Position numbers and translations under genes: made by a program
Notes under the pieces: generated by a model
The model's database searches: none
Told to the model about the DNA's origin: nothing
The model's input: only the letters and a program-made list of their open reading frames with translations
Shown here: piece by piece, positions 1-64,000 of the stretch
How the letters are laid out: each line of letters starts with the position of its first letter
How positions within the stretch are numbered: position 1 is the stretch's first letter
Source: Roseimaritima ulvae
Lineage (GTDB): Bacteria > Planctomycetota > Planctomycetia > Pirellulales > Pirellulaceae
Reading direction: 5' to 3'
DNA length: 64,000 nt
NCBI RefSeq assembly: GCF_008065135.1
Contig: NZ_CP042914.1
Location: 5,437,404-5,501,403, forward strand

Positions 1-240
1 GCTTTCCGACTTGGTCTCGGTCTGCTTGTCGTTGCTGGCGGCCTTCTTGTACGACTCGCTGCGATAGTCGGTTTGGTAGAAGCCGCTGCCTTTGAACATG
101 ATCGCGCCGCCGGTGCCGAACAACCGCCGCAGCTTGTTCTTCTTGCACTCGGGACACTTCTTTTTTACCGGGTCGTTAATCCCTTGGAACAACTCGAATT
201 CGTGTCCGCAGGCATCACATTCATAATCGTAAGTAGGCAT
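1..240 (-). CDS. FmdB-family zinc-ribbon protein (C-terminus cut by window edge)
   Basis: The 80 visible codons begin MPTYDYECDACGHEFELFQG and carry two CxxC pairs (CDACG and CPECKK), the single zinc ribbon typical of the FmdB/CxxC_CxxC_SSSS regulatory-protein family, followed by a Ser/Lys/Glu-rich tail that runs off the window. The ATG lies 33 bases after the grpE stop, so it is probably the last visible cistron of the chaperone cluster. The family is small (about 70-110 residues) and its biochemical role is poorly defined; a zinc-binding regulatory role is assumed, not shown. Homologues near chaperone or stress genes would fit, but that is inference from position. Confidence 0.85.
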   Translation of the reverse strand, partial: MPTYDYECDACGHEFELFQGINDPVKKKCPECKKNKLRRLFGTGGAIMFKGSGFYQTDYRSESYKKAASNDKQTETKSES

Positions 241-273
241 TCGAAATCTCGATTTAGGAGTGATCAGGAGCTC

Positions 274-849
274 TTAAGAGTTTGCAGGGCCCGTACTGAC
301 AATCACCTGGCTGGGACGAACGACGCGTTCATGCAGCTGGTACCCGGTGGTGACTTCCATCGATACGACGCCGGCGGCGTATTCATCACTGGGCGCTTGC
401 TGAATGGCTTCATGATAGTTCGGATCGAAAATTTCGCCGACTGCGGGGATCGGTTTGCAGTGATGCTTAGCCAGGTTGTCGTCCAATTGTTTGGCGACCA
501 TGGCCACACCTTCGCGGAGGCTTTCGTTTTGGCCAGCGGCTTCCAAAGCACGTTTGAGGTTGTCGCGGACCTGCAGGATGTCTTGCAGCAGGGGCAGCGC
601 GGCAAACCGCAGTTGCATTTCGAAGTCGGCTTTGATGCGTTTGCGGAAGTTTTCTTTTTCCGCCTCGGCTTGCAGCACGCGTTTGTCGGCGTCGGCCAAC
701 TGCTGCTGCAGCGATTCGATGCTCGGTTCGCCCGCTTCGGAGCTCGACTCGGTCGCATCTTCGGCGGTCGATTCCGTGGCTTGCGGATCACCGGGCTGAG
801 GATCCTCGGCCGCGGACGGGATTTCTTCGTTCAATTCTTCGTTTGCCAT
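274..849 (-). CDS. grpE: GrpE nucleotide-exchange factor
   Basis: This is a 191-residue protein with an acidic, disordered N-terminus (MANEELNEEIPSAAEDPQ), a long alpha-helical/coiled-coil stretch (about residues 40-100) and the C-terminal beta domain with the family-typical region around PNYHEAIQQ and GYQLHERVVRPSQVIV. GrpE releases ADP from DnaK so that the Hsp70 cycle can continue in the cytoplasm. It starts 11 bases after the dnaJ stop, consistent with one transcript. No dnaK gene is in the window, so the Hsp70 itself must be encoded elsewhere. Length is normal for the family. Confidence 0.96.
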   Translation of the reverse strand: MANEELNEEIPSAAEDPQPGDPQATESTAEDATESSSEAGEPSIESLQQQLADADKRVLQAEAEKENFRKRIKADFEMQLRFAALPLLQDILQVRDNLKRALEAAGQNESLREGVAMVAKQLDDNLAKHHCKPIPAVGEIFDPNYHEAIQQAPSDEYAAGVVSMEVTTGYQLHERVVRPSQVIVSTGPANS

Positions 850-860
850 CTTAGATCGAC

Positions 861-2021
861 TTACGATTCAGGGGTGGAAGTGGATTCAGGATCAAAAAAA
901 TCACGCAACTTGGACAGGAACGACTTGCGTTGCGGGAGCACCGATTCGTGTTCCAGATCGGCCAATTCACGCAGCAACTGTTCCTGCTTTTCGCTCAATT
1001 TTTTGGGAACTTCGATAATCGTTTGGACGCGTAGGTTGCCGCGTCGGCCGCCACGTGGATCGGGCATGCCCTGGCCGCGGACGGTGAACACGTCGCCGCT
1101 GTGAGTGCCCGGTTCAATGCGGAATTCCAGCGGACCATCCAATGTGGGGACTTCGATTTCCGCGCCCAAGGCCGCCTGACTGTAGGAGATCGGCAGCTGC
1201 AGGATCAGGTCGCGGCCGTCACGATGGAACAGGCTGTGAGGTTGGACGGTGATGAACAGGTAACAATCGCCGGGAGGCCCCCCATCGGGACTGGCCTCGC
1301 CCTCGCCGGGCACGCGGACCCGCATCCCGTCGTCCACACCGGCGGGGATGTCGACACTCTTTTGCACCCGTTCGGATTGCAGACCTTGGCCGCCGCAATC
1401 GCTGCAGGGGGTACTAATGATTTGGCCGGCGCCATGGCAGCGTGGGCAAGCGGTTTGCACGCGGAGGATACCGGCCGACTGGATGACTTGTCCCTGTCCG
1501 CCGCAGGTAGAACAGGTTTCGGGTTTGCTGCCCGGCGCCGCGCCTCCGCCGTCGCAGGTTTCGCACTTCACGCGGCGGCTGAAGGAGACCTCTTTGGAAA
1601 CACCGCGAGCGGCTTCTTCCAGGGTCAACGTCACGTCGCAGCGGACGTCCGCTCCGGGGCGAGCTCGCCGGCGTCGTCCGCCCCCGCGACCGCGTCCGCC
1701 GAATAGATCGCCAAAGGCGCCGCCGCCAAACAGATCGCCAAAGGCATCAAAGATGTCTTCGACGTCATTGAACTGCGGGCCTCCGCCGCCCTTGACGCCG
1801 GCGTGTCCGAAGCGATCGTAGCGGGCCCGTTTTTCGGGATCGCTGAGCACTTCGTAGGCTTCGCTGGCCTCTTTGAATTTTTCTACGGCGTCCTCATCAT
1901 CCCGATTGCTGTCGGGGTGATAGCGAATCGCAAGTTTTCGATACGCCTTGTCAATCGCCGACTTTTCAACCGTGCGATCCACTTCCAGGACTTCATAGTA
2001 GCAGCGTTGTTCGGCCATCAT
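861..2021 (-). CDS. dnaJ: DnaJ (Hsp40) co-chaperone
   Basis: A full-length type I DnaJ of 386 residues. The J domain has the catalytic HPD at residues 35-37, followed by a Gly/Phe-rich linker (about 75-118, containing a duplicated FGDLFGG). Four zinc-binding CxxCxGxG repeats follow at residues 153, 170, 192 and 206, then the C-terminal substrate-binding domains. It delivers unfolded proteins to DnaK and stimulates its ATPase. Two adjacent ATG codons make the start ambiguous by one residue. It sits 96 bases after groEL1, with a hairpin in between, and 11 bases before grpE. Confidence 0.97.
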   Translation of the reverse strand: MMAEQRCYYEVLEVDRTVEKSAIDKAYRKLAIRYHPDSNRDDEDAVEKFKEASEAYEVLSDPEKRARYDRFGHAGVKGGGGPQFNDVEDIFDAFGDLFGGGAFGDLFGGRGRGGGRRRRARPGADVRCDVTLTLEEAARGVSKEVSFSRRVKCETCDGGGAAPGSKPETCSTCGGQGQVIQSAGILRVQTACPRCHGAGQIISTPCSDCGGQGLQSERVQKSVDIPAGVDDGMRVRVPGEGEASPDGGPPGDCYLFITVQPHSLFHRDGRDLILQLPISYSQAALGAEIEVPTLDGPLEFRIEPGTHSGDVFTVRGQGMPDPRGGRRGNLRVQTIIEVPKKLSEKQEQLLRELADLEHESVLPQRKSFLSKLRDFFDPESTSTPES

Positions 2022-2049
2022 TCAGGGGTTGCCGTGAGGGGAAAGCACT

Positions 2050-2092
2050 AACAAAATCGGGCCATCCCTGACGGCGCAGAGAATGGCCCGAT
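2050..2092 (-). terminator. Hairpin with T-run between groEL1 and dnaJ
   Basis: Perfect 10-base arms ATCGGGCCAT (2056-2065) and ATGGCCCGAT (2083-2092) enclose a 17-base loop. On the minus strand the hairpin is followed by TTTTGTT (complement of 2050-2056). It lies just after the groEL1 stop and could act as a partial terminator or an mRNA-processing hairpin that sets chaperonin output above dnaJ/grpE. That role is inference from shape and position. Confidence 0.55.
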
Positions 2093-2117
2093 CGAAGAAA
2101 CCGTCAACAAAGCGGGA

Positions 2118-3737
2118 CTAGGCAATCACGCCTTCGACGGGCCGCTTGTCCTTGTCTTCGTCGTCATAGTTGGTCACCAAAGCTTCGGTGGTCAACAACA
2201 ATCCAGCGATCGAAGCCGCGTTGGCCAGAGCGGTTCGCACCACTTTGACCGGGTCGATGACGCCGGCTTTGAGCATGTCGACGTATTCGCCGGTATTGGC
2301 ATTGAAGCCAATATTATCTTTCTTCTGGCGAACTTCGTCGACCACCACGCTGCCGTCGATGCCGCCGTTATCGGCGATCTGACGCATCGGAGCATCGAGG
2401 GCGCTGAGCACGATATCGACGCCCACTCGCTCGTCGCCCTTGGCGGACTTGCGGGCGGCTTGGACGGCGTCGTAACAACGCACCAGCGCCACGCCACCAC
2501 CGGGCAGGATGCCTTCTTCGACAGCCGCACGGGTGGCGTGCAGAGCGTCTTCCAAACGAGCCTTGGTCTGCTTCATCTCCGCTTCGGTTTCGGCACCGAC
2601 GCTGATCACAGCCACACCACCGGCCAGTTTGGCCAGTCGCTCTTGGAACTTTTCCTTGTCGTATTCGCTGTCACTCTGCTCAATCTGAGCGCGGATTTGC
2701 GAAACGCGTTTGTCGATCTCGTCACGCTTGCCACCGCCTTCGACGATGGTCGTGCTGCCTTTGTCGACGACCACTTTCTTGGCGCGACCGAGTTGCTCCA
2801 GCGTGACGTTTTCCAATTGGATGCCCAGGTCTTCGCTGATCAGCGTGCCGCCGGTCAAGGACGCGATGTCGCCCAACATGGCTTTGCGGCGATCGCCGAA
2901 ACCGGGAGCCTTGACGGCACACACGTTCAAGGTGCCACGCAGCTTGTTAACCACCAACAGCGTCAACGCTTCGGCGTCCACGTCTTCGGCCACGATCACC
3001 AAGGGCTGGCCGGACTGAGCCGTTTTTTCCAGCAGCGGAACGAGATCGCGAATGTTGCTGATCTTCTTTTCGTACAACAGGATCAGAGCGTCTTCCATAA
3101 CCGCTTCCATCGAGGTGGAATCGGTGATGAAGTAGGGCGAGATGAAGCCTTTGTCGAACTGCATGCCGTCAACGTAGGAGACTTCGGTGTCGCGGGACTT
3201 GCCCTCTTCGACCGTGGTCACACCGTCGTTGCCAACACGCTCCAACGCGTCGGCCAACAATTCGCCGATGGCGTTGTCGTTGTTCGCCGAAATCGCACCG
3301 ACGTGAGCGACTTCCTGCTTGCTGGTCACCGGGCGAGCCATTTCCAGCAGCTGGTTGGTTGCGGCTTGAACGGCTTTGTCGATGCCGCGACGGATGGCCG
3401 CCGGGTTGCTGCCGGCAACGATGTTCCGCAAACCTTCTTTGAAGATCGCACGGGCCAACACGGTGGCTGTGGTGGTTCCGTCGCCGGCCAGATCGCTGGT
3501 CTTCTGAGCGACTTCGACGACCAATTTGGCACCCATGTTTTCGAACCGGTCTTCCAGTTCGATTTCTTTGGCGACCGTAACCCCGTCCTTGGTAACCGTG
3601 GGGCCACCGAAGGATTTGTTGATGATCACGTTTCGCCCGGTGGGGCCCATCGTCGTCGCGACGGCTTTGGCCAGCTTTTCCACGCCGGCGAGCATGCGAG
3701 CCCGCGCGTGGTCTTCAAATAGCAGTTGTTTTGCCAC
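2118..3737 (-). CDS. groEL: GroEL chaperonin, copy 1 (no GGM tail)
   Basis: A 539-residue Hsp60. It begins [20 protein letters not shown], has the nucleotide-binding TMGPTGRNV and [10 protein letters not shown] motifs of the equatorial domain, an apical domain, and GGGVALVR near the C-terminus. The start is GTG at 3737 with AGGA nearby upstream. Its C-terminus ends [15 protein letters not shown] and lacks the Gly-Gly-Met repeats that line the folding cavity in E. coli GroEL and in the second copy here. It follows groES by 69 bases. Divergent tails in multi-groEL bacteria usually mark specialised chaperonins; which of the two is essential cannot be read from the sequence. Confidence 0.96.
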
Positions 3738-3783
3738 TTGTCAGGTCCTCTATGTTGATTCGTAAATTTGGATTTTGAGTGTT

Positions 3784-3808
3784 AAAAATGAAAGCGTTCG
3801 CGACGCTT
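3784..3808 (-). terminator. Short hairpin with T-run after groES
   Basis: Arms AAGCGT (3792-3797) and ACGCTT (3803-3808) with a 5-base loop are followed on the minus strand by TCATTTTTAA. The hairpin overlaps the groES stop codon. It is a weak intercistronic terminator or a stability element between groES and groEL1; function is inferred from shape only. Confidence 0.4.
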
Positions 3809-4103
3809 ACAACAACTTTGCCAAGATGTCGCTCTCGCGAAGGATCTTCATTTCTTGACCGTCGACTTCGACGTCGCTGCCGCCGTACTTGCCGTAGATC
3901 ACGGTATCGCCCACGGCGACGCCCAATTCGCCACGGCTGCCGCTGTCGAGCAAACGACCCGGACCGACGGCTACCACGGTGCCACGCTGCGGTTTTTCGC
4001 GAGCGGCGTCGGGCAGCACGATCCCGCCGGCCGTGGTGGTTTCGGCTTCGCTGGGTTGAACAACAATGCGGTCGTCGAGCGGACGAAGGTTAATACTGGC
4101 CAT
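3807..4103 (-). CDS. groES: GroES co-chaperonin
   Basis: A 98-residue Hsp10 starting [20 protein letters not shown], with the mobile-loop region ([20 protein letters not shown]) that docks to GroEL and the conserved VAVGPGR and [15 protein letters not shown] segments. An AGGAA ribosome-binding sequence precedes the ATG. It forms the lid of the GroEL cage in the cytoplasm. It is the only groES in the window and lies between two groEL genes, 90 bases after groEL2 and 69 before groEL1, so it could serve both chaperonins. Confidence 0.97.
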
Positions 4104-4193
4104 GATTGAGGGTTTCCTGATGATTGAATGTTGAATGCGTATCGAATTCGAAAGGGAAAGGAGTCGGTTAAGCGAGGGGGCCGGGCGAGCGGC

Positions 4194-6271
<2,078 letters not shown>

Positions 6272-7492
6272 ATGGACACGATGGCGTTCCGTTTGTCAGC
6301 ACAGCCAGCTTCACTCTCACAATGGATTCACACTTTGCGATCGATGCTACAGATTTTGGGGCGGGTGGGCATTTGGGGCACCATCGCGTGGGTTGTGATT
6401 TTGACGGTCGTCCCAGCCCAGGGACTCTACTACTGGTTCTTCGAGCAATCTCACCCGCTGTTTGTGTGGGCTTGCCTCGCTTTGGTCTTGATCGCGGCCT
6501 GGGGCGCATGGGGTCCCCAGTCGTTGCTCGTTCGATTTTCCGGCTCGCTCGCTCTGGCCAGCTTGATGGTCGCCAACCTGGCTTTCTCCGCGTCGACGAT
6601 TCAAAAGTTTTCCGTGCTGGATGGACTGGCGTTATTGGGGGCATTCTGGTTAATCCCCTGGCTGCTGCTGTGGGGCCTGCGATCGATCCCCAGGATCGGC
6701 CTGCAAATTGGCAAGCAGCAGGACGGTGAAGTTCGCATCGTCGAGCGCCCGCTGGGGAAAAGAGACGTGATCGCCACGATCAGTTTTTTCGCGGTCATCC
6801 TGTATGCCTACGCCCAGGCCTTCCCCGCCGCAGCGCCGGCGGGCGAGAGTTGGATGGAATCCAGCCGGCGGTCCTGGGGCGAAGGACTCAGCATGGGGCT
6901 GATGCTGACTGGGGTCGTCGCATTCGCGTTGTGGAGTGGACTGAACCGGAGGAAATGGCTATTCGTGACGGTGTTTGGATTGCTGAGCCTGGTATGTCTG
7001 AATGCCTTCGGCAGCACATTGGCTGACAACGAGTTTGAAATAAGACTGCTGCCGTTTCTGTATGCTCTCGCGGCCGTGATCTATATCCCTGTCTGCTTGC
7101 GCTGGGCTGGCTATCGCGTCGTCCGTCGCCACCAAGCCGTGATCGTGGGAACCGAGCAAACGGAACAAGTCACAACCGGCCGCCGAGCGTCCCTGTGGGG
7201 TTCGTCATTGCCCGTGCTTGTCGTCGCGCTGGCGTGGATCGTCACGGCAAACCTCAGCGGTGCGATCACAAGACACGCTTTACACTACACGGGCAAATTT
7301 TTCTACGATCGACCCGATTCCCCATACCACTCGGAGCACACTCTGGAGGCAACGTTGCCATCGATCCACGCTGAGCGAGTTCTACATTCACCGCTGTTTC
7401 GATCGCTATCCGTATTGACGGTGTCCGATGCCGGTGAAGTCAATGAGACATTGGCCGAGGCAGCGTTGTTGCACGACCAGCTCCGGACCTAG
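6272..7492 (+). CDS. Multi-pass membrane protein, probable N-terminal part of a frameshifted gene
   Basis: 406 residues with about nine hydrophobic segments (near residues 28-52, 62-85, 90-112, 118-138, 165-186, 208-226, 230-250, 258-280 and 312-332). A soluble C-terminal part begins around 350 and reads like the start of a leucine-rich-repeat-type module (HSPLFRSLSVLTVSDAGEV). I do not recognise the membrane family. The ORF stops at a TAG just where a one-base shift would carry the reading frame into the next ORF (7507-8028), which continues the same kind of Leu-rich sequence. No good ribosome-binding site is visible before the ATG, and a second ATG lies at 6281. The gene diverges from the chaperone cluster. 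Confidence 0.7.
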   Translation: MDTMAFRLSAQPASLSQWIHTLRSMLQILGRVGIWGTIAWVVILTVVPAQGLYYWFFEQSHPLFVWACLALVLIAAWGAWGPQSLLVRFSGSLALASLMVANLAFSASTIQKFSVLDGLALLGAFWLIPWLLLWGLRSIPRIGLQIGKQQDGEVRIVERPLGKRDVIATISFFAVILYAYAQAFPAAAPAGESWMESSRRSWGEGLSMGLMLTGVVAFALWSGLNRRKWLFVTVFGLLSLVCLNAFGSTLADNEFEIRLLPFLYALAAVIYIPVCLRWAGYRVVRRHQAVIVGTEQTEQVTTGRRASLWGSSLPVLVVALAWIVTANLSGAITRHALHYTGKFFYDRPDSPYHSEHTLEATLPSIHAERVLHSPLFRSLSVLTVSDAGEVNETLAEAALLHDQLRT

Positions 7493-7506
7493 CAATCTGG
7501 GCAAGT

Positions 7507-8028
7507 TTGGGTAGCCACCAAGGATCGGTAGAGATCGCTGGCGAGCTGTTGTACCTCGACCACGTTAAGCTATTCGCGCAGACGTCGATGCAAGCGATTT
7601 CGCTTCTGAAGCCGCACGTTTTGATTGTTGCCAACTGCGATGCCGACCTCCCTGATGTTGCCGATGACCAACGCGACTTGCTGAAGCAACTGAGCATCGT
7701 GACTTGTGAAATCCAAACCCTCGAAATTCATTCAGCCCAGCTGGACGCGAAAGTGCTCGACCATTTCGCCACGGCTGATTCATTGGAATTAGCTTGGGTG
7801 TTCCGAGGTCAGTTGGCCCCCCAAAACGCCAGGCTGATTGCTGCCAGGCCGAACATCGTAACGCTGTTGCTGAATTGCGACGGAATACCGATGGAATCGG
7901 TCGCAGTGTTACGTGACGCCGGCAACGTGACCACCGTTTATTACAAAGACGACTGGCAGCCCCGTACGATTGCAGCCCTGCAACGTGAATGGCGGGAAGT
8001 GGAATGGTTGCCGCTAAGCGCTCGCTAG
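7507..8028 (+). CDS. Leu-rich hypothetical protein, probable displaced C-terminus of the preceding gene
   Basis: The ORF is open from 7447 and has no ATG near its 5' end; the first usable start is TTG at 7507, without a ribosome-binding site. The 173 residues contain irregular Leu-rich segments (LLYLDHVKLFAQ, LLKPHVLIVANCDADLP, RPNIVTLLLNCDGIP) resembling degenerate leucine-rich repeats. One extra base around 7487 would join it to the upstream ORF as LR-x-LAIWASLGSHQGSVEI, a natural repeat continuation. I therefore read it as the rest of one gene broken by a frameshift or a sequencing error, rather than an independent protein. Confidence 0.55.
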   Translation: MGSHQGSVEIAGELLYLDHVKLFAQTSMQAISLLKPHVLIVANCDADLPDVADDQRDLLKQLSIVTCEIQTLEIHSAQLDAKVLDHFATADSLELAWVFRGQLAPQNARLIAARPNIVTLLLNCDGIPMESVAVLRDAGNVTTVYYKDDWQPRTIAALQREWREVEWLPLSAR

Positions 8029-8100
8029 CCGATGCATCAGCCGCATCGCGCTAGCGACCGGTTTCCGCGCGCATCGGCGCCAGCAGGAACCGGAGGCTAG

Positions 8101-8117
8101 CCCGGATTATGCATCCG
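8101..8117 (+). repeat. IS terminal inverted repeat, left
   Basis: CCCGGATTATGCATCCG pairs with the complement of the right end, with one mismatch at position 14. Confidence 0.9.
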
Positions 8118-8271
8118 CCCGTTGTTGACGCGGGCAGTTGGGCTCGCTACTTCCTGCGACGGGGTGGGAGGCGTTTTGAGGGGCTTGGGCCGGCGGTCAG
8201 CGCAGAAGCTCCCCCTCCCCAAATCGATGTCGCTCGCTCTGAGTGTCGCCTCGCGGGGAGTTGGGGAGGCG

Positions 8272-9720
8272 TTAATCGCTGCGGCACAGACGCTGCATGA
8301 CGTGCTCGTACAGAGCTTCGGAGGGACAATGGCTCGCCATGTGAAAGACCACACGGCGGCTGGTCACCCGAACGCGAGCGGCGATCTTGAGAAGCCGCAG
8401 ACGGATGGTATCGACGCGCAGGCGTGCTGCCTTCGTGTCAGAAAGTCCCAGGCGACGCACGCCATCGAGCAACACGTATGCAAAGGACGAAAGCATCAAG
8501 CGGAACTGGTTGGCCACGAACCTGCTACAACTGGTGCGGTCGGCAAACAGCCCCAATTGTGTCTCCTTGATCCGGTTCTCCATCTCGCCGCGCGGGCAGT
8601 AGCGTGTGCGGTAGAACTCTTCCGGATTAATAGCCACCGAGCAAAGCGTTCCCGCATCCTGCAACTGCCGCACCCGCTTGCCGTCGATAGTAACGCGACG
8701 ATAAGTCGGATCAACGATGCCTTCCTCACTGGGGAGATTCGTGACCACGAAACGCGGGTTGGTGCCCTGGCTGCTATATTCCGCCTTACCCACGACCCAG
8801 CGACTGCAATCCCAAGATTTTTGTGTGCGGTAGCGAAACCACTTGAAGACGGACTGCGTGCCCCCATAGAGTCCGTGGCGAATCTGGGCTTGCGTCATTT
8901 CGCAAGCGATTTGCTTGTTTAAAACGTTGTTGTGCTGCAAGCCAAAGACGTATCCGACATCGTTTTTATCACACCAACGCATCAAGCGTTCGATGGCAAA
9001 TCCGCTGTCGCCGCGAATGATGATTTTCACATCGGGCCAGCGGGAGCGGATCTTCTGGATCAGCAATTTGGTAATCGGCCGAGCATGATGGGCGGCCCCG
9101 ACTTTGCTGGGGCGAAGGTGCGAAACCAACAGGTGGTCGTCACAGAAAACATACAGGGGAAGAAAGCAGTAGCCATCATAAAAGCCGTTGAAATGCCGTT
9201 GCTCTTGATTTCCGTGGATCGTGTCGTCGGTGGCATCGTAGTCCAAGATGATTTCTTCGGGCGGTTGCTCATAGCTTTCCAGAAACAGGTCCACAAGGAG
9301 CTCGTTCAACCGCAAGATTGTCTTGGTGTCGATCCTGTTCTCTAATCGGGAGTGCGTTGAGGGGCTGGCCAGCGGGGAGTGATCGCCGTCGTAATTGTGT
9401 TCCGCGGGAACCCGCCCGGCAGCGACTTGAAACGCCGGGTCGTGTCGCAGCGCGTCGTGGTCGTTGCCATCTTCGTAACCTGCGGCGATGGCAAAGATGC
9501 GGGAGGTGAGCAGTTCGGCTTGAGGGTGGACCGTGTGAAGCGGATCGCGAGGATCGGGGATGGCTTGATCGAGCCGTCGAATCAAATCGAGTCTTCGGTC
9601 GACCTCTCGCAGAAGCAGCAAGCCACCATCGGTGGTCAGCGTTCCGCCGTCGAAATCAAAATCGACCGCTTGTCGTCGGAGCCGTTTCAAAACGGGGCGT
9701 TTTCGTTTACGCTGTGCCAT
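8272..9720 (-). CDS. IS1380-like DDE transposase
   Basis: 482 residues from the ATG at 9720 (MAQRKRKRPVLKRLRRQ); the longer frame to a TTG at 9765 looks artificial. The IS1380-typical N-terminus contains FDGGTLTTDGGLLLLREV. Likely DDE residues lie in LDYDATDDTIHG, IIRGDSGFA and PRGEMENRIKE, the last being the usual catalytic Glu region. It would cut and join the 13-17-base ends of the surrounding element. The frame is intact and ends 171 bases inside the left end of the element. Confidence 0.92.
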   Translation of the reverse strand: MAQRKRKRPVLKRLRRQAVDFDFDGGTLTTDGGLLLLREVDRRLDLIRRLDQAIPDPRDPLHTVHPQAELLTSRIFAIAAGYEDGNDHDALRHDPAFQVAAGRVPAEHNYDGDHSPLASPSTHSRLENRIDTKTILRLNELLVDLFLESYEQPPEEIILDYDATDDTIHGNQEQRHFNGFYDGYCFLPLYVFCDDHLLVSHLRPSKVGAAHHARPITKLLIQKIRSRWPDVKIIIRGDSGFAIERLMRWCDKNDVGYVFGLQHNNVLNKQIACEMTQAQIRHGLYGGTQSVFKWFRYRTQKSWDCSRWVVGKAEYSSQGTNPRFVVTNLPSEEGIVDPTYRRVTIDGKRVRQLQDAGTLCSVAINPEEFYRTRYCPRGEMENRIKETQLGLFADRTSCSRFVANQFRLMLSSFAYVLLDGVRRLGLSDTKAARLRVDTIRLRLLKIAARVRVTSRRVVFHMASHCPSEALYEHVMQRLCRSD

Positions 9721-9811
9721 TGCAGAAGCCTCGGGCTTGTCGTGTATGAAGTGTCGTAACTCCAATACATAGCAGGGCTGAGGCTTTTGCGCTATAGGGG
9801 CAACCGATAAA

Positions 9812-9828
9812 CGGGTGCATAATCCGGG
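9812..9828 (-). repeat. IS terminal inverted repeat, right
   Basis: The reverse complement begins CCCGGATTATGCACCCG and matches the left end in 16 of 17 bases; CTAG follows at 9829-9832. Confidence 0.9.
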
Positions 9829-9860
9829 CTAGCGACCTGCGGCTGATCGCGGTGGGCGTA

Positions 9861-10802
9861 CTAGCCTCTGGCCGCAAAGGCCCGCAGGGCTCGTTTGGCG
9901 GCGACTTGTCCGGCGGCGACCAGTTCGTCGAAACGATCGAAGTCGTACCAGGCGCAGTCGCCGACCTGAGGTCGGATCACCATGTCGGCCAGCTCGTAGG
10001 CTTGATGCCGACTGGCGGTTTCGGCGATCTCTTCCATCCGCATCAACACATCAATAGCGCGACTGTAGTCCTGCTCGCGGACGGTGTTCGGGCCCACGTC
10101 GACGGCGATGATAAAATCATCCACCCGCTCGCGAGCCGCCTGACTGGGCAGCGAGTCGATGCCGCCGATGTCGCACAACAATTTGTCTTCAAATTCGACC
10201 GGTGGAAAAATTCCCGGAATCGACGCCGAGGCCTGCACCGCCGTCCGTAGCGAACCGGCGCGCAACACCACCGGATGACCGCTGATCAGATCGGCCGCGA
10301 TGATCTTGATCGGGATGTTGGTCTCGTCGATGTCGATATCGGGCACCATCGCTTCGATGGCTTCGATCAGAATCCCAGCGGGCAACAGCGAGGGATGGTT
10401 CAGCAACCGGCTCATCCGCCGACCATCGTGGATCATCCGCTTCATGCGATGAAAGATCGTCAGAAAACTCCACTCCTCCGGAGCTTCCGACGGTGCCGTG
10501 GCGGGCAGTAAATGACCACGTTGGCGAAACGCATCGCTGGCCAGGTAGTCCTTCGAAACGGTCAACGCGTTGTGCAACGTGTCGGTCGCGCACATCGCGG
10601 CTACCAGGCTGCCGATACTGACGCCGACCATCCGCGAGGCCGTCCAACCGGCAGCGGCCAGATGTTGCAGCACGCCCAGGTGGGCGATGCCCCGCGCCCC
10701 GCCGCCGCCGAGTGCCAACACCGGCGAGCGCGAGGGATGCTCCATCGGCGGGTGATTTAGCAGCCGATTCGCCGCGCGGTATCGATCCGGCCTACGAAGC
10801 AT
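9861..10802 (-). CDS. Patatin-like phospholipase
   Basis: 313 residues from the ATG at 10802, chosen because GAGGG precedes it and it overlaps the end of the acyl-CoA dehydrogenase gene by 11 bases, as in a coupled operon; a later ATG at 10745 is possible. The oxyanion-hole GGGGARG is at residues 32-38, the nucleophile elbow GVSIG at 60-64 (Ser62), and the catalytic Asp probably lies in CDIGGID, a variant of the usual DGG/DGA. Patatins are Ser-Asp lipid acyl hydrolases. As the last gene of a beta-oxidation operon it may release fatty acids from membrane or storage lipids. No signal peptide is evident. Confidence 0.9.
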   Translation of the reverse strand: MLRRPDRYRAANRLLNHPPMEHPSRSPVLALGGGGARGIAHLGVLQHLAAAGWTASRMVGVSIGSLVAAMCATDTLHNALTVSKDYLASDAFRQRGHLLPATAPSEAPEEWSFLTIFHRMKRMIHDGRRMSRLLNHPSLLPAGILIEAIEAMVPDIDIDETNIPIKIIAADLISGHPVVLRAGSLRTAVQASASIPGIFPPVEFEDKLLCDIGGIDSLPSQAARERVDDFIIAVDVGPNTVREQDYSRAIDVLMRMEEIAETASRHQAYELADMVIRPQVGDCAWYDFDRFDELVAAGQVAAKRALRAFAARG

Positions 10803-12762
10803 GACGGCCCTCGCTGCTATTGTCCGCTTCGTGCGGCGAACGATACGGCATCTTAATGGGCTCCGCCGACACGCCATCAAGCGCCTGCCAACCCTGTTCG
10901 GCGATGGTTTGCCCAAGCCGCGTCACGGCCGCGAAGTCACGATCACTGGTCGCCCGGCCGGTGATTCGCTGATGCAATTGACGACACAGACAGTCGGCCG
11001 CCTGACGCGTGATCGGATCCGGATGTTGGGCACCATACAGGGCGGTCACCAGCATCACCGTTGCGTCCTGCACGCGTTGTGAAAGGGCGCTGATGCGACA
11101 CTGCCGCTCGGTCAGTTTTAATTGAAATTTGCGCATCGTCGCGGAGATCCGATCGCCGCTGCCGGAAAGCGTCTTCTGAGCAAATTTCACATGGCGTTCG
11201 AACTCTTGCGACATCTCGTCGGTGGCGGTCCAGCGTGAGGGCCGCAGTGTTCGTCCGGCCATCCAGGTGGCGTATCGCCACAATGATTTCCGCAACATCC
11301 AAGCGTGTCGCGGATTCAGCAGGTTGGGCGATTGAACGTTTCGCTCCGCCAACGTCTGACCGATCGATTCAAAGTATTCACGGCCATGCTGCTTAACCAA
11401 TGATTTAAACAACGCCATGCCCAGCATCTCGCCCTCGCCCTCGTAGATACAGGGTGCCAGAAATTCGTGCACGTTGTCACCAAACAAATGGCCATGCAGG
11501 AAAGAACGGCCGCCATGCGTTTTCATATACAGTTCAATGGCCGCTTCCTTTTGAGCTTCGCTGCCGAAGATTTTGGCAATCACACATTCCATCTCGCCGC
11601 GATAGCCTTCGTCGATCAGATCGCTGCACCACCCGACCAGAGCATCACAGCCGACAATTAAACCGGCCAGCCGCCCCATCCGCCGACGCACCAACTCGCG
11701 TTTCTCGATCGCCTGGCCATAGGTCTGCCGGTAATGAGCCCACGGCAACATGTCGGCCAGCATCATCCGCATCGCGCCGGCCGCATTGGCGCACAACGCA
11801 ATGCGTCCGAGATTCAGCCCATGGTAGGCGATCGTCAGTCCGTCGCCACCGACGGGTTTCAGCCGATTCTTCACGGGCACCCGGAAATCGCGGAATACGA
11901 TCCCGTGGTTATTGGTGTGCTTGAGCGCATAGATGCCGTAGCGGCGCAAGGAAAAATGTTCATTTTCTTTGGCCGGCAGGTCGGTGATCAATACCGCGGG
12001 CCGCTGGTCGATCAAACACACCAGTCCAATCGTTCGTCCCGGCAACACATTGGTGATGAACAGCTTTTCGCCGTTGACCACATAGTCGTCGCCATCGCGG
12101 ACCGCAGTGGTTCGCAGCGCCGTCAAATCGCTGCCGGCGCACGGTTCGGTCAGCGCAAACGCCGACAAGCGCTCGCCGCTGGCCAACCGCGGCAGAAACC
12201 GCTGGCGTTGTTCCGCGGTTCCAAACGTTCGCACCGGATCCACCGCTCCGATGCAGCCATGCACCGACGCCAATCCGGCGACCGTGGGATCCACCGTGGC
12301 CATTTGGGTGATCAGTTGAGCGAAATGTTTGAAGTCAAAGCCACGACCGCCGTATTGGCGGTCGACCAAGAGTCCCCAATAGCCCACCGCCGCCAAATCA
12401 TGGAGCACTTGATCGGCGATCTTGTTGTGCTCGTTCAGCAAGGTGCCGGCTTGTTTGTGTCCACGGACGACGCCGACACACCGGGCGATCGTCTCGGCCA
12501 CATCGTCCGGCATCGCTTGGCGACCTGTCATCGGATGGGCAGCGAACAGTTCGGTGGGCACACGCCGATCCCAGACGGCACGATGAATCGGACTGTTGGC
12601 CGTTTGGTACTGCGGAGCGAACAACATTTCGACTTGGTCGTCGGCCGTATCCAAGGCTCCGGTACGGCGCGATTCATCATCGCTGGCTCCGCCCAGACGC
12701 AGGGCGGTTTCGGCGAACGAAGTGGAATTGGTATCAGGACGTTTGGGAGCGTCGGCACTCAT
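10792..12762 (-). CDS. Acyl-CoA dehydrogenase family protein
   Basis: 656 residues from the ATG at 12762, which overlaps the TGA of the upstream gene by one base (TGATG) and has GGAG 8 bases before it. The FAD/substrate signature FALTEPCAGSDLTALRT and NGEKLFITN identify the family, followed by the C-terminal helical domain (AMRMMLADMLPWAHYRQTYGQ) and an additional C-terminal domain of some 200 residues that makes it longer than classic 380-residue enzymes. It catalyses the first oxidation of acyl-CoA to trans-2-enoyl-CoA, passing electrons to an electron-transfer flavoprotein. The neighbours supply the other beta-oxidation steps. Confidence 0.93.
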   Translation of the reverse strand: MSADAPKRPDTNSTSFAETALRLGGASDDESRRTGALDTADDQVEMLFAPQYQTANSPIHRAVWDRRVPTELFAAHPMTGRQAMPDDVAETIARCVGVVRGHKQAGTLLNEHNKIADQVLHDLAAVGYWGLLVDRQYGGRGFDFKHFAQLITQMATVDPTVAGLASVHGCIGAVDPVRTFGTAEQRQRFLPRLASGERLSAFALTEPCAGSDLTALRTTAVRDGDDYVVNGEKLFITNVLPGRTIGLVCLIDQRPAVLITDLPAKENEHFSLRRYGIYALKHTNNHGIVFRDFRVPVKNRLKPVGGDGLTIAYHGLNLGRIALCANAAGAMRMMLADMLPWAHYRQTYGQAIEKRELVRRRMGRLAGLIVGCDALVGWCSDLIDEGYRGEMECVIAKIFGSEAQKEAAIELYMKTHGGRSFLHGHLFGDNVHEFLAPCIYEGEGEMLGMALFKSLVKQHGREYFESIGQTLAERNVQSPNLLNPRHAWMLRKSLWRYATWMAGRTLRPSRWTATDEMSQEFERHVKFAQKTLSGSGDRISATMRKFQLKLTERQCRISALSQRVQDATVMLVTALYGAQHPDPITRQAADCLCRQLHQRITGRATSDRDFAAVTRLGQTIAEQGWQALDGVSAEPIKMPYRSPHEADNSSEGRHAS

Positions 12763-15023
12763 CACAGGGTCTCCAAGGAGGGATGCATCCGCATCAGTGG
12801 TTCTTTCCACTGCGCGGCGGCTAACAGTCCGGGGACCGGTTCAAAATGGCTGCCGAACTGTTCCGCCAGGATCTCCATGTTCTGGCGAACCACATCGGCT
12901 CCCGCGTCGTCCAGCCACTGCAAGGGTCCCCCACGGAAGGGCGCAAAGCCGGTTCCCAGCACGACGGCCAAATCGACCATCCACGATTCGCGAACAATTT
13001 TTTCGTCCAAACAACGCATCGCTTCGTTGATCATCGGGTACAACACGCGCCGCTGCGTGGGCGTCAAACCGTCGTCGCAAAAGACTTCTTTGTCGGCAAA
13101 GCACTCGGACTGTCCACTGACTACCGGGCGGTCCATTTTGCCGTCTTTGTAGAGGTAGAACCCCTGGCCTGATTTTTTACCCAACTCGCCGGCTTCGCTC
13201 ATTTCCTTCAGGCGTTCAGCGACCGCCTGTGCGTCGGGCAACACACCGCTGAGCGAGTCGGCGACGTGGGCCGCGATATCGATGCCCACATGATCCAACA
13301 ATTCCAGCGGCCCCATCGGCATCCCAAACGATCGCATCGGGCGGTCGATGAATTCCGCGTCATACCCTTCAATCGTCATTTGCACCGCTTCGCCCAAGTA
13401 GGGGAACAGCACTCGGTTGACGATAAACCCGGGCGAATCGGCGGTGACCACCGGGGTCTTGCCCAGCGAGCGAGCGAATTGCAACAGCCGCTGCAGCACC
13501 CGCGGGTCGGTGTCATGGGTGTGGACCACTTCCACCAGTTCCATCCGCGATACGGGATTGAAGAAGTGCAATCCGGCCACGCGATCCGGATGGCTGGTAA
13601 CCTCGGCCATGCGTTGGACGCGCAGCGAGGAGGTGTTGGACACCAACAGCGTATCATCGCCAATCAATCGTTCGACATCGCGGAACACCTGTCGCTTGAC
13701 GGATTCGCGTTCTACCACCGCTTCGATGACCAAGTCCGCTTTGGACAGCGCGGTATCGTCACAGGTGACGTGCAACTGTTGGCGAATTTTCGTCAGCATC
13801 TGCTCATCGGCGTGCTGATACTTGGCCCACTGTTTGACCAAGCCTTCGATGCGTTTGCGAGCCGCGTCGGCCGCCGCGGCATCGATTTCTTGCACCGTCA
13901 CGTGGAAGTCTTTGGCGGCGGCCAGCTGGGCGATTTCGGCACCCATGACCCCGCCGCCAATGACGACCAGATTGCGGATTTCCGGCAGCGGCTCGGCCGT
14001 GTCGGCGGGCTGGTCGGCGGCCTTCGGCGAGCCATCAGAGGAGGGCAGGGGAGCCCACGTTTTCAGGTTCTTGGCGCGTTCTCGTTGGAAAAACAATCCC
14101 ATCAGACGGCGAGACGTGGGCGATTCCAGCAGGGTGGCAAAATGCTGGCGTTCGGCCGCCAAACCGTCCACCCGATCGGTCAGGCCGCGTTCGATCGCGT
14201 CGACCACCAGGAGCGCCGCCGGATAGTGCTGCTCCGGATCCTGTTTATGGATTTCATGACGGGCCTGCTGGAGGATCATCCGCCGGCCGATCGCCAGGCG
14301 TTCGGCGATCCGCGTGGTCCAGGACCGGTTGCGTTGCCGCTGAGGAAATTTGCCGTCCAACACCTCCGCGACAACCTGAGCGACTTTGCTGGAGAAATGG
14401 GCGGCGCTGACCATCCGATCGGCCAAGCCGATTCGAATCGCCCGCGTGGCATCCACCGCCTTGCCCTTGAGGATCAGCGGCAGTGCGGCGGCCAGCCCGA
14501 CCGTCTGCGGCAAGCGTTGCGTGCCGCCCCAAGCCGGCAGCAGGCCCAAGCGGATTTCGGGCAAGCCCAGGCGGGTCGCCGGGGAATCGGAGATCACGCG
14601 ATGATCACAGGCCAGCGCCCATTCCAACCCTCCGCCCATGCAAGGCCCATCGATGGCCGCCACGGTAACCGCCGAAATCTGCTCGATGCGATCGAACAAA
14701 TCCTGTCCGCGTCGCAGCGTCTGGGCCAACAGTTCGTGGTCGTGTAAACCGGCGATTTCATGCACGTCCGCGCCGGCCAGAAAACCGCTGGCTTTGCCGC
14801 TGCGGAACACCACCACCTTGGCCGTGGCGTCGGTCTGCAGACTGTTGACGATCCAGGTCAGCTCGTCCAACACGCGTTCATCGATCACGTTCATCGACCG
14901 ATTGGGCACATCCAACGACACCGAGACCACGCCACGGTCATCGCGAGCGACGGTAAAACAGTGCAACTGACTGTCCAGCCCGGCCAGCGTATCGCTGGCC
15001 GAATTCGATTTGGTCACGTTCAT
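12762..15023 (-). CDS. fadJ: Bifunctional enoyl-CoA hydratase / 3-hydroxyacyl-CoA dehydrogenase
   Basis: 753 residues. The N-terminal crotonase domain has GGGLEWALACD and LGLPEIRLGLLPAWGGTQR, placing the catalytic Glu pair at E134 and E156. The NAD-binding 3-hydroxyacyl-CoA dehydrogenase domain starts at VVIGGGVMGAEIAQ (353-366) and is followed by both helical C-terminal domains. It performs hydration and the second oxidation of fatty-acid breakdown, like FadB/FadJ alpha subunits; FadJ versus FadB cannot be settled by eye. It lies 45 bases after the thiolase gene and overlaps the acyl-CoA dehydrogenase by one base. Confidence 0.93.
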   Translation of the reverse strand: MNVTKSNSASDTLAGLDSQLHCFTVARDDRGVVSVSLDVPNRSMNVIDERVLDELTWIVNSLQTDATAKVVVFRSGKASGFLAGADVHEIAGLHDHELLAQTLRRGQDLFDRIEQISAVTVAAIDGPCMGGGLEWALACDHRVISDSPATRLGLPEIRLGLLPAWGGTQRLPQTVGLAAALPLILKGKAVDATRAIRIGLADRMVSAAHFSSKVAQVVAEVLDGKFPQRQRNRSWTTRIAERLAIGRRMILQQARHEIHKQDPEQHYPAALLVVDAIERGLTDRVDGLAAERQHFATLLESPTSRRLMGLFFQRERAKNLKTWAPLPSSDGSPKAADQPADTAEPLPEIRNLVVIGGGVMGAEIAQLAAAKDFHVTVQEIDAAAADAARKRIEGLVKQWAKYQHADEQMLTKIRQQLHVTCDDTALSKADLVIEAVVERESVKRQVFRDVERLIGDDTLLVSNTSSLRVQRMAEVTSHPDRVAGLHFFNPVSRMELVEVVHTHDTDPRVLQRLLQFARSLGKTPVVTADSPGFIVNRVLFPYLGEAVQMTIEGYDAEFIDRPMRSFGMPMGPLELLDHVGIDIAAHVADSLSGVLPDAQAVAERLKEMSEAGELGKKSGQGFYLYKDGKMDRPVVSGQSECFADKEVFCDDGLTPTQRRVLYPMINEAMRCLDEKIVRESWMVDLAVVLGTGFAPFRGGPLQWLDDAGADVVRQNMEILAEQFGSHFEPVPGLLAAAQWKEPLMRMHPSLETL

Positions 15024-15068
15024 GGATTCGCTCCTAACCAGGGTAGCTTCAATAACAGCTCGATCTGC

Positions 15069-16373
15069 TTACTCCACTTCCAACGCCATCGCCATACCTT
15101 GCCCCCCTCCGATGCAAAGGCTTGCAATCCCGCGTTGAAGTCCACGATCGCGGAGGGCGCGCAGCAGCGTGATCACCAATCGCGTGCCGGTTGTGCCCAC
15201 CGGATGGCCCAGCGCGATGGCGCCTCCATGGACGTTCAAACGTTCGCGTGGCAGGTTGCCCAGAACGCTGGTTTGCTGCAGTTCGTGCTCGGCAAATCGC
15301 TGCGACTGCATGGCTTGCAAGCATGCCAACACCTGCGCGGCGAAGGCTTCGTTGATTTCAAACAAGTCAAAGCGATCCAAGGACCAATCGTGTTGCCGCA
15401 GCAATTTGGCGATGGCGAACACCGGCCCCAGCCCCATCCTTTCCGGTTGGCATCCCGCCACGGCGTATCCGCTGACGAACCCCAGTGGCGTGAAACCTTG
15501 ACGCTTAGCTTCGCTTTCGGTCATCAGCAACACGGCCGCGGCGCCATCGGTCAGCGGACAGCTGTTGCCAGCGGTGACCGTGCCATCCTGCTGGAAAATC
15601 GGACGCAGACGAGCGAGTTGTTCGAGCGATTGGCCACAGCGGGGGCCGTTGTCCTGATCGAGGCTGTGCGAGCCTTCGGTGTAGGGTTTGATTTCCCCGG
15701 ACAGGAAACATCGCTGCCTCGCCGCACAGGCCAGCTGATGGCTTTCCAGCGCGTATTGATCTTGGTCTTGGCGACTGATCGCAAATTCGCGGGCCAGCCG
15801 TTCCGCCGTTTGCCCCATGCTGAGGCCACACACCGGGTCCGTTAGGCCCAGTTCCAGACCGGCGACGGGTTTCATCATCCGGGGACGCCACTGCGCGAGC
15901 GTCCGCATCTTGGTCAGCATTTTTTTCGAGCGGGCCAACTGGGTGAACCAGTTCTTTCCGGAATGGCGAAACAGCAGCGGCACGCCGGACATGGATTCCG
16001 TGCCGCCGGCCACCACGACCCGCGCACGCTGCATGTGCAGGATGTGCCAGGCCTGTACGATCGACTCCATCCCGGAACCGCAATTGCGGTTGACCGTATG
16101 GGCAATCCGATCGTTGGGCAGGCCGCTACGCAACGCGATGACGCGAGCGATATTGGCCGCGTCGGCCGGTCCGGAGACGTTACCAAAAATCAGTTCGTCG
16201 ACCAGTTCCGCGGGCGGACCCTGCAGACGGCCGGCCTGCGAAAATTGTGACAACACGGCCTTCACGGCATGGACACCTAGGTCCACCGCCGAAACGTCAG
16301 CCAACTCGCCAAACGCTTTGGCCAAGGGGGTGCGAATTCCGGCGACGACCGCCAGGCGAGGCAGGTCCATCAT
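15069..16373 (-). CDS. fadI: 3-ketoacyl-CoA thiolase (acetyl-CoA C-acyltransferase)
   Basis: 434 residues. The acylated Cys is C98 in NRNCGSGMESI; NEAFAAQVL and GHPVGTTGTR carry the catalytic His residues, and the second Cys lies in SLCIGGGQGMAM. It cleaves 3-ketoacyl-CoA with CoA to give acetyl-CoA and a shortened acyl-CoA, and would form the beta subunit with the adjacent hydratase/dehydrogenase. Its ATG overlaps the ligase stop by 4 bases. The length is nearer FadI than short biosynthetic acetyl-CoA acetyltransferases (about 390), so degradation is preferred. Confidence 0.93.
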   Translation of the reverse strand: MMDLPRLAVVAGIRTPLAKAFGELADVSAVDLGVHAVKAVLSQFSQAGRLQGPPAELVDELIFGNVSGPADAANIARVIALRSGLPNDRIAHTVNRNCGSGMESIVQAWHILHMQRARVVVAGGTESMSGVPLLFRHSGKNWFTQLARSKKMLTKMRTLAQWRPRMMKPVAGLELGLTDPVCGLSMGQTAERLAREFAISRQDQDQYALESHQLACAARQRCFLSGEIKPYTEGSHSLDQDNGPRCGQSLEQLARLRPIFQQDGTVTAGNSCPLTDGAAAVLLMTESEAKRQGFTPLGFVSGYAVAGCQPERMGLGPVFAIAKLLRQHDWSLDRFDLFEINEAFAAQVLACLQAMQSQRFAEHELQQTSVLGNLPRERLNVHGGAIALGHPVGTTGTRLVITLLRALRDRGLQRGIASLCIGGGQGMAMALEVE

Positions 16374-18151
16374 GAGGTGGGCTCCTGTTCAAGCGACGGA
16401 GAATCAGCGGCCGGCGGGTCGGGTTCGACGGGCGTCGCCGGCGGCTGCTGCGATGGCTGCGATGGGCCGTTGGAATCGGGAGCGGCACGAAGGTGACGGC
16501 GTAGAACTTTCCCCAGGAAATTTTTGGGGAAGTCACCGATCACCTGTTCAAAGGCGCGCGGACGTTTATGAGCCGAAAGGTGCGTGTGGCAGAACGCATC
16601 GAGGGCGTCCTGATCCCATCGCCGGCCGGTCCGCAGCCGCACGAAGGCTTTGACGATTTCGCCGCGTTCGGCATCGGGCTGGCCCACGATCGCTACGTCG
16701 TCGATCAAGGGGCAGGAACGCATCACCGCCTCCACCTCGCGCGGATAGACGTTGTACCCCGAGGTGATCACCAGGTCCTTTTTGCGATCCACGATTTGGT
16801 AGAAGCCGGCGGAATCCTGTCGAGCCAAGTCGCCGGTGTACAACCAACCATCGCGAATCACCGCCGCGGTGGCCTGCGGATCGTTCCAGTAGCCCAACAT
16901 CACCTGCGGTCCGCGGACGATTAATTCGCCCACGTCGCCGGGCAACACGTCGGTATCGCCAGCTTTCGGATCGACGATCCGGCAGTCGGTATCGGGCAGC
17001 GGCAAACCGATCGTGCCGTAGCGTGCGGTGCCATCCAGGGGGCCGCTGTGCGTGACCGGTGAGGCTTCGGACAAACCGTAGCCTTCAACGACCAGACACC
17101 CACAATGATCCGCGAACTCCGCCGCCGTGTCGGCTGGCAAGGGAGCGCCGCCGGAGATCACCCATTTGAGTGAATCCAGGCGGTTGGACCGTCCTCGCAG
17201 TTGCGTATTCATGGCCGCCAGCATCGCCGGCACGGCATGCATCACTGTGGGCCGGTGCTGTTCGATCAATTGCAGCACATGACCGGTGCTGAAGCGATGA
17301 TGCAGAACCAATTCGGCTCCCAAGGCCGCGCCGCCCAGAATCACAGCCGACAAACCGTAACTGTGGAAGAAGGGCAGTACGGCCATCAATTTTTCTTCGC
17401 CCATTGACGCTCCGGCGACGCGAGCCTGTTGCAGCGCGTTGGCTACCAGATTGCGGTGGCTGAGCGTCACCGACTTGGGTTCTCCCGTGGTCCCGCCGGT
17501 CGGCAGGATGTAGGCGGGCGTCGTTTCTGGATCGATGTCCGGCGTCCCCCGCAGCGGTTTGCAGGCGTCGAGCGCTTCCCAAAACCACTCAGCCTGATCT
17601 CCGGTGGGCAGATACCACAATCCCGTGCGTTTTAATCGCGACAGGAAGTAGCCTAGCTGTTGATACCCGGGCAGCCGTTCACGCAGCGAAACCAGCAACG
17701 CTTTCTCTAAGCCTTCTTCCTTGCCGGGCAATAGATGGGCGAGCAGGTCTAACGTGACCACATGGTGGCAATCCACGGCGCGCAGCAGCGCGTGGACTTC
17801 GCTGGGAACCATCAGCGGACTGATAGCCACAGCGATCGCGCCGCGCCGCCAGATAGCATGCAAGGCAATGATGTACTCGGGCACGTTGGGCAGCAACAAG
17901 GCCACGCGGTCGCCGCGGCCGATACCGAGCGCCGCGAACATCCGCGCCGTGCGGTAGACGTCATGCTGCAAACCTTCGTACGTCCAGCTCTGGTCGTAGT
18001 AGCGACAAGCAACCTGAGTGGGCACGCGCTGCGCGGCTCGATCCAACAACGCGTAACCGGGCATGGCATAGCGATGGAACGCGTCAAGCGAATCGGGGAT
18101 CCGCTGGGGCTGCGAGACAGCCGCCGCATTGGAGGCAAACCACTGCGACAT
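16370..18151 (-). CDS. fadD: Long-chain fatty-acid-CoA ligase (AMP-forming)
   Basis: 593 residues with the AMP-binding P-loop YILPTGGTTGEPKSVTLSHR (about 214-233), the motif VVEGYGLSEASPV, the hinge and lid region DRKKDLVITSGYNVYPREVE, and the catalytic lysine in FPKNFLGKVLRR. A Pro-rich tail of some 35 residues follows the lid domain and is unusual. It activates fatty acids as acyl-CoA and is the first gene of the beta-oxidation operon. GGGAGG precedes the ATG by 6 bases, a strong ribosome-binding site. Confidence 0.93.
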   Translation of the reverse strand: MSQWFASNAAAVSQPQRIPDSLDAFHRYAMPGYALLDRAAQRVPTQVACRYYDQSWTYEGLQHDVYRTARMFAALGIGRGDRVALLLPNVPEYIIALHAIWRRGAIAVAISPLMVPSEVHALLRAVDCHHVVTLDLLAHLLPGKEEGLEKALLVSLRERLPGYQQLGYFLSRLKRTGLWYLPTGDQAEWFWEALDACKPLRGTPDIDPETTPAYILPTGGTTGEPKSVTLSHRNLVANALQQARVAGASMGEEKLMAVLPFFHSYGLSAVILGGAALGAELVLHHRFSTGHVLQLIEQHRPTVMHAVPAMLAAMNTQLRGRSNRLDSLKWVISGGAPLPADTAAEFADHCGCLVVEGYGLSEASPVTHSGPLDGTARYGTIGLPLPDTDCRIVDPKAGDTDVLPGDVGELIVRGPQVMLGYWNDPQATAAVIRDGWLYTGDLARQDSAGFYQIVDRKKDLVITSGYNVYPREVEAVMRSCPLIDDVAIVGQPDAERGEIVKAFVRLRTGRRWDQDALDAFCHTHLSAHKRPRAFEQVIGDFPKNFLGKVLRRHLRAAPDSNGPSQPSQQPPATPVEPDPPAADSPSLEQEPTS

Positions 18152-18584
18152 TACACACCTCCCAAACCAGAGGGGGCTGCATCCCTGCGACTCGTACGGT
18201 CGAACCTATCGCCGTACGACTCCGTCCGCGGAGGGATCGGCGCTTTGCCGACCACTCCCCACGTGTTTTGTAATCGTCGTGTCGTTTGCGGTGTGCCGCG
18301 TCCAGGGAACCCTGGGACGTGCGATGAAAAGTTGTGAAAGTTCGTAGCATGGGCACCTAGCCCGTGTGGCTCGATCTCCCAGCATCTCCATAACACACGG
18401 GCCGGGGCCCCATGCTACGAATTCACACGGGCCGGGGACCCATGCTACAAATACACACGGGCCGGGGGCCCATGCTACGAAGCGGCCTATCTGTCTTGCC
18501 AATTGTGCGGTTGAGGGGCCTGGGGCGTCTCGTGCCCGAAGCCCAGTAAAGGAATAGTAGACATCACTAACCGCGGGTCAAGGG
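18152..18584. other. Repeat-bearing intergenic region
   Basis: This holds the presumed promoter of the beta-oxidation operon (not identifiable by eye) and the 30-base repeats described separately. No gene is supported; open frames here on both strands are products of the repeat period being a multiple of three. Confidence 0.6.
18343..18480. repeat. Three tandem 30-base repeats plus one inverted copy
   Basis: Units at 18391-18420, 18421-18450 and 18451-18480 share CACACGGGCCGGGG-N-CCCATGCTAC with a period of exactly 30. An inverted, slightly diverged copy lies at 18343-18367 (GTAGCATGGGCACCTAGCCC). The inner bases GGGNCCC are self-complementary. There are no unique spacers, so this is not a CRISPR array. 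Confidence 0.9.
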
Positions 18585-20021
18585 TCAGGCGAGCACCCCT
18601 CGGACAACTTTCGCCGGTTCCACACCGGTCAGTTTCATGTCCAAACCCTGGAAGGGGAAGCTGAATCGGCGATGGTCGATGCCCAGCAGATGCAGCATCG
18701 TGGCGTGCAGGTCGCGAACGTGCACGACGTCTTCGACGGCGGAATACCCCAATTCGTCGGTCGCCCCGTGACTGTGGCCCGGTTTGATCCCGCCGCCGGC
18801 CAGCCACATCGAAAAACCTTTGATGTGGTGATCGCGGCCCGCGCCGCCTTTGCCCTGGAACATCGGCGTGCGCCCGAATTCGCCGCCCCAGACGATCAGG
18901 GTGTCGTCCAGCATGCCGCGTTGTTTTAAATCCGTCAGCAGAGCCCAGGTGGGTTTGTCGGTCAGGCCGCAGCAGATGTCCATATATTTTTGCAGCCCAC
19001 CGTGATGGTCCCAGCCGCGATGGTACAGCTGGATAAAGCGGACGCCGCGTTGGGCCAGTCGGCGAGCCAACAAACAATTCGACGCGTAGGAACCATCGCC
19101 GGGCGTGGCACCGTACATATCGAGCACGTGCTGCGGTTCATCGGAAAAGTCGGCCAGTTCGGGTACCGACGACTGCATTCGGAACGCCATCTCATAGGTC
19201 GCCAAGCGAGTGGCAATTTCCGGATCGCCGGTGGCCGCTTGCCGGTGCTGATTCAGTTGGGCGACGGTTTCGATCAGCCGCCGCTGTTGGCCGCTGGAAA
19301 TTCCCGCGGGTGGCTGGACGTAGTTGACCGGTTGTCCGCTACCGCTGAATTCCACGCCCTGATAACGGCTGGGCAAAAAACCGGACGCCCACTGACGCGA
19401 AGCGATCGGCTGAGGGTTGCGTCCGCCCACGCTGGTCAACACCACAAACCCCGGCAGGTTGTCGCTTTCGGCGCCCAGGCCATAGGTCACCCAAGACCCC
19501 ATCGAGGGCCGACCGCTGATCGCCGTGCCGGTGTTCATAAAAGTATGAGCCGGATCGTGATTGATCTGCTCGGTAACCATCGAGCGGACGACGCAGATGT
19601 CATCGGCCAGTTTCTGATGCCAGGGCAAGTAGTCACTGATCGTTTGGCCGCTGTCGCCGTACTGGGCGAACTTGGTTAACGGGCCCTGGACCTTCAGCTT
19701 GGCGCCCTGCAATTGCGCGATTGGCTGGCCCTCGGTATACGACGTCGGCATCGGTTGCCCGTCGAGCCGTTCCAGTTCGGGTTTGTAGTCGAAGGTTTCC
19801 AGATGCGAAGGACCGCCCGCCATACACAAGAAGATCACGCGTTTGATCCGTGGCGGATGATGCGGCAAGCCCTCACGACCGGGCGGGTTGGCCGACGAGG
19901 CCCCCGCCGCCACATTACGGGCCGACGCATCACGGGCCAGCAGCGATGCGAAGGCCGCGCCGCCGATGCCCAGCCCACAGCGAGACAGAAACGTCCGTCG
20001 GTTGTTCAGAAGGTCAGTCAT
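18585..20021 (-). CDS. DUF1501 Tat-exported protein (partner of PSCyt1 protein)
   Basis: 478 residues with a twin-arginine signal (NRRTFLSRCGLGIGGAAFAS). The DUF1501 body includes KRVIFLCMAGGPSHLETFDY near residue 60, [32 protein letters not shown] and GRDHHIKGFSMWLAGGGIK. DUF1501 belongs to the alkaline-phosphatase/sulfatase-like superfamily, but its substrate is unknown. It starts 15 bases after the PSCyt1-DUF1549-DUF1553 gene, the standard planctomycete pairing, and probably acts with it outside the cytoplasmic membrane. A second such pair occurs at 25773-30481. Confidence 0.93.
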   Translation of the reverse strand: MTDLLNNRRTFLSRCGLGIGGAAFASLLARDASARNVAAGASSANPPGREGLPHHPPRIKRVIFLCMAGGPSHLETFDYKPELERLDGQPMPTSYTEGQPIAQLQGAKLKVQGPLTKFAQYGDSGQTISDYLPWHQKLADDICVVRSMVTEQINHDPAHTFMNTGTAISGRPSMGSWVTYGLGAESDNLPGFVVLTSVGGRNPQPIASRQWASGFLPSRYQGVEFSGSGQPVNYVQPPAGISSGQQRRLIETVAQLNQHRQAATGDPEIATRLATYEMAFRMQSSVPELADFSDEPQHVLDMYGATPGDGSYASNCLLARRLAQRGVRFIQLYHRGWDHHGGLQKYMDICCGLTDKPTWALLTDLKQRGMLDDTLIVWGGEFGRTPMFQGKGGAGRDHHIKGFSMWLAGGGIKPGHSHGATDELGYSAVEDVVHVRDLHATMLHLLGIDHRRFSFPFQGLDMKLTGVEPAKVVRGVLA

Positions 20022-20036
20022 GTTTTGGTGGCCGGT

Positions 20037-22373
20037 TTAGTTTCGCGTGACGGTTTCGTGCATATTTAAGATCGCTCGCATGACGCTGGTCCAAGCGGCC
20101 AACCGCAGGGGCTGGTCGGTCTGCTCGAACAGCGTCGAGGCAAACATAGCGGTGGCTTGGTCCGGATTCGCTTCGTAGTGAGCTCGTTCGGCTTGCAACA
20201 ATTCGGTCAAGGCCTGCCGTTCGACGGCGTCCGCCGGTCGCGACGTCGCCAGCACAAACGCCGCGTCGATAGCCGCTTGGTCCGATTCCGCCGCAGGCTC
20301 GCCGGCGGGCAATACGCGCTGCGCCAGCGCCATGGCGGCTTCGACCATGCTGGGATCGTTCAACAACACCAGAGCTTCCAGCGGAGTGTTGGAACGCGGT
20401 CGCTGGGCCGTGCATTCTTCGCGACTGGGAGCGTCGAGCGCCTTGAGCATGGGGTGCAGGAATTGTCGTTGCCAGTGCACGTACACGCCCCTCCGCCACT
20501 GCTTGGCACCGCGGTCGGGACGATACTGGCGAGTGGGAAAATTCAGATGCCGATAGTACCCGTCCGGTTGGTACGGTTTGACGCTGGGGCCGCCCACGCG
20601 GTTCACCAACAGGCCGCTGACGGCCAACGCGTTGTCACGCACCATTTCCGCGGGCAAACGATAACGAGACTGACGGGCAAACCAGCGGTTGTAGGGATCG
20701 CGTTGCAAAGCCGCCTCGTCAGCCAAGGACGATTGCCGATAGGTTTGCGACAGCACCATCCGTCGCAGCAGGTGTTTGATGTCCCAACCGCTGTCCGCAA
20801 AATCGATCGCCAAGGCGTCTAACAATTCGCCGTGCGTAGGCGGTTCCCCTTGGCCGCCAAAATCCGCCAACGATGACGAGATGCCGCGACCGAAACATAG
20901 GTACCACAGCCGATTGACCATCACTCGCGAAGTCAATCCGCCCACCCCCTGATCCACATCGACCAACCACTCGGCCAGGTCCAATCGATTGGCGCGGCGG
21001 TCGGATTCGATCTGCGGCAGGAACTGGGGCACGGCCGGTTGCATCACCGGACCCGATTCGTCCAACCAGTTTCCTCGTGGCAACAACCGCACCTCACGCG
21101 GCTCGATAGCCTTGGTGATCATGGTTCTCCGCGAGCTATCGTGAATGCGTTTGCTCTCCGCTTGCAGCGAATCGAGTTCGGACTGCAGGACGGCGTCGAG
21201 TTCGGCGCGTTGCTGAAGTTCGTCGATGCGTGTTTGCAGGTCCTGCAACCGCCGGCGTTGCCACCGCGTCAGAACCTCCATTTCCGGGGGACGATTGGTG
21301 GGCAGGGCATTGGTCCCCTTGGTGAAGTGCGCAGCTTCGTCGACGTCGGCAAAAAATGCCGACAAAGCATAAAAGTCGGCGGCCGAATAGGGATCGTATT
21401 TGTGATCGTGGCACTGAGCACAGCCCACCGTGGCGCCCATCCACACAGCCGACACATTCCGCACGCGATCAGCCGCGTAGATCGCCAGATATTCTTTCGG
21501 TTGCAAACCGCCTTCGTGTGTGGTTTGCAGCAAACGGTTGTAGCCGCTGGCGATCAACTGGTCGGTCGTCGCCTCGGGCAACAAGTCCCCGGCCAGCTGC
21601 TCGCGGGTAAATTGATCGAAGGGCAGGTTCTGGTTGAAAGCGTCCAGCACGTAGTCGCGGTAGGGCGAGATATTGTGATCCTGGTCGCCGTGGTAACCCA
21701 CCGTGTCGGCGAACCGCACCAGGTCCAACCAATAGGCAGCCATGCGTTCACCGTAAGCAGGTGAAGCGAGCAGCCGATCCACGTAACGCGAGTAAGCGTC
21801 GGGCGCCGGATCAGACAACACCTCCCGCAACTGGTCGGGCGAGGGTGGCAAGCCGGTCAGATCAAAGGTGACCCGGCGAATCAGCGTGGGCAGATCCGCT
21901 GGCGGAGAAGGCTGCAGCTGTTGCTCGTCCAATTTGGCAAGCACAAACTGGTCGAGCGGATCGAGCAGCCAACCAGGGTCGCTGGCCGGTGGCGGCGGCG
22001 AAGGCTGAGGGTTCGCATAAGCCCAGTAGGGTTCGTAGGGCGCCCCTTGCGCGACCCATTGATGCAACAATTCGATCTGCTCGGCGCTCAGTTTTTTTCC
22101 CGAATCGGGCGGCGGCATCAGCATTTCGGGATCGTCGGAGAGGATTCGAGCAATGAAATCGCTGGCTTCCGGATCCCCCGGCACGATGGCATAGTCTTTG
22201 GCGTCGGCTTCGACGTCCAGCCGCAGATCGGCTTCGCGGTGAGCCGCATCGGGGCCGTGGCAGAAGAAGCAGGTGTCCGAGAGAATCGGCCGGATATCGC
22301 GGTTAAAGGACAGTTCCGCCGCCGACAGCGAAGCCGCCAAAAACCACATCGTCAAAAAATAAATATTTCGCAT
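20037..22373 (-). CDS. PSCyt1-DUF1549-DUF1553 exported cytochrome-like protein
   Basis: 778 residues from the ATG at 22373 (MRNIYFLTMWFLAASLSAAE), a clear signal peptide; the longer frame upstream is translated REP1 repeat. PSCyt1 follows with the haem-binding DTCFFCHGPD, then DUF1549 with [17 protein letters not shown] and a second CxxCH ([12 protein letters not shown]), then DUF1553 with SRVMVNRLWYLCFGRGI and VKPYQPDGYY. These planctomycete-specific proteins are predicted periplasmic c-type cytochromes; they are often found near sulfatases or glycan-degradation genes, but none is here. Function is unknown. Confidence 0.93.
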   Translation of the reverse strand: MRNIYFLTMWFLAASLSAAELSFNRDIRPILSDTCFFCHGPDAAHREADLRLDVEADAKDYAIVPGDPEASDFIARILSDDPEMLMPPPDSGKKLSAEQIELLHQWVAQGAPYEPYWAYANPQPSPPPPASDPGWLLDPLDQFVLAKLDEQQLQPSPPADLPTLIRRVTFDLTGLPPSPDQLREVLSDPAPDAYSRYVDRLLASPAYGERMAAYWLDLVRFADTVGYHGDQDHNISPYRDYVLDAFNQNLPFDQFTREQLAGDLLPEATTDQLIASGYNRLLQTTHEGGLQPKEYLAIYAADRVRNVSAVWMGATVGCAQCHDHKYDPYSAADFYALSAFFADVDEAAHFTKGTNALPTNRPPEMEVLTRWQRRRLQDLQTRIDELQQRAELDAVLQSELDSLQAESKRIHDSSRRTMITKAIEPREVRLLPRGNWLDESGPVMQPAVPQFLPQIESDRRANRLDLAEWLVDVDQGVGGLTSRVMVNRLWYLCFGRGISSSLADFGGQGEPPTHGELLDALAIDFADSGWDIKHLLRRMVLSQTYRQSSLADEAALQRDPYNRWFARQSRYRLPAEMVRDNALAVSGLLVNRVGGPSVKPYQPDGYYRHLNFPTRQYRPDRGAKQWRRGVYVHWQRQFLHPMLKALDAPSREECTAQRPRSNTPLEALVLLNDPSMVEAAMALAQRVLPAGEPAAESDQAAIDAAFVLATSRPADAVERQALTELLQAERAHYEANPDQATAMFASTLFEQTDQPLRLAAWTSVMRAILNMHETVTRN

Positions 22374-22393
22374 AGCAACATTATAAACCATCC

Positions 22394-22531
22394 AAGGTCG
22401 TCGTTCGCAACGCATGGTCGTCGTTCGCTCCGCGAACGCAACGGAAAAAACGCAACAGCCCCCCGCAACGTTCTGTTCGCGGAGCGAACAACAACCATGC
22501 GTTCTGTTCGCGGAGCGAACAACGACCATGC
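22394..22531. repeat. REP1 cluster upstream of PSCyt1 gene
   Basis: One degenerate forward copy (22394-22413), one forward copy (22413-22443, GGTCGTCGTTCGCTCCGCGA) and two inverted copies (22469-22500 and 22501-22531, TTCGCGGAGCGAACAACGAC). The core TTCGC-TCC-GCGAA is palindromic. The same family recurs at 32813-33180 and 56447-56576. Confidence 0.9.
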
Positions 22532-22609
22532 GTCAACGTGTCACGGGAGAGCTTTCGCGGCACCGATTTACGGACCGCGGGACGCTGATTAGCATGTGCG
22601 GTGTGAGGA

Positions 22610-23263
22610 GTGAGCCTTCGTCGCCAACTCGATCGACGCGAAGTCACTTTGTTTTTGTTTCGGCCCCACCATTCGCTGCTTTCCCGACGCGCCATCAGCT
22701 TGCTGCTGTTGGTGGTTTTTGTCGTGGGTATGGTGGGACTGCCCCTGGCTCCTCCTTCGGCTCCGAAATCCGGACGTTTTCCCTGCGAAGACTGCCCCTG
22801 TGGCTGTGCCACGGCCGAATATTGCTGGGACCAATGCTGTTGCCACAGCGACCGCGAAAAGTTGCAGTGGGCCGCCGCGCACGGCGTTCAGCCACCGGAT
22901 TTCCTGATCGCTCGTGCCGCCCAATCGGAACAATCGCTGCTGGCCGCCTCGGTAGGCTCGTGCAGCTGTTGCGTCACGCGCGCGAGCTCATGCGAAGCAA
23001 CGTCCGACGGCGGCGACACCGGCGGCGTTGCCAACGAGGTTGCCTCAACTTCCGCTGCCGCGTCGTCGATCCGGCTGGTGCGGCTGGTCGAATCGGCCAA
23101 GTGCCACGGCATCGATCTGATTTGGACGCTGCTGTCGAGCGTGACCGTGGACGCGGATGAGCCCCAGTTGGCCCTGCTGCAACCACCGTTTCTGTTCTTG
23201 CTACCGCTGGATAACGATGCAGCGGTTTCCGTGGCTCTATCTCTCGAGCCCCCAGTGCCCTGA
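22610..23263 (+). CDS. Cys-rich single-pass membrane protein, unknown function
   Basis: 217 residues from a GTG at 22610. A basic N-terminus precedes one transmembrane segment (about residues 29-47, ISLLLLVVFVVGMVGLPLA). A Cys cluster CEDCPCGCATAEYC and CWDQCCCH is followed by EKLQWAAAHGVQPPDF, then a second Cys pair (SCSCC) and a poorly conserved C-terminus. The Cys block with the WAxxHGVxPPxF segment looks like a planctomycete-specific family, and metal binding is plausible, but I cannot assign a function. It is divergent from the PSCyt1 gene and in the same direction as the DUF1559 gene downstream. Confidence 0.75.
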   Translation: MSLRRQLDRREVTLFLFRPHHSLLSRRAISLLLLVVFVVGMVGLPLAPPSAPKSGRFPCEDCPCGCATAEYCWDQCCCHSDREKLQWAAAHGVQPPDFLIARAAQSEQSLLAASVGSCSCCVTRASSCEATSDGGDTGGVANEVASTSAAASSIRLVRLVESAKCHGIDLIWTLLSSVTVDADEPQLALLQPPFLFLLPLDNDAAVSVALSLEPPVP

Positions 23264-23520
23264 TGCTCCGGGCCGTCTGAACCTCCCGGGGCGCAACTTG
23301 CCCCCACTGGGATTGCGATCTGCCGTCTCCCTGCCTGGCTATGTGCTGCGCGACGGGGAAGCTACCGCTACCGCGCTAGTGCTTGAAGACTCACTCCTCA
23401 CACCCGTGTGTCCTTCATCGCTAGCGCGGCGGCGACCTGCACCGGCGGCAAGCGGAATCGTGACTACCGATGCGTGGAACCTTTGTCGGTTTCACAGCAA
23501 TCCGCAACTGCTGCGCAAAT
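23264..23520. other. Intergenic stretch before the heptamer array
   Basis: About 257 bases with no supported gene; GCTAGCGCGGCGGC-like segments resemble other dispersed repeats in the window. The open frame crossing it is out of phase with the real genes. Confidence 0.5.
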
Positions 23521-23786
23521 CTGAAATCTGAAATCTGAAATCTGAAATCTGAAATCTGAAATCTGAAATCTGAAATCTGAAATCTGAAATCTGAAATCTC
23601 AAATCTCAAATCTCAAATCTCAAATCTCAAATCTCAAATCTCAAATCTCAAATCTCAAATCTCAAATCTCAAATCTCAAATCTCAAATCTCAAATCTCAA
23701 ATCTCAAATCTCAAATCTCAAATCTCAAATCTCAAATCTCAAGACTCAAGACTCAAGACTCAAGACTCAAGACTCAAGACTCAAAC
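23521..23786. repeat. Heptamer tandem array, 37 units in three blocks
   Basis: The unit is 7 bases. The array is 11 copies of CTGAAAT (23521-23597), then 20 of CTCAAAT (23598-23737), then 6 of CTCAAGA (23738-23779), plus a partial unit. It ends directly at the DUF1559 ATG (23787), so the region that should hold a ribosome-binding site is repeat sequence with no AGGAG-like motif. Sharp block boundaries suggest expansion by slippage from successive variant units. Confidence 0.97.
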
Positions 23787-24809
23787 ATGTTTATTCAAAA
23801 CACCTCTCCCCACCGCGTCCCGTCTCGCCCCGCCTTCACGCTGATTGAACTGCTGGTGGTGATTGCCATCATCGGTGTTCTCGTGGCTTTGTTACTGCCG
23901 GCCGTTCAAGCCGCCCGCGAAGCTGCGCGGCGGATGTCGTGCCACAACAACTTGAAACAACTGGGGCTGGGACTGCACATGCACCACGACACCATGAACC
24001 GCTTCCCTTCTCAGCGTGACCAGGCCAAAGCTCCGGTGCCGGCGGCGGAGCAATCGTTTTATCGCTGGGGACCGTTGGGGTTGCTGACGCCGTACCTGGA
24101 ACAATCGGCGATCTACAACGCGATTGATCTGAAGAAACCGCTGTACCTGTTTTCGATGGGGCCACCTCCCGGCGTGTCGACTCATCCCGACCTGGGCGAT
24201 GAAGTGGCCACGCTGGTGCCGACATTCCTGTGCCCCAGCGATGTCCACGAACGCGTCAGCACCGAGTGGGGCGCGACCAACTACCACGCCAATAACGGTA
24301 CGGCGCTGAATGGAGGCGTGTACAACAACTGCGACGGGTTGTTCTACATCGACTCGCAGAAAAAGTTTCGCGACATTTTGGATGGCACTTCCAACACCGC
24401 CGCCTTCTGCGAAACCTTGGTCGGATCCGGACAAGCCGACAGCACCCGCGGCGTCGCCAACCGGGGCCCGGCCGGCGTGATCGCTTCGGTCTGGAACGCC
24501 AACGCCGCGACCATCGAAGACTCGTGGTGCCTGGACGACTCCAGTCCGGTGATCTTTGCCCGCGGCGAAAAATGGGCCGATGGTTCGGTTAACGACACCG
24601 GTTACCACCACTTCCGCGGCCCCAACGCAAAAGAAAACGACTGCTATTCGCGGTACGCAGCGATGCTCAGCGGCCGCAGTCGTCACCCCGGTGGCGTGGT
24701 GCTGCTGCTGGCCGACGGTTCGGTACGGTTTGTTGGCGAAACCATCGAATTGAATACTTGGCGGCTGCTGGGTTCGATCGCTGATCAGCAAGTCGTTCCG
24801 GCCTTCTGA
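23787..24809 (+). CDS. DUF1559 prepilin-like protein (H-X9-DG C-terminus)
   Basis: 340 residues. The type IV prepilin-like N-terminus has [20 protein letters not shown] (residues 18-37), with the cleavage/methylation Phe-Thr-Leu-Ile-Glu, followed by [20 protein letters not shown], the planctomycete DUF1559 hallmark. The C-terminus has [19 protein letters not shown], the H-X-DG box. It is probably a membrane-anchored pseudopilin-like protein processed by a prepilin peptidase; these families are hugely expanded in planctomycetes and their roles are mostly unknown. The 5' untranslated region is the heptamer array. Confidence 0.95.
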
Positions 24810-24879
24810 TCAAACTCCGCTGTAAATCTTCGTTTTGCTTCCCGCGACATTCTTCCCATTACTGTTACGGATCGAACCG

Positions 24880-25656
24880 ATGACCTTGTTTTCCATTTTG
24901 TTACTCGCCACGCTACCGGTCAGCGCGGACGCCTGGCCGGCTTTCTTAGGTGCCAGAGCCCCGCCGCTGGCGGCGGATGCTTTACCGCTGCAGTGGTCGC
25001 CCACCGAAAGCGTGGCTTGGCAGGCAACGCTGCCCGGACACGGACAGTCCAGTCCCGTGATCTGGGGCGGACGCGTGTTTACCACCAGCGTGGACGGGCC
25101 CAACGGCGAAGGTCGCTTCCTGATCGGTGCCTCGCCGGGCCGCAACGGTGAGAACGCCGGTTCGGCCGCGGACTCGAACTGCTTGCTGGAAGTCACGCGT
25201 GATGGGCAGAGTTGGACGGCCGAGCGAAAGTGGGTCGCCCAGGGTGCGATGCCCAGTTGGGCCTCACCGATCGTGCACCGAGGATTGGCGTACTGGATCA
25301 ACCGCGCGGGCGTAGTGTTTTGTTTCGACGCATTGACTGGGGAAAAGCTGTTCGCCAAACGCATCGCACAACCATGCTGGGCCACACCGATCGCCGCCGG
25401 GGACCGGATCTATTTCTTCGGGCAACAGGGCACGGTGACGGTGTTGGCCGCCAGCCGCGAGTTTGAAGTGCTGGCGGAGAATCAGTCTTGGTCGGACGAA
25501 ATCCTGCCGGCCGAGCCCCCCTTGGCGGAAGAGGAATCGGAACAGCGACGCCGTGCCGCGGCGATGTTCGCCCGGCCCACGCTGTACGGAGCCGCCGTCG
25601 CCAAAGGCACGATCGTGATGCGAGTCGGAAACTGCCTGATCGCGGTTCGCCGGTAG
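24880..25656 (+). CDS. Exported PQQ/beta-propeller-like protein, short form
   Basis: 258 residues from the ATG at 24880 with signal peptide MTLFSILLLATLPVSADA. The body resembles PQQ-repeat (WD40-like) beta-propeller proteins: WPAFLGARAPPLAADALPL, SSPVIWGGRVFTTSVDGP, CFDALTGEKLFAKRI and ATPIAAGDRIYFFGQQGTVT. Family members are usually 400 or more residues, so only part of a propeller is present; the protein may be truncated or oligomerise. It lies 70 bases after the DUF1559 gene and is probably co-transcribed with it. Substrate and role are unknown. Confidence 0.8.
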   Translation: MTLFSILLLATLPVSADAWPAFLGARAPPLAADALPLQWSPTESVAWQATLPGHGQSSPVIWGGRVFTTSVDGPNGEGRFLIGASPGRNGENAGSAADSNCLLEVTRDGQSWTAERKWVAQGAMPSWASPIVHRGLAYWINRAGVVFCFDALTGEKLFAKRIAQPCWATPIAAGDRIYFFGQQGTVTVLAASREFEVLAENQSWSDEILPAEPPLAEEESEQRRRAAAMFARPTLYGAAVAKGTIVMRVGNCLIAVRR

Positions 25657-25683
25657 CTACCGCTGCATCTATCACTACCGCTG

Positions 25684-25759
25684 CGCCCGTAGCTACCGTC
25701 CCCAGACGGTGGTCCCGCGCGCATCGCCCCACGCTCTGGCGAGCGTAGCTACGGGTGCG
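25684..25759. repeat. Imperfect palindromic repeat between convergent genes
   Basis: CGCCCGTAGCTACC (25684-25697) faces GCGTAGCTACGGGTGCG (25743-25759). The hairpin lies between the convergent PQQ-like and DUF1501 genes and could serve as a two-way terminator or REP-type element. Confidence 0.6.
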
Positions 25760-25772
25760 ATCCGGAATCACG

Positions 25773-27208
<1,436 letters not shown>

Positions 27209-27209
<1 letters not shown>

Positions 27210-30200
27210 CAGTTCTGCCTCACACAGGGTGCGTAGTTCATAATCGCCTGAGCCAGGGTGGTCACGGCCGCAAACTCGATCGGCTCAAACCCGTCGCTGG
27301 ATTGGTAATCGCCCACGGCTAAAAATTCTTTTGCGGCGGCTTCGTTGGCCGCGAACTCCGCCCGTTGCTGCTGCAACACATCGTGCAAGATCTCGCCTTC
27401 GCGTGCATCCGCCGATCGGCCCAATAGCAGCAGGCACAAGCGATCGACAATCGCCCGATCTCGATCGGCGGCTTGTGGATCGAAATCCCGCAGCGCGCGT
27501 GCAGCGCAGCCTCGCGCCGATTCAACCGCTTGCTCGTCATTCAGCAACACCAAAGCTTGCAGCGGAGTTTGCGTGAGTTGCCGTTTGGCTACACAGATCT
27601 CGCGGTCCGGAGCGTCGAAGATCAGCATCGACGGCGGCGGCGAGGTACGTTTCCAGATCGTGTACATACTACGGCGGTGGCTGCCCACGCCGACATCGCG
27701 TTTGTACGCGGCACCGCTTTTCTCCTTCCACAAGCCTTCCGGCTGGTAGGGTTTGACGGGGGGGCCGCCGATACGATTGTCCAACAAACCGGCCGCATGC
27801 AAACCGCCATCGCGAATCATTTCCACCGAAAGACGCCGCGCCGCCCCGCGAGCATACCAGCGGTTTTCGGGATCGATTTCACGACTTTCGGGGTCGGCGA
27901 CGGAAGATTGCTGATAGGTGTGGGAAAGCAAAATAGTTCGCATCAAGCGTTTGACGTCCCATTGATAATCATGCAATTGAGCGGCCATCCAATCGAGCAG
28001 TTGCGGGTGCGAGGGCAGTTCGCCCTGGCGTCCAAAGTCTTCGGCGGTGGAGACCAGACCGCGGCCCATCAAACTTGCCCAGATGCGGTTGGCGGCGACG
28101 CGAGCGGTTAACGGATTGCGGCGATCGACCAGCCATTTGGCCAAGCCCAGCCGGTTCTGCGGCCAATCGTCCTGCATCGGCGGCAGGAACGCGGGGGTCG
28201 TCGGTTCCACACGCTCGGCCGGCGCGTCGTAGGCACCGCGAGTGAGCAGAAACGTCTCGCGAACTTCCGGCATTTCCTCCATCACCATGACTTCGCGAAT
28301 TTTGTCCACGATGCCGCTGCGTTTCTTGCGTGCCGCTTGCACCTGCTCGGCGGCTTGACGACATTCGGGATCGATGGCCGAACAATACAGCTGCCACAGC
28401 GCCGCTCGAGCCGCGTCGTCACCATCCTTCGCCGCCGCCATTGTTGTCGAGACCCGCCGTGCATCCAACAGAGCGGAAATCTCCAATTCCGACAGATCGC
28501 GCCCATAAATCCGCAGCTCATCGACTTCGCCACCGGCCAGGCCGCGGTCGCGGAAGCGAGCTCCCACGGCGATCTCATTGACGCCGCCACCGTTGGCCGT
28601 GCGATCCAGACAATCGCGAATTGTGGTGGTGGCCACGGCGGTTCCGTCCACAAAAATCTGCAGGCCTGCGGCCATGCTGCTGCCGTCGTAGCGGACGGTC
28701 ACATGGGCCCAACGATCGACCGGCAAGGGATCGTCGGCGACCACGCGGATGGCATTGCCGGGCCAAAAGTGAATCACCGCCGCGCTCAGCCGGCCCTCTT
28801 CGATCAGCAACTCAATGCCGCGACTGCCCGCATCGGTCCAAGCTCGACTGCGATGCCACACGACCGCTCGCTCGTGTCGGTGGTCGACTTTCAACCAAGC
28901 CGCGACGGTAAAGGGATCGTCACGTGAGAGGTCGCCGCCGACGGGGGTTTTAAAACTATCCTCACCGGTCAGCGAGAGGTGTTTGCCTGCAGCGTTTGGC
29001 GAGCCGGTTTGCCGATCGCTATCGCTCAGTTTGGCTCCGGTGGCCAAGGTTCCCGGTTTGCCGCCTTCGACTTGGTTGGCAATCACGTTTTTGTCCGCGG
29101 CGTCGAAACGGTAGTCGGCCAACAGGTCAGTATTAAGCGTCTCGTCGGCGACTTCAGCGTGTTTATCGTCCAACCAGGTTTCAAACCGTGTGTGCGACTC
29201 TTGGCGTACGCGGCGCTGTTGTTCGAGAGCCGTCTGCAGGGCTGCCTTGGCCGCGTCCAACTGCTGAGTTTGCTGCTCGGTGGGCAGCCACAGCGTGGGT
29301 GTGGGGACGGCATTGGTGAAGTGCGAATACAAACCAAATTCGTCGATGTTGTTAAAGAACGCGAAGAACTGGTAGTAGTCCTGTTGCGAGACAGGATCGT
29401 ATTTGTGGTCGTGGCAGCGTGAGCATTCCAGAGTTAAGCCGAGCACCGCGGTGCCCAGCGTGTTAACACGATCGGCGACATACTCGATGTGGAACTCTTC
29501 TTCAATGCTGCCGCCTTCGTTGGTTTGGCGATGATGCCGGTTGAAGGCCGTGGCCAATATCGAATCGCGGGTGGGAGATTCGATCAAGTCGCCGGCGATC
29601 TGTTGGACCAGGAATTCGTCGTAGGGCATCGAAGCGTTGAAAGCGTCGATCACCCAATCACGCCAGGGCCACATTTCGCGATACACGTCGGACTGATAGC
29701 CGTAGGTGTCGGCATACCGAGCGGCGTCCATCCAGGGCACGGCCAGACGTTCGCCCAACCGCGGCGAAGCCAACAGCCGATCGACTTGACGCTGATAGGC
29801 CAGCGGTGAATCGTCGGCCAAGAACGCCGCCACTTCCTCGGGACTCGGCGGCAAGCCGGTCAGATCGTAGCTCAACCGCCGCAGCAACGTGGCACGGTCA
29901 GCCGGCGCGGTGGGCGTCAGGCCCTGTTGCGGCAAGCGGGCGGCGATGAAGCGGTCGACCGGATTGCGGGACCGCCGCGGCGTGCTGTCGGCCGCTTCGG
30001 CGAGCTCTGGCAGAGGCGGAATCGGTGGCGACTGGATCGGCCGGAACGACCAATGCGTCTGCCACTTGGCACCGTCGGCGATCCAGGTTCGCAGGGTTTC
30101 GATTTCGTCCGCGGACAGTTGCAAATTGGATTCGGGCGGCGGCATTTTCTCCGAGGGATCATCGGTTAGGATCCGCCGCATCAATTCGCTTTCCTCGAGC

Positions 30201-30481
30201 TTGCCCGGCACGACGATGTAATCGTGTTCGCCAGAGCCAGATTCGGCGAACACGCCCTCCGCTGTATCCAACCGCAAATCAGCTTCGCGACTACCGGCAT
30301 CGGGGCCGTGGCACAAATTGCAGCGATCCGAGAGCAAGAGCTGAGCCTGATCGTCCTGGCCGACCGCGACTGCCGGCAGGCAGAGCCCCAGCAGCGAAGC
30401 AACAAATCCCAGCAGGGGGGCAGCGCAGCGAAGAGGTAGGGAACAAATCAACCGATGTGCGTGAAGGGCGTGCATTTTCAT
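27209..30481 (-). CDS. PSCyt1-DUF1549-LamG-DUF1553 exported cytochrome-like protein
   Basis: 1090 residues with a signal peptide ([20 protein letters not shown]). PSCyt1 has the haem motif [13 protein letters not shown]1549 follows with [20 protein letters not shown] and a second CxxCH ([11 protein letters not shown]). Between DUF1549 and DUF1553 there is an inserted concanavalin-A/LamG-like domain (about residues 455-680; [40 protein letters not shown]). DUF1553 closes with [18 protein letters not shown] and [10 protein letters not shown]. The LamG insert explains the size difference from the 778-residue paralogue and suggests carbohydrate or surface binding. It is coupled to the DUF1501 gene. 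Confidence 0.93.
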
Positions 30482-30512
30482 CCCCGCATTATATTCGCAA
30501 GCGGCGGCTTCG

Positions 30513-30870
30513 TTTAACCCGTAGCCGCAGGCGCCGGCGCGGGCCGCCGAGGATGTTTGCCATCACACTCGATCCCCACCACCGATTCGCTTCGATCCAG
30601 ACGCCCCGGCGGACAACGCCGACGCCTGCGGAGCCTGGCACGTCCAGTGGTGTGGGCAAAACTTTTCGAGGCTCCTCCGGCTACGGGTTAAACGAGCTAG
30701 CCGCCGGCGCGGGCCGCCGAGGATGTTTGCCATCACACTCGATCCCCACCACCGATTCGTTTCGCTCCAGACGCCCCGGCGGACAACGCCGACGCCTGCG
30801 GAGCCTGTCATACCCTATGGTGTGGGCAGAACTTTTCGAGGCTCCTCCGGCTACGGGTTAAACGAGCTAC
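30513..30870. repeat. Two direct copies of a 170-base repeat
   Basis: Copies at about 30531-30700 and 30701-30870 have a period of exactly 170 (for example GGGCCGCCGAGGATGTTTGC at 30541 and 30711). They differ at scattered sites. The outer left edge (CGTTTAACCCGTAGCC, 30513-30528) is the inverse of the repeat end GGCTACGGGTTAAACG, so the pair is also bounded by an inverted repeat. It fills the gap between the PSCyt1 and helicase genes and reaches the helicase stop. Confidence 0.9.
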
Positions 30871-32786
30871 GCCAGCTCTCCGAATTCCCAGACGCTGCGG
30901 TAGGCGTCTTGGGATTCAAAATACTCCAGCAACGAGGCGTAAAACGGATGATGGGCCAGTGTGGCACTATCGCCGATCATGATCAGCTTGCGTTTGGCTC
31001 GTGTCAGGGCCACGTTGGTGCGTCGGGTGTCGGATAAGAACCCGATCTCGCCACTGTCATTGCTGCGGACCATCGTCAACAACACCACCTCTTTCTCACG
31101 CCCCTGAAAGCCGTCGACCGTGTCGACTTCCAGTCCCGCGATGTCCAAGCGGCCGCGTAGCAAGCGAACCTGTGCCGCATACGGCGCGATGATGCCGATC
31201 TGCGCCGGTTGCACTCCGGCTTCCATCAGTTCCCGCACCAACCGCACCACCAATGTGGCTTCTTTGGGATTTAGTTTGCTCTCGCCATCAGGCTCCAGTT
31301 GCTCTTCATATTCCGCCCCGGCCGTATCGATGAATTCGATCGGCTGAGTTGTCAGCGGCGTTTCGATGACGTTCGGCAAGTCGTGCAGTCGGTGGCTACG
31401 GACCGACACGTCTGCGATCAGGCTGCCTTCATAAAACGTGTCCGATGAAAAGTTCATGATGGCTTCGTGCATGCGGTATTGCACCGTCAAACGACGAAAC
31501 ACCGAGTCGCCTTCGCGCTGAATCAACCGTTGCATCAGAGAATCACGCATGCCGGCCGCGGCCGCTTCGTCACTCAACACCGTTGGGGGCAATTGGCAAT
31601 GGTCGCCGGCAAACACCAATCGCTGAGCTCGCAATACGGCTTGCCAAATGCTAGGCAACGTGCACTGGCAGGCTTCGTCGATGACCACCAGGTCAAACTC
31701 GCGATCGCCCAACAGGTCGTCGTCGATGGTGGTGGTGGTGCAAATCACGTCGGCCCGATCCAGTACCCCGCGAATGATCGAGCGTTCCAAGGAACGAATC
31801 TGACCCCGGAGCTGGCCGGCTTCGGCGAACAGTTCCCGGCGGCGATGATGCGCGTCGCGCCCCCGCGTGCCCCGGGATGCCGCCCGCACCAAGTCTTGCA
31901 CCTCGCGCCGCATGTCGCGAATGACGTCGGTCGAGGGGTCGTTGTCGACCAATTCATCCAGAGTGTGACCACGGAGAGCTTCGAACACGCGAGCCGGATG
32001 CCCGACCCGCAGCACGTTGGGCAGCATCGCCACCAACCGTTCCAGCAGATTGTCGACCGCCGTGTTGCTGGGCGCACAGGCCAGCACGCGATCGCCCTGT
32101 TGGACAGCTTGAAAGATGACTTCGGCCAGCGTGGTGGTTTTGCCGGTGCCGGGAGGTCCATGCAAGATCGCCACGTCTTCGGCTGCCATGGCAAACCGCA
32201 CGGCATCCTGTTGGGGCGGATTGAGGGAACTGAAGAATTCAATCGGGGGCGGATCGCCAAAGCGAAACGGTTGGCTGCCCAACAAGCGATCACGAAGCCG
32301 CCCGCGGTGGCCGCGAGCGGTGCGAGCAGTGGCCATGGCCGCCAGTTGACGCCGACGCGTGGTTTCGTCGGGCGACAGGTCGATGCGATACCAATCGCCT
32401 TCGGGCCATTTTTCCGTCGCGACTTGCAGCGTGTTGGGCTTGCGGCGGCTGACCACTCCGGCCACGCCGTGGTCCGACGCGTCGCTGTTATCCGAGACCA
32501 CCACCGGCGAACCGACTTTCAAGCGGTTCATCGGCAAAGCTTCGCCATCGGGCCTGGCAAAGTCCAACAGCAAGCGGCCGGCCAATCCGGTTTGGTGGTC
32601 CACCAACTGCATTCGCACCAGCGCCTCGCCCGTCTTTTCGACGTCTTTCTGCGAACGGATCAGACGTCGGCGAGCCATCCGCTGGCGTTCGGCAACGGCT
32701 TCCAACTCCAGCCACCGAGCCAGTTCATCGAAGTAAGCGTCGGTCGACACGAAGCGATCTAAAGAGACGTTGGAAGCGGAAGGCAT
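30867..32786 (-). CDS. Superfamily 1 DNA/RNA helicase (UPF1-like)
   Basis: 639 residues. An N-terminal beta-barrel-type region (VRMQLVDHQTGLAGRLLLDF) precedes the helicase core: Walker A GPPGTGKTTTLAE at 210-222, the Walker B region LVVIDEACQCTLPSIW, GDHCQLPPTV, TVQYRMHEAIMNF, and the C-terminal VDTVDGFQGREKEVV and TRRTNVALTRAKRKL. This matches IGHMBP2/UPF1-type 5'-to-3' helicases found in many bacteria. The substrate (RNA or DNA) cannot be told from sequence. It is flanked by repeats on both sides and looks monocistronic. Confidence 0.93.
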   Translation of the reverse strand: MPSASNVSLDRFVSTDAYFDELARWLELEAVAERQRMARRRLIRSQKDVEKTGEALVRMQLVDHQTGLAGRLLLDFARPDGEALPMNRLKVGSPVVVSDNSDASDHGVAGVVSRRKPNTLQVATEKWPEGDWYRIDLSPDETTRRRQLAAMATARTARGHRGRLRDRLLGSQPFRFGDPPPIEFFSSLNPPQQDAVRFAMAAEDVAILHGPPGTGKTTTLAEVIFQAVQQGDRVLACAPSNTAVDNLLERLVAMLPNVLRVGHPARVFEALRGHTLDELVDNDPSTDVIRDMRREVQDLVRAASRGTRGRDAHHRRRELFAEAGQLRGQIRSLERSIIRGVLDRADVICTTTTIDDDLLGDREFDLVVIDEACQCTLPSIWQAVLRAQRLVFAGDHCQLPPTVLSDEAAAAGMRDSLMQRLIQREGDSVFRRLTVQYRMHEAIMNFSSDTFYEGSLIADVSVRSHRLHDLPNVIETPLTTQPIEFIDTAGAEYEEQLEPDGESKLNPKEATLVVRLVRELMEAGVQPAQIGIIAPYAAQVRLLRGRLDIAGLEVDTVDGFQGREKEVVLLTMVRSNDSGEIGFLSDTRRTNVALTRAKRKLIMIGDSATLAHHPFYASLLEYFESQDAYRSVWEFGELA

Positions 32787-33180
32787 GCAGGGCAGTTAGA
32801 CAGAGTGGGGATTGGTCGTTGTTCGCTCCGCGAACACAACGAAACGGTGCAAGCAATAGTGATCGCGCTTCGCAGTCGGGACGAGAGTGGTTTTGTGAGC
32901 GTTGCGTTCGCGGGGGACGTGAAAGGTATTACTGCAGCATTGGACCTTGGGGCCGCTTGCTTCACCCTCCTTTTCAAAGAGGGTCGACCCTTAGGTTTTT
33001 ATAGTTTTTTGCGGCGGCGCGGTCGCCCTCTCCTCGCTGACGCTCGACTCTCCCAGAGGGAGAGTGAAGTGAATCCGTCATTAATACACTTCACGTCCCG
33101 AGCGAACGACGACCTTGCGTTGCGTTCGCGGAGCGAACGACGACTATGCATTCCGTTCGCGGAGCGAACGACGACCATGG
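32787..33180. repeat. Repeat-filled intergenic region with REP1 copies
   Basis: A forward REP1 copy lies at 32813-32840 and inverted copies at 33097-33120 (partial), 33119-33149 and 33150-33180. The last ends directly against the stop codon of the PHA-type gene. The middle (about 32925-32990) is homologous, in reverse, to 43262-43320. A further hairpin-rich segment CTCTCCCAGAGGGAGAG lies at about 33048-33066. No gene is supported. Confidence 0.85.
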
Positions 33181-33483
33181 TTACGCCAGCAGCTCTTTTA
33201 GTTTTTCGCTGATGGTTTCTTGGATCCTGCCTTTGAAGGGCAGGGCGGCCAGCGGGATGTTGCCGTCGATGTCGACTTTTTTATCTTCCACCTTCATGTT
33301 GGATTTGATGTTAAAGCCGTACACGGTGAAGGCCAATGACAACACGTTGCCGTTCCACTCGCTGTTCAAGTTGGTAACCATGCCGGGGTACTTTTGGTCG
33401 ATCGATTGCATCAGCGAATCGACGCGTTGCTTGGCTTCTTCGGCACTCAAGTGGTGCGGGACGGCGGCTTTAAAAGCGGGCAT
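33181..33483 (-). CDS. Polyhydroxyalkanoic-acid-system-like small protein
   Basis: 100 residues. The pattern of an N-terminal HHLSAEEAKQRVDSLMQSID, a central beta-rich part (WNGNVLSLAFTVYGFNIKSN) and a C-terminal ALPFKGRIQETISEKLKELL matches the PHA granule/system family (PF09650-like). Such proteins are small, cytoplasmic and of uncertain function; no PHA synthase gene is visible here, so a link to storage granules is unproven. It is 57 bases downstream of the leuS stop on the same strand, wait order considered: it lies after leuS in the direction of transcription and may be co-transcribed. Confidence 0.8.
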   Translation of the reverse strand: MPAFKAAVPHHLSAEEAKQRVDSLMQSIDQKYPGMVTNLNSEWNGNVLSLAFTVYGFNIKSNMKVEDKKVDIDGNIPLAALPFKGRIQETISEKLKELLA

Positions 33484-33540
33484 TAAGTTCAGTCCTAGTA
33501 GTGGTTGTGCGAATCCGGGGAGGGGAATGCGGGGAAGTGA

Positions 33541-36369
33541 TTATTTGACGACGAAGTTCACCAAGCGGCCGGGGACCACGATGGTCTTGACCACTTGCTT
33601 ACCGTCGATGGCATCCTGAATACGTTCCTGTTCCAGAGCCTGTTGCTGCAAATCGTCTTTGCTGATGTCGGCGGCGACCGTCAACTTGGTGCGGATCTTG
33701 CCATTGACCTGGATGGGAATTTCCACGGTCGATTCCACCAATGCCGCTTCGTCCCATTGCGGCCAGGGTTCGTAAGCCAGCGTGTTGGGGTTGCCCAAAA
33801 TGCTCCACAGCTCTTCGGCGATATGCGGCGCAAACGGCGACAGCAACAGCACAAAGCTCTGGACGGCTTCACGCGGGCGTTGTTTCTGACGGGTGAAGAA
33901 ATTCACGAACTCCATCATCCGCGCGATCGCCGTGTTGAAGCTCAGCGATTCGATGTCTTCGGTAACGCTGCGGATGGTTTTGTGCAGCACGCGGGCCTGA
34001 GCTTCATCGCAGGGCGTATCGACCAGTTCGTCGACCACCCGAATCTCTTCAGCGTCTTGATCGACCACCATTCGCCAAGCTCGATCCAAGAAATTCCGCA
34101 CGCCGCCCACACCTGCCATGTTCCACGGCTTGGTGGCTTCCAGCGGTCCCATGAACATTTCGTACAGCCGCAGACTGTCGGCGCCGTAGTCCTTTACGAC
34201 CACGTCGGGATTCACCACATTGCCGCGACTTTTGGACATTTTGAAGGAGCGACTATCAACGCGAACGTCGGCGTCACTCTTCAAGACCAAAGCGTCGCCC
34301 TTTTTGACCACGTCTTCTTCTTGCACGGATGTCGCTACCACGGCAGTGCCATCGGCGGTCGTCAAACCCTCTTCGCCGCGTCGCACATCGGCCGGCGACA
34401 CAAACTGACCGGCTTCGGTCTGGTAGGTCGTCAATTCGGCTTCGCCCAGGATCATGCCTTGGTTGATCAGTCGCTGGAACGGTTCGTCGCTGCTGACGTG
34501 GCCGCGGTCGTGCAGCACCTTGTGCCAGAACCGCGAATACAGCAGATGCAATACCGCGTGTTCGGCACCGCCCACGTACAGGTCGACTGGCATCCAGGCC
34601 TTTTCTTTTTCCGGGTCGATCAAGCACTGCTCATTGGCCGGATCGATGTACCGCAAGAAGTACCAGCAGGAACCGGCCCACTGCGGCATGGTGTTGGTTT
34701 CGCGTTTGTAACGCCGGCCATCCAGTTCCACGATCGCCCAGTCGTCCGAGGCTTTTTCCAGCATCGGTTCGGGTCGGCCGTGAGGCCGGAAGTCGTCCAG
34801 TTCGGGCAAGGGCACGGGCAACGATTCGATTGGCACCGGACGTTTCAATCCGGTCTGCTGGCCGTCTTCGTCGATCTCGTGCAGGATCGGGAAGGGTTCG
34901 CCCCAGAACCGTTGGCGGCTGAACAACCAGTCACGCAACTTGTAGTTGACCGCCGACTTGCCCAGCCCGTCGGCTTCCAGTGATTCGGTAATCGCGGCTT
35001 TAACCTGATCCGTTTCCTGTCCCGTGTAGGCGTCGCTGTTGATCGCTCGTCCCGTACCGGCAAAACAAGCTTTGCCGGCCAGCACCTCGTCGCGGCCTTG
35101 CATGTCTGCGGGTGGATCGACGACGGGGATCACCGGAATATCGAATTGCTGAGCGAATTCGAAGTCGCGTTCGTCGTGCGCGGGAACCGCCATGATCGCC
35201 CCGGTGCCGTAGCTGGCCATCACGTAGTCGGCGATCCAGACGGGCACCTGAGCTCCGTTGACCGGGTTGGTGGCGTAGCTGCCGCTGAATACACCGGTTT
35301 TCTGTTTGTCGCCTTGCGTGCGTTCGCGTTCGCTTTTGAAGGCCGCCTTTTCGCAGTACTCCTTCACCGCCGCGGCGGCCTCGTCGGTCGTCAACCGCGA
35401 TACGGCCGGATGTTCCGGAGCGACCACCATATAGGTCGCTCCGTACAGCGTATCGGGCCGAGTCGTATAGACCCGCAGGGCGTCGGCGGTGGGTTCGTCC
35501 GAAAAACCTTGTTGGCTGCGTTGCTGTTTCCAGGCTTCAAATTCGTCGGCCGGTCCGATATAGAAATCGACTTCGGCGCCGGTGCTGCGACCGATCCAGT
35601 CCTGTTGCAAAGTCTTGATGCCGGCCGGCCAGTTCAAATCGTCCAAGCCGGACAACAGGCGTTCAGCGTAGGCCGTGATCCGCAGCATCCACTGCCGCAG
35701 GGGAAGGCGGCGTACGGGGTGCCCGCCGCGTTCGCTTTTGCCATCGATGACTTCTTCATTGGCCAACACGGTGCCCAGGGCGTCGCACCAGTTGACCGGA
35801 GCTTCGGTTTCGTAAGCCAACCGCCACTGAGCTCGATAGGCTTCCACGGCCGCTTCGTCATCGGCATCGATGTCGGCGGGAATCGGCAATTCGCTGATCG
35901 GGCGACCGCGATTTTGTTCGGGGTCGAACCAAGTGTCGTAGAGGACGATAAAAATCCACTGGGTCCAACGCACGTAGCCCGGGTCGGTCGTCGACACGAC
36001 GCGGTCCCAGTCATAGCTGAACCCCAGCATTTTCAGCTGGCGTGTGAATTCGGAGATATTCCGTTCGGTCTGAATTCGCGGGTGTTCGCCGGTTTTGATC
36101 GCGTGTTCTTCGGCCGGCAACCCAAAAGCGTCGAAGCCCATCGGATGCAGCACCGCTTCGCCCCGCATGCGAGCAAAACGGGAAACGATATCGGTAGCCG
36201 TGTAGCCTTCGGGGTGGCCGACGTGCAAGCCTTCGCCGCTGGGGTAGGGAAACATGTCCAGCACGTACCGTTTGGCCGCGGCCGGTTTGTCGGGAGTCGC
36301 AAAGGTGCGATTCTGCTCCCAGAACGTCTGCCAGCGGGGTTCAATTTCGGCGGGTTTATAGCGAGGCAT
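33541..36369 (-). CDS. leuS: Leucyl-tRNA synthetase
   Basis: 942 residues, a class I synthetase. The HIGH motif is HVGH at 49-52 ([16 protein letters not shown]), the KMSKS loop is [14 protein letters not shown] near residue 709, and the editing domain lies between them ([20 protein letters not shown]). C-terminal anticodon-binding and tRNA-binding domains follow, ending with [13 protein letters not shown] and [17 protein letters not shown]. It charges tRNA-Leu in the cytoplasm. It is longer than E. coli LeuS (860), largely through inserts such as one before the KMSKS loop (about 640-700). It diverges from map. Confidence 0.97.
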
Positions 36370-36511
36370 AGGTCGTCGATGAATAAGGAGTTAGAATTGG
36401 CCGGTATTTTAATGCGACAATCGCGTTTCGGGCAGCCGCCACACAGATGGTTCTAGTTCGGCGATTCCATGCTAAAATCGTCGTTCCACTGAAACGTTGC
36501 AAAGGACCCGA

Positions 36512-37312
36512 ATGCTCAGAAAACGTAACAAACTGCAATTGACCGCCGCGCAACGCGATTCGATGCGGGCGGCTGGTCGATTTAACGCGGAACTTTTGGA
36601 CCATATCCGCCCCCATGTAAAGGCCGGGGTGACCACCGCCTCGATCGACGACCGCGTTCGCCAGTACACGCTCGACCACGGCCATCGCGCGGCCACGCTG
36701 GGCTATCAGGGCTTCCCCAAATCCTGCTGCACAAGCATCAACGATGTGATTTGCCACGGGATTCCCAACGAATACGTGCTCAAAGATGGCGATATCGTGA
36801 ATGTGGACCTGACATCGGTCGTCGATGGCTGGTTCGGGGACCAAAGCGAAACGTTTCTGATCGGCGAGGTTTCCGACGAAGCCCGAGCCGTCACGCAGTG
36901 CTCGTTCGACTGCCTGTATTTGGCGATCGAAGCCCTTACGCCCGGCTGCCGGGTTAGCACGATCGGCGAAACGGTGGTCCGCGAAGCTCACGGCCGGGGA
37001 TTCAGCGTGGTCCGCGAATACGTCGGCCACGGACTGGGGCGAGCCTTTCACCAGGACCCCTCGATCCCCCATTTCCCCAACCGACAAAGCCGCGTCGACC
37101 GCCTGCTGCCGGGCATGTGTTTTACCGTCGAACCGATGATCAATGCCGGCACCCGCTACGCCAAACCGGTCGATAAAGCCGATGGCTGGACCGTCCGCAC
37201 CAAAGACGGGAAGTTGTCGGCCCAATTCGAACACACCGTGCTGATGACCGAAGAAGGCCCCGAAATCTTAACTTTGACCGAAGACGGACCCCGCCGCGGG
37301 CATCGGTTTTAG
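36512..37312 (+). CDS. map: Methionine aminopeptidase, type I
   Basis: 266 residues from the ATG at 36512, preceded by AAAGGA 5 bases upstream. Metal ligands are D99 and D110 ([20 protein letters not shown]), H173 ([12 protein letters not shown]), E207 ([12 protein letters not shown]) and E240 ([16 protein letters not shown]); H82 (VICHGIPNE) is the substrate-contacting His. It removes the initiator Met from nascent proteins. It diverges from leuS, whose start lies 142 bases away. The N-terminus has a short basic extension and no zinc-finger domain. Confidence 0.96.
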
Positions 37313-37496
37313 GCGGCCAGGCAGCCGATTGACAATTGTCGCGGCCCCTCTAGGCTAGTACTCCCGTAACCGATCGCGCCGTAGCCGATCTCGCCAGAGA
37401 TTGGACAGCGCGAGGGCTGAGCCTCCAAAGTCTGGCGACTTCGGCTACGCTGGCGACTTCGGCTACGAACGATCCCCCCCACAACAGCACAATCCC
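37313..37496. repeat. REP2 copies between map and cimA leader
   Basis: A forward copy (CGTAGCCGATCTCGCCAGAG, 37380-37404), an inverted copy (CCAAAGTCTGGCGACTTCGG, 37425-37449) and a partial inverted copy (37451-37467). REP2 forms a stem CCGAAGTC/GACTTCGG; other copies lie at 43394, 46884, 46932, 48009, 48044 and 48085. Confidence 0.85.
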
Positions 37497-37562
37497 ATGA
37501 CGTTACTCGCCCCCCACTTGATTATTAAGGTCGCCTCGAGCGGCCGCATTAGGGGACGATGA
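37497..37562 (+). CDS. Possible leader peptide rich in branched-chain residues
   Basis: A 21-codon ORF, starting ATG at 37497 and ending TGA at 37562, contains LLAPHLIIKV, with seven Leu/Ile/Val codons in 21. It lies 105 bases before a strong terminator hairpin and 198 bases before citramalate synthase, the first step of the alternative isoleucine pathway, so it has the layout of a ribosome-mediated attenuator. Against it: no ribosome-binding site is visible, and I could not draw a convincing antiterminator. A second tiny ORF (MTFWKENG) overlaps its stop. Confidence 0.35.
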   Translation: MTLLAPHLIIKVASSGRIRGR

Positions 37563-37666
37563 CGTTCTGGAAAGAGAACGGCTGAGCGTCGAACAGACAT
37601 TTTTCGCAGTGCGAAGGTGGCTTTTCCGACCGCCAGCCAAGCAAAATCCGGCAAAACCCAGCATCG

Positions 37667-37701
37667 AAACCTCCGCGGCTTAGTGGCCTCGGGGGTTTTT
37701 T
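37667..37701 (+). terminator. Strong intrinsic terminator (attenuator candidate) before cimA
   Basis: The 13-base arms AAACCTCCGCGGC (37667-37679) and GCCTCGGGGGTTT (37686-37698) pair with one mismatch and one G-T, around a 6-base loop. A run of six T follows at 37696-37701, overlapping the right arm. It lies 59 bases upstream of the cimA ATG on the same strand and 350 bases after map, which is too far for a simple map terminator, so regulated readthrough into cimA is the more interesting reading. Confidence 0.7.
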
Positions 37702-37760
37702 CGTTTTATGGCACAATAACGCCCCGACGGGCTCCCTCCCTTTTATTCTTGTTGCGACCC

Positions 37761-39368
<1,608 letters not shown>

Positions 39369-39388
39369 AATCTGAAAGATGGAATTTG

Positions 39389-39476
39389 AACCACGAAATA
39401 CACGAATGTCACGAAAGCTAAGGCCTGCTCCGTAAGCCCTATCCTATTTCGTGTGCTTCGTGTTTTTCGTGGTTGG
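39389..39476. repeat. Imperfect inverted repeat between cimA and valS
   Basis: AACCACGAAATACACGAATG (from 39389) faces TTCGTGTGCTTCGTG...TTTTCGTGGTT (to about 39474). Each arm is itself built from several CACGAAA units. Such CACGAA-rich inverted repeats look like a dispersed element; here one lies in the probable cimA-valS transcript. Just before it, CTGAAATCTGAAA (39366-39378) matches the first variant of the 23521 heptamer array. Confidence 0.65.
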
Positions 39477-39544
39477 CCGACTGTCCCATACTTTTGACCG
39501 ATTACCGACTCACTTTTTCCACAACCACCCCACCTCATCCTGTC

Positions 39545-42634
<3,090 letters not shown>

Positions 42635-43509
42635 TCGGCAGATTTCGTCGGCGAACTCGCGGGACGTGAGATTTATAAACGGCGAGAGGTTCTGCAACTC
42701 GGGCGGAGTTTCTAGCTGCGGGGGACGCCAATTGTGTTACTGACGGATTCACTTTACTCTCCCAGAGGACGTGCAATAAGTTGCGTGTTTCAGGCGAGCT
42801 ATTCTCAGCCGCGGAGCGGCGGCAGCATAAAGCCTAGGGCGCGAGCCCTAGGAATTGGGCGAGGCGAGCATCCAAAGCTGCGGAGCAGCGACAGCGAAAA
42901 CGGCCTTGCTATCGCTGCTCTGCAGCTTTTCGTGTGACTTGATACCGAGTCCTGGGGCTCGCGCCCCAGGCTTTATGCGATCGCTGCGACCACCGCCGGA
43001 AAAGACGCGACGATAATCTGGCTCCCCTCTCCCCCAAGCAAGCTTGCGGTGGTGCAGTGGATATCGAATAGACAGCCAGCTCTCCCCATCTCTTCGCGTT
43101 GTTTCCCGGAGCTTGCTTGGGGGAGAGGGGGGCCCGATTTTGCCCGTTTCTTTCCGGTGGTGGCGCTGCGCTGACCACCGGCTATTATCTGAAATTCCCT
43201 CCGGGAATAGGGGGGAAACGTTACCGCGTCATTGTCGACTGCCGCGGCTCGTAGGATGCGCCCCTTGAAAAGGAGGGTGAAGAAATAGCCCCCAAGGTCT
43301 GACGCTGCAGTAATATAATCGACGTCCCGAGCAGCGATCGCAATGCTTATTTCATCGAACGTCCTCCAGAGTTTGGGGGTTCCGTGGCGCCGTCCAAAGT
43401 CTGGCGACTTCGGCTACGGCTGTTCCCCTGCGTGCAAAATTTTTCGGATTTCGGCGGACCGGCTATAGTGGAGGCTGTTCAATACGCTTGCCACCGCCGG
43501 AGTTTCCTG
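42635..43509. other. Long intergenic region with several inverted repeats
   Basis: No gene is supported over about 870 bases. Visible structure: AAGCCTAGGGCGCGAGCCCT (42832 on) and its inverse near 42950; CTCCCCCAAGCAAGCTT (about 43028) facing GAGCTTGCTTGGGGGAG (about 43110-43130); AAAGCTGCGGAGCAGCG (about 42874) with a partner near 42913; the 43262-43320 segment homologous to 32925-32990 reversed; and a REP2 copy at 43394-43418 directly before the TPR gene. The TPR gene's promoter should lie near 43320-43500 but is not identifiable. Confidence 0.7.
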
Positions 43510-44517
43510 ATGCGACGAATGCTTCTGACGTTCTGCCTTCTCAGCCTGCTGCCGGTTACGTATGCGGTGGCCTGTTTGTGGGACTCGGAAACGCTGGAGC
43601 AGGAACGCAACAAATTTCCGGGAACGCTGGAAGTCATCACCGGCAATTTCCCCAGGCACTCCCCGGCGTTTTATCAGTGGCGGCTGGACGACCGGCTGAA
43701 CAAGCTGGCTAACGACCCGGATAATGACCGCTGGCTGGACGATGTGGCCGTGTCGTATGAAAAGCTGGGGCGGCACAGCGAAGCGATCGAAGTTGCCGAG
43801 TCGCAGCTGCAGCGAAATCCGGATCGCTACGAAACGCTGGCCAACCTGGCCACGTTTCTAATTCATGACGGCCAATGGGAAGCCGGTTTGCGGTACATCG
43901 ACCGGGCGTTGGAAGTTAATCCGGACGCCCACTTCGGGCGCGAACGGTATCAACGCCTGCTAGTGCAGTACCTGCTGCAGAACTTTCCGGACGGGCAAGT
44001 CGAATACCCGCTAGCGGCCGGCGATCGGATCGACTTCCCCACGTTTTTGGTAAACGACCAGCCGCCGGGCGAAGACGGACAACCGCCGAAGCTATCGATC
44101 GAACAGCGTCAGGCGGCGGTCCAAGGCGTGGTGGGAATGATGCGGTTTTCGCAACACGACCATCCCGTATTGTTGGAAGTCCTGGGGCAATTGCTGACCG
44201 AAACCTATCGCCCCAAAGTCGACGCCAAACAGTTGGCCGCCCGCTGTTACCTGCTGCTCGCCGACAGCGCTGCTTCGCCGGCGACCCAAGCGGCTTACGA
44301 ACAGTTGGCCAAAAAATCGCTGAACCTGCAAGCCACCCACAAATCCGGCTCGGAGGGACAGATGGGCCTACGAGCGGTTCGGCGGGAACTCAGCGGCGAA
44401 TTAGCTGCGGCGAAGAAACGTTACAACAGCATCGTGCTGAAGGAAAAACGCTGGATCGCCAGCGGCGTGGATGTGGAAGCCGCCTACCGGCAGTACGTCA
44501 ATTCCGTTCAGTGGTGA
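43510..44517 (+). CDS. Exported TPR protein, conserved planctomycete-type family
   Basis: 335 residues from the ATG at 43510 with GGAG nearby upstream; the longer frame begins inside REP2 sequence. A signal peptide (MRRMLLTFCLLSLLPVTYAVA) is followed by CLWDSETLEQERNKFPGTLE, whose Cys directly after the hydrophobic stretch might be a lipobox Cys or simply the first mature residue. Tetratricopeptide-like repeats cover about residues 65-160 (DVAVSYEKLGRHSEAIEVAE and LATFLIHDGQWEAGLRYIDR), and a C-terminal part is less clear. I do not know its function. It leads a same-strand run with the VIT-VWA, rhombosortase-like and giant MG/TED genes. Confidence 0.85.
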   Translation: MRRMLLTFCLLSLLPVTYAVACLWDSETLEQERNKFPGTLEVITGNFPRHSPAFYQWRLDDRLNKLANDPDNDRWLDDVAVSYEKLGRHSEAIEVAESQLQRNPDRYETLANLATFLIHDGQWEAGLRYIDRALEVNPDAHFGRERYQRLLVQYLLQNFPDGQVEYPLAAGDRIDFPTFLVNDQPPGEDGQPPKLSIEQRQAAVQGVVGMMRFSQHDHPVLLEVLGQLLTETYRPKVDAKQLAARCYLLLADSAASPATQAAYEQLAKKSLNLQATHKSGSEGQMGLRAVRRELSGELAAAKKRYNSIVLKEKRWIASGVDVEAAYRQYVNSVQW

Positions 44518-44694
44518 AGTGGTAGGCTCGGCCGGTAGGCGCCAGTTGTGCGTTCCCCTGGGCCAACGACTGAAGACTAACCACCAAGCCCACAAACCCG
44601 AGTCTTACGCGCATCCCTCGCTTCCTTGAGGGCTCCCTGTCTTTAGCGGCCAAACGCTTGGTCGCGTTTCTCACTCAGGACAGGGAGTTTTGTC
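44518..44694. other. Short intergenic region before the VIT-VWA gene
   Basis: It contains a small hairpin CCCTC (44615-44619)/GAGGG (44628-44632) and ends in CAGGGAG 7 bases before the ATG at 44695, a clear ribosome-binding site. Confidence 0.6.
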
Positions 44695-46857
44695 ATGTTC
44701 GCGTTTCCGCTTCCAGCCAGTTGCCGAACAGGCCGCCGGCTGACCGTGCCTTGTGTCATGGTTTTGACTGCAGTGTTCTGCTCTGCCTGGCTGGCCCGAC
44801 CGGTCTCCGCGGCAGGGCTGTTGGTCGCCGACGGCGGTTTTGGCGGCGTCTTGGAAATCAAGCAGCAGGACGTCCGGGTGACCATCAATAACTCCATCGC
44901 CGTGACGCAAATCGATCAGATCTTCGTCAATACCGAAAACCGGCAAGTCGAAGCGTTGTACACCTTTCCGGTTCCCCGCGAAGCCAGCGTCTCCAACTTC
45001 AGCATGTGGATCGGCGGCAAAGAAATGATCGGCGAAGTCGTCGAAAAGAAACGAGCCAAACAGATCTACGAAAGCTACAAACAAAAGCGCCGCGATCCCG
45101 GCCTGCTGGAACAGGTCGACTACAAGCAGTTTGAAATGCGGATCTTTCCGATTCCCGCCGGCGCCGAACAGCGAATTCGGATCGAATATTACCAACAACT
45201 CGATGTCGATCACGACTGGGCTACCTACGTCTATCCGCTGGCCACCGATGTGCGAGGCCAACAGATGGACTCTCGCGTTCGCGGTCGGTTCTCGCTGAAT
45301 CTGGACATCAAAAGCGAAGTGCCGATCAAAGAGCTGCGCAGTGAATCGCACGCCGATGACTTCGTGGTCGTCAATCACCAACCCAACTACGCTCAAGCCG
45401 CCATGGAACTGACCGACGGCGATCTATCGCGGGACATCGTGATGGCCGTGCAAACCAAACGCCCCCGCACGGGCCTGGACCTGGTGACCAGCAACCCGCA
45501 AGGCGAAGACGGTTACTTCATGATGACGCTCACCCCCGGCGAAGACCTGAGCGACACGATGGAAGCGATGGACTACGTGTTTCTGATGGATGTGTCGGGC
45601 AGCATGGCTCGCGACGACAAGCTGTCGATCAGCCGCAACAGCGTGCTGGCGTTCATCGATTCGCTGGGCCCCGAAGATCGCTTCGATTGTCTTGCGTTCA
45701 ACCTAGCCCCCACGCCACTCTTCAAAAGCCTGCAGAGTGCCAACCAGGACAACCTCAGTAAAGCCGGCGAGTTCTTCGCCGACCAACGAGCCCGCGGCGG
45801 CACCGTCCTGCAACCCGCTCTATCGGCCGCTTATGCCTATCGCGACGACGATCGGCCGCTGAACGTGGTGCTGCTCAGCGACGGCATGACCGAAGCCGGT
45901 GAACAAGCCGAATTGCTGCGATTAATTCAGTCGCGACCGGCGGGCGTGCGGGTGTTTTGCATCGGAGTCGGCAACGAAGTCAATCGTCCTTTACTGGAGC
46001 AGATGGCCACGCAAGCCGGTGGGCTGGCGGCGTTTGTTTCCACCGAAGACAGCTTCGCTCGACAAGCTCAATTGATGAGGCAGAAACTGGTCCGCCCCGC
46101 GATTCAGAACGTCAACGTGCAATTCGCCAGTGGCGGCGTCAAAGACGTCGAACCCCGCGAACTGGGCGACCTGTTTTACGGCGCTCCGCTGCGATTGTTC
46201 GGTCGCTATGGCACTGGCGGGACGGTGGAAGTCACGCTGACGGGACAGATTCAAGGCGCCCCCTGGGAACAGACCGTGATGATGGAACTTCCCAGCGACG
46301 ATCGAGGCAACAGCGAAATCGAACGCATGTGGGCCTCCCAGCGCGTCGCCCGATTGCTCGGTCAAGAACGTGCCGGCAAGGGATCGCACCAAGACGAAAT
46401 CGTGCGGCTGAGCGAAGCGTATTCGATCGTCTCGCCCTACGCCTCGATGCTGGTGCTGGAGAACGATGGAGAATACAAACGCTGGAAGATCGAGCAACGC
46501 AACGCGCTTCGTATCCAACGCGATCGCAAGGCGCGTTCGCAGGTCCAACAGAAACTCGCCGAACTGCGGAAGCGAACCGACGAAGCGTTTGAAGTCCAGC
46601 GAGCGGAAAAGTTGGTCACGGCCCAAGATGCCGCTGCTTCGCCGGGCAACACGCCCGCGGCCGCTCAACCGAATAACGCCGCCACGCCCAGCCCGATGGC
46701 CACCCCACCCAACTCCAACCGCGGTGTCGATCTGGACATCGGCTCGGGCGGCGGCGGAGGAGCGATCGAACCCTTCACCGCCGTGTTGGCATTAGGCTCG
46801 GCCGGAGCCGCGGCCTTGGCAAGACGACGCAAGAAGCGTGGTGTGGAAGTGCAGTGA
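44695..46857 (+). CDS. VIT-VWA domain surface protein with GlyGly-CTERM-like tail
   Basis: 720 residues: a signal peptide (VMVLTAVFCSAWLARPVSAA), a VIT domain (about 45-175; FPVPREASVSNFSMWIGGKE, RIFPIPAGAEQRIRIEYYQQ), and a VWA domain whose MIDAS DVSGS starts at D299, with T and D ligands later (GGTVLQPALS, LLSDGM). A coiled, charged segment (about 595-640) and a Pro/Ala/Asn-rich linker follow. The C-terminus is tripartite: GSGGGGG (683-689), a hydrophobic stretch AIEPFTAVLALGSAGAAALA (690-709), and RRRKKR (710-715). That order is the one described for GlyGly-CTERM signals (TIGR03501). The next gene is a rhombosortase-like protease, so I infer cleavage and anchoring at this tail. Confidence 0.93.
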   Translation: MFAFPLPASCRTGRRLTVPCVMVLTAVFCSAWLARPVSAAGLLVADGGFGGVLEIKQQDVRVTINNSIAVTQIDQIFVNTENRQVEALYTFPVPREASVSNFSMWIGGKEMIGEVVEKKRAKQIYESYKQKRRDPGLLEQVDYKQFEMRIFPIPAGAEQRIRIEYYQQLDVDHDWATYVYPLATDVRGQQMDSRVRGRFSLNLDIKSEVPIKELRSESHADDFVVVNHQPNYAQAAMELTDGDLSRDIVMAVQTKRPRTGLDLVTSNPQGEDGYFMMTLTPGEDLSDTMEAMDYVFLMDVSGSMARDDKLSISRNSVLAFIDSLGPEDRFDCLAFNLAPTPLFKSLQSANQDNLSKAGEFFADQRARGGTVLQPALSAAYAYRDDDRPLNVVLLSDGMTEAGEQAELLRLIQSRPAGVRVFCIGVGNEVNRPLLEQMATQAGGLAAFVSTEDSFARQAQLMRQKLVRPAIQNVNVQFASGGVKDVEPRELGDLFYGAPLRLFGRYGTGGTVEVTLTGQIQGAPWEQTVMMELPSDDRGNSEIERMWASQRVARLLGQERAGKGSHQDEIVRLSEAYSIVSPYASMLVLENDGEYKRWKIEQRNALRIQRDRKARSQVQQKLAELRKRTDEAFEVQRAEKLVTAQDAAASPGNTPAAAQPNNAATPSPMATPPNSNRGVDLDIGSGGGGGAIEPFTAVLALGSAGAAALARRRKKRGVEVQ

Positions 46858-47391
46858 GGAAGCGAAGCAGGAAGAGTTCCGGCCGTAGCCGAAGTCGCCA
46901 GACTTTGGACGGCCTCGTCGCAAACTGCCCCCGTAGCCGAAGTCGCCAGACTTCGGACCGCCGAACTTAACGCTCCAAACTCTGAGAGAAGTGCGATTTA
47001 CCGGTGGTGAAAGTGTTTTTTCTGTGCGGGGGGATTAACCGTCGAGCGGTAATATCGTCCGGGGAAATTAGGCCCGAAGGGTCGGTACAACCTCTGCCGG
47101 GGCTGTTAAACCCCGGTAGACGCCTCGAAACAAAATTTGAGGCCCGGAGGGTCGACACAACGGCGGTGTTCGCGGCAAATTCGTGAAGGTTGTGTCGACC
47201 CTTCGGGCCTTGCCTGCCTGATGGAGATCGTTCCGGGGGTTGGCCCCCCCGGCAATGATTGTGCCGGCACTCCGTGCCTAACCAGCCCCACAATCGACCT
47301 CAACGCCTCACCAGATTCACGTACTATAACTCGCTCATCCTACGAGTTCGGCTACGAATATCGACCGCCCGCCTTCCCACGCAACCCCATC
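46858..47391. repeat. Repeat-rich gap between VIT-VWA and rhombosortase genes
   Basis: Two REP2 copies (46884-46908 and 46932-46956) and a near-perfect hairpin with 22-base arms, AGGCCCGGAGGGTCGACACA (from 47140) facing GTTGTGTCGACCCTTCGGGC (47189-47210). A related GGCCCGAAGGGTCGG lies at about 47071-47085. No gene is supported. Despite the 534-base gap, the flanking genes have the same direction. Confidence 0.85.
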
Positions 47392-48048
47392 ATGATGATC
47401 CTATCACCCCTGAAAAGATATCCGATTACGATCGCCACTGCGGCATTCGCTCTGTTGGCCTTTGCCAGCCCCACGCTGACCGCTTGGTTGCAGCTGGATT
47501 TCGCGGCGGTTGCCGATGGACAATGGTGGCGAATTATCACCGGCCACATGACTCACTTTGGCGGGCACCATCTATTTTGGGACCTGTTGATGTTTGTGGT
47601 CCTAAGCGCGGCCTGTGAACGTCAGCATCGCCGACACTTTGGCATCGCGACGCTGTTGATGATGGCCGGCATCTCGCTGGCGATTCGGTTTTTCTGTGAC
47701 GACATCGCGGTTTATCGAGGTCTGAGCGGACTCGACACCGGCCTGTTTGTGTGGTTTGTCAGTGACCAGTGTCGACAAAGTTTGCGGCAATGCGATCGGC
47801 TCGCGACGCTGCTGTGGTTGGCTCCGTTGATCGGGCTGGTCGGCAAGCTGCTTTTCGAAGCGATCACCGGGCAGACCTTGTTCGTCGATTCCAGCACCTT
47901 CGAGCCGTTGGTCGAAGCCCATCTGGCCGGCGCGGCGATCGGTGCGGCGCTCTCGTACGTTAGGCTTTCCAGCCTGACAAACACCCGCCAGCGTTTCGAA
48001 AAGTCTCCCGTAGCCGAACTCCCCAGAGTTTGGAAAAGCGCCCCGTAG
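47392..48048 (+). CDS. rrtA: Rhombosortase-like rhomboid serine protease
   Basis: 218 residues from the ATG at 47392 (a second ATG follows directly; no clear ribosome-binding site). About six hydrophobic helices. The pattern DGQWWRIITGHMTHFGGHHL followed by FWDLLMFVVL, the nucleophile Ser112 in YRGLSGLDTG, and His177 in EPLVEAHLAGAAIGA match rhombosortases (TIGR03902 type), the rhomboid branch that cuts GlyGly-CTERM proteins, rather than general GlpG rhomboids. The gene lies after the VIT-VWA protein that carries such a tail. The last ~30 residues (from about YVRLSSL at 189) are encoded by a REP3 copy (47955-47979) and a REP2 copy (48009-48033), so the original C-terminus may have been replaced. 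Confidence 0.85.
   Translation: MMILSPLKRYPITIATAAFALLAFASPTLTAWLQLDFAAVADGQWWRIITGHMTHFGGHHLFWDLLMFVVLSAACERQHRRHFGIATLLMMAGISLAIRFFCDDIAVYRGLSGLDTGLFVWFVSDQCRQSLRQCDRLATLLWLAPLIGLVGKLLFEAITGQTLFVDSSTFEPLVEAHLAGAAIGAALSYVRLSSLTNTRQRFEKSPVAELPRVWKSAP
47955..47979 (+). repeat. REP3 copy inside the 3' end of the rhombosortase gene
   Basis: GTACGTTAGGCTTTCCAGCC followed by TGACA matches the arms of the hairpin at 62880-62939. It encodes YVRLSSLT in the rhombosortase frame. Confidence 0.85.
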
Positions 48049-48110
48049 CCGAACTCGCAAGAGTTCGGAGGGCTGCACGCAGTTCCAAAGTCTGGCGACG
48101 CTCGGCTACG
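48009..48110. repeat. Three REP2 copies across the rhombosortase stop codon
   Basis: Forward copies at 48009-48033 and 48044-48068 and an inverted copy at 48085-48110. The first encodes the end of the rhombosortase ORF and the second contains its stop. Confidence 0.85.
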
Positions 48111-48206
48111 TTTTTCGCGTTTTTACATTGTTATGACATGAATCACATCGAACTCGGGTAAAATTCCTAAAACCTGTCCGTAAGGTTCGAAAACAAAGGA
48201 AGCTCT

Positions 48207-51200
48207 ATGTCGTCCGCTCGCTCATGGTTTGTGTTCACGCTTGCTCTCAGCTTGCTACTCCACTTCGACGCCGTCGGGCAGGAGCCTCAACCGGCCGAAG
48301 GTGAACCGCGGGCTACGTTGATCACGTCTCTGCCGACCATTGATCTCGGCATCCACGCGGCGATGCAGTCGCGTGACTACGGCGAAGCGGTCAAACGCAT
48401 CGAAACGGCGATCGGCAAAGATGACTGCACGGCGCCGGACTACCTGCGGTACCTGCAAGGCGTCGCCTTGACCGAATCGAAACTCTATGACGCTGCCACG
48501 GCCGCCTTCGCGCAACTGGAAACCGACTACCCGGACAGCGAATGGATCAGCCGGGCCCGCTTTGGTCGAGCTCACGTCAACGTCATGCTTCGGCAGTACA
48601 GCGACGCCGGGAAAATCTATGAACGTGAAGCCGAGCGACTGCTGTCGCGCGGACGCAAAGACGAACTGGCAAAAATCTATCTGGAATTCGCCGAACGATA
48701 TTTCGTCGGTCTTCCCGCCGATGATCCCAGCAAAACCGTTCAGCCGGATTACGCCCAGTCGTTGGTGTTTTACACCGAAGCCGTCAAGCTGGGCCCCACG
48801 ATTGGGCTGCGGCAACAGATCGAATTCCGCATCGCTCGCTGCCAGGAAGAATTGCAACAGCACGACGAGGCCATTGCTTCGTATCAACGCTTCCTCAAGC
48901 AGTACGCCGGGCAAACGCCCAAGTCCTCCGTGGCAGCTAGCCCCTCGGTGCAAGCCGAAGCTCGCTATCGCTTGGGAGCCGTGCAGCTGACCGCCGGACG
49001 TCCTCAACAGGCCCGCAAGACTTGGCAAGATTTTTTGTCACAAGCTGACCAGAAACACGCTGACGACGCGGCGGCCGACGACAACGGCAATGAGAAAATC
49101 GAAAAACTGCGGTCGCGAGCCGAATACCGTTTGGCGCATACCTACGGGTTGCCTCAACCGAACTCCATCGGCGACCTGGAATTAGCGGTGGGACTGGCCG
49201 AAAAATTTGTCGCCAAACACCCTCAACATAAATTGGCCCCGCAGGCGGAACTCGAAATCGCTCAAGGCTATTCGCGACACGGCCGGCATCTGCAAGCGGT
49301 CCAGCGGCTGCAAAAACTGATCGACAACCCGCTCTACAAAAACTCCGAACAACTTCCCGCAGTCCGACAGATGCTCGGTCAGGAATTGCTCGCCCAAGGA
49401 AAATACGACGAAGCCATCGCGGCCTGGAAACAATTCCTCGATCAGCATCCCACCGATTCCAGATGGCCGGAGGTGCAAAAGCGGATCGTCGACACCGAAT
49501 ACGCCAAGGCCGCCAACGCGCTGGCAGAAAAGCGGTACGAGGCCGCGCGTACTCAGTGGCAAACCTTCCTAAACAAATACCCGCTCGACGCCCGAGCACC
49601 GGGGATTCTGTTTGCTTTCGGGAAAATGAAGTACACCGAAGCAAAACAGTTGCAGGACCAACGTGTGGCAGCGGCGGTCGAACAGGGCGAATCGCCGCAA
49701 ACGGTGTCGCTGGATGATGCCAGCGTTCAATTATTCGAAGAAGCGATCGTGGATTGGCGGCGTGTCGTCAATAAATACCCGCAACACGTCGAGGCCTCCA
49801 AGGCCGCCTACATGATCGGCGTCACGCTGGAAGACCAACTAGGCGAGCTAAAGCAAGCGCTGGAGGCCTATAAGCAGGTCAACGGCGCATTTCAGTCGCA
49901 AGCCCAACAGCGCACCGCTCGCCTGACATCGCCCGAACTGCAATTGGTCACCGAACGCAAGTTCCGCAGCGACGAAGTCCCACGCATCAAGTTGACCACC
50001 CGCAATCTGGAAACGGTGACCGTCAAAGTCTACCGCGTCGACATGGCGGACTACTTTCGCAAAATGCATCTGGCTCGCGGGGTGGAATCGCTCGACATCG
50101 CTCTGATCGATCCCGACCAACAGTTCGAACATAAGATCGGCGACTTCCAAAAATACAAACAACTTGATGGTGACATCGAACTGGACATGGAGGGTCCCGG
50201 CGTCGTCGCCGTTACGGTCAGCAGCGAAAAGTTGGAAGCCACCACGATGGTCGTCGTCAGCGACGTGGACATGATCGTCAAATCCTCACGCAACGAATTG
50301 TTTGTGTTCGCCGAAAACATGCGGACCGGCAAGCCCGTCGAAGGGGTCAGCGTGCTGGTCAGCGACGGCGAGAAGGTGTTTGCCGAAACGACCACCGGCG
50401 CGGATGGCATTCTGCAACAGTCCTACGACGAATTAAAGACCGTCAGCGATTTGCGGGTATTTGCCATTCACGAAGGCCACATGGCGTCGACCGTCAACAA
50501 CCTGGACGGGCTGGACTTCGCCGTCGGGTTGACCCCGCGCGGCTTTCTCTACACCGATCGTCCCGTCTACCGCAGTGGCCAATTAGTCAACATCAAAGGT
50601 ATCGTGCGGTGGGTGAAGCAAGATCGATTTACCTTCCAACCCGGCGAAACCTTCCAACTAGATGTGTACGACGCGGGCGGACGACGACTGCAAAGCCGCG
50701 AAGTCGTGTTGAACGGCTACGGTACGATCAACAGCAATATCATTCTGCCCGACTCCGCACCGCAGGGTGATTACCGCGTGCACTTGCATCGCGCGTCCGC
50801 GGGAGAATCCGACAAAACGGGGACATTGTCCTTCGAAACCCAGTTCAAGGTTCATGAGTACAAACTGGAACCGGTGGAAATCGCCATCGACCTGGACAAA
50901 GCGGTTGCTTTTCGCGGCGAAAAGGTTCGTGCCACGGTGTCGCTGAAGTACTACTATGGGACGCCTTTGAGCAACGAAACGATCCACTATCGGTTCGGCC
51001 CCGACGGCGAACAGATGACAGGCAAGACGGACGACCAAGGCAATCTGGCCGTGGAGTTCGAAACGCAACGTTTCAGCGAATCCCAGCCCCTGCAGTTGGT
51101 TGTCGAATACCGCGAACGAGCGTTGTCCGCCTCCGAAACCGTGTTCCTGGCCACGCGCGGGTTTGCCGTAACGGCATCGACGGTCCGCGACGTGTATATC

Positions 51201-54200
51201 AACGGCGAATCCTTCGAAACGCTGTTCAAAGTCGCCGGTCCGGCAGGCGATGCGGTGGCCACGGAACTGACGATCGAGGTCTTCCGGCAAACGCAGGTCC
51301 GCGGCCAGACGACTGAAAAGCGAGTGCAAACGCATCAGGTGAAAACCGACGCGAAACTTGGTGAGGCTCGTCAGACGCTGACGCTGGACGAAGGCGGGAT
51401 CTATCTGATTCGCGCTACCGGAGTGGACCGATTCGGCAACGACGTCAGTGGCGAGCACTCATTGCGTATCTCCGGCGATAAAGATTCCACTCGTTTGCGA
51501 ATCCTGGCCGATCGTCATTCCTTCGATGTGGGCGAGCAAGCGGAAATCAACTTGCACTGGCGAGAACAACCCGCGCTGGCGTTAGTGACCTTCGAAGGGG
51601 CATCGGTTTTGGGCTATCGCTTGGTCGAGTTGCAAGCAGGAGACAATCCGTTGCAATTGCCGATGGAAAGCGATTTCGCTCCCAATCTGTTTGTTTCCGT
51701 GGCCGTGATGCAACGCAACCAATTCCATATCGCCTCCAGCGAATTCCGGGTTGCGCAAGAGTTACAGATCACGCTGAAACCGGATGCGAAGGAACTGAAA
51801 CCCGGCGAAGAGGTAACGGTCGAAGTGGTCGTCACCGATCCGCAAGGCCGTCCGCTGGAAACCGAACTGTCACTGTCTCTGGTGCAAGCCAACCTGCTGA
51901 ACCTATTTGCCGACGCTCACGGCACGGTGAACGAATTTTTCAGCAGTGGCCAGCGAAGGCGATCGGTAAGAGAGTCAACCAGTTGCACCTTCAGCTATCG
52001 CCCGGACACCCAAGGCGTGAGCCAGTTCCTCCGCAACGAAGCCGAACGCTTGGCGATCATCGAACGCGAAGTCCGCGCATTGGACGAATTGGGCGAGAGC
52101 ATAGCCATGGGCATGAATGTCCCAGCCGATCCCTTTGCGGCAACGTTCGATCTCCCATCACAGTCGATCGATCGCAATGCCATCGAACAGATCGAATCGT
52201 TTAACATGCAGCAAGCGGGGCAACTTTCGCAGCAGATCCAAATCATCCCGAACGTCCGTTTCCGCACTGAGACTCGCGACGGGCGACAAATTCAGGTGCC
52301 CAACGCTAACCGCGAGAACGCAGCGATCTATTTTGATGAGTTATCAAGTGAGCAAATCATACAAGCACAACAAAATTACAACGTCTTGGGCACGTGGGAG
52401 CGACGATATGCAGGGCGGTTCGGCTATGACATTACCGTCAATGGCTTAACGTCCACCGGTAAGTTCCTGGCGGTCAATGGGCGTGCGCCCCGAGACATCG
52501 AACAGTTGGCTCGCGACGAAGGCTTGCAGATCCTGCCCTCGATGGCTTATTCGGAAACCGCGTTTTGGGACCCGACGATCGTTACCGATGCCAAGGGCAA
52601 GGCCAGCGTCACCATCACTCTGCCGACACGCTCTACCGCTTGGCGATTGCAGGCCAAGGGGATCAATGCTCAAACGTTAGCCGGCCAAGCCTCAACGGAG
52701 TTGATCACCAAAAAAGATCTGTTCGGCGAACTGAAATTGCCTTTGGCGTTTACCGAGGGTGACCAAGTCGAGGTGCCCGTGGAAATTCACAATGCCCTGG
52801 AAGGTCCACACACGATCAAGGTGGTCATGAAAGTCACCCAGGGGGACAAATCGACCGAGCAGACGCAGTCGTTCGACATCACCGGTCCGGGAATTCACCC
52901 TTTGTCCTTCCCGGTCGAAATCGAAGACGCGGAAGAGGCCGTATTCGAGTTAACCACTTCCGCCGACGCCGCGCCCATCGACGTCGCTTCGCAGATCGTC
53001 GCCATTCGGCCCTACGGTTTTCCGGTGTATCAAACCGCCAGCGGGACCTCGTCGCAAAGCACGGTGGCACTGCTGAGTTTTGACAAAAACACTCCGGCAG
53101 CCGGCGCGTCGATGGAAATCGTGATTGGCGCCAGCGTCAATCGCGCCCTGCTGGACAGCGTGCTGGGCGATGATTCATTGCCCTTGCTGCGGTGCGGTCT
53201 GCCCACGGCCCGGCCGCTGGAACGGAGCATCTCCGATACGCTGGGTGGGATCGCCCTACTGCAGATGATCGGCGGAGCCCGCAATTCGGACGCTCCTCAG
53301 CGGCAAGCCGTGGCGGGGCGGATTTCGGTGGCCGTCACGCAGATGATCGCTTCACAAAACCAACATGGCGGTTGGGCTTGGTCGGGTGCTCCTCAGACGG
53401 ACAGCTCCGATCCGTACCTTTCCTCCCGCATCATGTGGGCGCTCAGTCAGGCTCGTAGCGCTGGCTTTGCCGTCTCGCAAGAAGCCTTCGACAAAGGCAA
53501 AGCCTATCTTCAAACCGCCTTCGCCGCGGCCGACCAAAGCGATTTAGAACAACAGACAATCCTGCTGCACGGCATGGCTGTCTGCGGTTGTGGTGATTTT
53601 GCGTTTGCCAATCGGTTGTATCGCGAACGCAATCGTTTGAGCCCCGCCGCTCTGACGCATTTGGCACTGACGTTGGCGAAGATGAATCGTCCGGAAATGG
53701 CCAAAACGCTGATCCCATTGATCAAGATCCCGACTGATGAGGCGTCCCTGACGGCTTCGCAGCGAGCCGGCACGCTGCCCTGGATGCGGAACCGCACCGA
53801 ATTGCAAGCCATGTTCCTGCTGACGTTGCAAGCCGTCGAGCCGAATCATCCGGCGGTCGCGGCGCTTGCTAAGTCGTTGATGTCGCAACGCGTCGGATCG
53901 CGTTGGCCGGTAGAAAAGTCCAATGGTCCCGTCATCGCGGCACTCGCCTACTGGCATTCCCGAACGCGTCAGCCGCTGGAGAAATACACTCTGGTCGTGT
54001 CGGTTAACAATCACACGTTAAAAACGCTGACCATCGATCCGGCTCGCGAAGGCAGTCACCGCATCGAAGTGGACAACGAAATCCTACACGGCGACCAACC
54101 GCAACGGCTCGAGTTCAAACTCGACGGCCGGGCCACGTTCAGCTATTCCGCCGTGTTGACCGGGTTTGTCGACGCCGACAAAATCGCCGCCACTACCAAT

Positions 54201-56447
54201 GACTGGACCGTTCAGCGGCGATATGAACCGGCACAGAAACTATTCGCCGGCCGCCCGGTGCCGCGAGGCTTTGGCGTCGTCGACGGCAGCTACACCAGTT
54301 TCACTAATCCGTTGACGCAGCTGCCAGTCGGTAACCGCGGTGAAGTTACGTTGTTCCCGCGACGGCGGAATGTAAACAGTCGCAGCAACGAGCGGTATGA
54401 CTACCTGGTGCTGACCGAACCCATTCCGGCCGGTTGTACCGTGCTGGCTGATTCGGTTCACGGCGCGTTTGAACGCTACGAAATCGAACCTGGCCAGATC
54501 ACCTTCTACATTGGCGACCGACGGTATCCCGGCGATATTCGCTATACGTTGGTGGGCTATGTCCCGGGGCAATATCGCGTTCCGCAGTCGATCCTCCGCA
54601 GCTTTTACGAACCCGATCGGTTTACCGTGTCAGGGCTGGCCGCGCTGACGGTGTTGGATGCCGATGGGCAGTCGAGCGACGCATACAAATGGACTCCCGA
54701 CGAACATTATTACCTCGGCCAACAGCAGCACGAGCGAAAGAACTACGACGCCGCCCATGATCACCTGACGACCTTGTTCGAAAACTGGCGGTTGGATGCG
54801 GACAAATACAAGAACGTCGTCCAATGGTTGTTCTCTACATCGCTGGCTAAAAACCATCACGGCGATACGGTGCGGTACTTTGAGATCCTCAAAGAAAAAT
54901 TCCCCGATGTCGAACTCAGCTTCGAAAACATTTTGCGGGTTGCCAAGTCGTATCAGGAGTTGGGTGAATACGAGCGCAGCTACCTGGTCTATCGAGCGAC
55001 CGTGGAAGCCAGTTTTGAACGCGAATCGCAGGTAGCTGGGTTCTTGAACGCTCGCGGCGAATTTGTCCGCAGCGTGCAAGCGTTGGAGGGGCTGCTACGC
55101 GATTATCCGGCGGAAGCTTATGTCGCCACGGCCACCTACGCCTTGGCCCAGGAAACCTATCGACGCGCCCCCTTGGCCGCCGAAGACGAAAAATTGAAAG
55201 CCGCCGAATTGACGCGAGTGCATTTGATCGACGCGGCAATCACCATGCTCGACCACTTCGTCACCACCTGGCCGGCCGATCCGGCGGACGACCAAGCCAG
55301 CTTTGCATTGGCCACCGCACTGATTGATCTGGAACAATACGAGCAAGCCATCGACCGCTGTGAAGCTTACGCCCAGCGTTATCCCAACAGCCGCCTGCTG
55401 GATTCCTACTGGTACATCATCGGCTACAGCCATTTCGAACTGGAGCACCCCGAAGAGGCTTTGCAGATGTGTCGCAAAGTCGCCGAGGCGGCATTTCCTG
55501 TGTCCGAAACCGGTGGTACTCGCGCGGCGGACAACCGTTGGGAAGCGATTTACATCATGGGTCAGATCTACCACAGCTTGGGACAAGCCGCCCGCGCGAT
55601 CAGCGAATACGCCAAGGTCGAGCAGCGATTTGCCGATGCCAGCGAAGCGATCAAATTTTTCAACCGCAAGGCGATTGCCCTGCCCGAGGTGACCACGATC
55701 GAACCGGACGCAGCCAAGCAGGTGGAACTGGAATTCCGCAATCTGAGCGAAGCGGCGATCAAGGTGTATCGCATCGACTTGATGAAATTTGGGTTAATGC
55801 AGCGCAACCTGGACCGGATCACGGCCATCAATCTAGCCGGCATTCAGCCGTATCACGAAGAAGTCGTATCGCTCGGCGATGGTAATGACTTCCGCGATCG
55901 GACCAAGCCGTTGACCTTGCCGCTGAACGAAGAAGGCGCTTATTTGATCGTCTGCCGCGGTGAAAATCTGTATGCGTCGGGTTTGGCGTTGGTCAGCCCT
56001 CTGAAACTGTTGGTTCAAGAAGACGCCACCTCGGGACGCGTGCGGGTGAGTGTGAAAGACGCCACCGAAGATTCGTTTGTCAGTGACGTGCACGTCAAAG
56101 TCATCGGTTCCGCGAACGACAAGTTTGTGTCCGAGAACACGGACCTGCGTGGTTTAGCGATCGCCGATGACATCCGTGGCACCAGCACGGTGATCGCCAT
56201 GCACGACAGCAATCGGTACGCGTTTTACCGAGGCCAGACGGTGTTGCAGGAGGTTCAAACGGAACCCAACGCACCCGAGGCTGGGCAGCAGGCCGCCGAA
56301 CAACCCGGCAAGCCCAGCAAAGGCAAAGGCGCGTTGCGCGACAACCTGTTTAATCAGAATTCAATTTTCCAGATGGAACAGAACAGCAACTGGGACTCGC
56401 TATTGAACAACAGCCGCACCGGAGTCCAATCCAAAGAAGCCTACTAA
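48207..56447 (+). CDS. Giant exported TPR / alpha-2-macroglobulin-like protein without thioester
   Basis: 2746 residues, with AAAGGAAG before the ATG and a signal peptide (WFVFTLALSLLLHFDAVGQ). Order of parts: TPR-like repeats (about 50-570); an MG-type module (about 575-770; IKLTTRNLETVTVKVYRVDM); MG2 (YTDRPVYRSGQLVNIKG, near 782) and further MG domains; a bait-like low-complexity stretch (about 1230-1340); the A2M region (FWDPTIVTDAKGKASVTI, near 1453); a thioester-domain fold (about 1640-1930; HGGWAWSGAPQTDSSDPYLS); a receptor-binding-like part (about 2065-2145); a second TPR block (about 2160-2490); and a second copy of the MG module (about 2500-2660; VELEFRNLSEAAIKVYRIDL). Where CxEQ should be, it has C1663-Gly-Leu-Pro. 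Bacterial macroglobulins trap proteases; this one probably works without covalent capture. Confidence 0.9.
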   Translation: MSSARSWFVFTLALSLLLHFDAVGQEPQPAEGEPRATLITSLPTIDLGIHAAMQSRDYGEAVKRIETAIGKDDCTAPDYLRYLQGVALTESKLYDAATAAFAQLETDYPDSEWISRARFGRAHVNVMLRQYSDAGKIYEREAERLLSRGRKDELAKIYLEFAERYFVGLPADDPSKTVQPDYAQSLVFYTEAVKLGPTIGLRQQIEFRIARCQEELQQHDEAIASYQRFLKQYAGQTPKSSVAASPSVQAEARYRLGAVQLTAGRPQQARKTWQDFLSQADQKHADDAAADDNGNEKIEKLRSRAEYRLAHTYGLPQPNSIGDLELAVGLAEKFVAKHPQHKLAPQAELEIAQGYSRHGRHLQAVQRLQKLIDNPLYKNSEQLPAVRQMLGQELLAQGKYDEAIAAWKQFLDQHPTDSRWPEVQKRIVDTEYAKAANALAEKRYEAARTQWQTFLNKYPLDARAPGILFAFGKMKYTEAKQLQDQRVAAAVEQGESPQTVSLDDASVQLFEEAIVDWRRVVNKYPQHVEASKAAYMIGVTLEDQLGELKQALEAYKQVNGAFQSQAQQRTARLTSPELQLVTERKFRSDEVPRIKLTTRNLETVTVKVYRVDMADYFRKMHLARGVESLDIALIDPDQQFEHKIGDFQKYKQLDGDIELDMEGPGVVAVTVSSEKLEATTMVVVSDVDMIVKSSRNELFVFAENMRTGKPVEGVSVLVSDGEKVFAETTTGADGILQQSYDELKTVSDLRVFAIHEGHMASTVNNLDGLDFAVGLTPRGFLYTDRPVYRSGQLVNIKGIVRWVKQDRFTFQPGETFQLDVYDAGGRRLQSREVVLNGYGTINSNIILPDSAPQGDYRVHLHRASAGESDKTGTLSFETQFKVHEYKLEPVEIAIDLDKAVAFRGEKVRATVSLKYYYGTPLSNETIHYRFGPDGEQMTGKTDDQGNLAVEFETQRFSESQPLQLVVEYRERALSASETVFLATRGFAVTASTVRDVYINGESFETLFKVAGPAGDAVATELTIEVFRQTQVRGQTTEKRVQTHQVKTDAKLGEARQTLTLDEGGIYLIRATGVDRFGNDVSGEHSLRISGDKDSTRLRILADRHSFDVGEQAEINLHWREQPALALVTFEGASVLGYRLVELQAGDNPLQLPMESDFAPNLFVSVAVMQRNQFHIASSEFRVAQELQITLKPDAKELKPGEEVTVEVVVTDPQGRPLETELSLSLVQANLLNLFADAHGTVNEFFSSGQRRRSVRESTSCTFSYRPDTQGVSQFLRNEAERLAIIEREVRALDELGESIAMGMNVPADPFAATFDLPSQSIDRNAIEQIESFNMQQAGQLSQQIQIIPNVRFRTETRDGRQIQVPNANRENAAIYFDELSSEQIIQAQQNYNVLGTWERRYAGRFGYDITVNGLTSTGKFLAVNGRAPRDIEQLARDEGLQILPSMAYSETAFWDPTIVTDAKGKASVTITLPTRSTAWRLQAKGINAQTLAGQASTELITKKDLFGELKLPLAFTEGDQVEVPVEIHNALEGPHTIKVVMKVTQGDKSTEQTQSFDITGPGIHPLSFPVEIEDAEEAVFELTTSADAAPIDVASQIVAIRPYGFPVYQTASGTSSQSTVALLSFDKNTPAAGASMEIVIGASVNRALLDSVLGDDSLPLLRCGLPTARPLERSISDTLGGIALLQMIGGARNSDAPQRQAVAGRISVAVTQMIASQNQHGGWAWSGAPQTDSSDPYLSSRIMWALSQARSAGFAVSQEAFDKGKAYLQTAFAAADQSDLEQQTILLHGMAVCGCGDFAFANRLYRERNRLSPAALTHLALTLAKMNRPEMAKTLIPLIKIPTDEASLTASQRAGTLPWMRNRTELQAMFLLTLQAVEPNHPAVAALAKSLMSQRVGSRWPVEKSNGPVIAALAYWHSRTRQPLEKYTLVVSVNNHTLKTLTIDPAREGSHRIEVDNEILHGDQPQRLEFKLDGRATFSYSAVLTGFVDADKIAATTNDWTVQRRYEPAQKLFAGRPVPRGFGVVDGSYTSFTNPLTQLPVGNRGEVTLFPRRRNVNSRSNERYDYLVLTEPIPAGCTVLADSVHGAFERYEIEPGQITFYIGDRRYPGDIRYTLVGYVPGQYRVPQSILRSFYEPDRFTVSGLAALTVLDADGQSSDAYKWTPDEHYYLGQQQHERKNYDAAHDHLTTLFENWRLDADKYKNVVQWLFSTSLAKNHHGDTVRYFEILKEKFPDVELSFENILRVAKSYQELGEYERSYLVYRATVEASFERESQVAGFLNARGEFVRSVQALEGLLRDYPAEAYVATATYALAQETYRRAPLAAEDEKLKAAELTRVHLIDAAITMLDHFVTTWPADPADDQASFALATALIDLEQYEQAIDRCEAYAQRYPNSRLLDSYWYIIGYSHFELEHPEEALQMCRKVAEAAFPVSETGGTRAADNRWEAIYIMGQIYHSLGQAARAISEYAKVEQRFADASEAIKFFNRKAIALPEVTTIEPDAAKQVELEFRNLSEAAIKVYRIDLMKFGLMQRNLDRITAINLAGIQPYHEEVVSLGDGNDFRDRTKPLTLPLNEEGAYLIVCRGENLYASGLALVSPLKLLVQEDATSGRVRVSVKDATEDSFVSDVHVKVIGSANDKFVSENTDLRGLAIADDIRGTSTVIAMHDSNRYAFYRGQTVLQEVQTEPNAPEAGQQAAEQPGKPSKGKGALRDNLFNQNSIFQMEQNSNWDSLLNNSRTGVQSKEAY

Positions 56448-56576
56448 TGGTCGTCGTTCGCTCCGCATGGTCGTCGTTCGCTCCGCGAACGCAGCGAGGC
56501 TCCTATTTCGTTATGTTCGCGGAGCGAACAACGACCATGCGTTTCGTTATGTTCGCGGAGCGAACAACGACCATGA
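56447..56576. repeat. REP1 cluster between convergent genes
   Basis: Forward copies at 56447-56466 (partial) and 56467-56496, inverted copies at 56513-56540 and 56549-56574. The first copy begins at the last base of the giant gene's TAA; the last ends 5 bases from the tadA stop. All start ATGGTCGT when read away from the adjacent stop codon. Confidence 0.92.
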
Positions 56577-56579
56577 ACC

Positions 56580-57065
56580 TTATTTCTTGCCTTGGGCTCT
56601 TTTGGCGGCGAAGAATTCGGTTAACAGGCTGGCGCAGCGGTCGCTGAAGATGCCGTCGATCACGTCGCAGCGATGGTTCAGCCGGGCGTCGCCCAGCATT
56701 TGATACAGGCTGTCGACCGCGCCGGCTTTGGGGTCACGGGTGCCATACACGACGCTGGGAATCCGTCCCTGCAGGATCGCGCCGGCACACATCGGACAGG
56801 GTTCCAGGGTCACATACAGGGTGCAATTTTCCAGCCGCCAATCTCCGATCGCTTCGGCTGCTTGCGTGATCGCGATCATTTCGGCGTGGGCCGTCGGATC
56901 GTGAAGCATTTCGCGTTGATTGTAAGCGGCACCGATGGCGCGGTTCTCGTGGACGATCACCGCCCCCACGGGCACTTCGTCTTCCCGCGCCGCCTGCATC
57001 GCCAGCTCGATGGCCATCTGCATCCAGCGTTGGTGCTGCGACGCCAGTAAATCGGCTGTGATCAC
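56580..57065 (-). CDS. tadA: tRNA-specific adenosine deaminase
   Basis: 161 residues from the GTG at 57065, whose GTGA overlaps the stop of the upstream DUF1080 gene by 4 bases; the longer frame upstream would overlap that gene heavily. The cytidine-deaminase-fold zinc site is complete: H60 with catalytic E62 (THAEMIAI in TAHAEM) and C90/C93 ([12 protein letters not shown]). The C-terminal [10 protein letters not shown] segment is typical. It converts A34 to inosine in tRNA-Arg(ACG). Translational coupling to an exported DUF1080 protein is odd. Confidence 0.95.
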
Positions 57066-57814
57066 GAATCGTTTCCGCCCGTCGCCGTGTCCTCGGTCTC
57101 GGTCTTGTCTTCGGCGGTTTTGTCCTTCGCCGAAAGTTTCCGCCAACGCACGTTGCGAATTTCGGAGGTTACTTGAAAAGCGGCCACGCCGACCGGCAGC
57201 GAGGGATCCATCTCATTGCGGATGCTGAATTTGTGGTCGCCGCGCTGGACGTCGACGAATTGCTTGTCATCGATCCAGCATTGGATTTTTTTCTCGTCCA
57301 CGCGGGCGCGGACCGTAAACCAGGTCCCGTTTTTAAACGTTTTGAAGTCCGTGGTCTCGTTTTCCGAAGCGTCTTGATCGTCGATGCTGCTGATCCCCAC
57401 CACGCCACCGGACCAACCGCCCAGGACAAAGCTGACGTTTCCTTCGCCGACGGGGAACGTCAGGCCACAAAAGAAATCGAACCCGCTGGTGCGTCGAGCT
57501 TGCAGTTCGATCTCAAAATTTTCTTTGGGGAAATCTTCCTTCTTCAGGCGGATCCCGGTCAACGGGTCCCCGAACCCCAGATGGGCCACGCCGTCCTTGT
57601 ATTCGATTTCGCCATCGCCGCCGAAATTGCAGCTTTCCCAAGGTCCGTCGGCCGTGGTCGGCAACGCGATCCACTTTGCACCGTCAGCCGTTTTCGCGTC
57701 CGCTGCCGGTTTAGCGTCCTTTGCAGGAGCGGTCGTCGACTGAGCGAAGGCAACGGTAGCAAGCAGGGCAAGCGATAGCGTGCACAGAGGCAGCTGCAGG
57801 CGGTGGCGAATCAT
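57062..57814 (-). CDS. DUF1080 / 3-keto-disaccharide hydrolase-domain exported protein
   Basis: 250 residues with a signal peptide ([19 protein letters not shown]), an Ala/Lys/Thr-rich linker, and a jelly-roll DUF1080-type domain (about 45-225; [39 protein letters not shown]). The acidic Thr-rich C-terminal tail ([17 protein letters not shown]) is low-complexity. DUF1080 proteins resemble concanavalin-A-like glycan-binding or -cleaving domains and are abundant in planctomycetes. The usual single-domain length suggests secretion on its own. Substrate unknown. Confidence 0.88.
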
Positions 57815-57872
57815 CTCGAACCTCGGGAAGCAAACGGGGCGGGGCAGGGTACGGTCGTATTATACGGCCAGC

Positions 57873-58442
57873 TTAGTTGCTGACGCGTTCGACGTACTCG
57901 CCGGTGCGGGTGTCGACTTTGATCACATTGCCTTCCTTGATGAATCCGGGCACGGTAAATTCCGCGCCGGTTTCGCACTTGGCGGGCTTGGTGACGTTGG
58001 TCGCCGTGTCGCCCTTGGCACCGGGGACGCATTCGATGACTTCCAATTCCACGTGATTGGGAGCTTCGACGACGATCGGGTTGGCGTTATACAGCGTCAT
58101 CGTGCAGGTCATACCGTCTTTGAGGTACTTCCAGATGTCGCCGGCCGTGTCGGCGCTGACTTCGTATTGTTCGAAGTTGGCGCTATCCATGAACACAAAA
58201 TCTTCGCCCTGGCGGTACAGGAACTGAACGTCTACGGTTTCGACATCAGCGCTTTCCAGAGAGTCCCCCCCTTTGTAGGTACGTTCGAGAATCGTGCCTC
58301 GAACCAGGTTCCTCATCCGACATTTGTAAAACGCGTTGCCCTTGCCGGGTTTGACGAACGTCATGTCGATCATCAGATAGGGATCGCCGTCAATTTGAAT
58401 CTTCAGGCCTTTGCGAAAGTCGCTGGTATTATAAGTTGCCAA
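57873..58442 (-). CDS. efp: Elongation factor P (TTG start)
   Basis: 189 residues from a TTG at 58442: (M)ATYNTSDFRKGLKIQIDGDP. CGGAG lies upstream and the length is exactly that of canonical EF-P; the longer frame would add 135 residues overlapping epmB. The modifiable loop VKPGKGNAFYK puts Lys at position 34, the residue that EpmA/EpmB beta-lysylate in E. coli. EF-P rescues ribosomes stalled at polyproline. epmB is divergently encoded, its start only 17 bases away, which supports lysylation. epmA is not in the window. Confidence 0.95.
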   Translation of the reverse strand: MATYNTSDFRKGLKIQIDGDPYLMIDMTFVKPGKGNAFYKCRMRNLVRGTILERTYKGGDSLESADVETVDVQFLYRQGEDFVFMDSANFEQYEVSADTAGDIWKYLKDGMTCTMTLYNANPIVVEAPNHVELEVIECVPGAKGDTATNVTKPAKCETGAEFTVPGFIKEGNVIKVDTRTGEYVERVSN

Positions 58443-58458
58443 GTTTTCGAGTCTCCGA

Positions 58459-59508
58459 GTGGCTGGGTGGGTTTTTGTGGACGAAATTTTAGCGAGCGAT
58501 GAGCAGTCTGTCCGCGCCCTTTGTCCAGGCGACCCTGCGGTGGGTTGGCGACAGGCCATGCGGAGGGCGATTCGAGACCCGAAAGAATTGTGCCGCCGCC
58601 TGGAACTGCCCGTTTCGCTAGGGAATTCCGGGGCTGCGGAAGCCTTTCCCGTTTTCGTCCCGCTAGAGTTCTTGTCGAGAATGCGGGTCGGCGATCCGTC
58701 CGATCCGTTGCTGCGACAGGTATTGGCCGCCGAACCGGAAACGCATTCCCCCGCCGGCTTCGTCTCCGATCCGCTTGATGAACAAAAGGCCAGTCCACTG
58801 CCGGGCCTGCTGCACAAGTACCACGGTCGGGCTCTGTTGGTCACCACCGGCGCCTGCGCGGTGCACTGCCGATACTGCTTTCGCCGTCATTTCCCTTATC
58901 AGTCGGTGCCCAAAAGCGCCGCGGCCTGGGCTCCCGCGGTGTCACACATCCAAGCTGATTCGTCGATCGAAGAGGTTTTGCTCAGCGGCGGCGATCCGCT
59001 GACCTTGGTCGATAGTCTGCTGGGCCAGCTGGTCCATTCGCTGGACGCAATCCCTCACATTCGTCGCCTGCGATTCCACACGCGGTTGCCGATCGTGATC
59101 CCGCAGCGGGTGACCGATCAACTGCTGGAGCTGCTGACCGAGTTGCGAGCGACGCCCTGGATGGTCGTACATTGCAATCACGTGGCGGAATTGGATGAGG
59201 CCACGCTGGCGGCGCTGGGGCGATTGATCGATGCGGGGATTCCGGTGCTGAACCAAGCCGTGTTGCTGCGAGGCGTGAACGATTCGGTGGAAGCGCTGGA
59301 GCAACTGTCGCTGCGGCTGGTCGATCACCGCGTGCAACCCTACTACCTGCACCAGCTGGACCGCGTCCAAGGCGCGGCGCATTTCGAAGTTAGCGAAGCG
59401 GAAGGCAGGCGGTTGATCGCCGAGCTGCGGACACGACTGCCCGGTTACGCGATGCCGCAGTACGTCCGCGAGCTGCCCGGCGAAGCATCGAAAATGCCGG
59501 TGGAGTGA
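58459..59508 (+). CDS. epmB: EF-P beta-lysylation protein EpmB (radical-SAM lysine 2,3-aminomutase)
   Basis: 349 residues from a GTG at 58459; a start up to about 20 codons later is possible because the region is shared with the efp 5' end. The radical-SAM cysteines are C133, C137 and C140 (GACAVHCRYCFRRHFPY). Family motifs include GFVSDPLDEQ, PGLLHKYHGRALLVTTGAC, LLSGGDPLTLVD and PYYLHQLDRVQGAAHFEV, collinear with E. coli EpmB. It isomerises (S)-alpha-lysine to (R)-beta-lysine, which EpmA then attaches to EF-P Lys34. Pairing with efp makes KamA-type catabolic function unlikely. Confidence 0.93.
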   Translation: MAGWVFVDEILASDEQSVRALCPGDPAVGWRQAMRRAIRDPKELCRRLELPVSLGNSGAAEAFPVFVPLEFLSRMRVGDPSDPLLRQVLAAEPETHSPAGFVSDPLDEQKASPLPGLLHKYHGRALLVTTGACAVHCRYCFRRHFPYQSVPKSAAAWAPAVSHIQADSSIEEVLLSGGDPLTLVDSLLGQLVHSLDAIPHIRRLRFHTRLPIVIPQRVTDQLLELLTELRATPWMVVHCNHVAELDEATLAALGRLIDAGIPVLNQAVLLRGVNDSVEALEQLSLRLVDHRVQPYYLHQLDRVQGAAHFEVSEAEGRRLIAELRTRLPGYAMPQYVRELPGEASKMPVE

Positions 59509-59544
59509 TTTTTCACAGCCCTCAGGTTTCCGCACCGGCAGGCA

Positions 59545-59633
59545 GTAGGCCGGAACAAGCCGTGCGCCGTTCCGGCTGGGTGTTACCGTATGATTGCCCG
59601 TGCCGGAACTGCGCACGGCTTGTTCCGGCCTAC
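59545..59633. terminator. Large hairpin between convergent genes
   Basis: 32-base arms starting GTAGGCCGGAACAAGCCGTG (59545-59576) and ending GGCTTGTTCCGGCCTAC (59602-59633) pair in 31 of 32 positions. It lies between epmB and the convergent hypothetical gene and is a probable bidirectional terminator or a dispersed palindromic element; no T-run is prominent. Confidence 0.7.
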
Positions 59634-59637
59634 ATTG

Positions 59638-60165
59638 CTACGCGATGCGGCGGGTTTCCGCTTCGGCTTGCAGTTGCTCTGGCGCGACCAGCGTCAGGGC
59701 GGCTTGGCCGTTGCGGGCCAGCACGATCGATTTCTGGTGCGTGATCCGGTTCAGCAGGGGCTGTAGCAGCGGGTCCTGCAACTGTTCGCGATCGCCTTCG
59801 AAGATCACCAAGTCGATGGCGCCCAGCGTATTGGCGACGCGCGGCAAGCCCTGTGCGGCCGTGCCGGGAATCGGCAGCGGTTTGACGCCCAAGGCGGACA
59901 GCTGCTGATGGAAATCCTTCAGCCCCAGCTTGGGGCCGCTGTCGGCCATCTCGAACATATCGATCGCCGCGTAACGGATCGGGCCGGTATTGCCTTGTTG
60001 CCGCAACCAACTGATCAATTGGGTGGTCCGCTGCATGCTGGCGATATTTATTTCCAGCACCGAAGCGACGGTTTGGCCGCGAACCGATTTATACAACAAG
60101 CGATCGCCTGCCGGTTTGGACAAGTGAAGAAGCTTGAAGGTGGCCCAAGTTTGCGCGAGTGACAT
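59638..60165 (-). CDS. Conserved hypothetical protein, Rossmann-like
   Basis: 175 residues from the ATG at 60165 (MSLAQTWATFKLLHLSKPAG); a TTG five codons upstream is possible. The pattern ASVLEINIASMQRTTQLISW, IRYAAIDMFEM and LGAIDLVIFEGDREQLQDPL, with a hydrophobic strand followed by a helix and an acidic residue, resembles a Rossmann-like or SAM-methyltransferase fold, but the glycine-rich motif I is absent. I do not recognise the family with certainty. It is monocistronic, convergent with epmB and divergent from the protease. Confidence 0.7.
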   Translation of the reverse strand: MSLAQTWATFKLLHLSKPAGDRLLYKSVRGQTVASVLEINIASMQRTTQLISWLRQQGNTGPIRYAAIDMFEMADSGPKLGLKDFHQQLSALGVKPLPIPGTAAQGLPRVANTLGAIDLVIFEGDREQLQDPLLQPLLNRITHQKSIVLARNGQAALTLVAPEQLQAEAETRRIA

Positions 60166-60346
60166 GGCTGCAATCAACAACTATGTGGGTTGAGGCAAGT
60201 CAGATATTGACGATCAGTAGTGTTATGTCGGCCGGGACCGATAAAAAAGTCGAGCGGAATTTGTCAGGGTCCGATTGGGTAGTTCGCGAGCGATTCTGCT
60301 GACCTAAGTTTGCCTGTTAATCCGTTTAGGCGATTTGCAGCAAATT
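60166..60346. other. Short divergent intergenic region
   Basis: 181 bases between divergent genes, presumably with both promoters; no clear -10/-35 pairs or repeats were recognised. Confidence 0.5.
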
Positions 60347-62881
60347 ATGGACTCCAAGCCAAACCCTTCCGACGCAGCGGCCTCGAAACGCTCGCCCCAA
60401 CGGCGATCCGCTCGCTACGTCGACCCGTTGGCCAGTCAACGACGCGGGCTGCGAGTCTGCGAGCCCCGCTTGGCGCTATCGGCCAGCCTGGCCGCCGACC
60501 TGGTACTGTCATCGCTGAGCCAGGCCCCGGACGACGTCTTCGACCATGCCGCCGATCCGGTCACCGACGGCGATTGGTTGCTGCAACAAGCGGCCGAAGT
60601 TCGCGAGCAATACGGTCTCGACGGGGCCGGCCAGAGCATCGCCGTGATCGACAGCGGCATCGCTTGGGATCACGTCGCCCTGGGCGGCGGATTCGGCCCC
60701 GGCTACCGCGTCGTCGGCGGCTGGGATTTTGTCGAAAACGATGCCGATCCCTACGACGACGCCCCGGCCGGCTTCCATGGCTCCCACGTTTCCGGCTTGC
60801 TGGCCGGCCAGTCCGAGGATTTTGGCGGCATGGCCACCGGTGCCGACCTGATCTCCCTGCGGGTCTTTGATGACCAAGGGCAGGGCAGTTTGGACGCCAT
60901 CGAATCGGCCCTGCAGTGGGTTCACGAAAACCGGCTGGCCTACGCCAATCCGATCACCACGGTGAACCTCTCTCTGGGAGCGATCCTCAACGACGCCACC
61001 GAAACCCAGGTGATGGGGCAACTGGAAGACGAACTGCAGCTGCTGCACGACGATGGCATCCTGGTCGTCGCCGCGGCCGGCAACGGGTTTAATGCCGACT
61101 ACCCCACCCGCGTCACCTACCCGGCGGAAAGCCAATGGGTGACGGCCGTTGGCAGCATCGACGCCGACGGGGCGTTAAGTTCGTTTTCGCAGCGGCAAGA
61201 CGGGCTGCTGGTCGCCCCCGGCAGCCAGGTCCGCAGCACGGTTCCGGACCACGTCTTGGGTTGGGACGGAACGGTTGATGACTTTGCCACCGCCAACGGA
61301 ACCAGCATGGCCGCTCCCCAGATCGCCGGAGCGTCGGCCCTGGTGCGACAAGCCATGCTGCAAGTGGACCCCCAAGCCGACGTCGATCCGGATCGCATCC
61401 TCGACCATTTACGCGACACGTCGATCACCTCGGTGGACTCACAAACCGGTATCAGCTACCACACCGTCGACCTGCAGACGGCCATCGATTCTTTGCTGGC
61501 CGACACGGATGTGGATCCCGACCCGGTGCTCGATTCCGGCCTGGAATTGCCCGGCGATGGAATCCATTTGGGAACCGTGCAATCGCAAGCCACGGTGCTG
61601 GAGGGCGATACCTGGTACGAATTGGATACCGCTCATCAGGGCGTGTTGTCGCTCGGTGCCTCGGCCGATGTGCAACTTCAGATCGTCGACGCGGCCGGCA
61701 ACGCCCTTGAGCCGCTTGCCGATTTCGGCTCCGCTACGGGCAGCGCGGGCTTGAGCGAAACCGGCGGCGAAGTGCAGTACGACTATGCTGTGGAGCAGCA
61801 ACAGCGCCTGTTCGTGCGGATCGAAGGCGATGCCGCGGAATCGGTTCGGTTCACCAATCTGCTTCAATGGACCGACGGCGAAGTGCGGATTTTAGGCACC
61901 GGTGCAAGCGATAGTGTGCGGTTGGATTTGACGGATTCGATTCGCATCGAAATCAACGGAGCTCAATATCAATGGGCGACAACCGACACGCAGCGGGCGA
62001 TTCATTTCAGCGGCAGCAGCGGCAACGACACGCTTTCGTTCCAGGGTTCCAGCGGTAGCGAACGCATCTCGGTGTATCCGGCCAGCAACGTCTCCGTCGA
62101 TACCAACCGCTTCACCAGCCAAACGGTGGCGGTGGAATTCGAAGGTTTTGAGAACGTGCGGTTTGACGGCGGCGGAGGAGCGGATCAGGCTTCGCTGTAC
62201 GACACACCGGGATCCGATCAACTAACCGCCTCGCCGCAGTTCGCGCAGCTATCCGGCGTGGGCTACGACTTCGACATCCAGCAGGTGCCTCGCATTTATG
62301 TGCACGCCACCGCCGGCGGCGAAGACACGGCCTTCCTGTACGATTCAGACGACGACGACACCTTGGTCGTACGTCCCCAGTTCTCCAGCCTCCGCAGCCA
62401 AGAACATTTTAATTTGGCTTACGGTTTCGAACGCGTATACGCCTTTGCCACCGCAGGCGGCAACGATTCCGCCCAGTTGTACGACAGCGCCGGCAACGAC
62501 CGCATGACCGCCTCGGCAGTGTCGGCAGGGATCAGCGGCCCGGGCTACTTTGCCAGCGCCCGCTACTTTGAATCCGTGGAAGCCAACGCGACCGCGGGAG
62601 GCGTTGACACCGCTCACCTGTACGCTTCCGGCACGGCGGCGCAGTGGCAACAAGCCAGCGGATTGGTGCAAATGACCGACACCGACGACGAGGGCCGAGT
62701 CTCGCGGCAACTGGCCCGTGGGTTTGATTCGGTGGCCACCTACGCCGATGGGCAAGCCGTTGAATTTGAAACGCAAAGCCGGGCCGAGCCCGTGGATGTG
62801 AACGAGGACGATTCGGTGACCGACGAACAAGCTCGCCGCACCCTGGCCGCGCTGTTCGCCGAATTAGGACTGGACAACTAG
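60347..62881 (+). CDS. Subtilisin-like (S8) surface protease with C-terminal repeats
   Basis: 844 residues from the ATG at 60347. The basic N-terminus contains VCEPRLALSASLAA, a variant of the planctomycete N-terminal signal often written LEPR/LEQRxLLA. The S8 domain has D101 (AVIDSGIAWDH), H146 (GFHGSHVSGLLAG), N245 (AAAGNG) and S319 (NGTSMAAPQIAGA). After a beta-rich part, four copies of a roughly 50-residue unit (about 605-770; ATAGGEDTAFLYDSDDDDTL, ATAGGNDSAQLYDSAGNDRM) follow. The end (VDVNEDDSVTDEQARRTLAA) looks like half a dockerin/EF-hand calcium loop. Probably secreted or surface-bound; substrate unknown. Confidence 0.92.
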   Translation: MDSKPNPSDAAASKRSPQRRSARYVDPLASQRRGLRVCEPRLALSASLAADLVLSSLSQAPDDVFDHAADPVTDGDWLLQQAAEVREQYGLDGAGQSIAVIDSGIAWDHVALGGGFGPGYRVVGGWDFVENDADPYDDAPAGFHGSHVSGLLAGQSEDFGGMATGADLISLRVFDDQGQGSLDAIESALQWVHENRLAYANPITTVNLSLGAILNDATETQVMGQLEDELQLLHDDGILVVAAAGNGFNADYPTRVTYPAESQWVTAVGSIDADGALSSFSQRQDGLLVAPGSQVRSTVPDHVLGWDGTVDDFATANGTSMAAPQIAGASALVRQAMLQVDPQADVDPDRILDHLRDTSITSVDSQTGISYHTVDLQTAIDSLLADTDVDPDPVLDSGLELPGDGIHLGTVQSQATVLEGDTWYELDTAHQGVLSLGASADVQLQIVDAAGNALEPLADFGSATGSAGLSETGGEVQYDYAVEQQQRLFVRIEGDAAESVRFTNLLQWTDGEVRILGTGASDSVRLDLTDSIRIEINGAQYQWATTDTQRAIHFSGSSGNDTLSFQGSSGSERISVYPASNVSVDTNRFTSQTVAVEFEGFENVRFDGGGGADQASLYDTPGSDQLTASPQFAQLSGVGYDFDIQQVPRIYVHATAGGEDTAFLYDSDDDDTLVVRPQFSSLRSQEHFNLAYGFERVYAFATAGGNDSAQLYDSAGNDRMTASAVSAGISGPGYFASARYFESVEANATAGGVDTAHLYASGTAAQWQQASGLVQMTDTDDEGRVSRQLARGFDSVATYADGQAVEFETQSRAEPVDVNEDDSVTDEQARRTLAALFAELGLDN

Positions 62882-62939
62882 TACGTCAGGCTTTCCAGCC
62901 TGACTGGATGAATTGTCAGCCTGGAAAGGCTGACGTACT
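62880..62939. terminator. REP3 hairpin after the protease gene
   Basis: 25-base arms GTACGTCAGGCTTTCCAGCC... (62880-62904) and ...GGAAAGGCTGACGTACT (62915-62939) pair in 23 of 25 positions around a 10-base loop. It begins at the protease stop codon and separates it from the epimerase ATG 10 bases later. It is probably a terminator; one arm is also found inside the rhombosortase gene (47955-47979). Confidence 0.8.
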
Positions 62940-62948
62940 GCTTACACG

Positions 62949-64000
62949 ATGAGTCAAACCATGCATGTTCTGGTAACCGGATCGAGTGGCCTGATTGGTT
63001 CGGCCGCCGTACGGCACTGGGATTCATTGGGTTGCCGGGTCACGGGGGTCGACAACGATATGCGGGCGACGTTTTTTGGTCCGCAGGGCAGCACGCAGTG
63101 GAACCTGCACTGCTTGCAGCGAGAGACGCAAAACTTTCACAGCGTGGCGTTGGACATTCGCGACCGCCAAGCGGTAGCGGAGCTGTTTCGCAAGACGCCG
63201 CCCGATCTGGTAATCCACTGCGCGGCCCAGCCCTCGCATGACAAGGCGGCCGAAATCCCGTTTCTGGATTTCGAAGTCAACGCCAACGGCACGCTGAATC
63301 TGCTCGAAGCCACTCGGCACCACGCCCCCGACGCGGTGTTCTGTCATATGAGCACCAACAAAGTGTACGGCGACGCGCCCAACGAACGGCCGCTGAAGGA
63401 ACTGGACACGCGGTGGGAGTACGCCGATCTTGCGGACTTTAACGGCATCGACGAGTCGTGCCGGATCGACCAAACCATGCATTCGCTGTTCGGTGCGTCC
63501 AAGACAGCCGCCGACGTGCTGGCTCAAGAATACGGTAAATATTTTGGCCTCAAGACGGGCATCTTCCGCGGCGGTTGCTTGACCGGCGCAAGTCACAGCG
63601 GCGTCGAACTGCACGGGTTTCTCAGCTATCTGGTGCACGTCGCGGTGAGCGGCAAACCCTACACAATTTTTGGCTACAAGGGCAAACAGGTCCGCGACCA
63701 GATCGAATGTAGCGACGTCGTGAAAGCCTTCGAAGCGTTTGCGAAAAATCCGCGACCGGGCGAAGTCTATAACATCGGCGGCGGACGCGACAACGCGGCC
63801 AGCGTGTTGGAATGCATCCAGATGATCGAAGACATCAGCGGCTATGCAACCAACTGGATGCTGGGCGATGAAAACCGCAAAGGCGATCACATCTGTTACA
63901 TCTCCGACCTCTCGAAGCTGCGACGCGATTATCCGGATTGGCGGATCCGTGTCTCGTTACAAGACATTTTGGCTCAGATGATTGAGGCCGAGCAGCGGAA
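62949..64000 (+). CDS. NAD-dependent epimerase/dehydratase (C-terminus cut by window edge)
   Basis: 350 codons visible from the ATG at 62949 (an ATG at 62961 is possible), open at the window end. An extended short-chain dehydrogenase: VTGSSGLIGSAA (9-20) binds NAD, VIHCAAQPSHD follows, and MSTNKVYGDAPN recalls CDP-paratose 2-epimerase. At the active-site position YxxxK the protein has F181-GAS-K185 (HSLFGASK), so the catalytic Tyr is Phe. GVELHGFLSYLVHV and YNIGGGRDNAASV complete the fold. It probably acts on a nucleotide-sugar for envelope or exopolysaccharide synthesis, but substrate and even activity are open. Confidence 0.85.
   Translation, partial: MSQTMHVLVTGSSGLIGSAAVRHWDSLGCRVTGVDNDMRATFFGPQGSTQWNLHCLQRETQNFHSVALDIRDRQAVAELFRKTPPDLVIHCAAQPSHDKAAEIPFLDFEVNANGTLNLLEATRHHAPDAVFCHMSTNKVYGDAPNERPLKELDTRWEYADLADFNGIDESCRIDQTMHSLFGASKTAADVLAQEYGKYFGLKTGIFRGGCLTGASHSGVELHGFLSYLVHVAVSGKPYTIFGYKGKQVRDQIECSDVVKAFEAFAKNPRPGEVYNIGGGRDNAASVLECIQMIEDISGYATNWMLGDENRKGDHICYISDLSKLRRDYPDWRIRVSLQDILAQMIEAEQR

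Follow-up and report, generated by a model that had tools for sequence, protein, structure and literature searches.

The gene pair described in Table 1 raises the question of whether a rhomboid-family protease of Roseimaritima ulvae is dedicated to a single VIT-VWA protein encoded next to it and, if so, what it would do to that client. The window referred to throughout is the whole stretch of 64,000 nucleotides that was analysed. An earlier note on this DNA had recognized a rhombosortase pattern (WWRIIT, Ser112, His177) in one gene, and in the gene upstream a VIT-VWA protein ending with GSGGGGG, a hydrophobic stretch and RRRKKR; both genes lie at the coordinates and on the strand it gave, and profile matches and residue positions agree with both assignments.

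Table 1. Features of the client-enzyme locus, in window coordinates.
Feature	Position	Strand	Basis
VIT-VWA client gene, 720 aa	44695..46857	+	ORF; Pfam VIT 111.7, VWA_3 64.9 bits
Probable signal peptide, about residues 1-40; hydrophobicity peaks at 16-34, followed by PVSAA	44695..44814	+	Hydropathy scan; cleavage site by eye
VIT domain, residues 55-165	44857..45189	+	Pfam PF08487
VWA domain, residues 295-447	45577..46035	+	Pfam PF13768
Tripartite sorting tail: GSGGGGGAIEP 683-693, hydrophobic to about 709, RRRKKR 710-715	46741..46839	+	TIGR03867 on tail; 13-row tail alignment
534-base spacer in which a 24-base repeat occurs twice (46885-46908, 46933-46956)	46858..47391		Sequence
Rhombosortase gene, 218 aa	47392..48048	+	TIGR03902, AlphaFold2 model, PDB matches
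WWRIIT loop motif (WRxxS/T), residues 45-50	47524..47541	+	Motif positions; definition from the motif passages of PMC3237569
Catalytic Ser112 with Gly113, Leu114, Asp115, Thr116	47725..47739	+	Positions; 14-sequence alignment
Catalytic His177 in AHLAGAAIG (AHxxGxxxG)	47920..47922	+	Positions; two alignments

The enzyme and its active site

In a profile search the 218-residue protein scores 126.8 bits against TIGR03902, above the cut-off of 84, and 43.4 bits against Pfam Rhomboid (threshold 22.6). Its AlphaFold2 model (mean pLDDT 91.6) has a GlpG-like fold, and all 33 PDB matches at E≤0.001 are GlpG. The alternative that the earlier note itself had named, an unrelated rhomboid, did not materialize: the GlpG model reaches 30.9 bits against the 126.8 of TIGR03902, and the other TIGR03902 matches of the same genome score at most 51 bits each, which rules out an ordinary GlpG-type rhomboid. 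A phage origin was likewise rejected, the enzyme having no PHROG match at E≤0.001. Both rhombosortase signatures, WRxxS/T (residues 45-50) and AHxxGxxxG (176-184), are present; Ser112 lies in the context YRGLSGLDT and His177 in EAHLAG, and the histidine is invariant in 14 of 14 sequences of a first alignment and 50 of 50 of a second (A3), the window sequence being counted in both. Every sequence of A3, that of the window again among the 50, has a TIGR03902 match at E≤0.001. By family the protein is a rhombosortase, and it is predicted to cleave a tail of the GlyGly type.

For proteobacterial rhombosortases our source is Haft & Varghese 2011 (PMC3237569), whose passages on the active site report SGxxH, with His at S+4, in 'virtually all rhombosortases'; this is a signature reported there, not a rule of membership, and the window enzyme, which has Thr116 at S+4 and lacks the signature His, is filed here as a variant. 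All 14 aligned sequences (the window's and 13 obtained by similarity) have Thr or Ser at S+4; 24 other planctomycete TIGR03902 matches have Ser/Thr in 18 cases, His in 2, Tyr in 2 and Asn in 1, with 1 unaligned. The wider scan for related loci used the pattern YRGLSG[LIV]D[TS][AGM], which kept 80 of 147 relatives, and active-site counts from those loci, being circular, are left out. As far as these alignments go, Thr/Ser in place of a near-universal His is new relative to the 2011 account; since S+4 is not the His described there, the chemistry proposed for Vibrio cholerae may not carry over.

The client and its tail

The VWA domain of the client contains DVSGS (299-303), GGT (368-370) and SD (395-396), which together we take to be MIDAS-like. 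The protein has the GlyGly-CTERM architecture, i.e. a tripartite tail at the extreme C-terminus (only five residues follow RRRKKR) combined with a signal peptide, the latter recognized by hydropathy and eye only. When the earlier note called the tail GlyGly-CTERM-like, it was right about the architecture but not about the family model: TIGR03501 (cut-off 15.5 bits) gives no match to the client at E≤10, none of the sites listed by its whole-genome search falls within the client gene, and it is absent from the family listing of 72 tails (which shows 25 of 27 families). The GlyGly-CTERM variant TIGR03867 (MprA_tail; cut-off 19.7) scores 19.1 bits on the full client and 24.5 when given its last 75 residues by themselves, and it matches 33 of the 72 tails at E≤1. 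GGG is invariant in all 72, and the consensus across loci is mostly GGG-[AP]-[IL]-[DEG]-P; tail motifs were counted in 69 of 71 neighbouring clients, with L164 and L194, where the longest frame of the enzyme starts inside the client gene, being read separately. The GGG-[AP]-[IL]-[DEG]-P tail counts as new here: TIGR03501 does not recognize it, and for TIGR03867 it is a borderline case.

Adjacency and one-to-one pairing

In all 13 relatives that have the enzyme, a VIT-VWA gene lies directly upstream of it and on its strand; a VIT-VWA gene is also the immediate upstream neighbour at every one of the 71 evaluable loci out of 80 (the other nine have at most 299 bases upstream before the contig ends). 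The two counts overlap, since several of the 80 loci and some of the relatives are one and the same record, and many of the loci are near relatives, so that loci are not to be equated with independent events. Because the adjacency is kept at all 71 evaluable loci, which come mostly from planctomycete records but in part from records that carry the labels Verrucomicrobia, Opitutaceae or Lentisphaerae, chance is ruled out as its explanation. Among the points counted against a cassette are these: three of the 24 other planctomycete TIGR03902 matches (L210, L214, L219) have no VIT-VWA frame in the flank and no evident contig end, and the spacer, which bears on co-transcription, is long, the intergenic gap exceeding its 534 bases in 4 of 69 measured related loci. 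A scan of the spacer found no sigma-70-like promoter, a result of little weight because shuffled sequences averaged 0.4 sites. Clustering of reading frames over the 80 loci gave no good candidate for a third cassette gene such as a lipid-attaching enzyme: in the clusters found in 55, 23 and 19 loci the examples inspected lie across the two cassette genes in different frames, and there remain a cluster in 15 loci (example L159, 2971-3603) and one in 14 loci that is sulfatase-like by eye.

Among 98 genomes, the source genome included, a close orthologue of the VIT-VWA protein occurs in 13, and all 13 have the enzyme; these orthologues score at least 787 bits, and every other match listed at most 249.1 (at most the best 11 candidates per genome were scored). 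The tail is present in 12 of 12 close orthologues examined; in a further genome, G012, the enzyme lies beside a divergent VIT-VWA protein whose tail is glycine-rich but different. A tail profile, built from these same 13 tails, finds one match per genome (E≤4.4e-11) in all 13 genomes; G012 and 14 enzyme-free genomes yield no match with E below 0.001, at most the best 150 candidates per genome being scored throughout. In the source genome the single match has E 1.1e-16 and the next 0.051 (best 150 of 315 candidates), while a search of that whole genome for codons spelling GGGAI[DE]P gives a single match, in the client gene. A wider tail profile gives one match in each of 6 genomes, with the same limit of 150 candidates per genome; all these tail searches are blind to clients with a very different tail. 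As a control, VIT-VWA paralogues from enzyme-free genomes miss the tail in 13 of 13 cases with a readable end (4 of 17 loci were unusable). The pairing thus looks one-to-one in the source genome and 12 relatives, and the expectations of the earlier note on this point, on the tail in orthologues and on adjacency in relatives, are borne out.

Proposed mechanism and alternatives

We think it very likely that the two genes form a dedicated sorting cassette; the enzyme family, the tail, the pairing and its one-to-one character are read from sequence, and from them we infer cleavage, lipid attachment, an export route and a surface position. The VIT-VWA protein would enter the envelope via its signal peptide and be held in the inner membrane by the hydrophobic stretch, with RRRKKR inside. 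The rhombosortase, through Ser112 and His177, would cut at the glycines immediately preceding AIEP, and the C-terminal glycine thereby exposed would probably become linked to an amino-bearing lipid, by analogy with what PMC6219818 proposes for VesB of Vibrio cholerae. The MIDAS-bearing VWA protein might then leave via a secretin-type pore and stay on the outer surface. Secretins are found in 28 of 28 genomes tested, enzyme present or not, and are uninformative as a discriminating partner; this export route is therefore only permitted, and surface display is suggested by analogy with V. cholerae.

An enzyme that only hydrolyses, so that the VIT-VWA protein is shed to the medium or periplasm with no anchoring, is in our judgement unlikely. 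The Asp-Thr at S+3/S+4, against the SGxxH reported for rhombosortases in the active-site passages of PMC3237569, would fit such shedding, as would the fate of VesB cut by GlpG in V. cholerae, which the corresponding part of PMC6219818 describes as released and not retained; however, tail architecture and enzyme family are typical of anchoring systems, and TIGR03902 matches throughout A3 point the same way. Less credible still is that the enzyme also serves weaker PEP-CTERM-like tails, the one-to-one relationship holding for strong tails only. The source genome does contain 18 more weak matches to the tail profile (E from 0.051 up to 10, among the best 150 of 315 candidates) and four to TIGR03501 (top E 1.02), but the three of the 18 that were inspected cover profile positions 12-38 only, the hydrophobic-basic part without a glycine run, and similar weak matches to the tail profile occur in enzyme-free genomes.

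Apparent exchange of the client

In 13 Rhodopirellula-type loci the enzyme is related (48-61% identical) and the VIT-VWA client is different (25-27%); the first trees rest on 65 rows (64 of the 71 loci plus the window, clients shorter than 500 residues being dropped). At E≤1e-120, TIGR03788 matches all 13 Rhodopirellula-type clients and none of 4 window-type ones; two of the former reach 525.9 and 532.7 bits, against a cut-off of 551.65, in matches that span positions 2-596 of 629. Topology tests were run on 28 rows, a subset picked once the first trees had been seen: a joint clade is rejected by the client data (p-AU 0.0076), a split one by the enzyme data (p-AU 1.6e-7). On these data the enzyme and client trees are in conflict, which is new, and the Rhodopirellula-type client is close to the marine-sortase-target family. 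An artefact of fast client evolution or of chimeric MAG contigs seems highly doubtful to us: the stems of the client tree, made by a quick method, are indeed very long (5.98, 3.14 and 2.22 changes per column) and the window group of five is weakly supported in the enzyme tree (63/39), but L118, L122, L123, L124 and L152 are by their titles strain-level, non-MAG records, the clients of the 13-locus group are 59-68% identical to that of L118, and the TIGR03788 split and both topology tests count against an artefact. Since related enzymes adjoin VIT-VWA clients of two widely different kinds, the contract seems to reside in the tail and in the pairing of the genes and not in the body of the client.

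Implications

For Planctomycetota and neighbouring phyla we hold evenly balanced the broader proposal that rhombosortase, instead of serving many clients, is a private VIT-VWA processing enzyme, mostly combining SG-x-[DA]-[ST] with GGG-[AP]-[IL]-[DEG]-P, and that in Rhodopirellula the client was replaced by a re-tailed VIT-VWA protein of the marine sortase-target type. If this is true, unrelated C-terminal sorting enzymes (sortase, exosortases, rhombosortase) would have been recruited repeatedly for VIT-VWA clients, and C-terminal anchoring would belong to the function of these proteins. The locus provides a minimal system of one enzyme and one client for testing what a rhombosortase reads; the natural exchange of clients beside a related enzyme predicts that the enzyme reads the tail and ignores the passenger. 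With its Asp-Thr/Ser, the active site is a natural contrast to His-bearing enzymes. The locus is also a starting point for asking how adhesin-like VWA proteins might be brought to the surface of planctomycetes.

Comparison with known systems

The suggestion of a dedicated pair in a planctomycete stands as to the pair but not as a novelty, because the tables of Haft & Varghese 2011 (PMC3237569) already list an adjacent pair in Rhodopirellula baltica SH 1, and VIT-VWA proteins are shown there with such tails. What goes beyond that account, on the sequences compared here, is that the pair occurs at nearly every related locus examined and that one group has a different client and keeps the protease. 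Like the dedicated pairs tabulated in 2011, the present one sets a rhomboid-family enzyme beside a single target, VIT-VWA targets included, with a glycine run, a hydrophobic stretch and a basic end; unlike them as described in those passages, it has Thr/Ser and not His at S+4, its tail is missed by TIGR03501, and the pairing is seen at 71 evaluable loci. RssP/VesB of V. cholerae, from the relevant part of PMC6219818, shares the tripartite tail and the rhombosortase and is the source of the cleavage and lipid chemistry proposed above, but V. cholerae has VesB and five other GlyGly-CTERM proteins, whereas here one VIT-VWA client is encoded next door. TIGR03867 is the best family model for the client tail taken alone, yet its named client is the MprA protease, not a VIT-VWA protein, and the full-length window client stays below its cut-off. 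Finally, the marine proteobacterial sortase target TIGR03788 is likewise a VIT-VWA protein that is the sole client of a dedicated sorting enzyme; that system uses LPXTG and the sortase TIGR03784, whereas the window client, at 262.8 bits below the TIGR03788 cut-off and without LPXTG in its tail, has a tail and an enzyme of the rhombosortase kind.

Results

Organization of the cassette

The neighbour of the VIT-VWA gene is, as the earlier note had proposed, a rhombosortase, scoring 126.8 bits against TIGR03902 (cut-off 84) versus 30.9 bits against the GlpG model. An AlphaFold2 model of the enzyme, built from a 50-sequence alignment, has a mean pLDDT of 91.6. A PDB comparison at E≤0.001 gave 33 matches, every one a GlpG entry. 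The VIT-VWA client, whose gene ends 534 bases before that of the enzyme, has a signal-peptide-like N-terminus and the C-terminus GSGGGGGAIEPFTAVLALGSAGAAALARRRKKRGVEVQ; at scores below the curated cut-offs, it also resembles VIT proteins from other sorting systems: TIGR03788 (sortase), TIGR04477 (XrtN), TIGR04286 (MSEP-CTERM) and TIGR02921 (PEP-CTERM). The genome is a single contig of 8,212,515 bases, and the cassette recurs in a same-genus relative, G001, on a 31,091-base contig.

Features of the cassette and its surroundings in the window
Feature	Positions	Strand	Remarks
VIT-VWA client gene	44695-46857	+	720 residues; VIT 111.7 bits, VWA_3 64.9 bits
24-base repeat	46885-46908, 46933-46956, 48010-48033, 48045-48068		three more copies in the window
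Rhomboid (rhombosortase) gene	47392-48048	+	218 residues; TIGR03902 match
Large protein after the cassette	48207-56447		2746 residues; alpha-2-macroglobulin domains and TPRs
Presumed EF-P, downstream	57873-58847		name read from the sequence
Presumed EpmB, downstream	58459-59508		name read from the sequence

The window has 7 copies of the 24-base repeat, by eye an imperfect palindrome (GTAGCCGAAGTCGCCAGACTTTGG and a variant), against 0 in shuffles, and the genome has 620 (both strands, up to 2 mismatches) against 0 for the reversed control; judging by its coordinates, one copy encodes the final residues of the rhombosortase. The large protein is present in G001 but did not turn up in the regions examined in two other relatives, G002 and G009; the placing of an alpha-2-macroglobulin-domain protein beside an inter-alpha-inhibitor-like one may be chance.

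One enzyme, one client

The one-to-one pairing suggested in the earlier note is supported: the genome holds a single TIGR03902 match above cut-off and, in a search with no limit on candidates, a single match to a codon pattern for GGGAI[DE]P, inside the client gene. Over 28 genomes the pattern has 17 matches, 13 being cassette tails and 4 lying in other frames or in proteins without such a tail. Relatives of the enzyme at E≤1e-8 occur in 14 of 98 genomes (own genome counted), and in all 13 others a VIT-VWA gene lies immediately upstream on the same strand, with client identities of 54–76% in 12 and 24% in G012, whose tail is glycine-rich but different (GGGGGSVEW...). Close VIT-VWA orthologues (at least 787 bits) are found in 13 of the 98 genomes, each of which has the enzyme; among the matches listed at E≤1e-60 all other VIT-VWA scores are at most 249.1 bits, where for most genomes the scoring took in up to the best 11 candidates.

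A 13-row tail profile gave a single match in each of the 13 cassette genomes (E 3.4e-18 to 4.4e-11), the runner-up in the own genome being at E 0.051 (best 150 of 315 candidates), and no comparable match in G012 (best 0.325) or in 14 enzyme-free genomes (best 0.00105), with up to the best 150 candidates scored per genome. Since this profile was made from those same tails and applied to the best candidates, it tests for extra copies and not for the tail itself. A 72-row profile likewise had one match in each of six genomes, four with Rhodopirellula-type clients included (up to the best 150 candidates). As a control, the tail was absent from all 13 VIT-VWA paralogues with a readable end in enzyme-free genomes (17 loci, less 3 whose frame was not found and 1 with an open frame). 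One Rubripirellula MAG (bin_ak_oxhcr2.033) has two rhombosortase loci on separate contigs (L117, L130); either a single genome carries two cassettes, or the binning is mixed.

Breadth of the pairing

The adjacency claimed in the earlier note is also retained in named genomes. Of 147 relatives found there by a scan with the enzyme alignment, 80 were kept; these overlap with the 98-genome set, and the two counts are not additive. A VIT-VWA gene, in some cases a fragment ending at the contig edge, lies directly upstream in 71 of the 80 loci, and the other 9 have at most 299 bases of contig upstream. In the 69 pairs measured, the genes are often a few bases apart, the extremes being a 141-base overlap and an 888-base gap. 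By record title the loci are chiefly from Planctomycetota, with Verrucomicrobia/Opitutaceae and Lentisphaerae; the few odd labels (Desulfobulbaceae, Proteobacteria, Nealsonbacteria) may be binning errors. In a search independent of the scan pattern, TIGR03902 exceeded its cut-off in 25 of 294 genomes of the phylum, and 20 of the 24 besides the own genome have a VIT-VWA frame, scored by presence on the same strand and not by exact position, in flanks that reach about 1.5 kb at most. Of the rest, L206 has only about 280 bases of upstream DNA; L210, L214 and L219, for which no such frame was found in flanks of about 1.5 kb or shorter, are possible exceptions.

Active site and tail

Haft & Varghese (PMC3237569) report that virtually all rhombosortases have His at S+4 (SGxxH), whereas the window enzyme, with Ser112-Gly-Leu-Asp115-Thr116, has Thr there. 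Asp followed by Thr or Ser is found in all 14 similarity-found sequences (the window's included), and the S+3/S+4 residues of the 24 phylum hits are DS (14), AT or AS (4), LH (2), LN, NY and VY (1 each), with 1 unaligned. Both LH enzymes (L212, L217) likewise have a VIT-VWA gene nearby, with a GGGALGP tail; client type is thus independent of active-site class. The tail had been called GlyGly-CTERM-like. GGG is invariant in 72 of 72 tails; the window client has no TIGR03501 match and is borderline for the variant TIGR03867. After the glycines, the 69 parsed clients have AIDP (37), PIGP (13), ALDP (7), ALDR (3), AFDP (2) or one of five motifs seen once each; 2 were misparsed and read AIDP by eye.

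Probable exchange of clients

The trees of enzymes and clients disagree. The enzymes of L118 (Stieleria tagensis) and Roseimaritima sediminicola (NZ_WIAD01000062.1) are 61% and 60% identical to the window's, with client identities of 27% versus 76%; over the 13 Rhodopirellula-type loci the ranges are 48–61% (enzyme) and 25–27% (client). The window group of five, weakly supported in itself (bootstrap 63, SH-aLRT 39), is united with the 13 Rhodopirellula-type rows by one split of the enzyme tree (100/99), and those 13 are also a split of their own (99/92); elsewhere in this tree the window type and the remaining client type are intermixed, with mostly low support. In the client tree the 13 are a clade (SH-aLRT 100) separate from the 39 window-type clients (99). 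The enzyme data reject these 39 rows as a single clade (p-AU 1.0e-4, all 65 rows); in a subset of 28 chosen rows, joining the window group to other window-type rows is rejected by the enzyme data (p-AU 1.6e-7) and joining it to the Rhodopirellula type by the client data (p-AU 0.0076). The marine sortase target model TIGR03788 is matched at E≤1e-120 by 13 of 13 Rhodopirellula-type clients and by none of 4 window-type clients.

The genes that we take to be EF-P and EpmB also lie downstream in G001. Four Rhodopirellula-type loci (L126, L128, L131, L134, with EpmB matched too in L128 and L131) and a distant window-type locus, L029, have EF-P downstream in the same orientation; neither the 7 kb flanks of the other named loci nor the regions examined in G002 and G009 yielded it. 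Because EF-P is seen in few loci, and its distance from the enzyme (about 10 kb in the window, 14 kb in G001) exceeds those flanks, an exchange in place, whether of client or of enzyme, is likely for one sub-group only.

Discussion

In the part of the open-access rhombosortase literature covered, no report was found of the Asp-Thr/Ser class or of client exchange; PMC3237569 was the sole open-access paper found on a planctomycete GlyGly-CTERM or rhomboid sorting signal, and none was found on an exosortase with a VIT domain.

In V. cholerae a homologous enzyme is reported to cleave VesB, exposing the second glycine; the new end bears a glycerophosphoethanolamine-containing moiety, and the protein passes to the surface via the type II system (PMC6219818). 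GlyGly-CTERM motifs are reported to be interchangeable there. By analogy the window client would be cleaved by the neighbouring rhombosortase, which we hold with good confidence, and a lipid might be attached to its new end, which we hold with less. Secretins occur in 28 of 28 genomes, so that export is possible, although this is not diagnostic. VIT proteins seem to recur as clients of sorting enzymes. The pair described here is a genuine sorting cassette, dedicated and of a kind already known, for which a variant active site and tail and a re-pairing of clients are documented.
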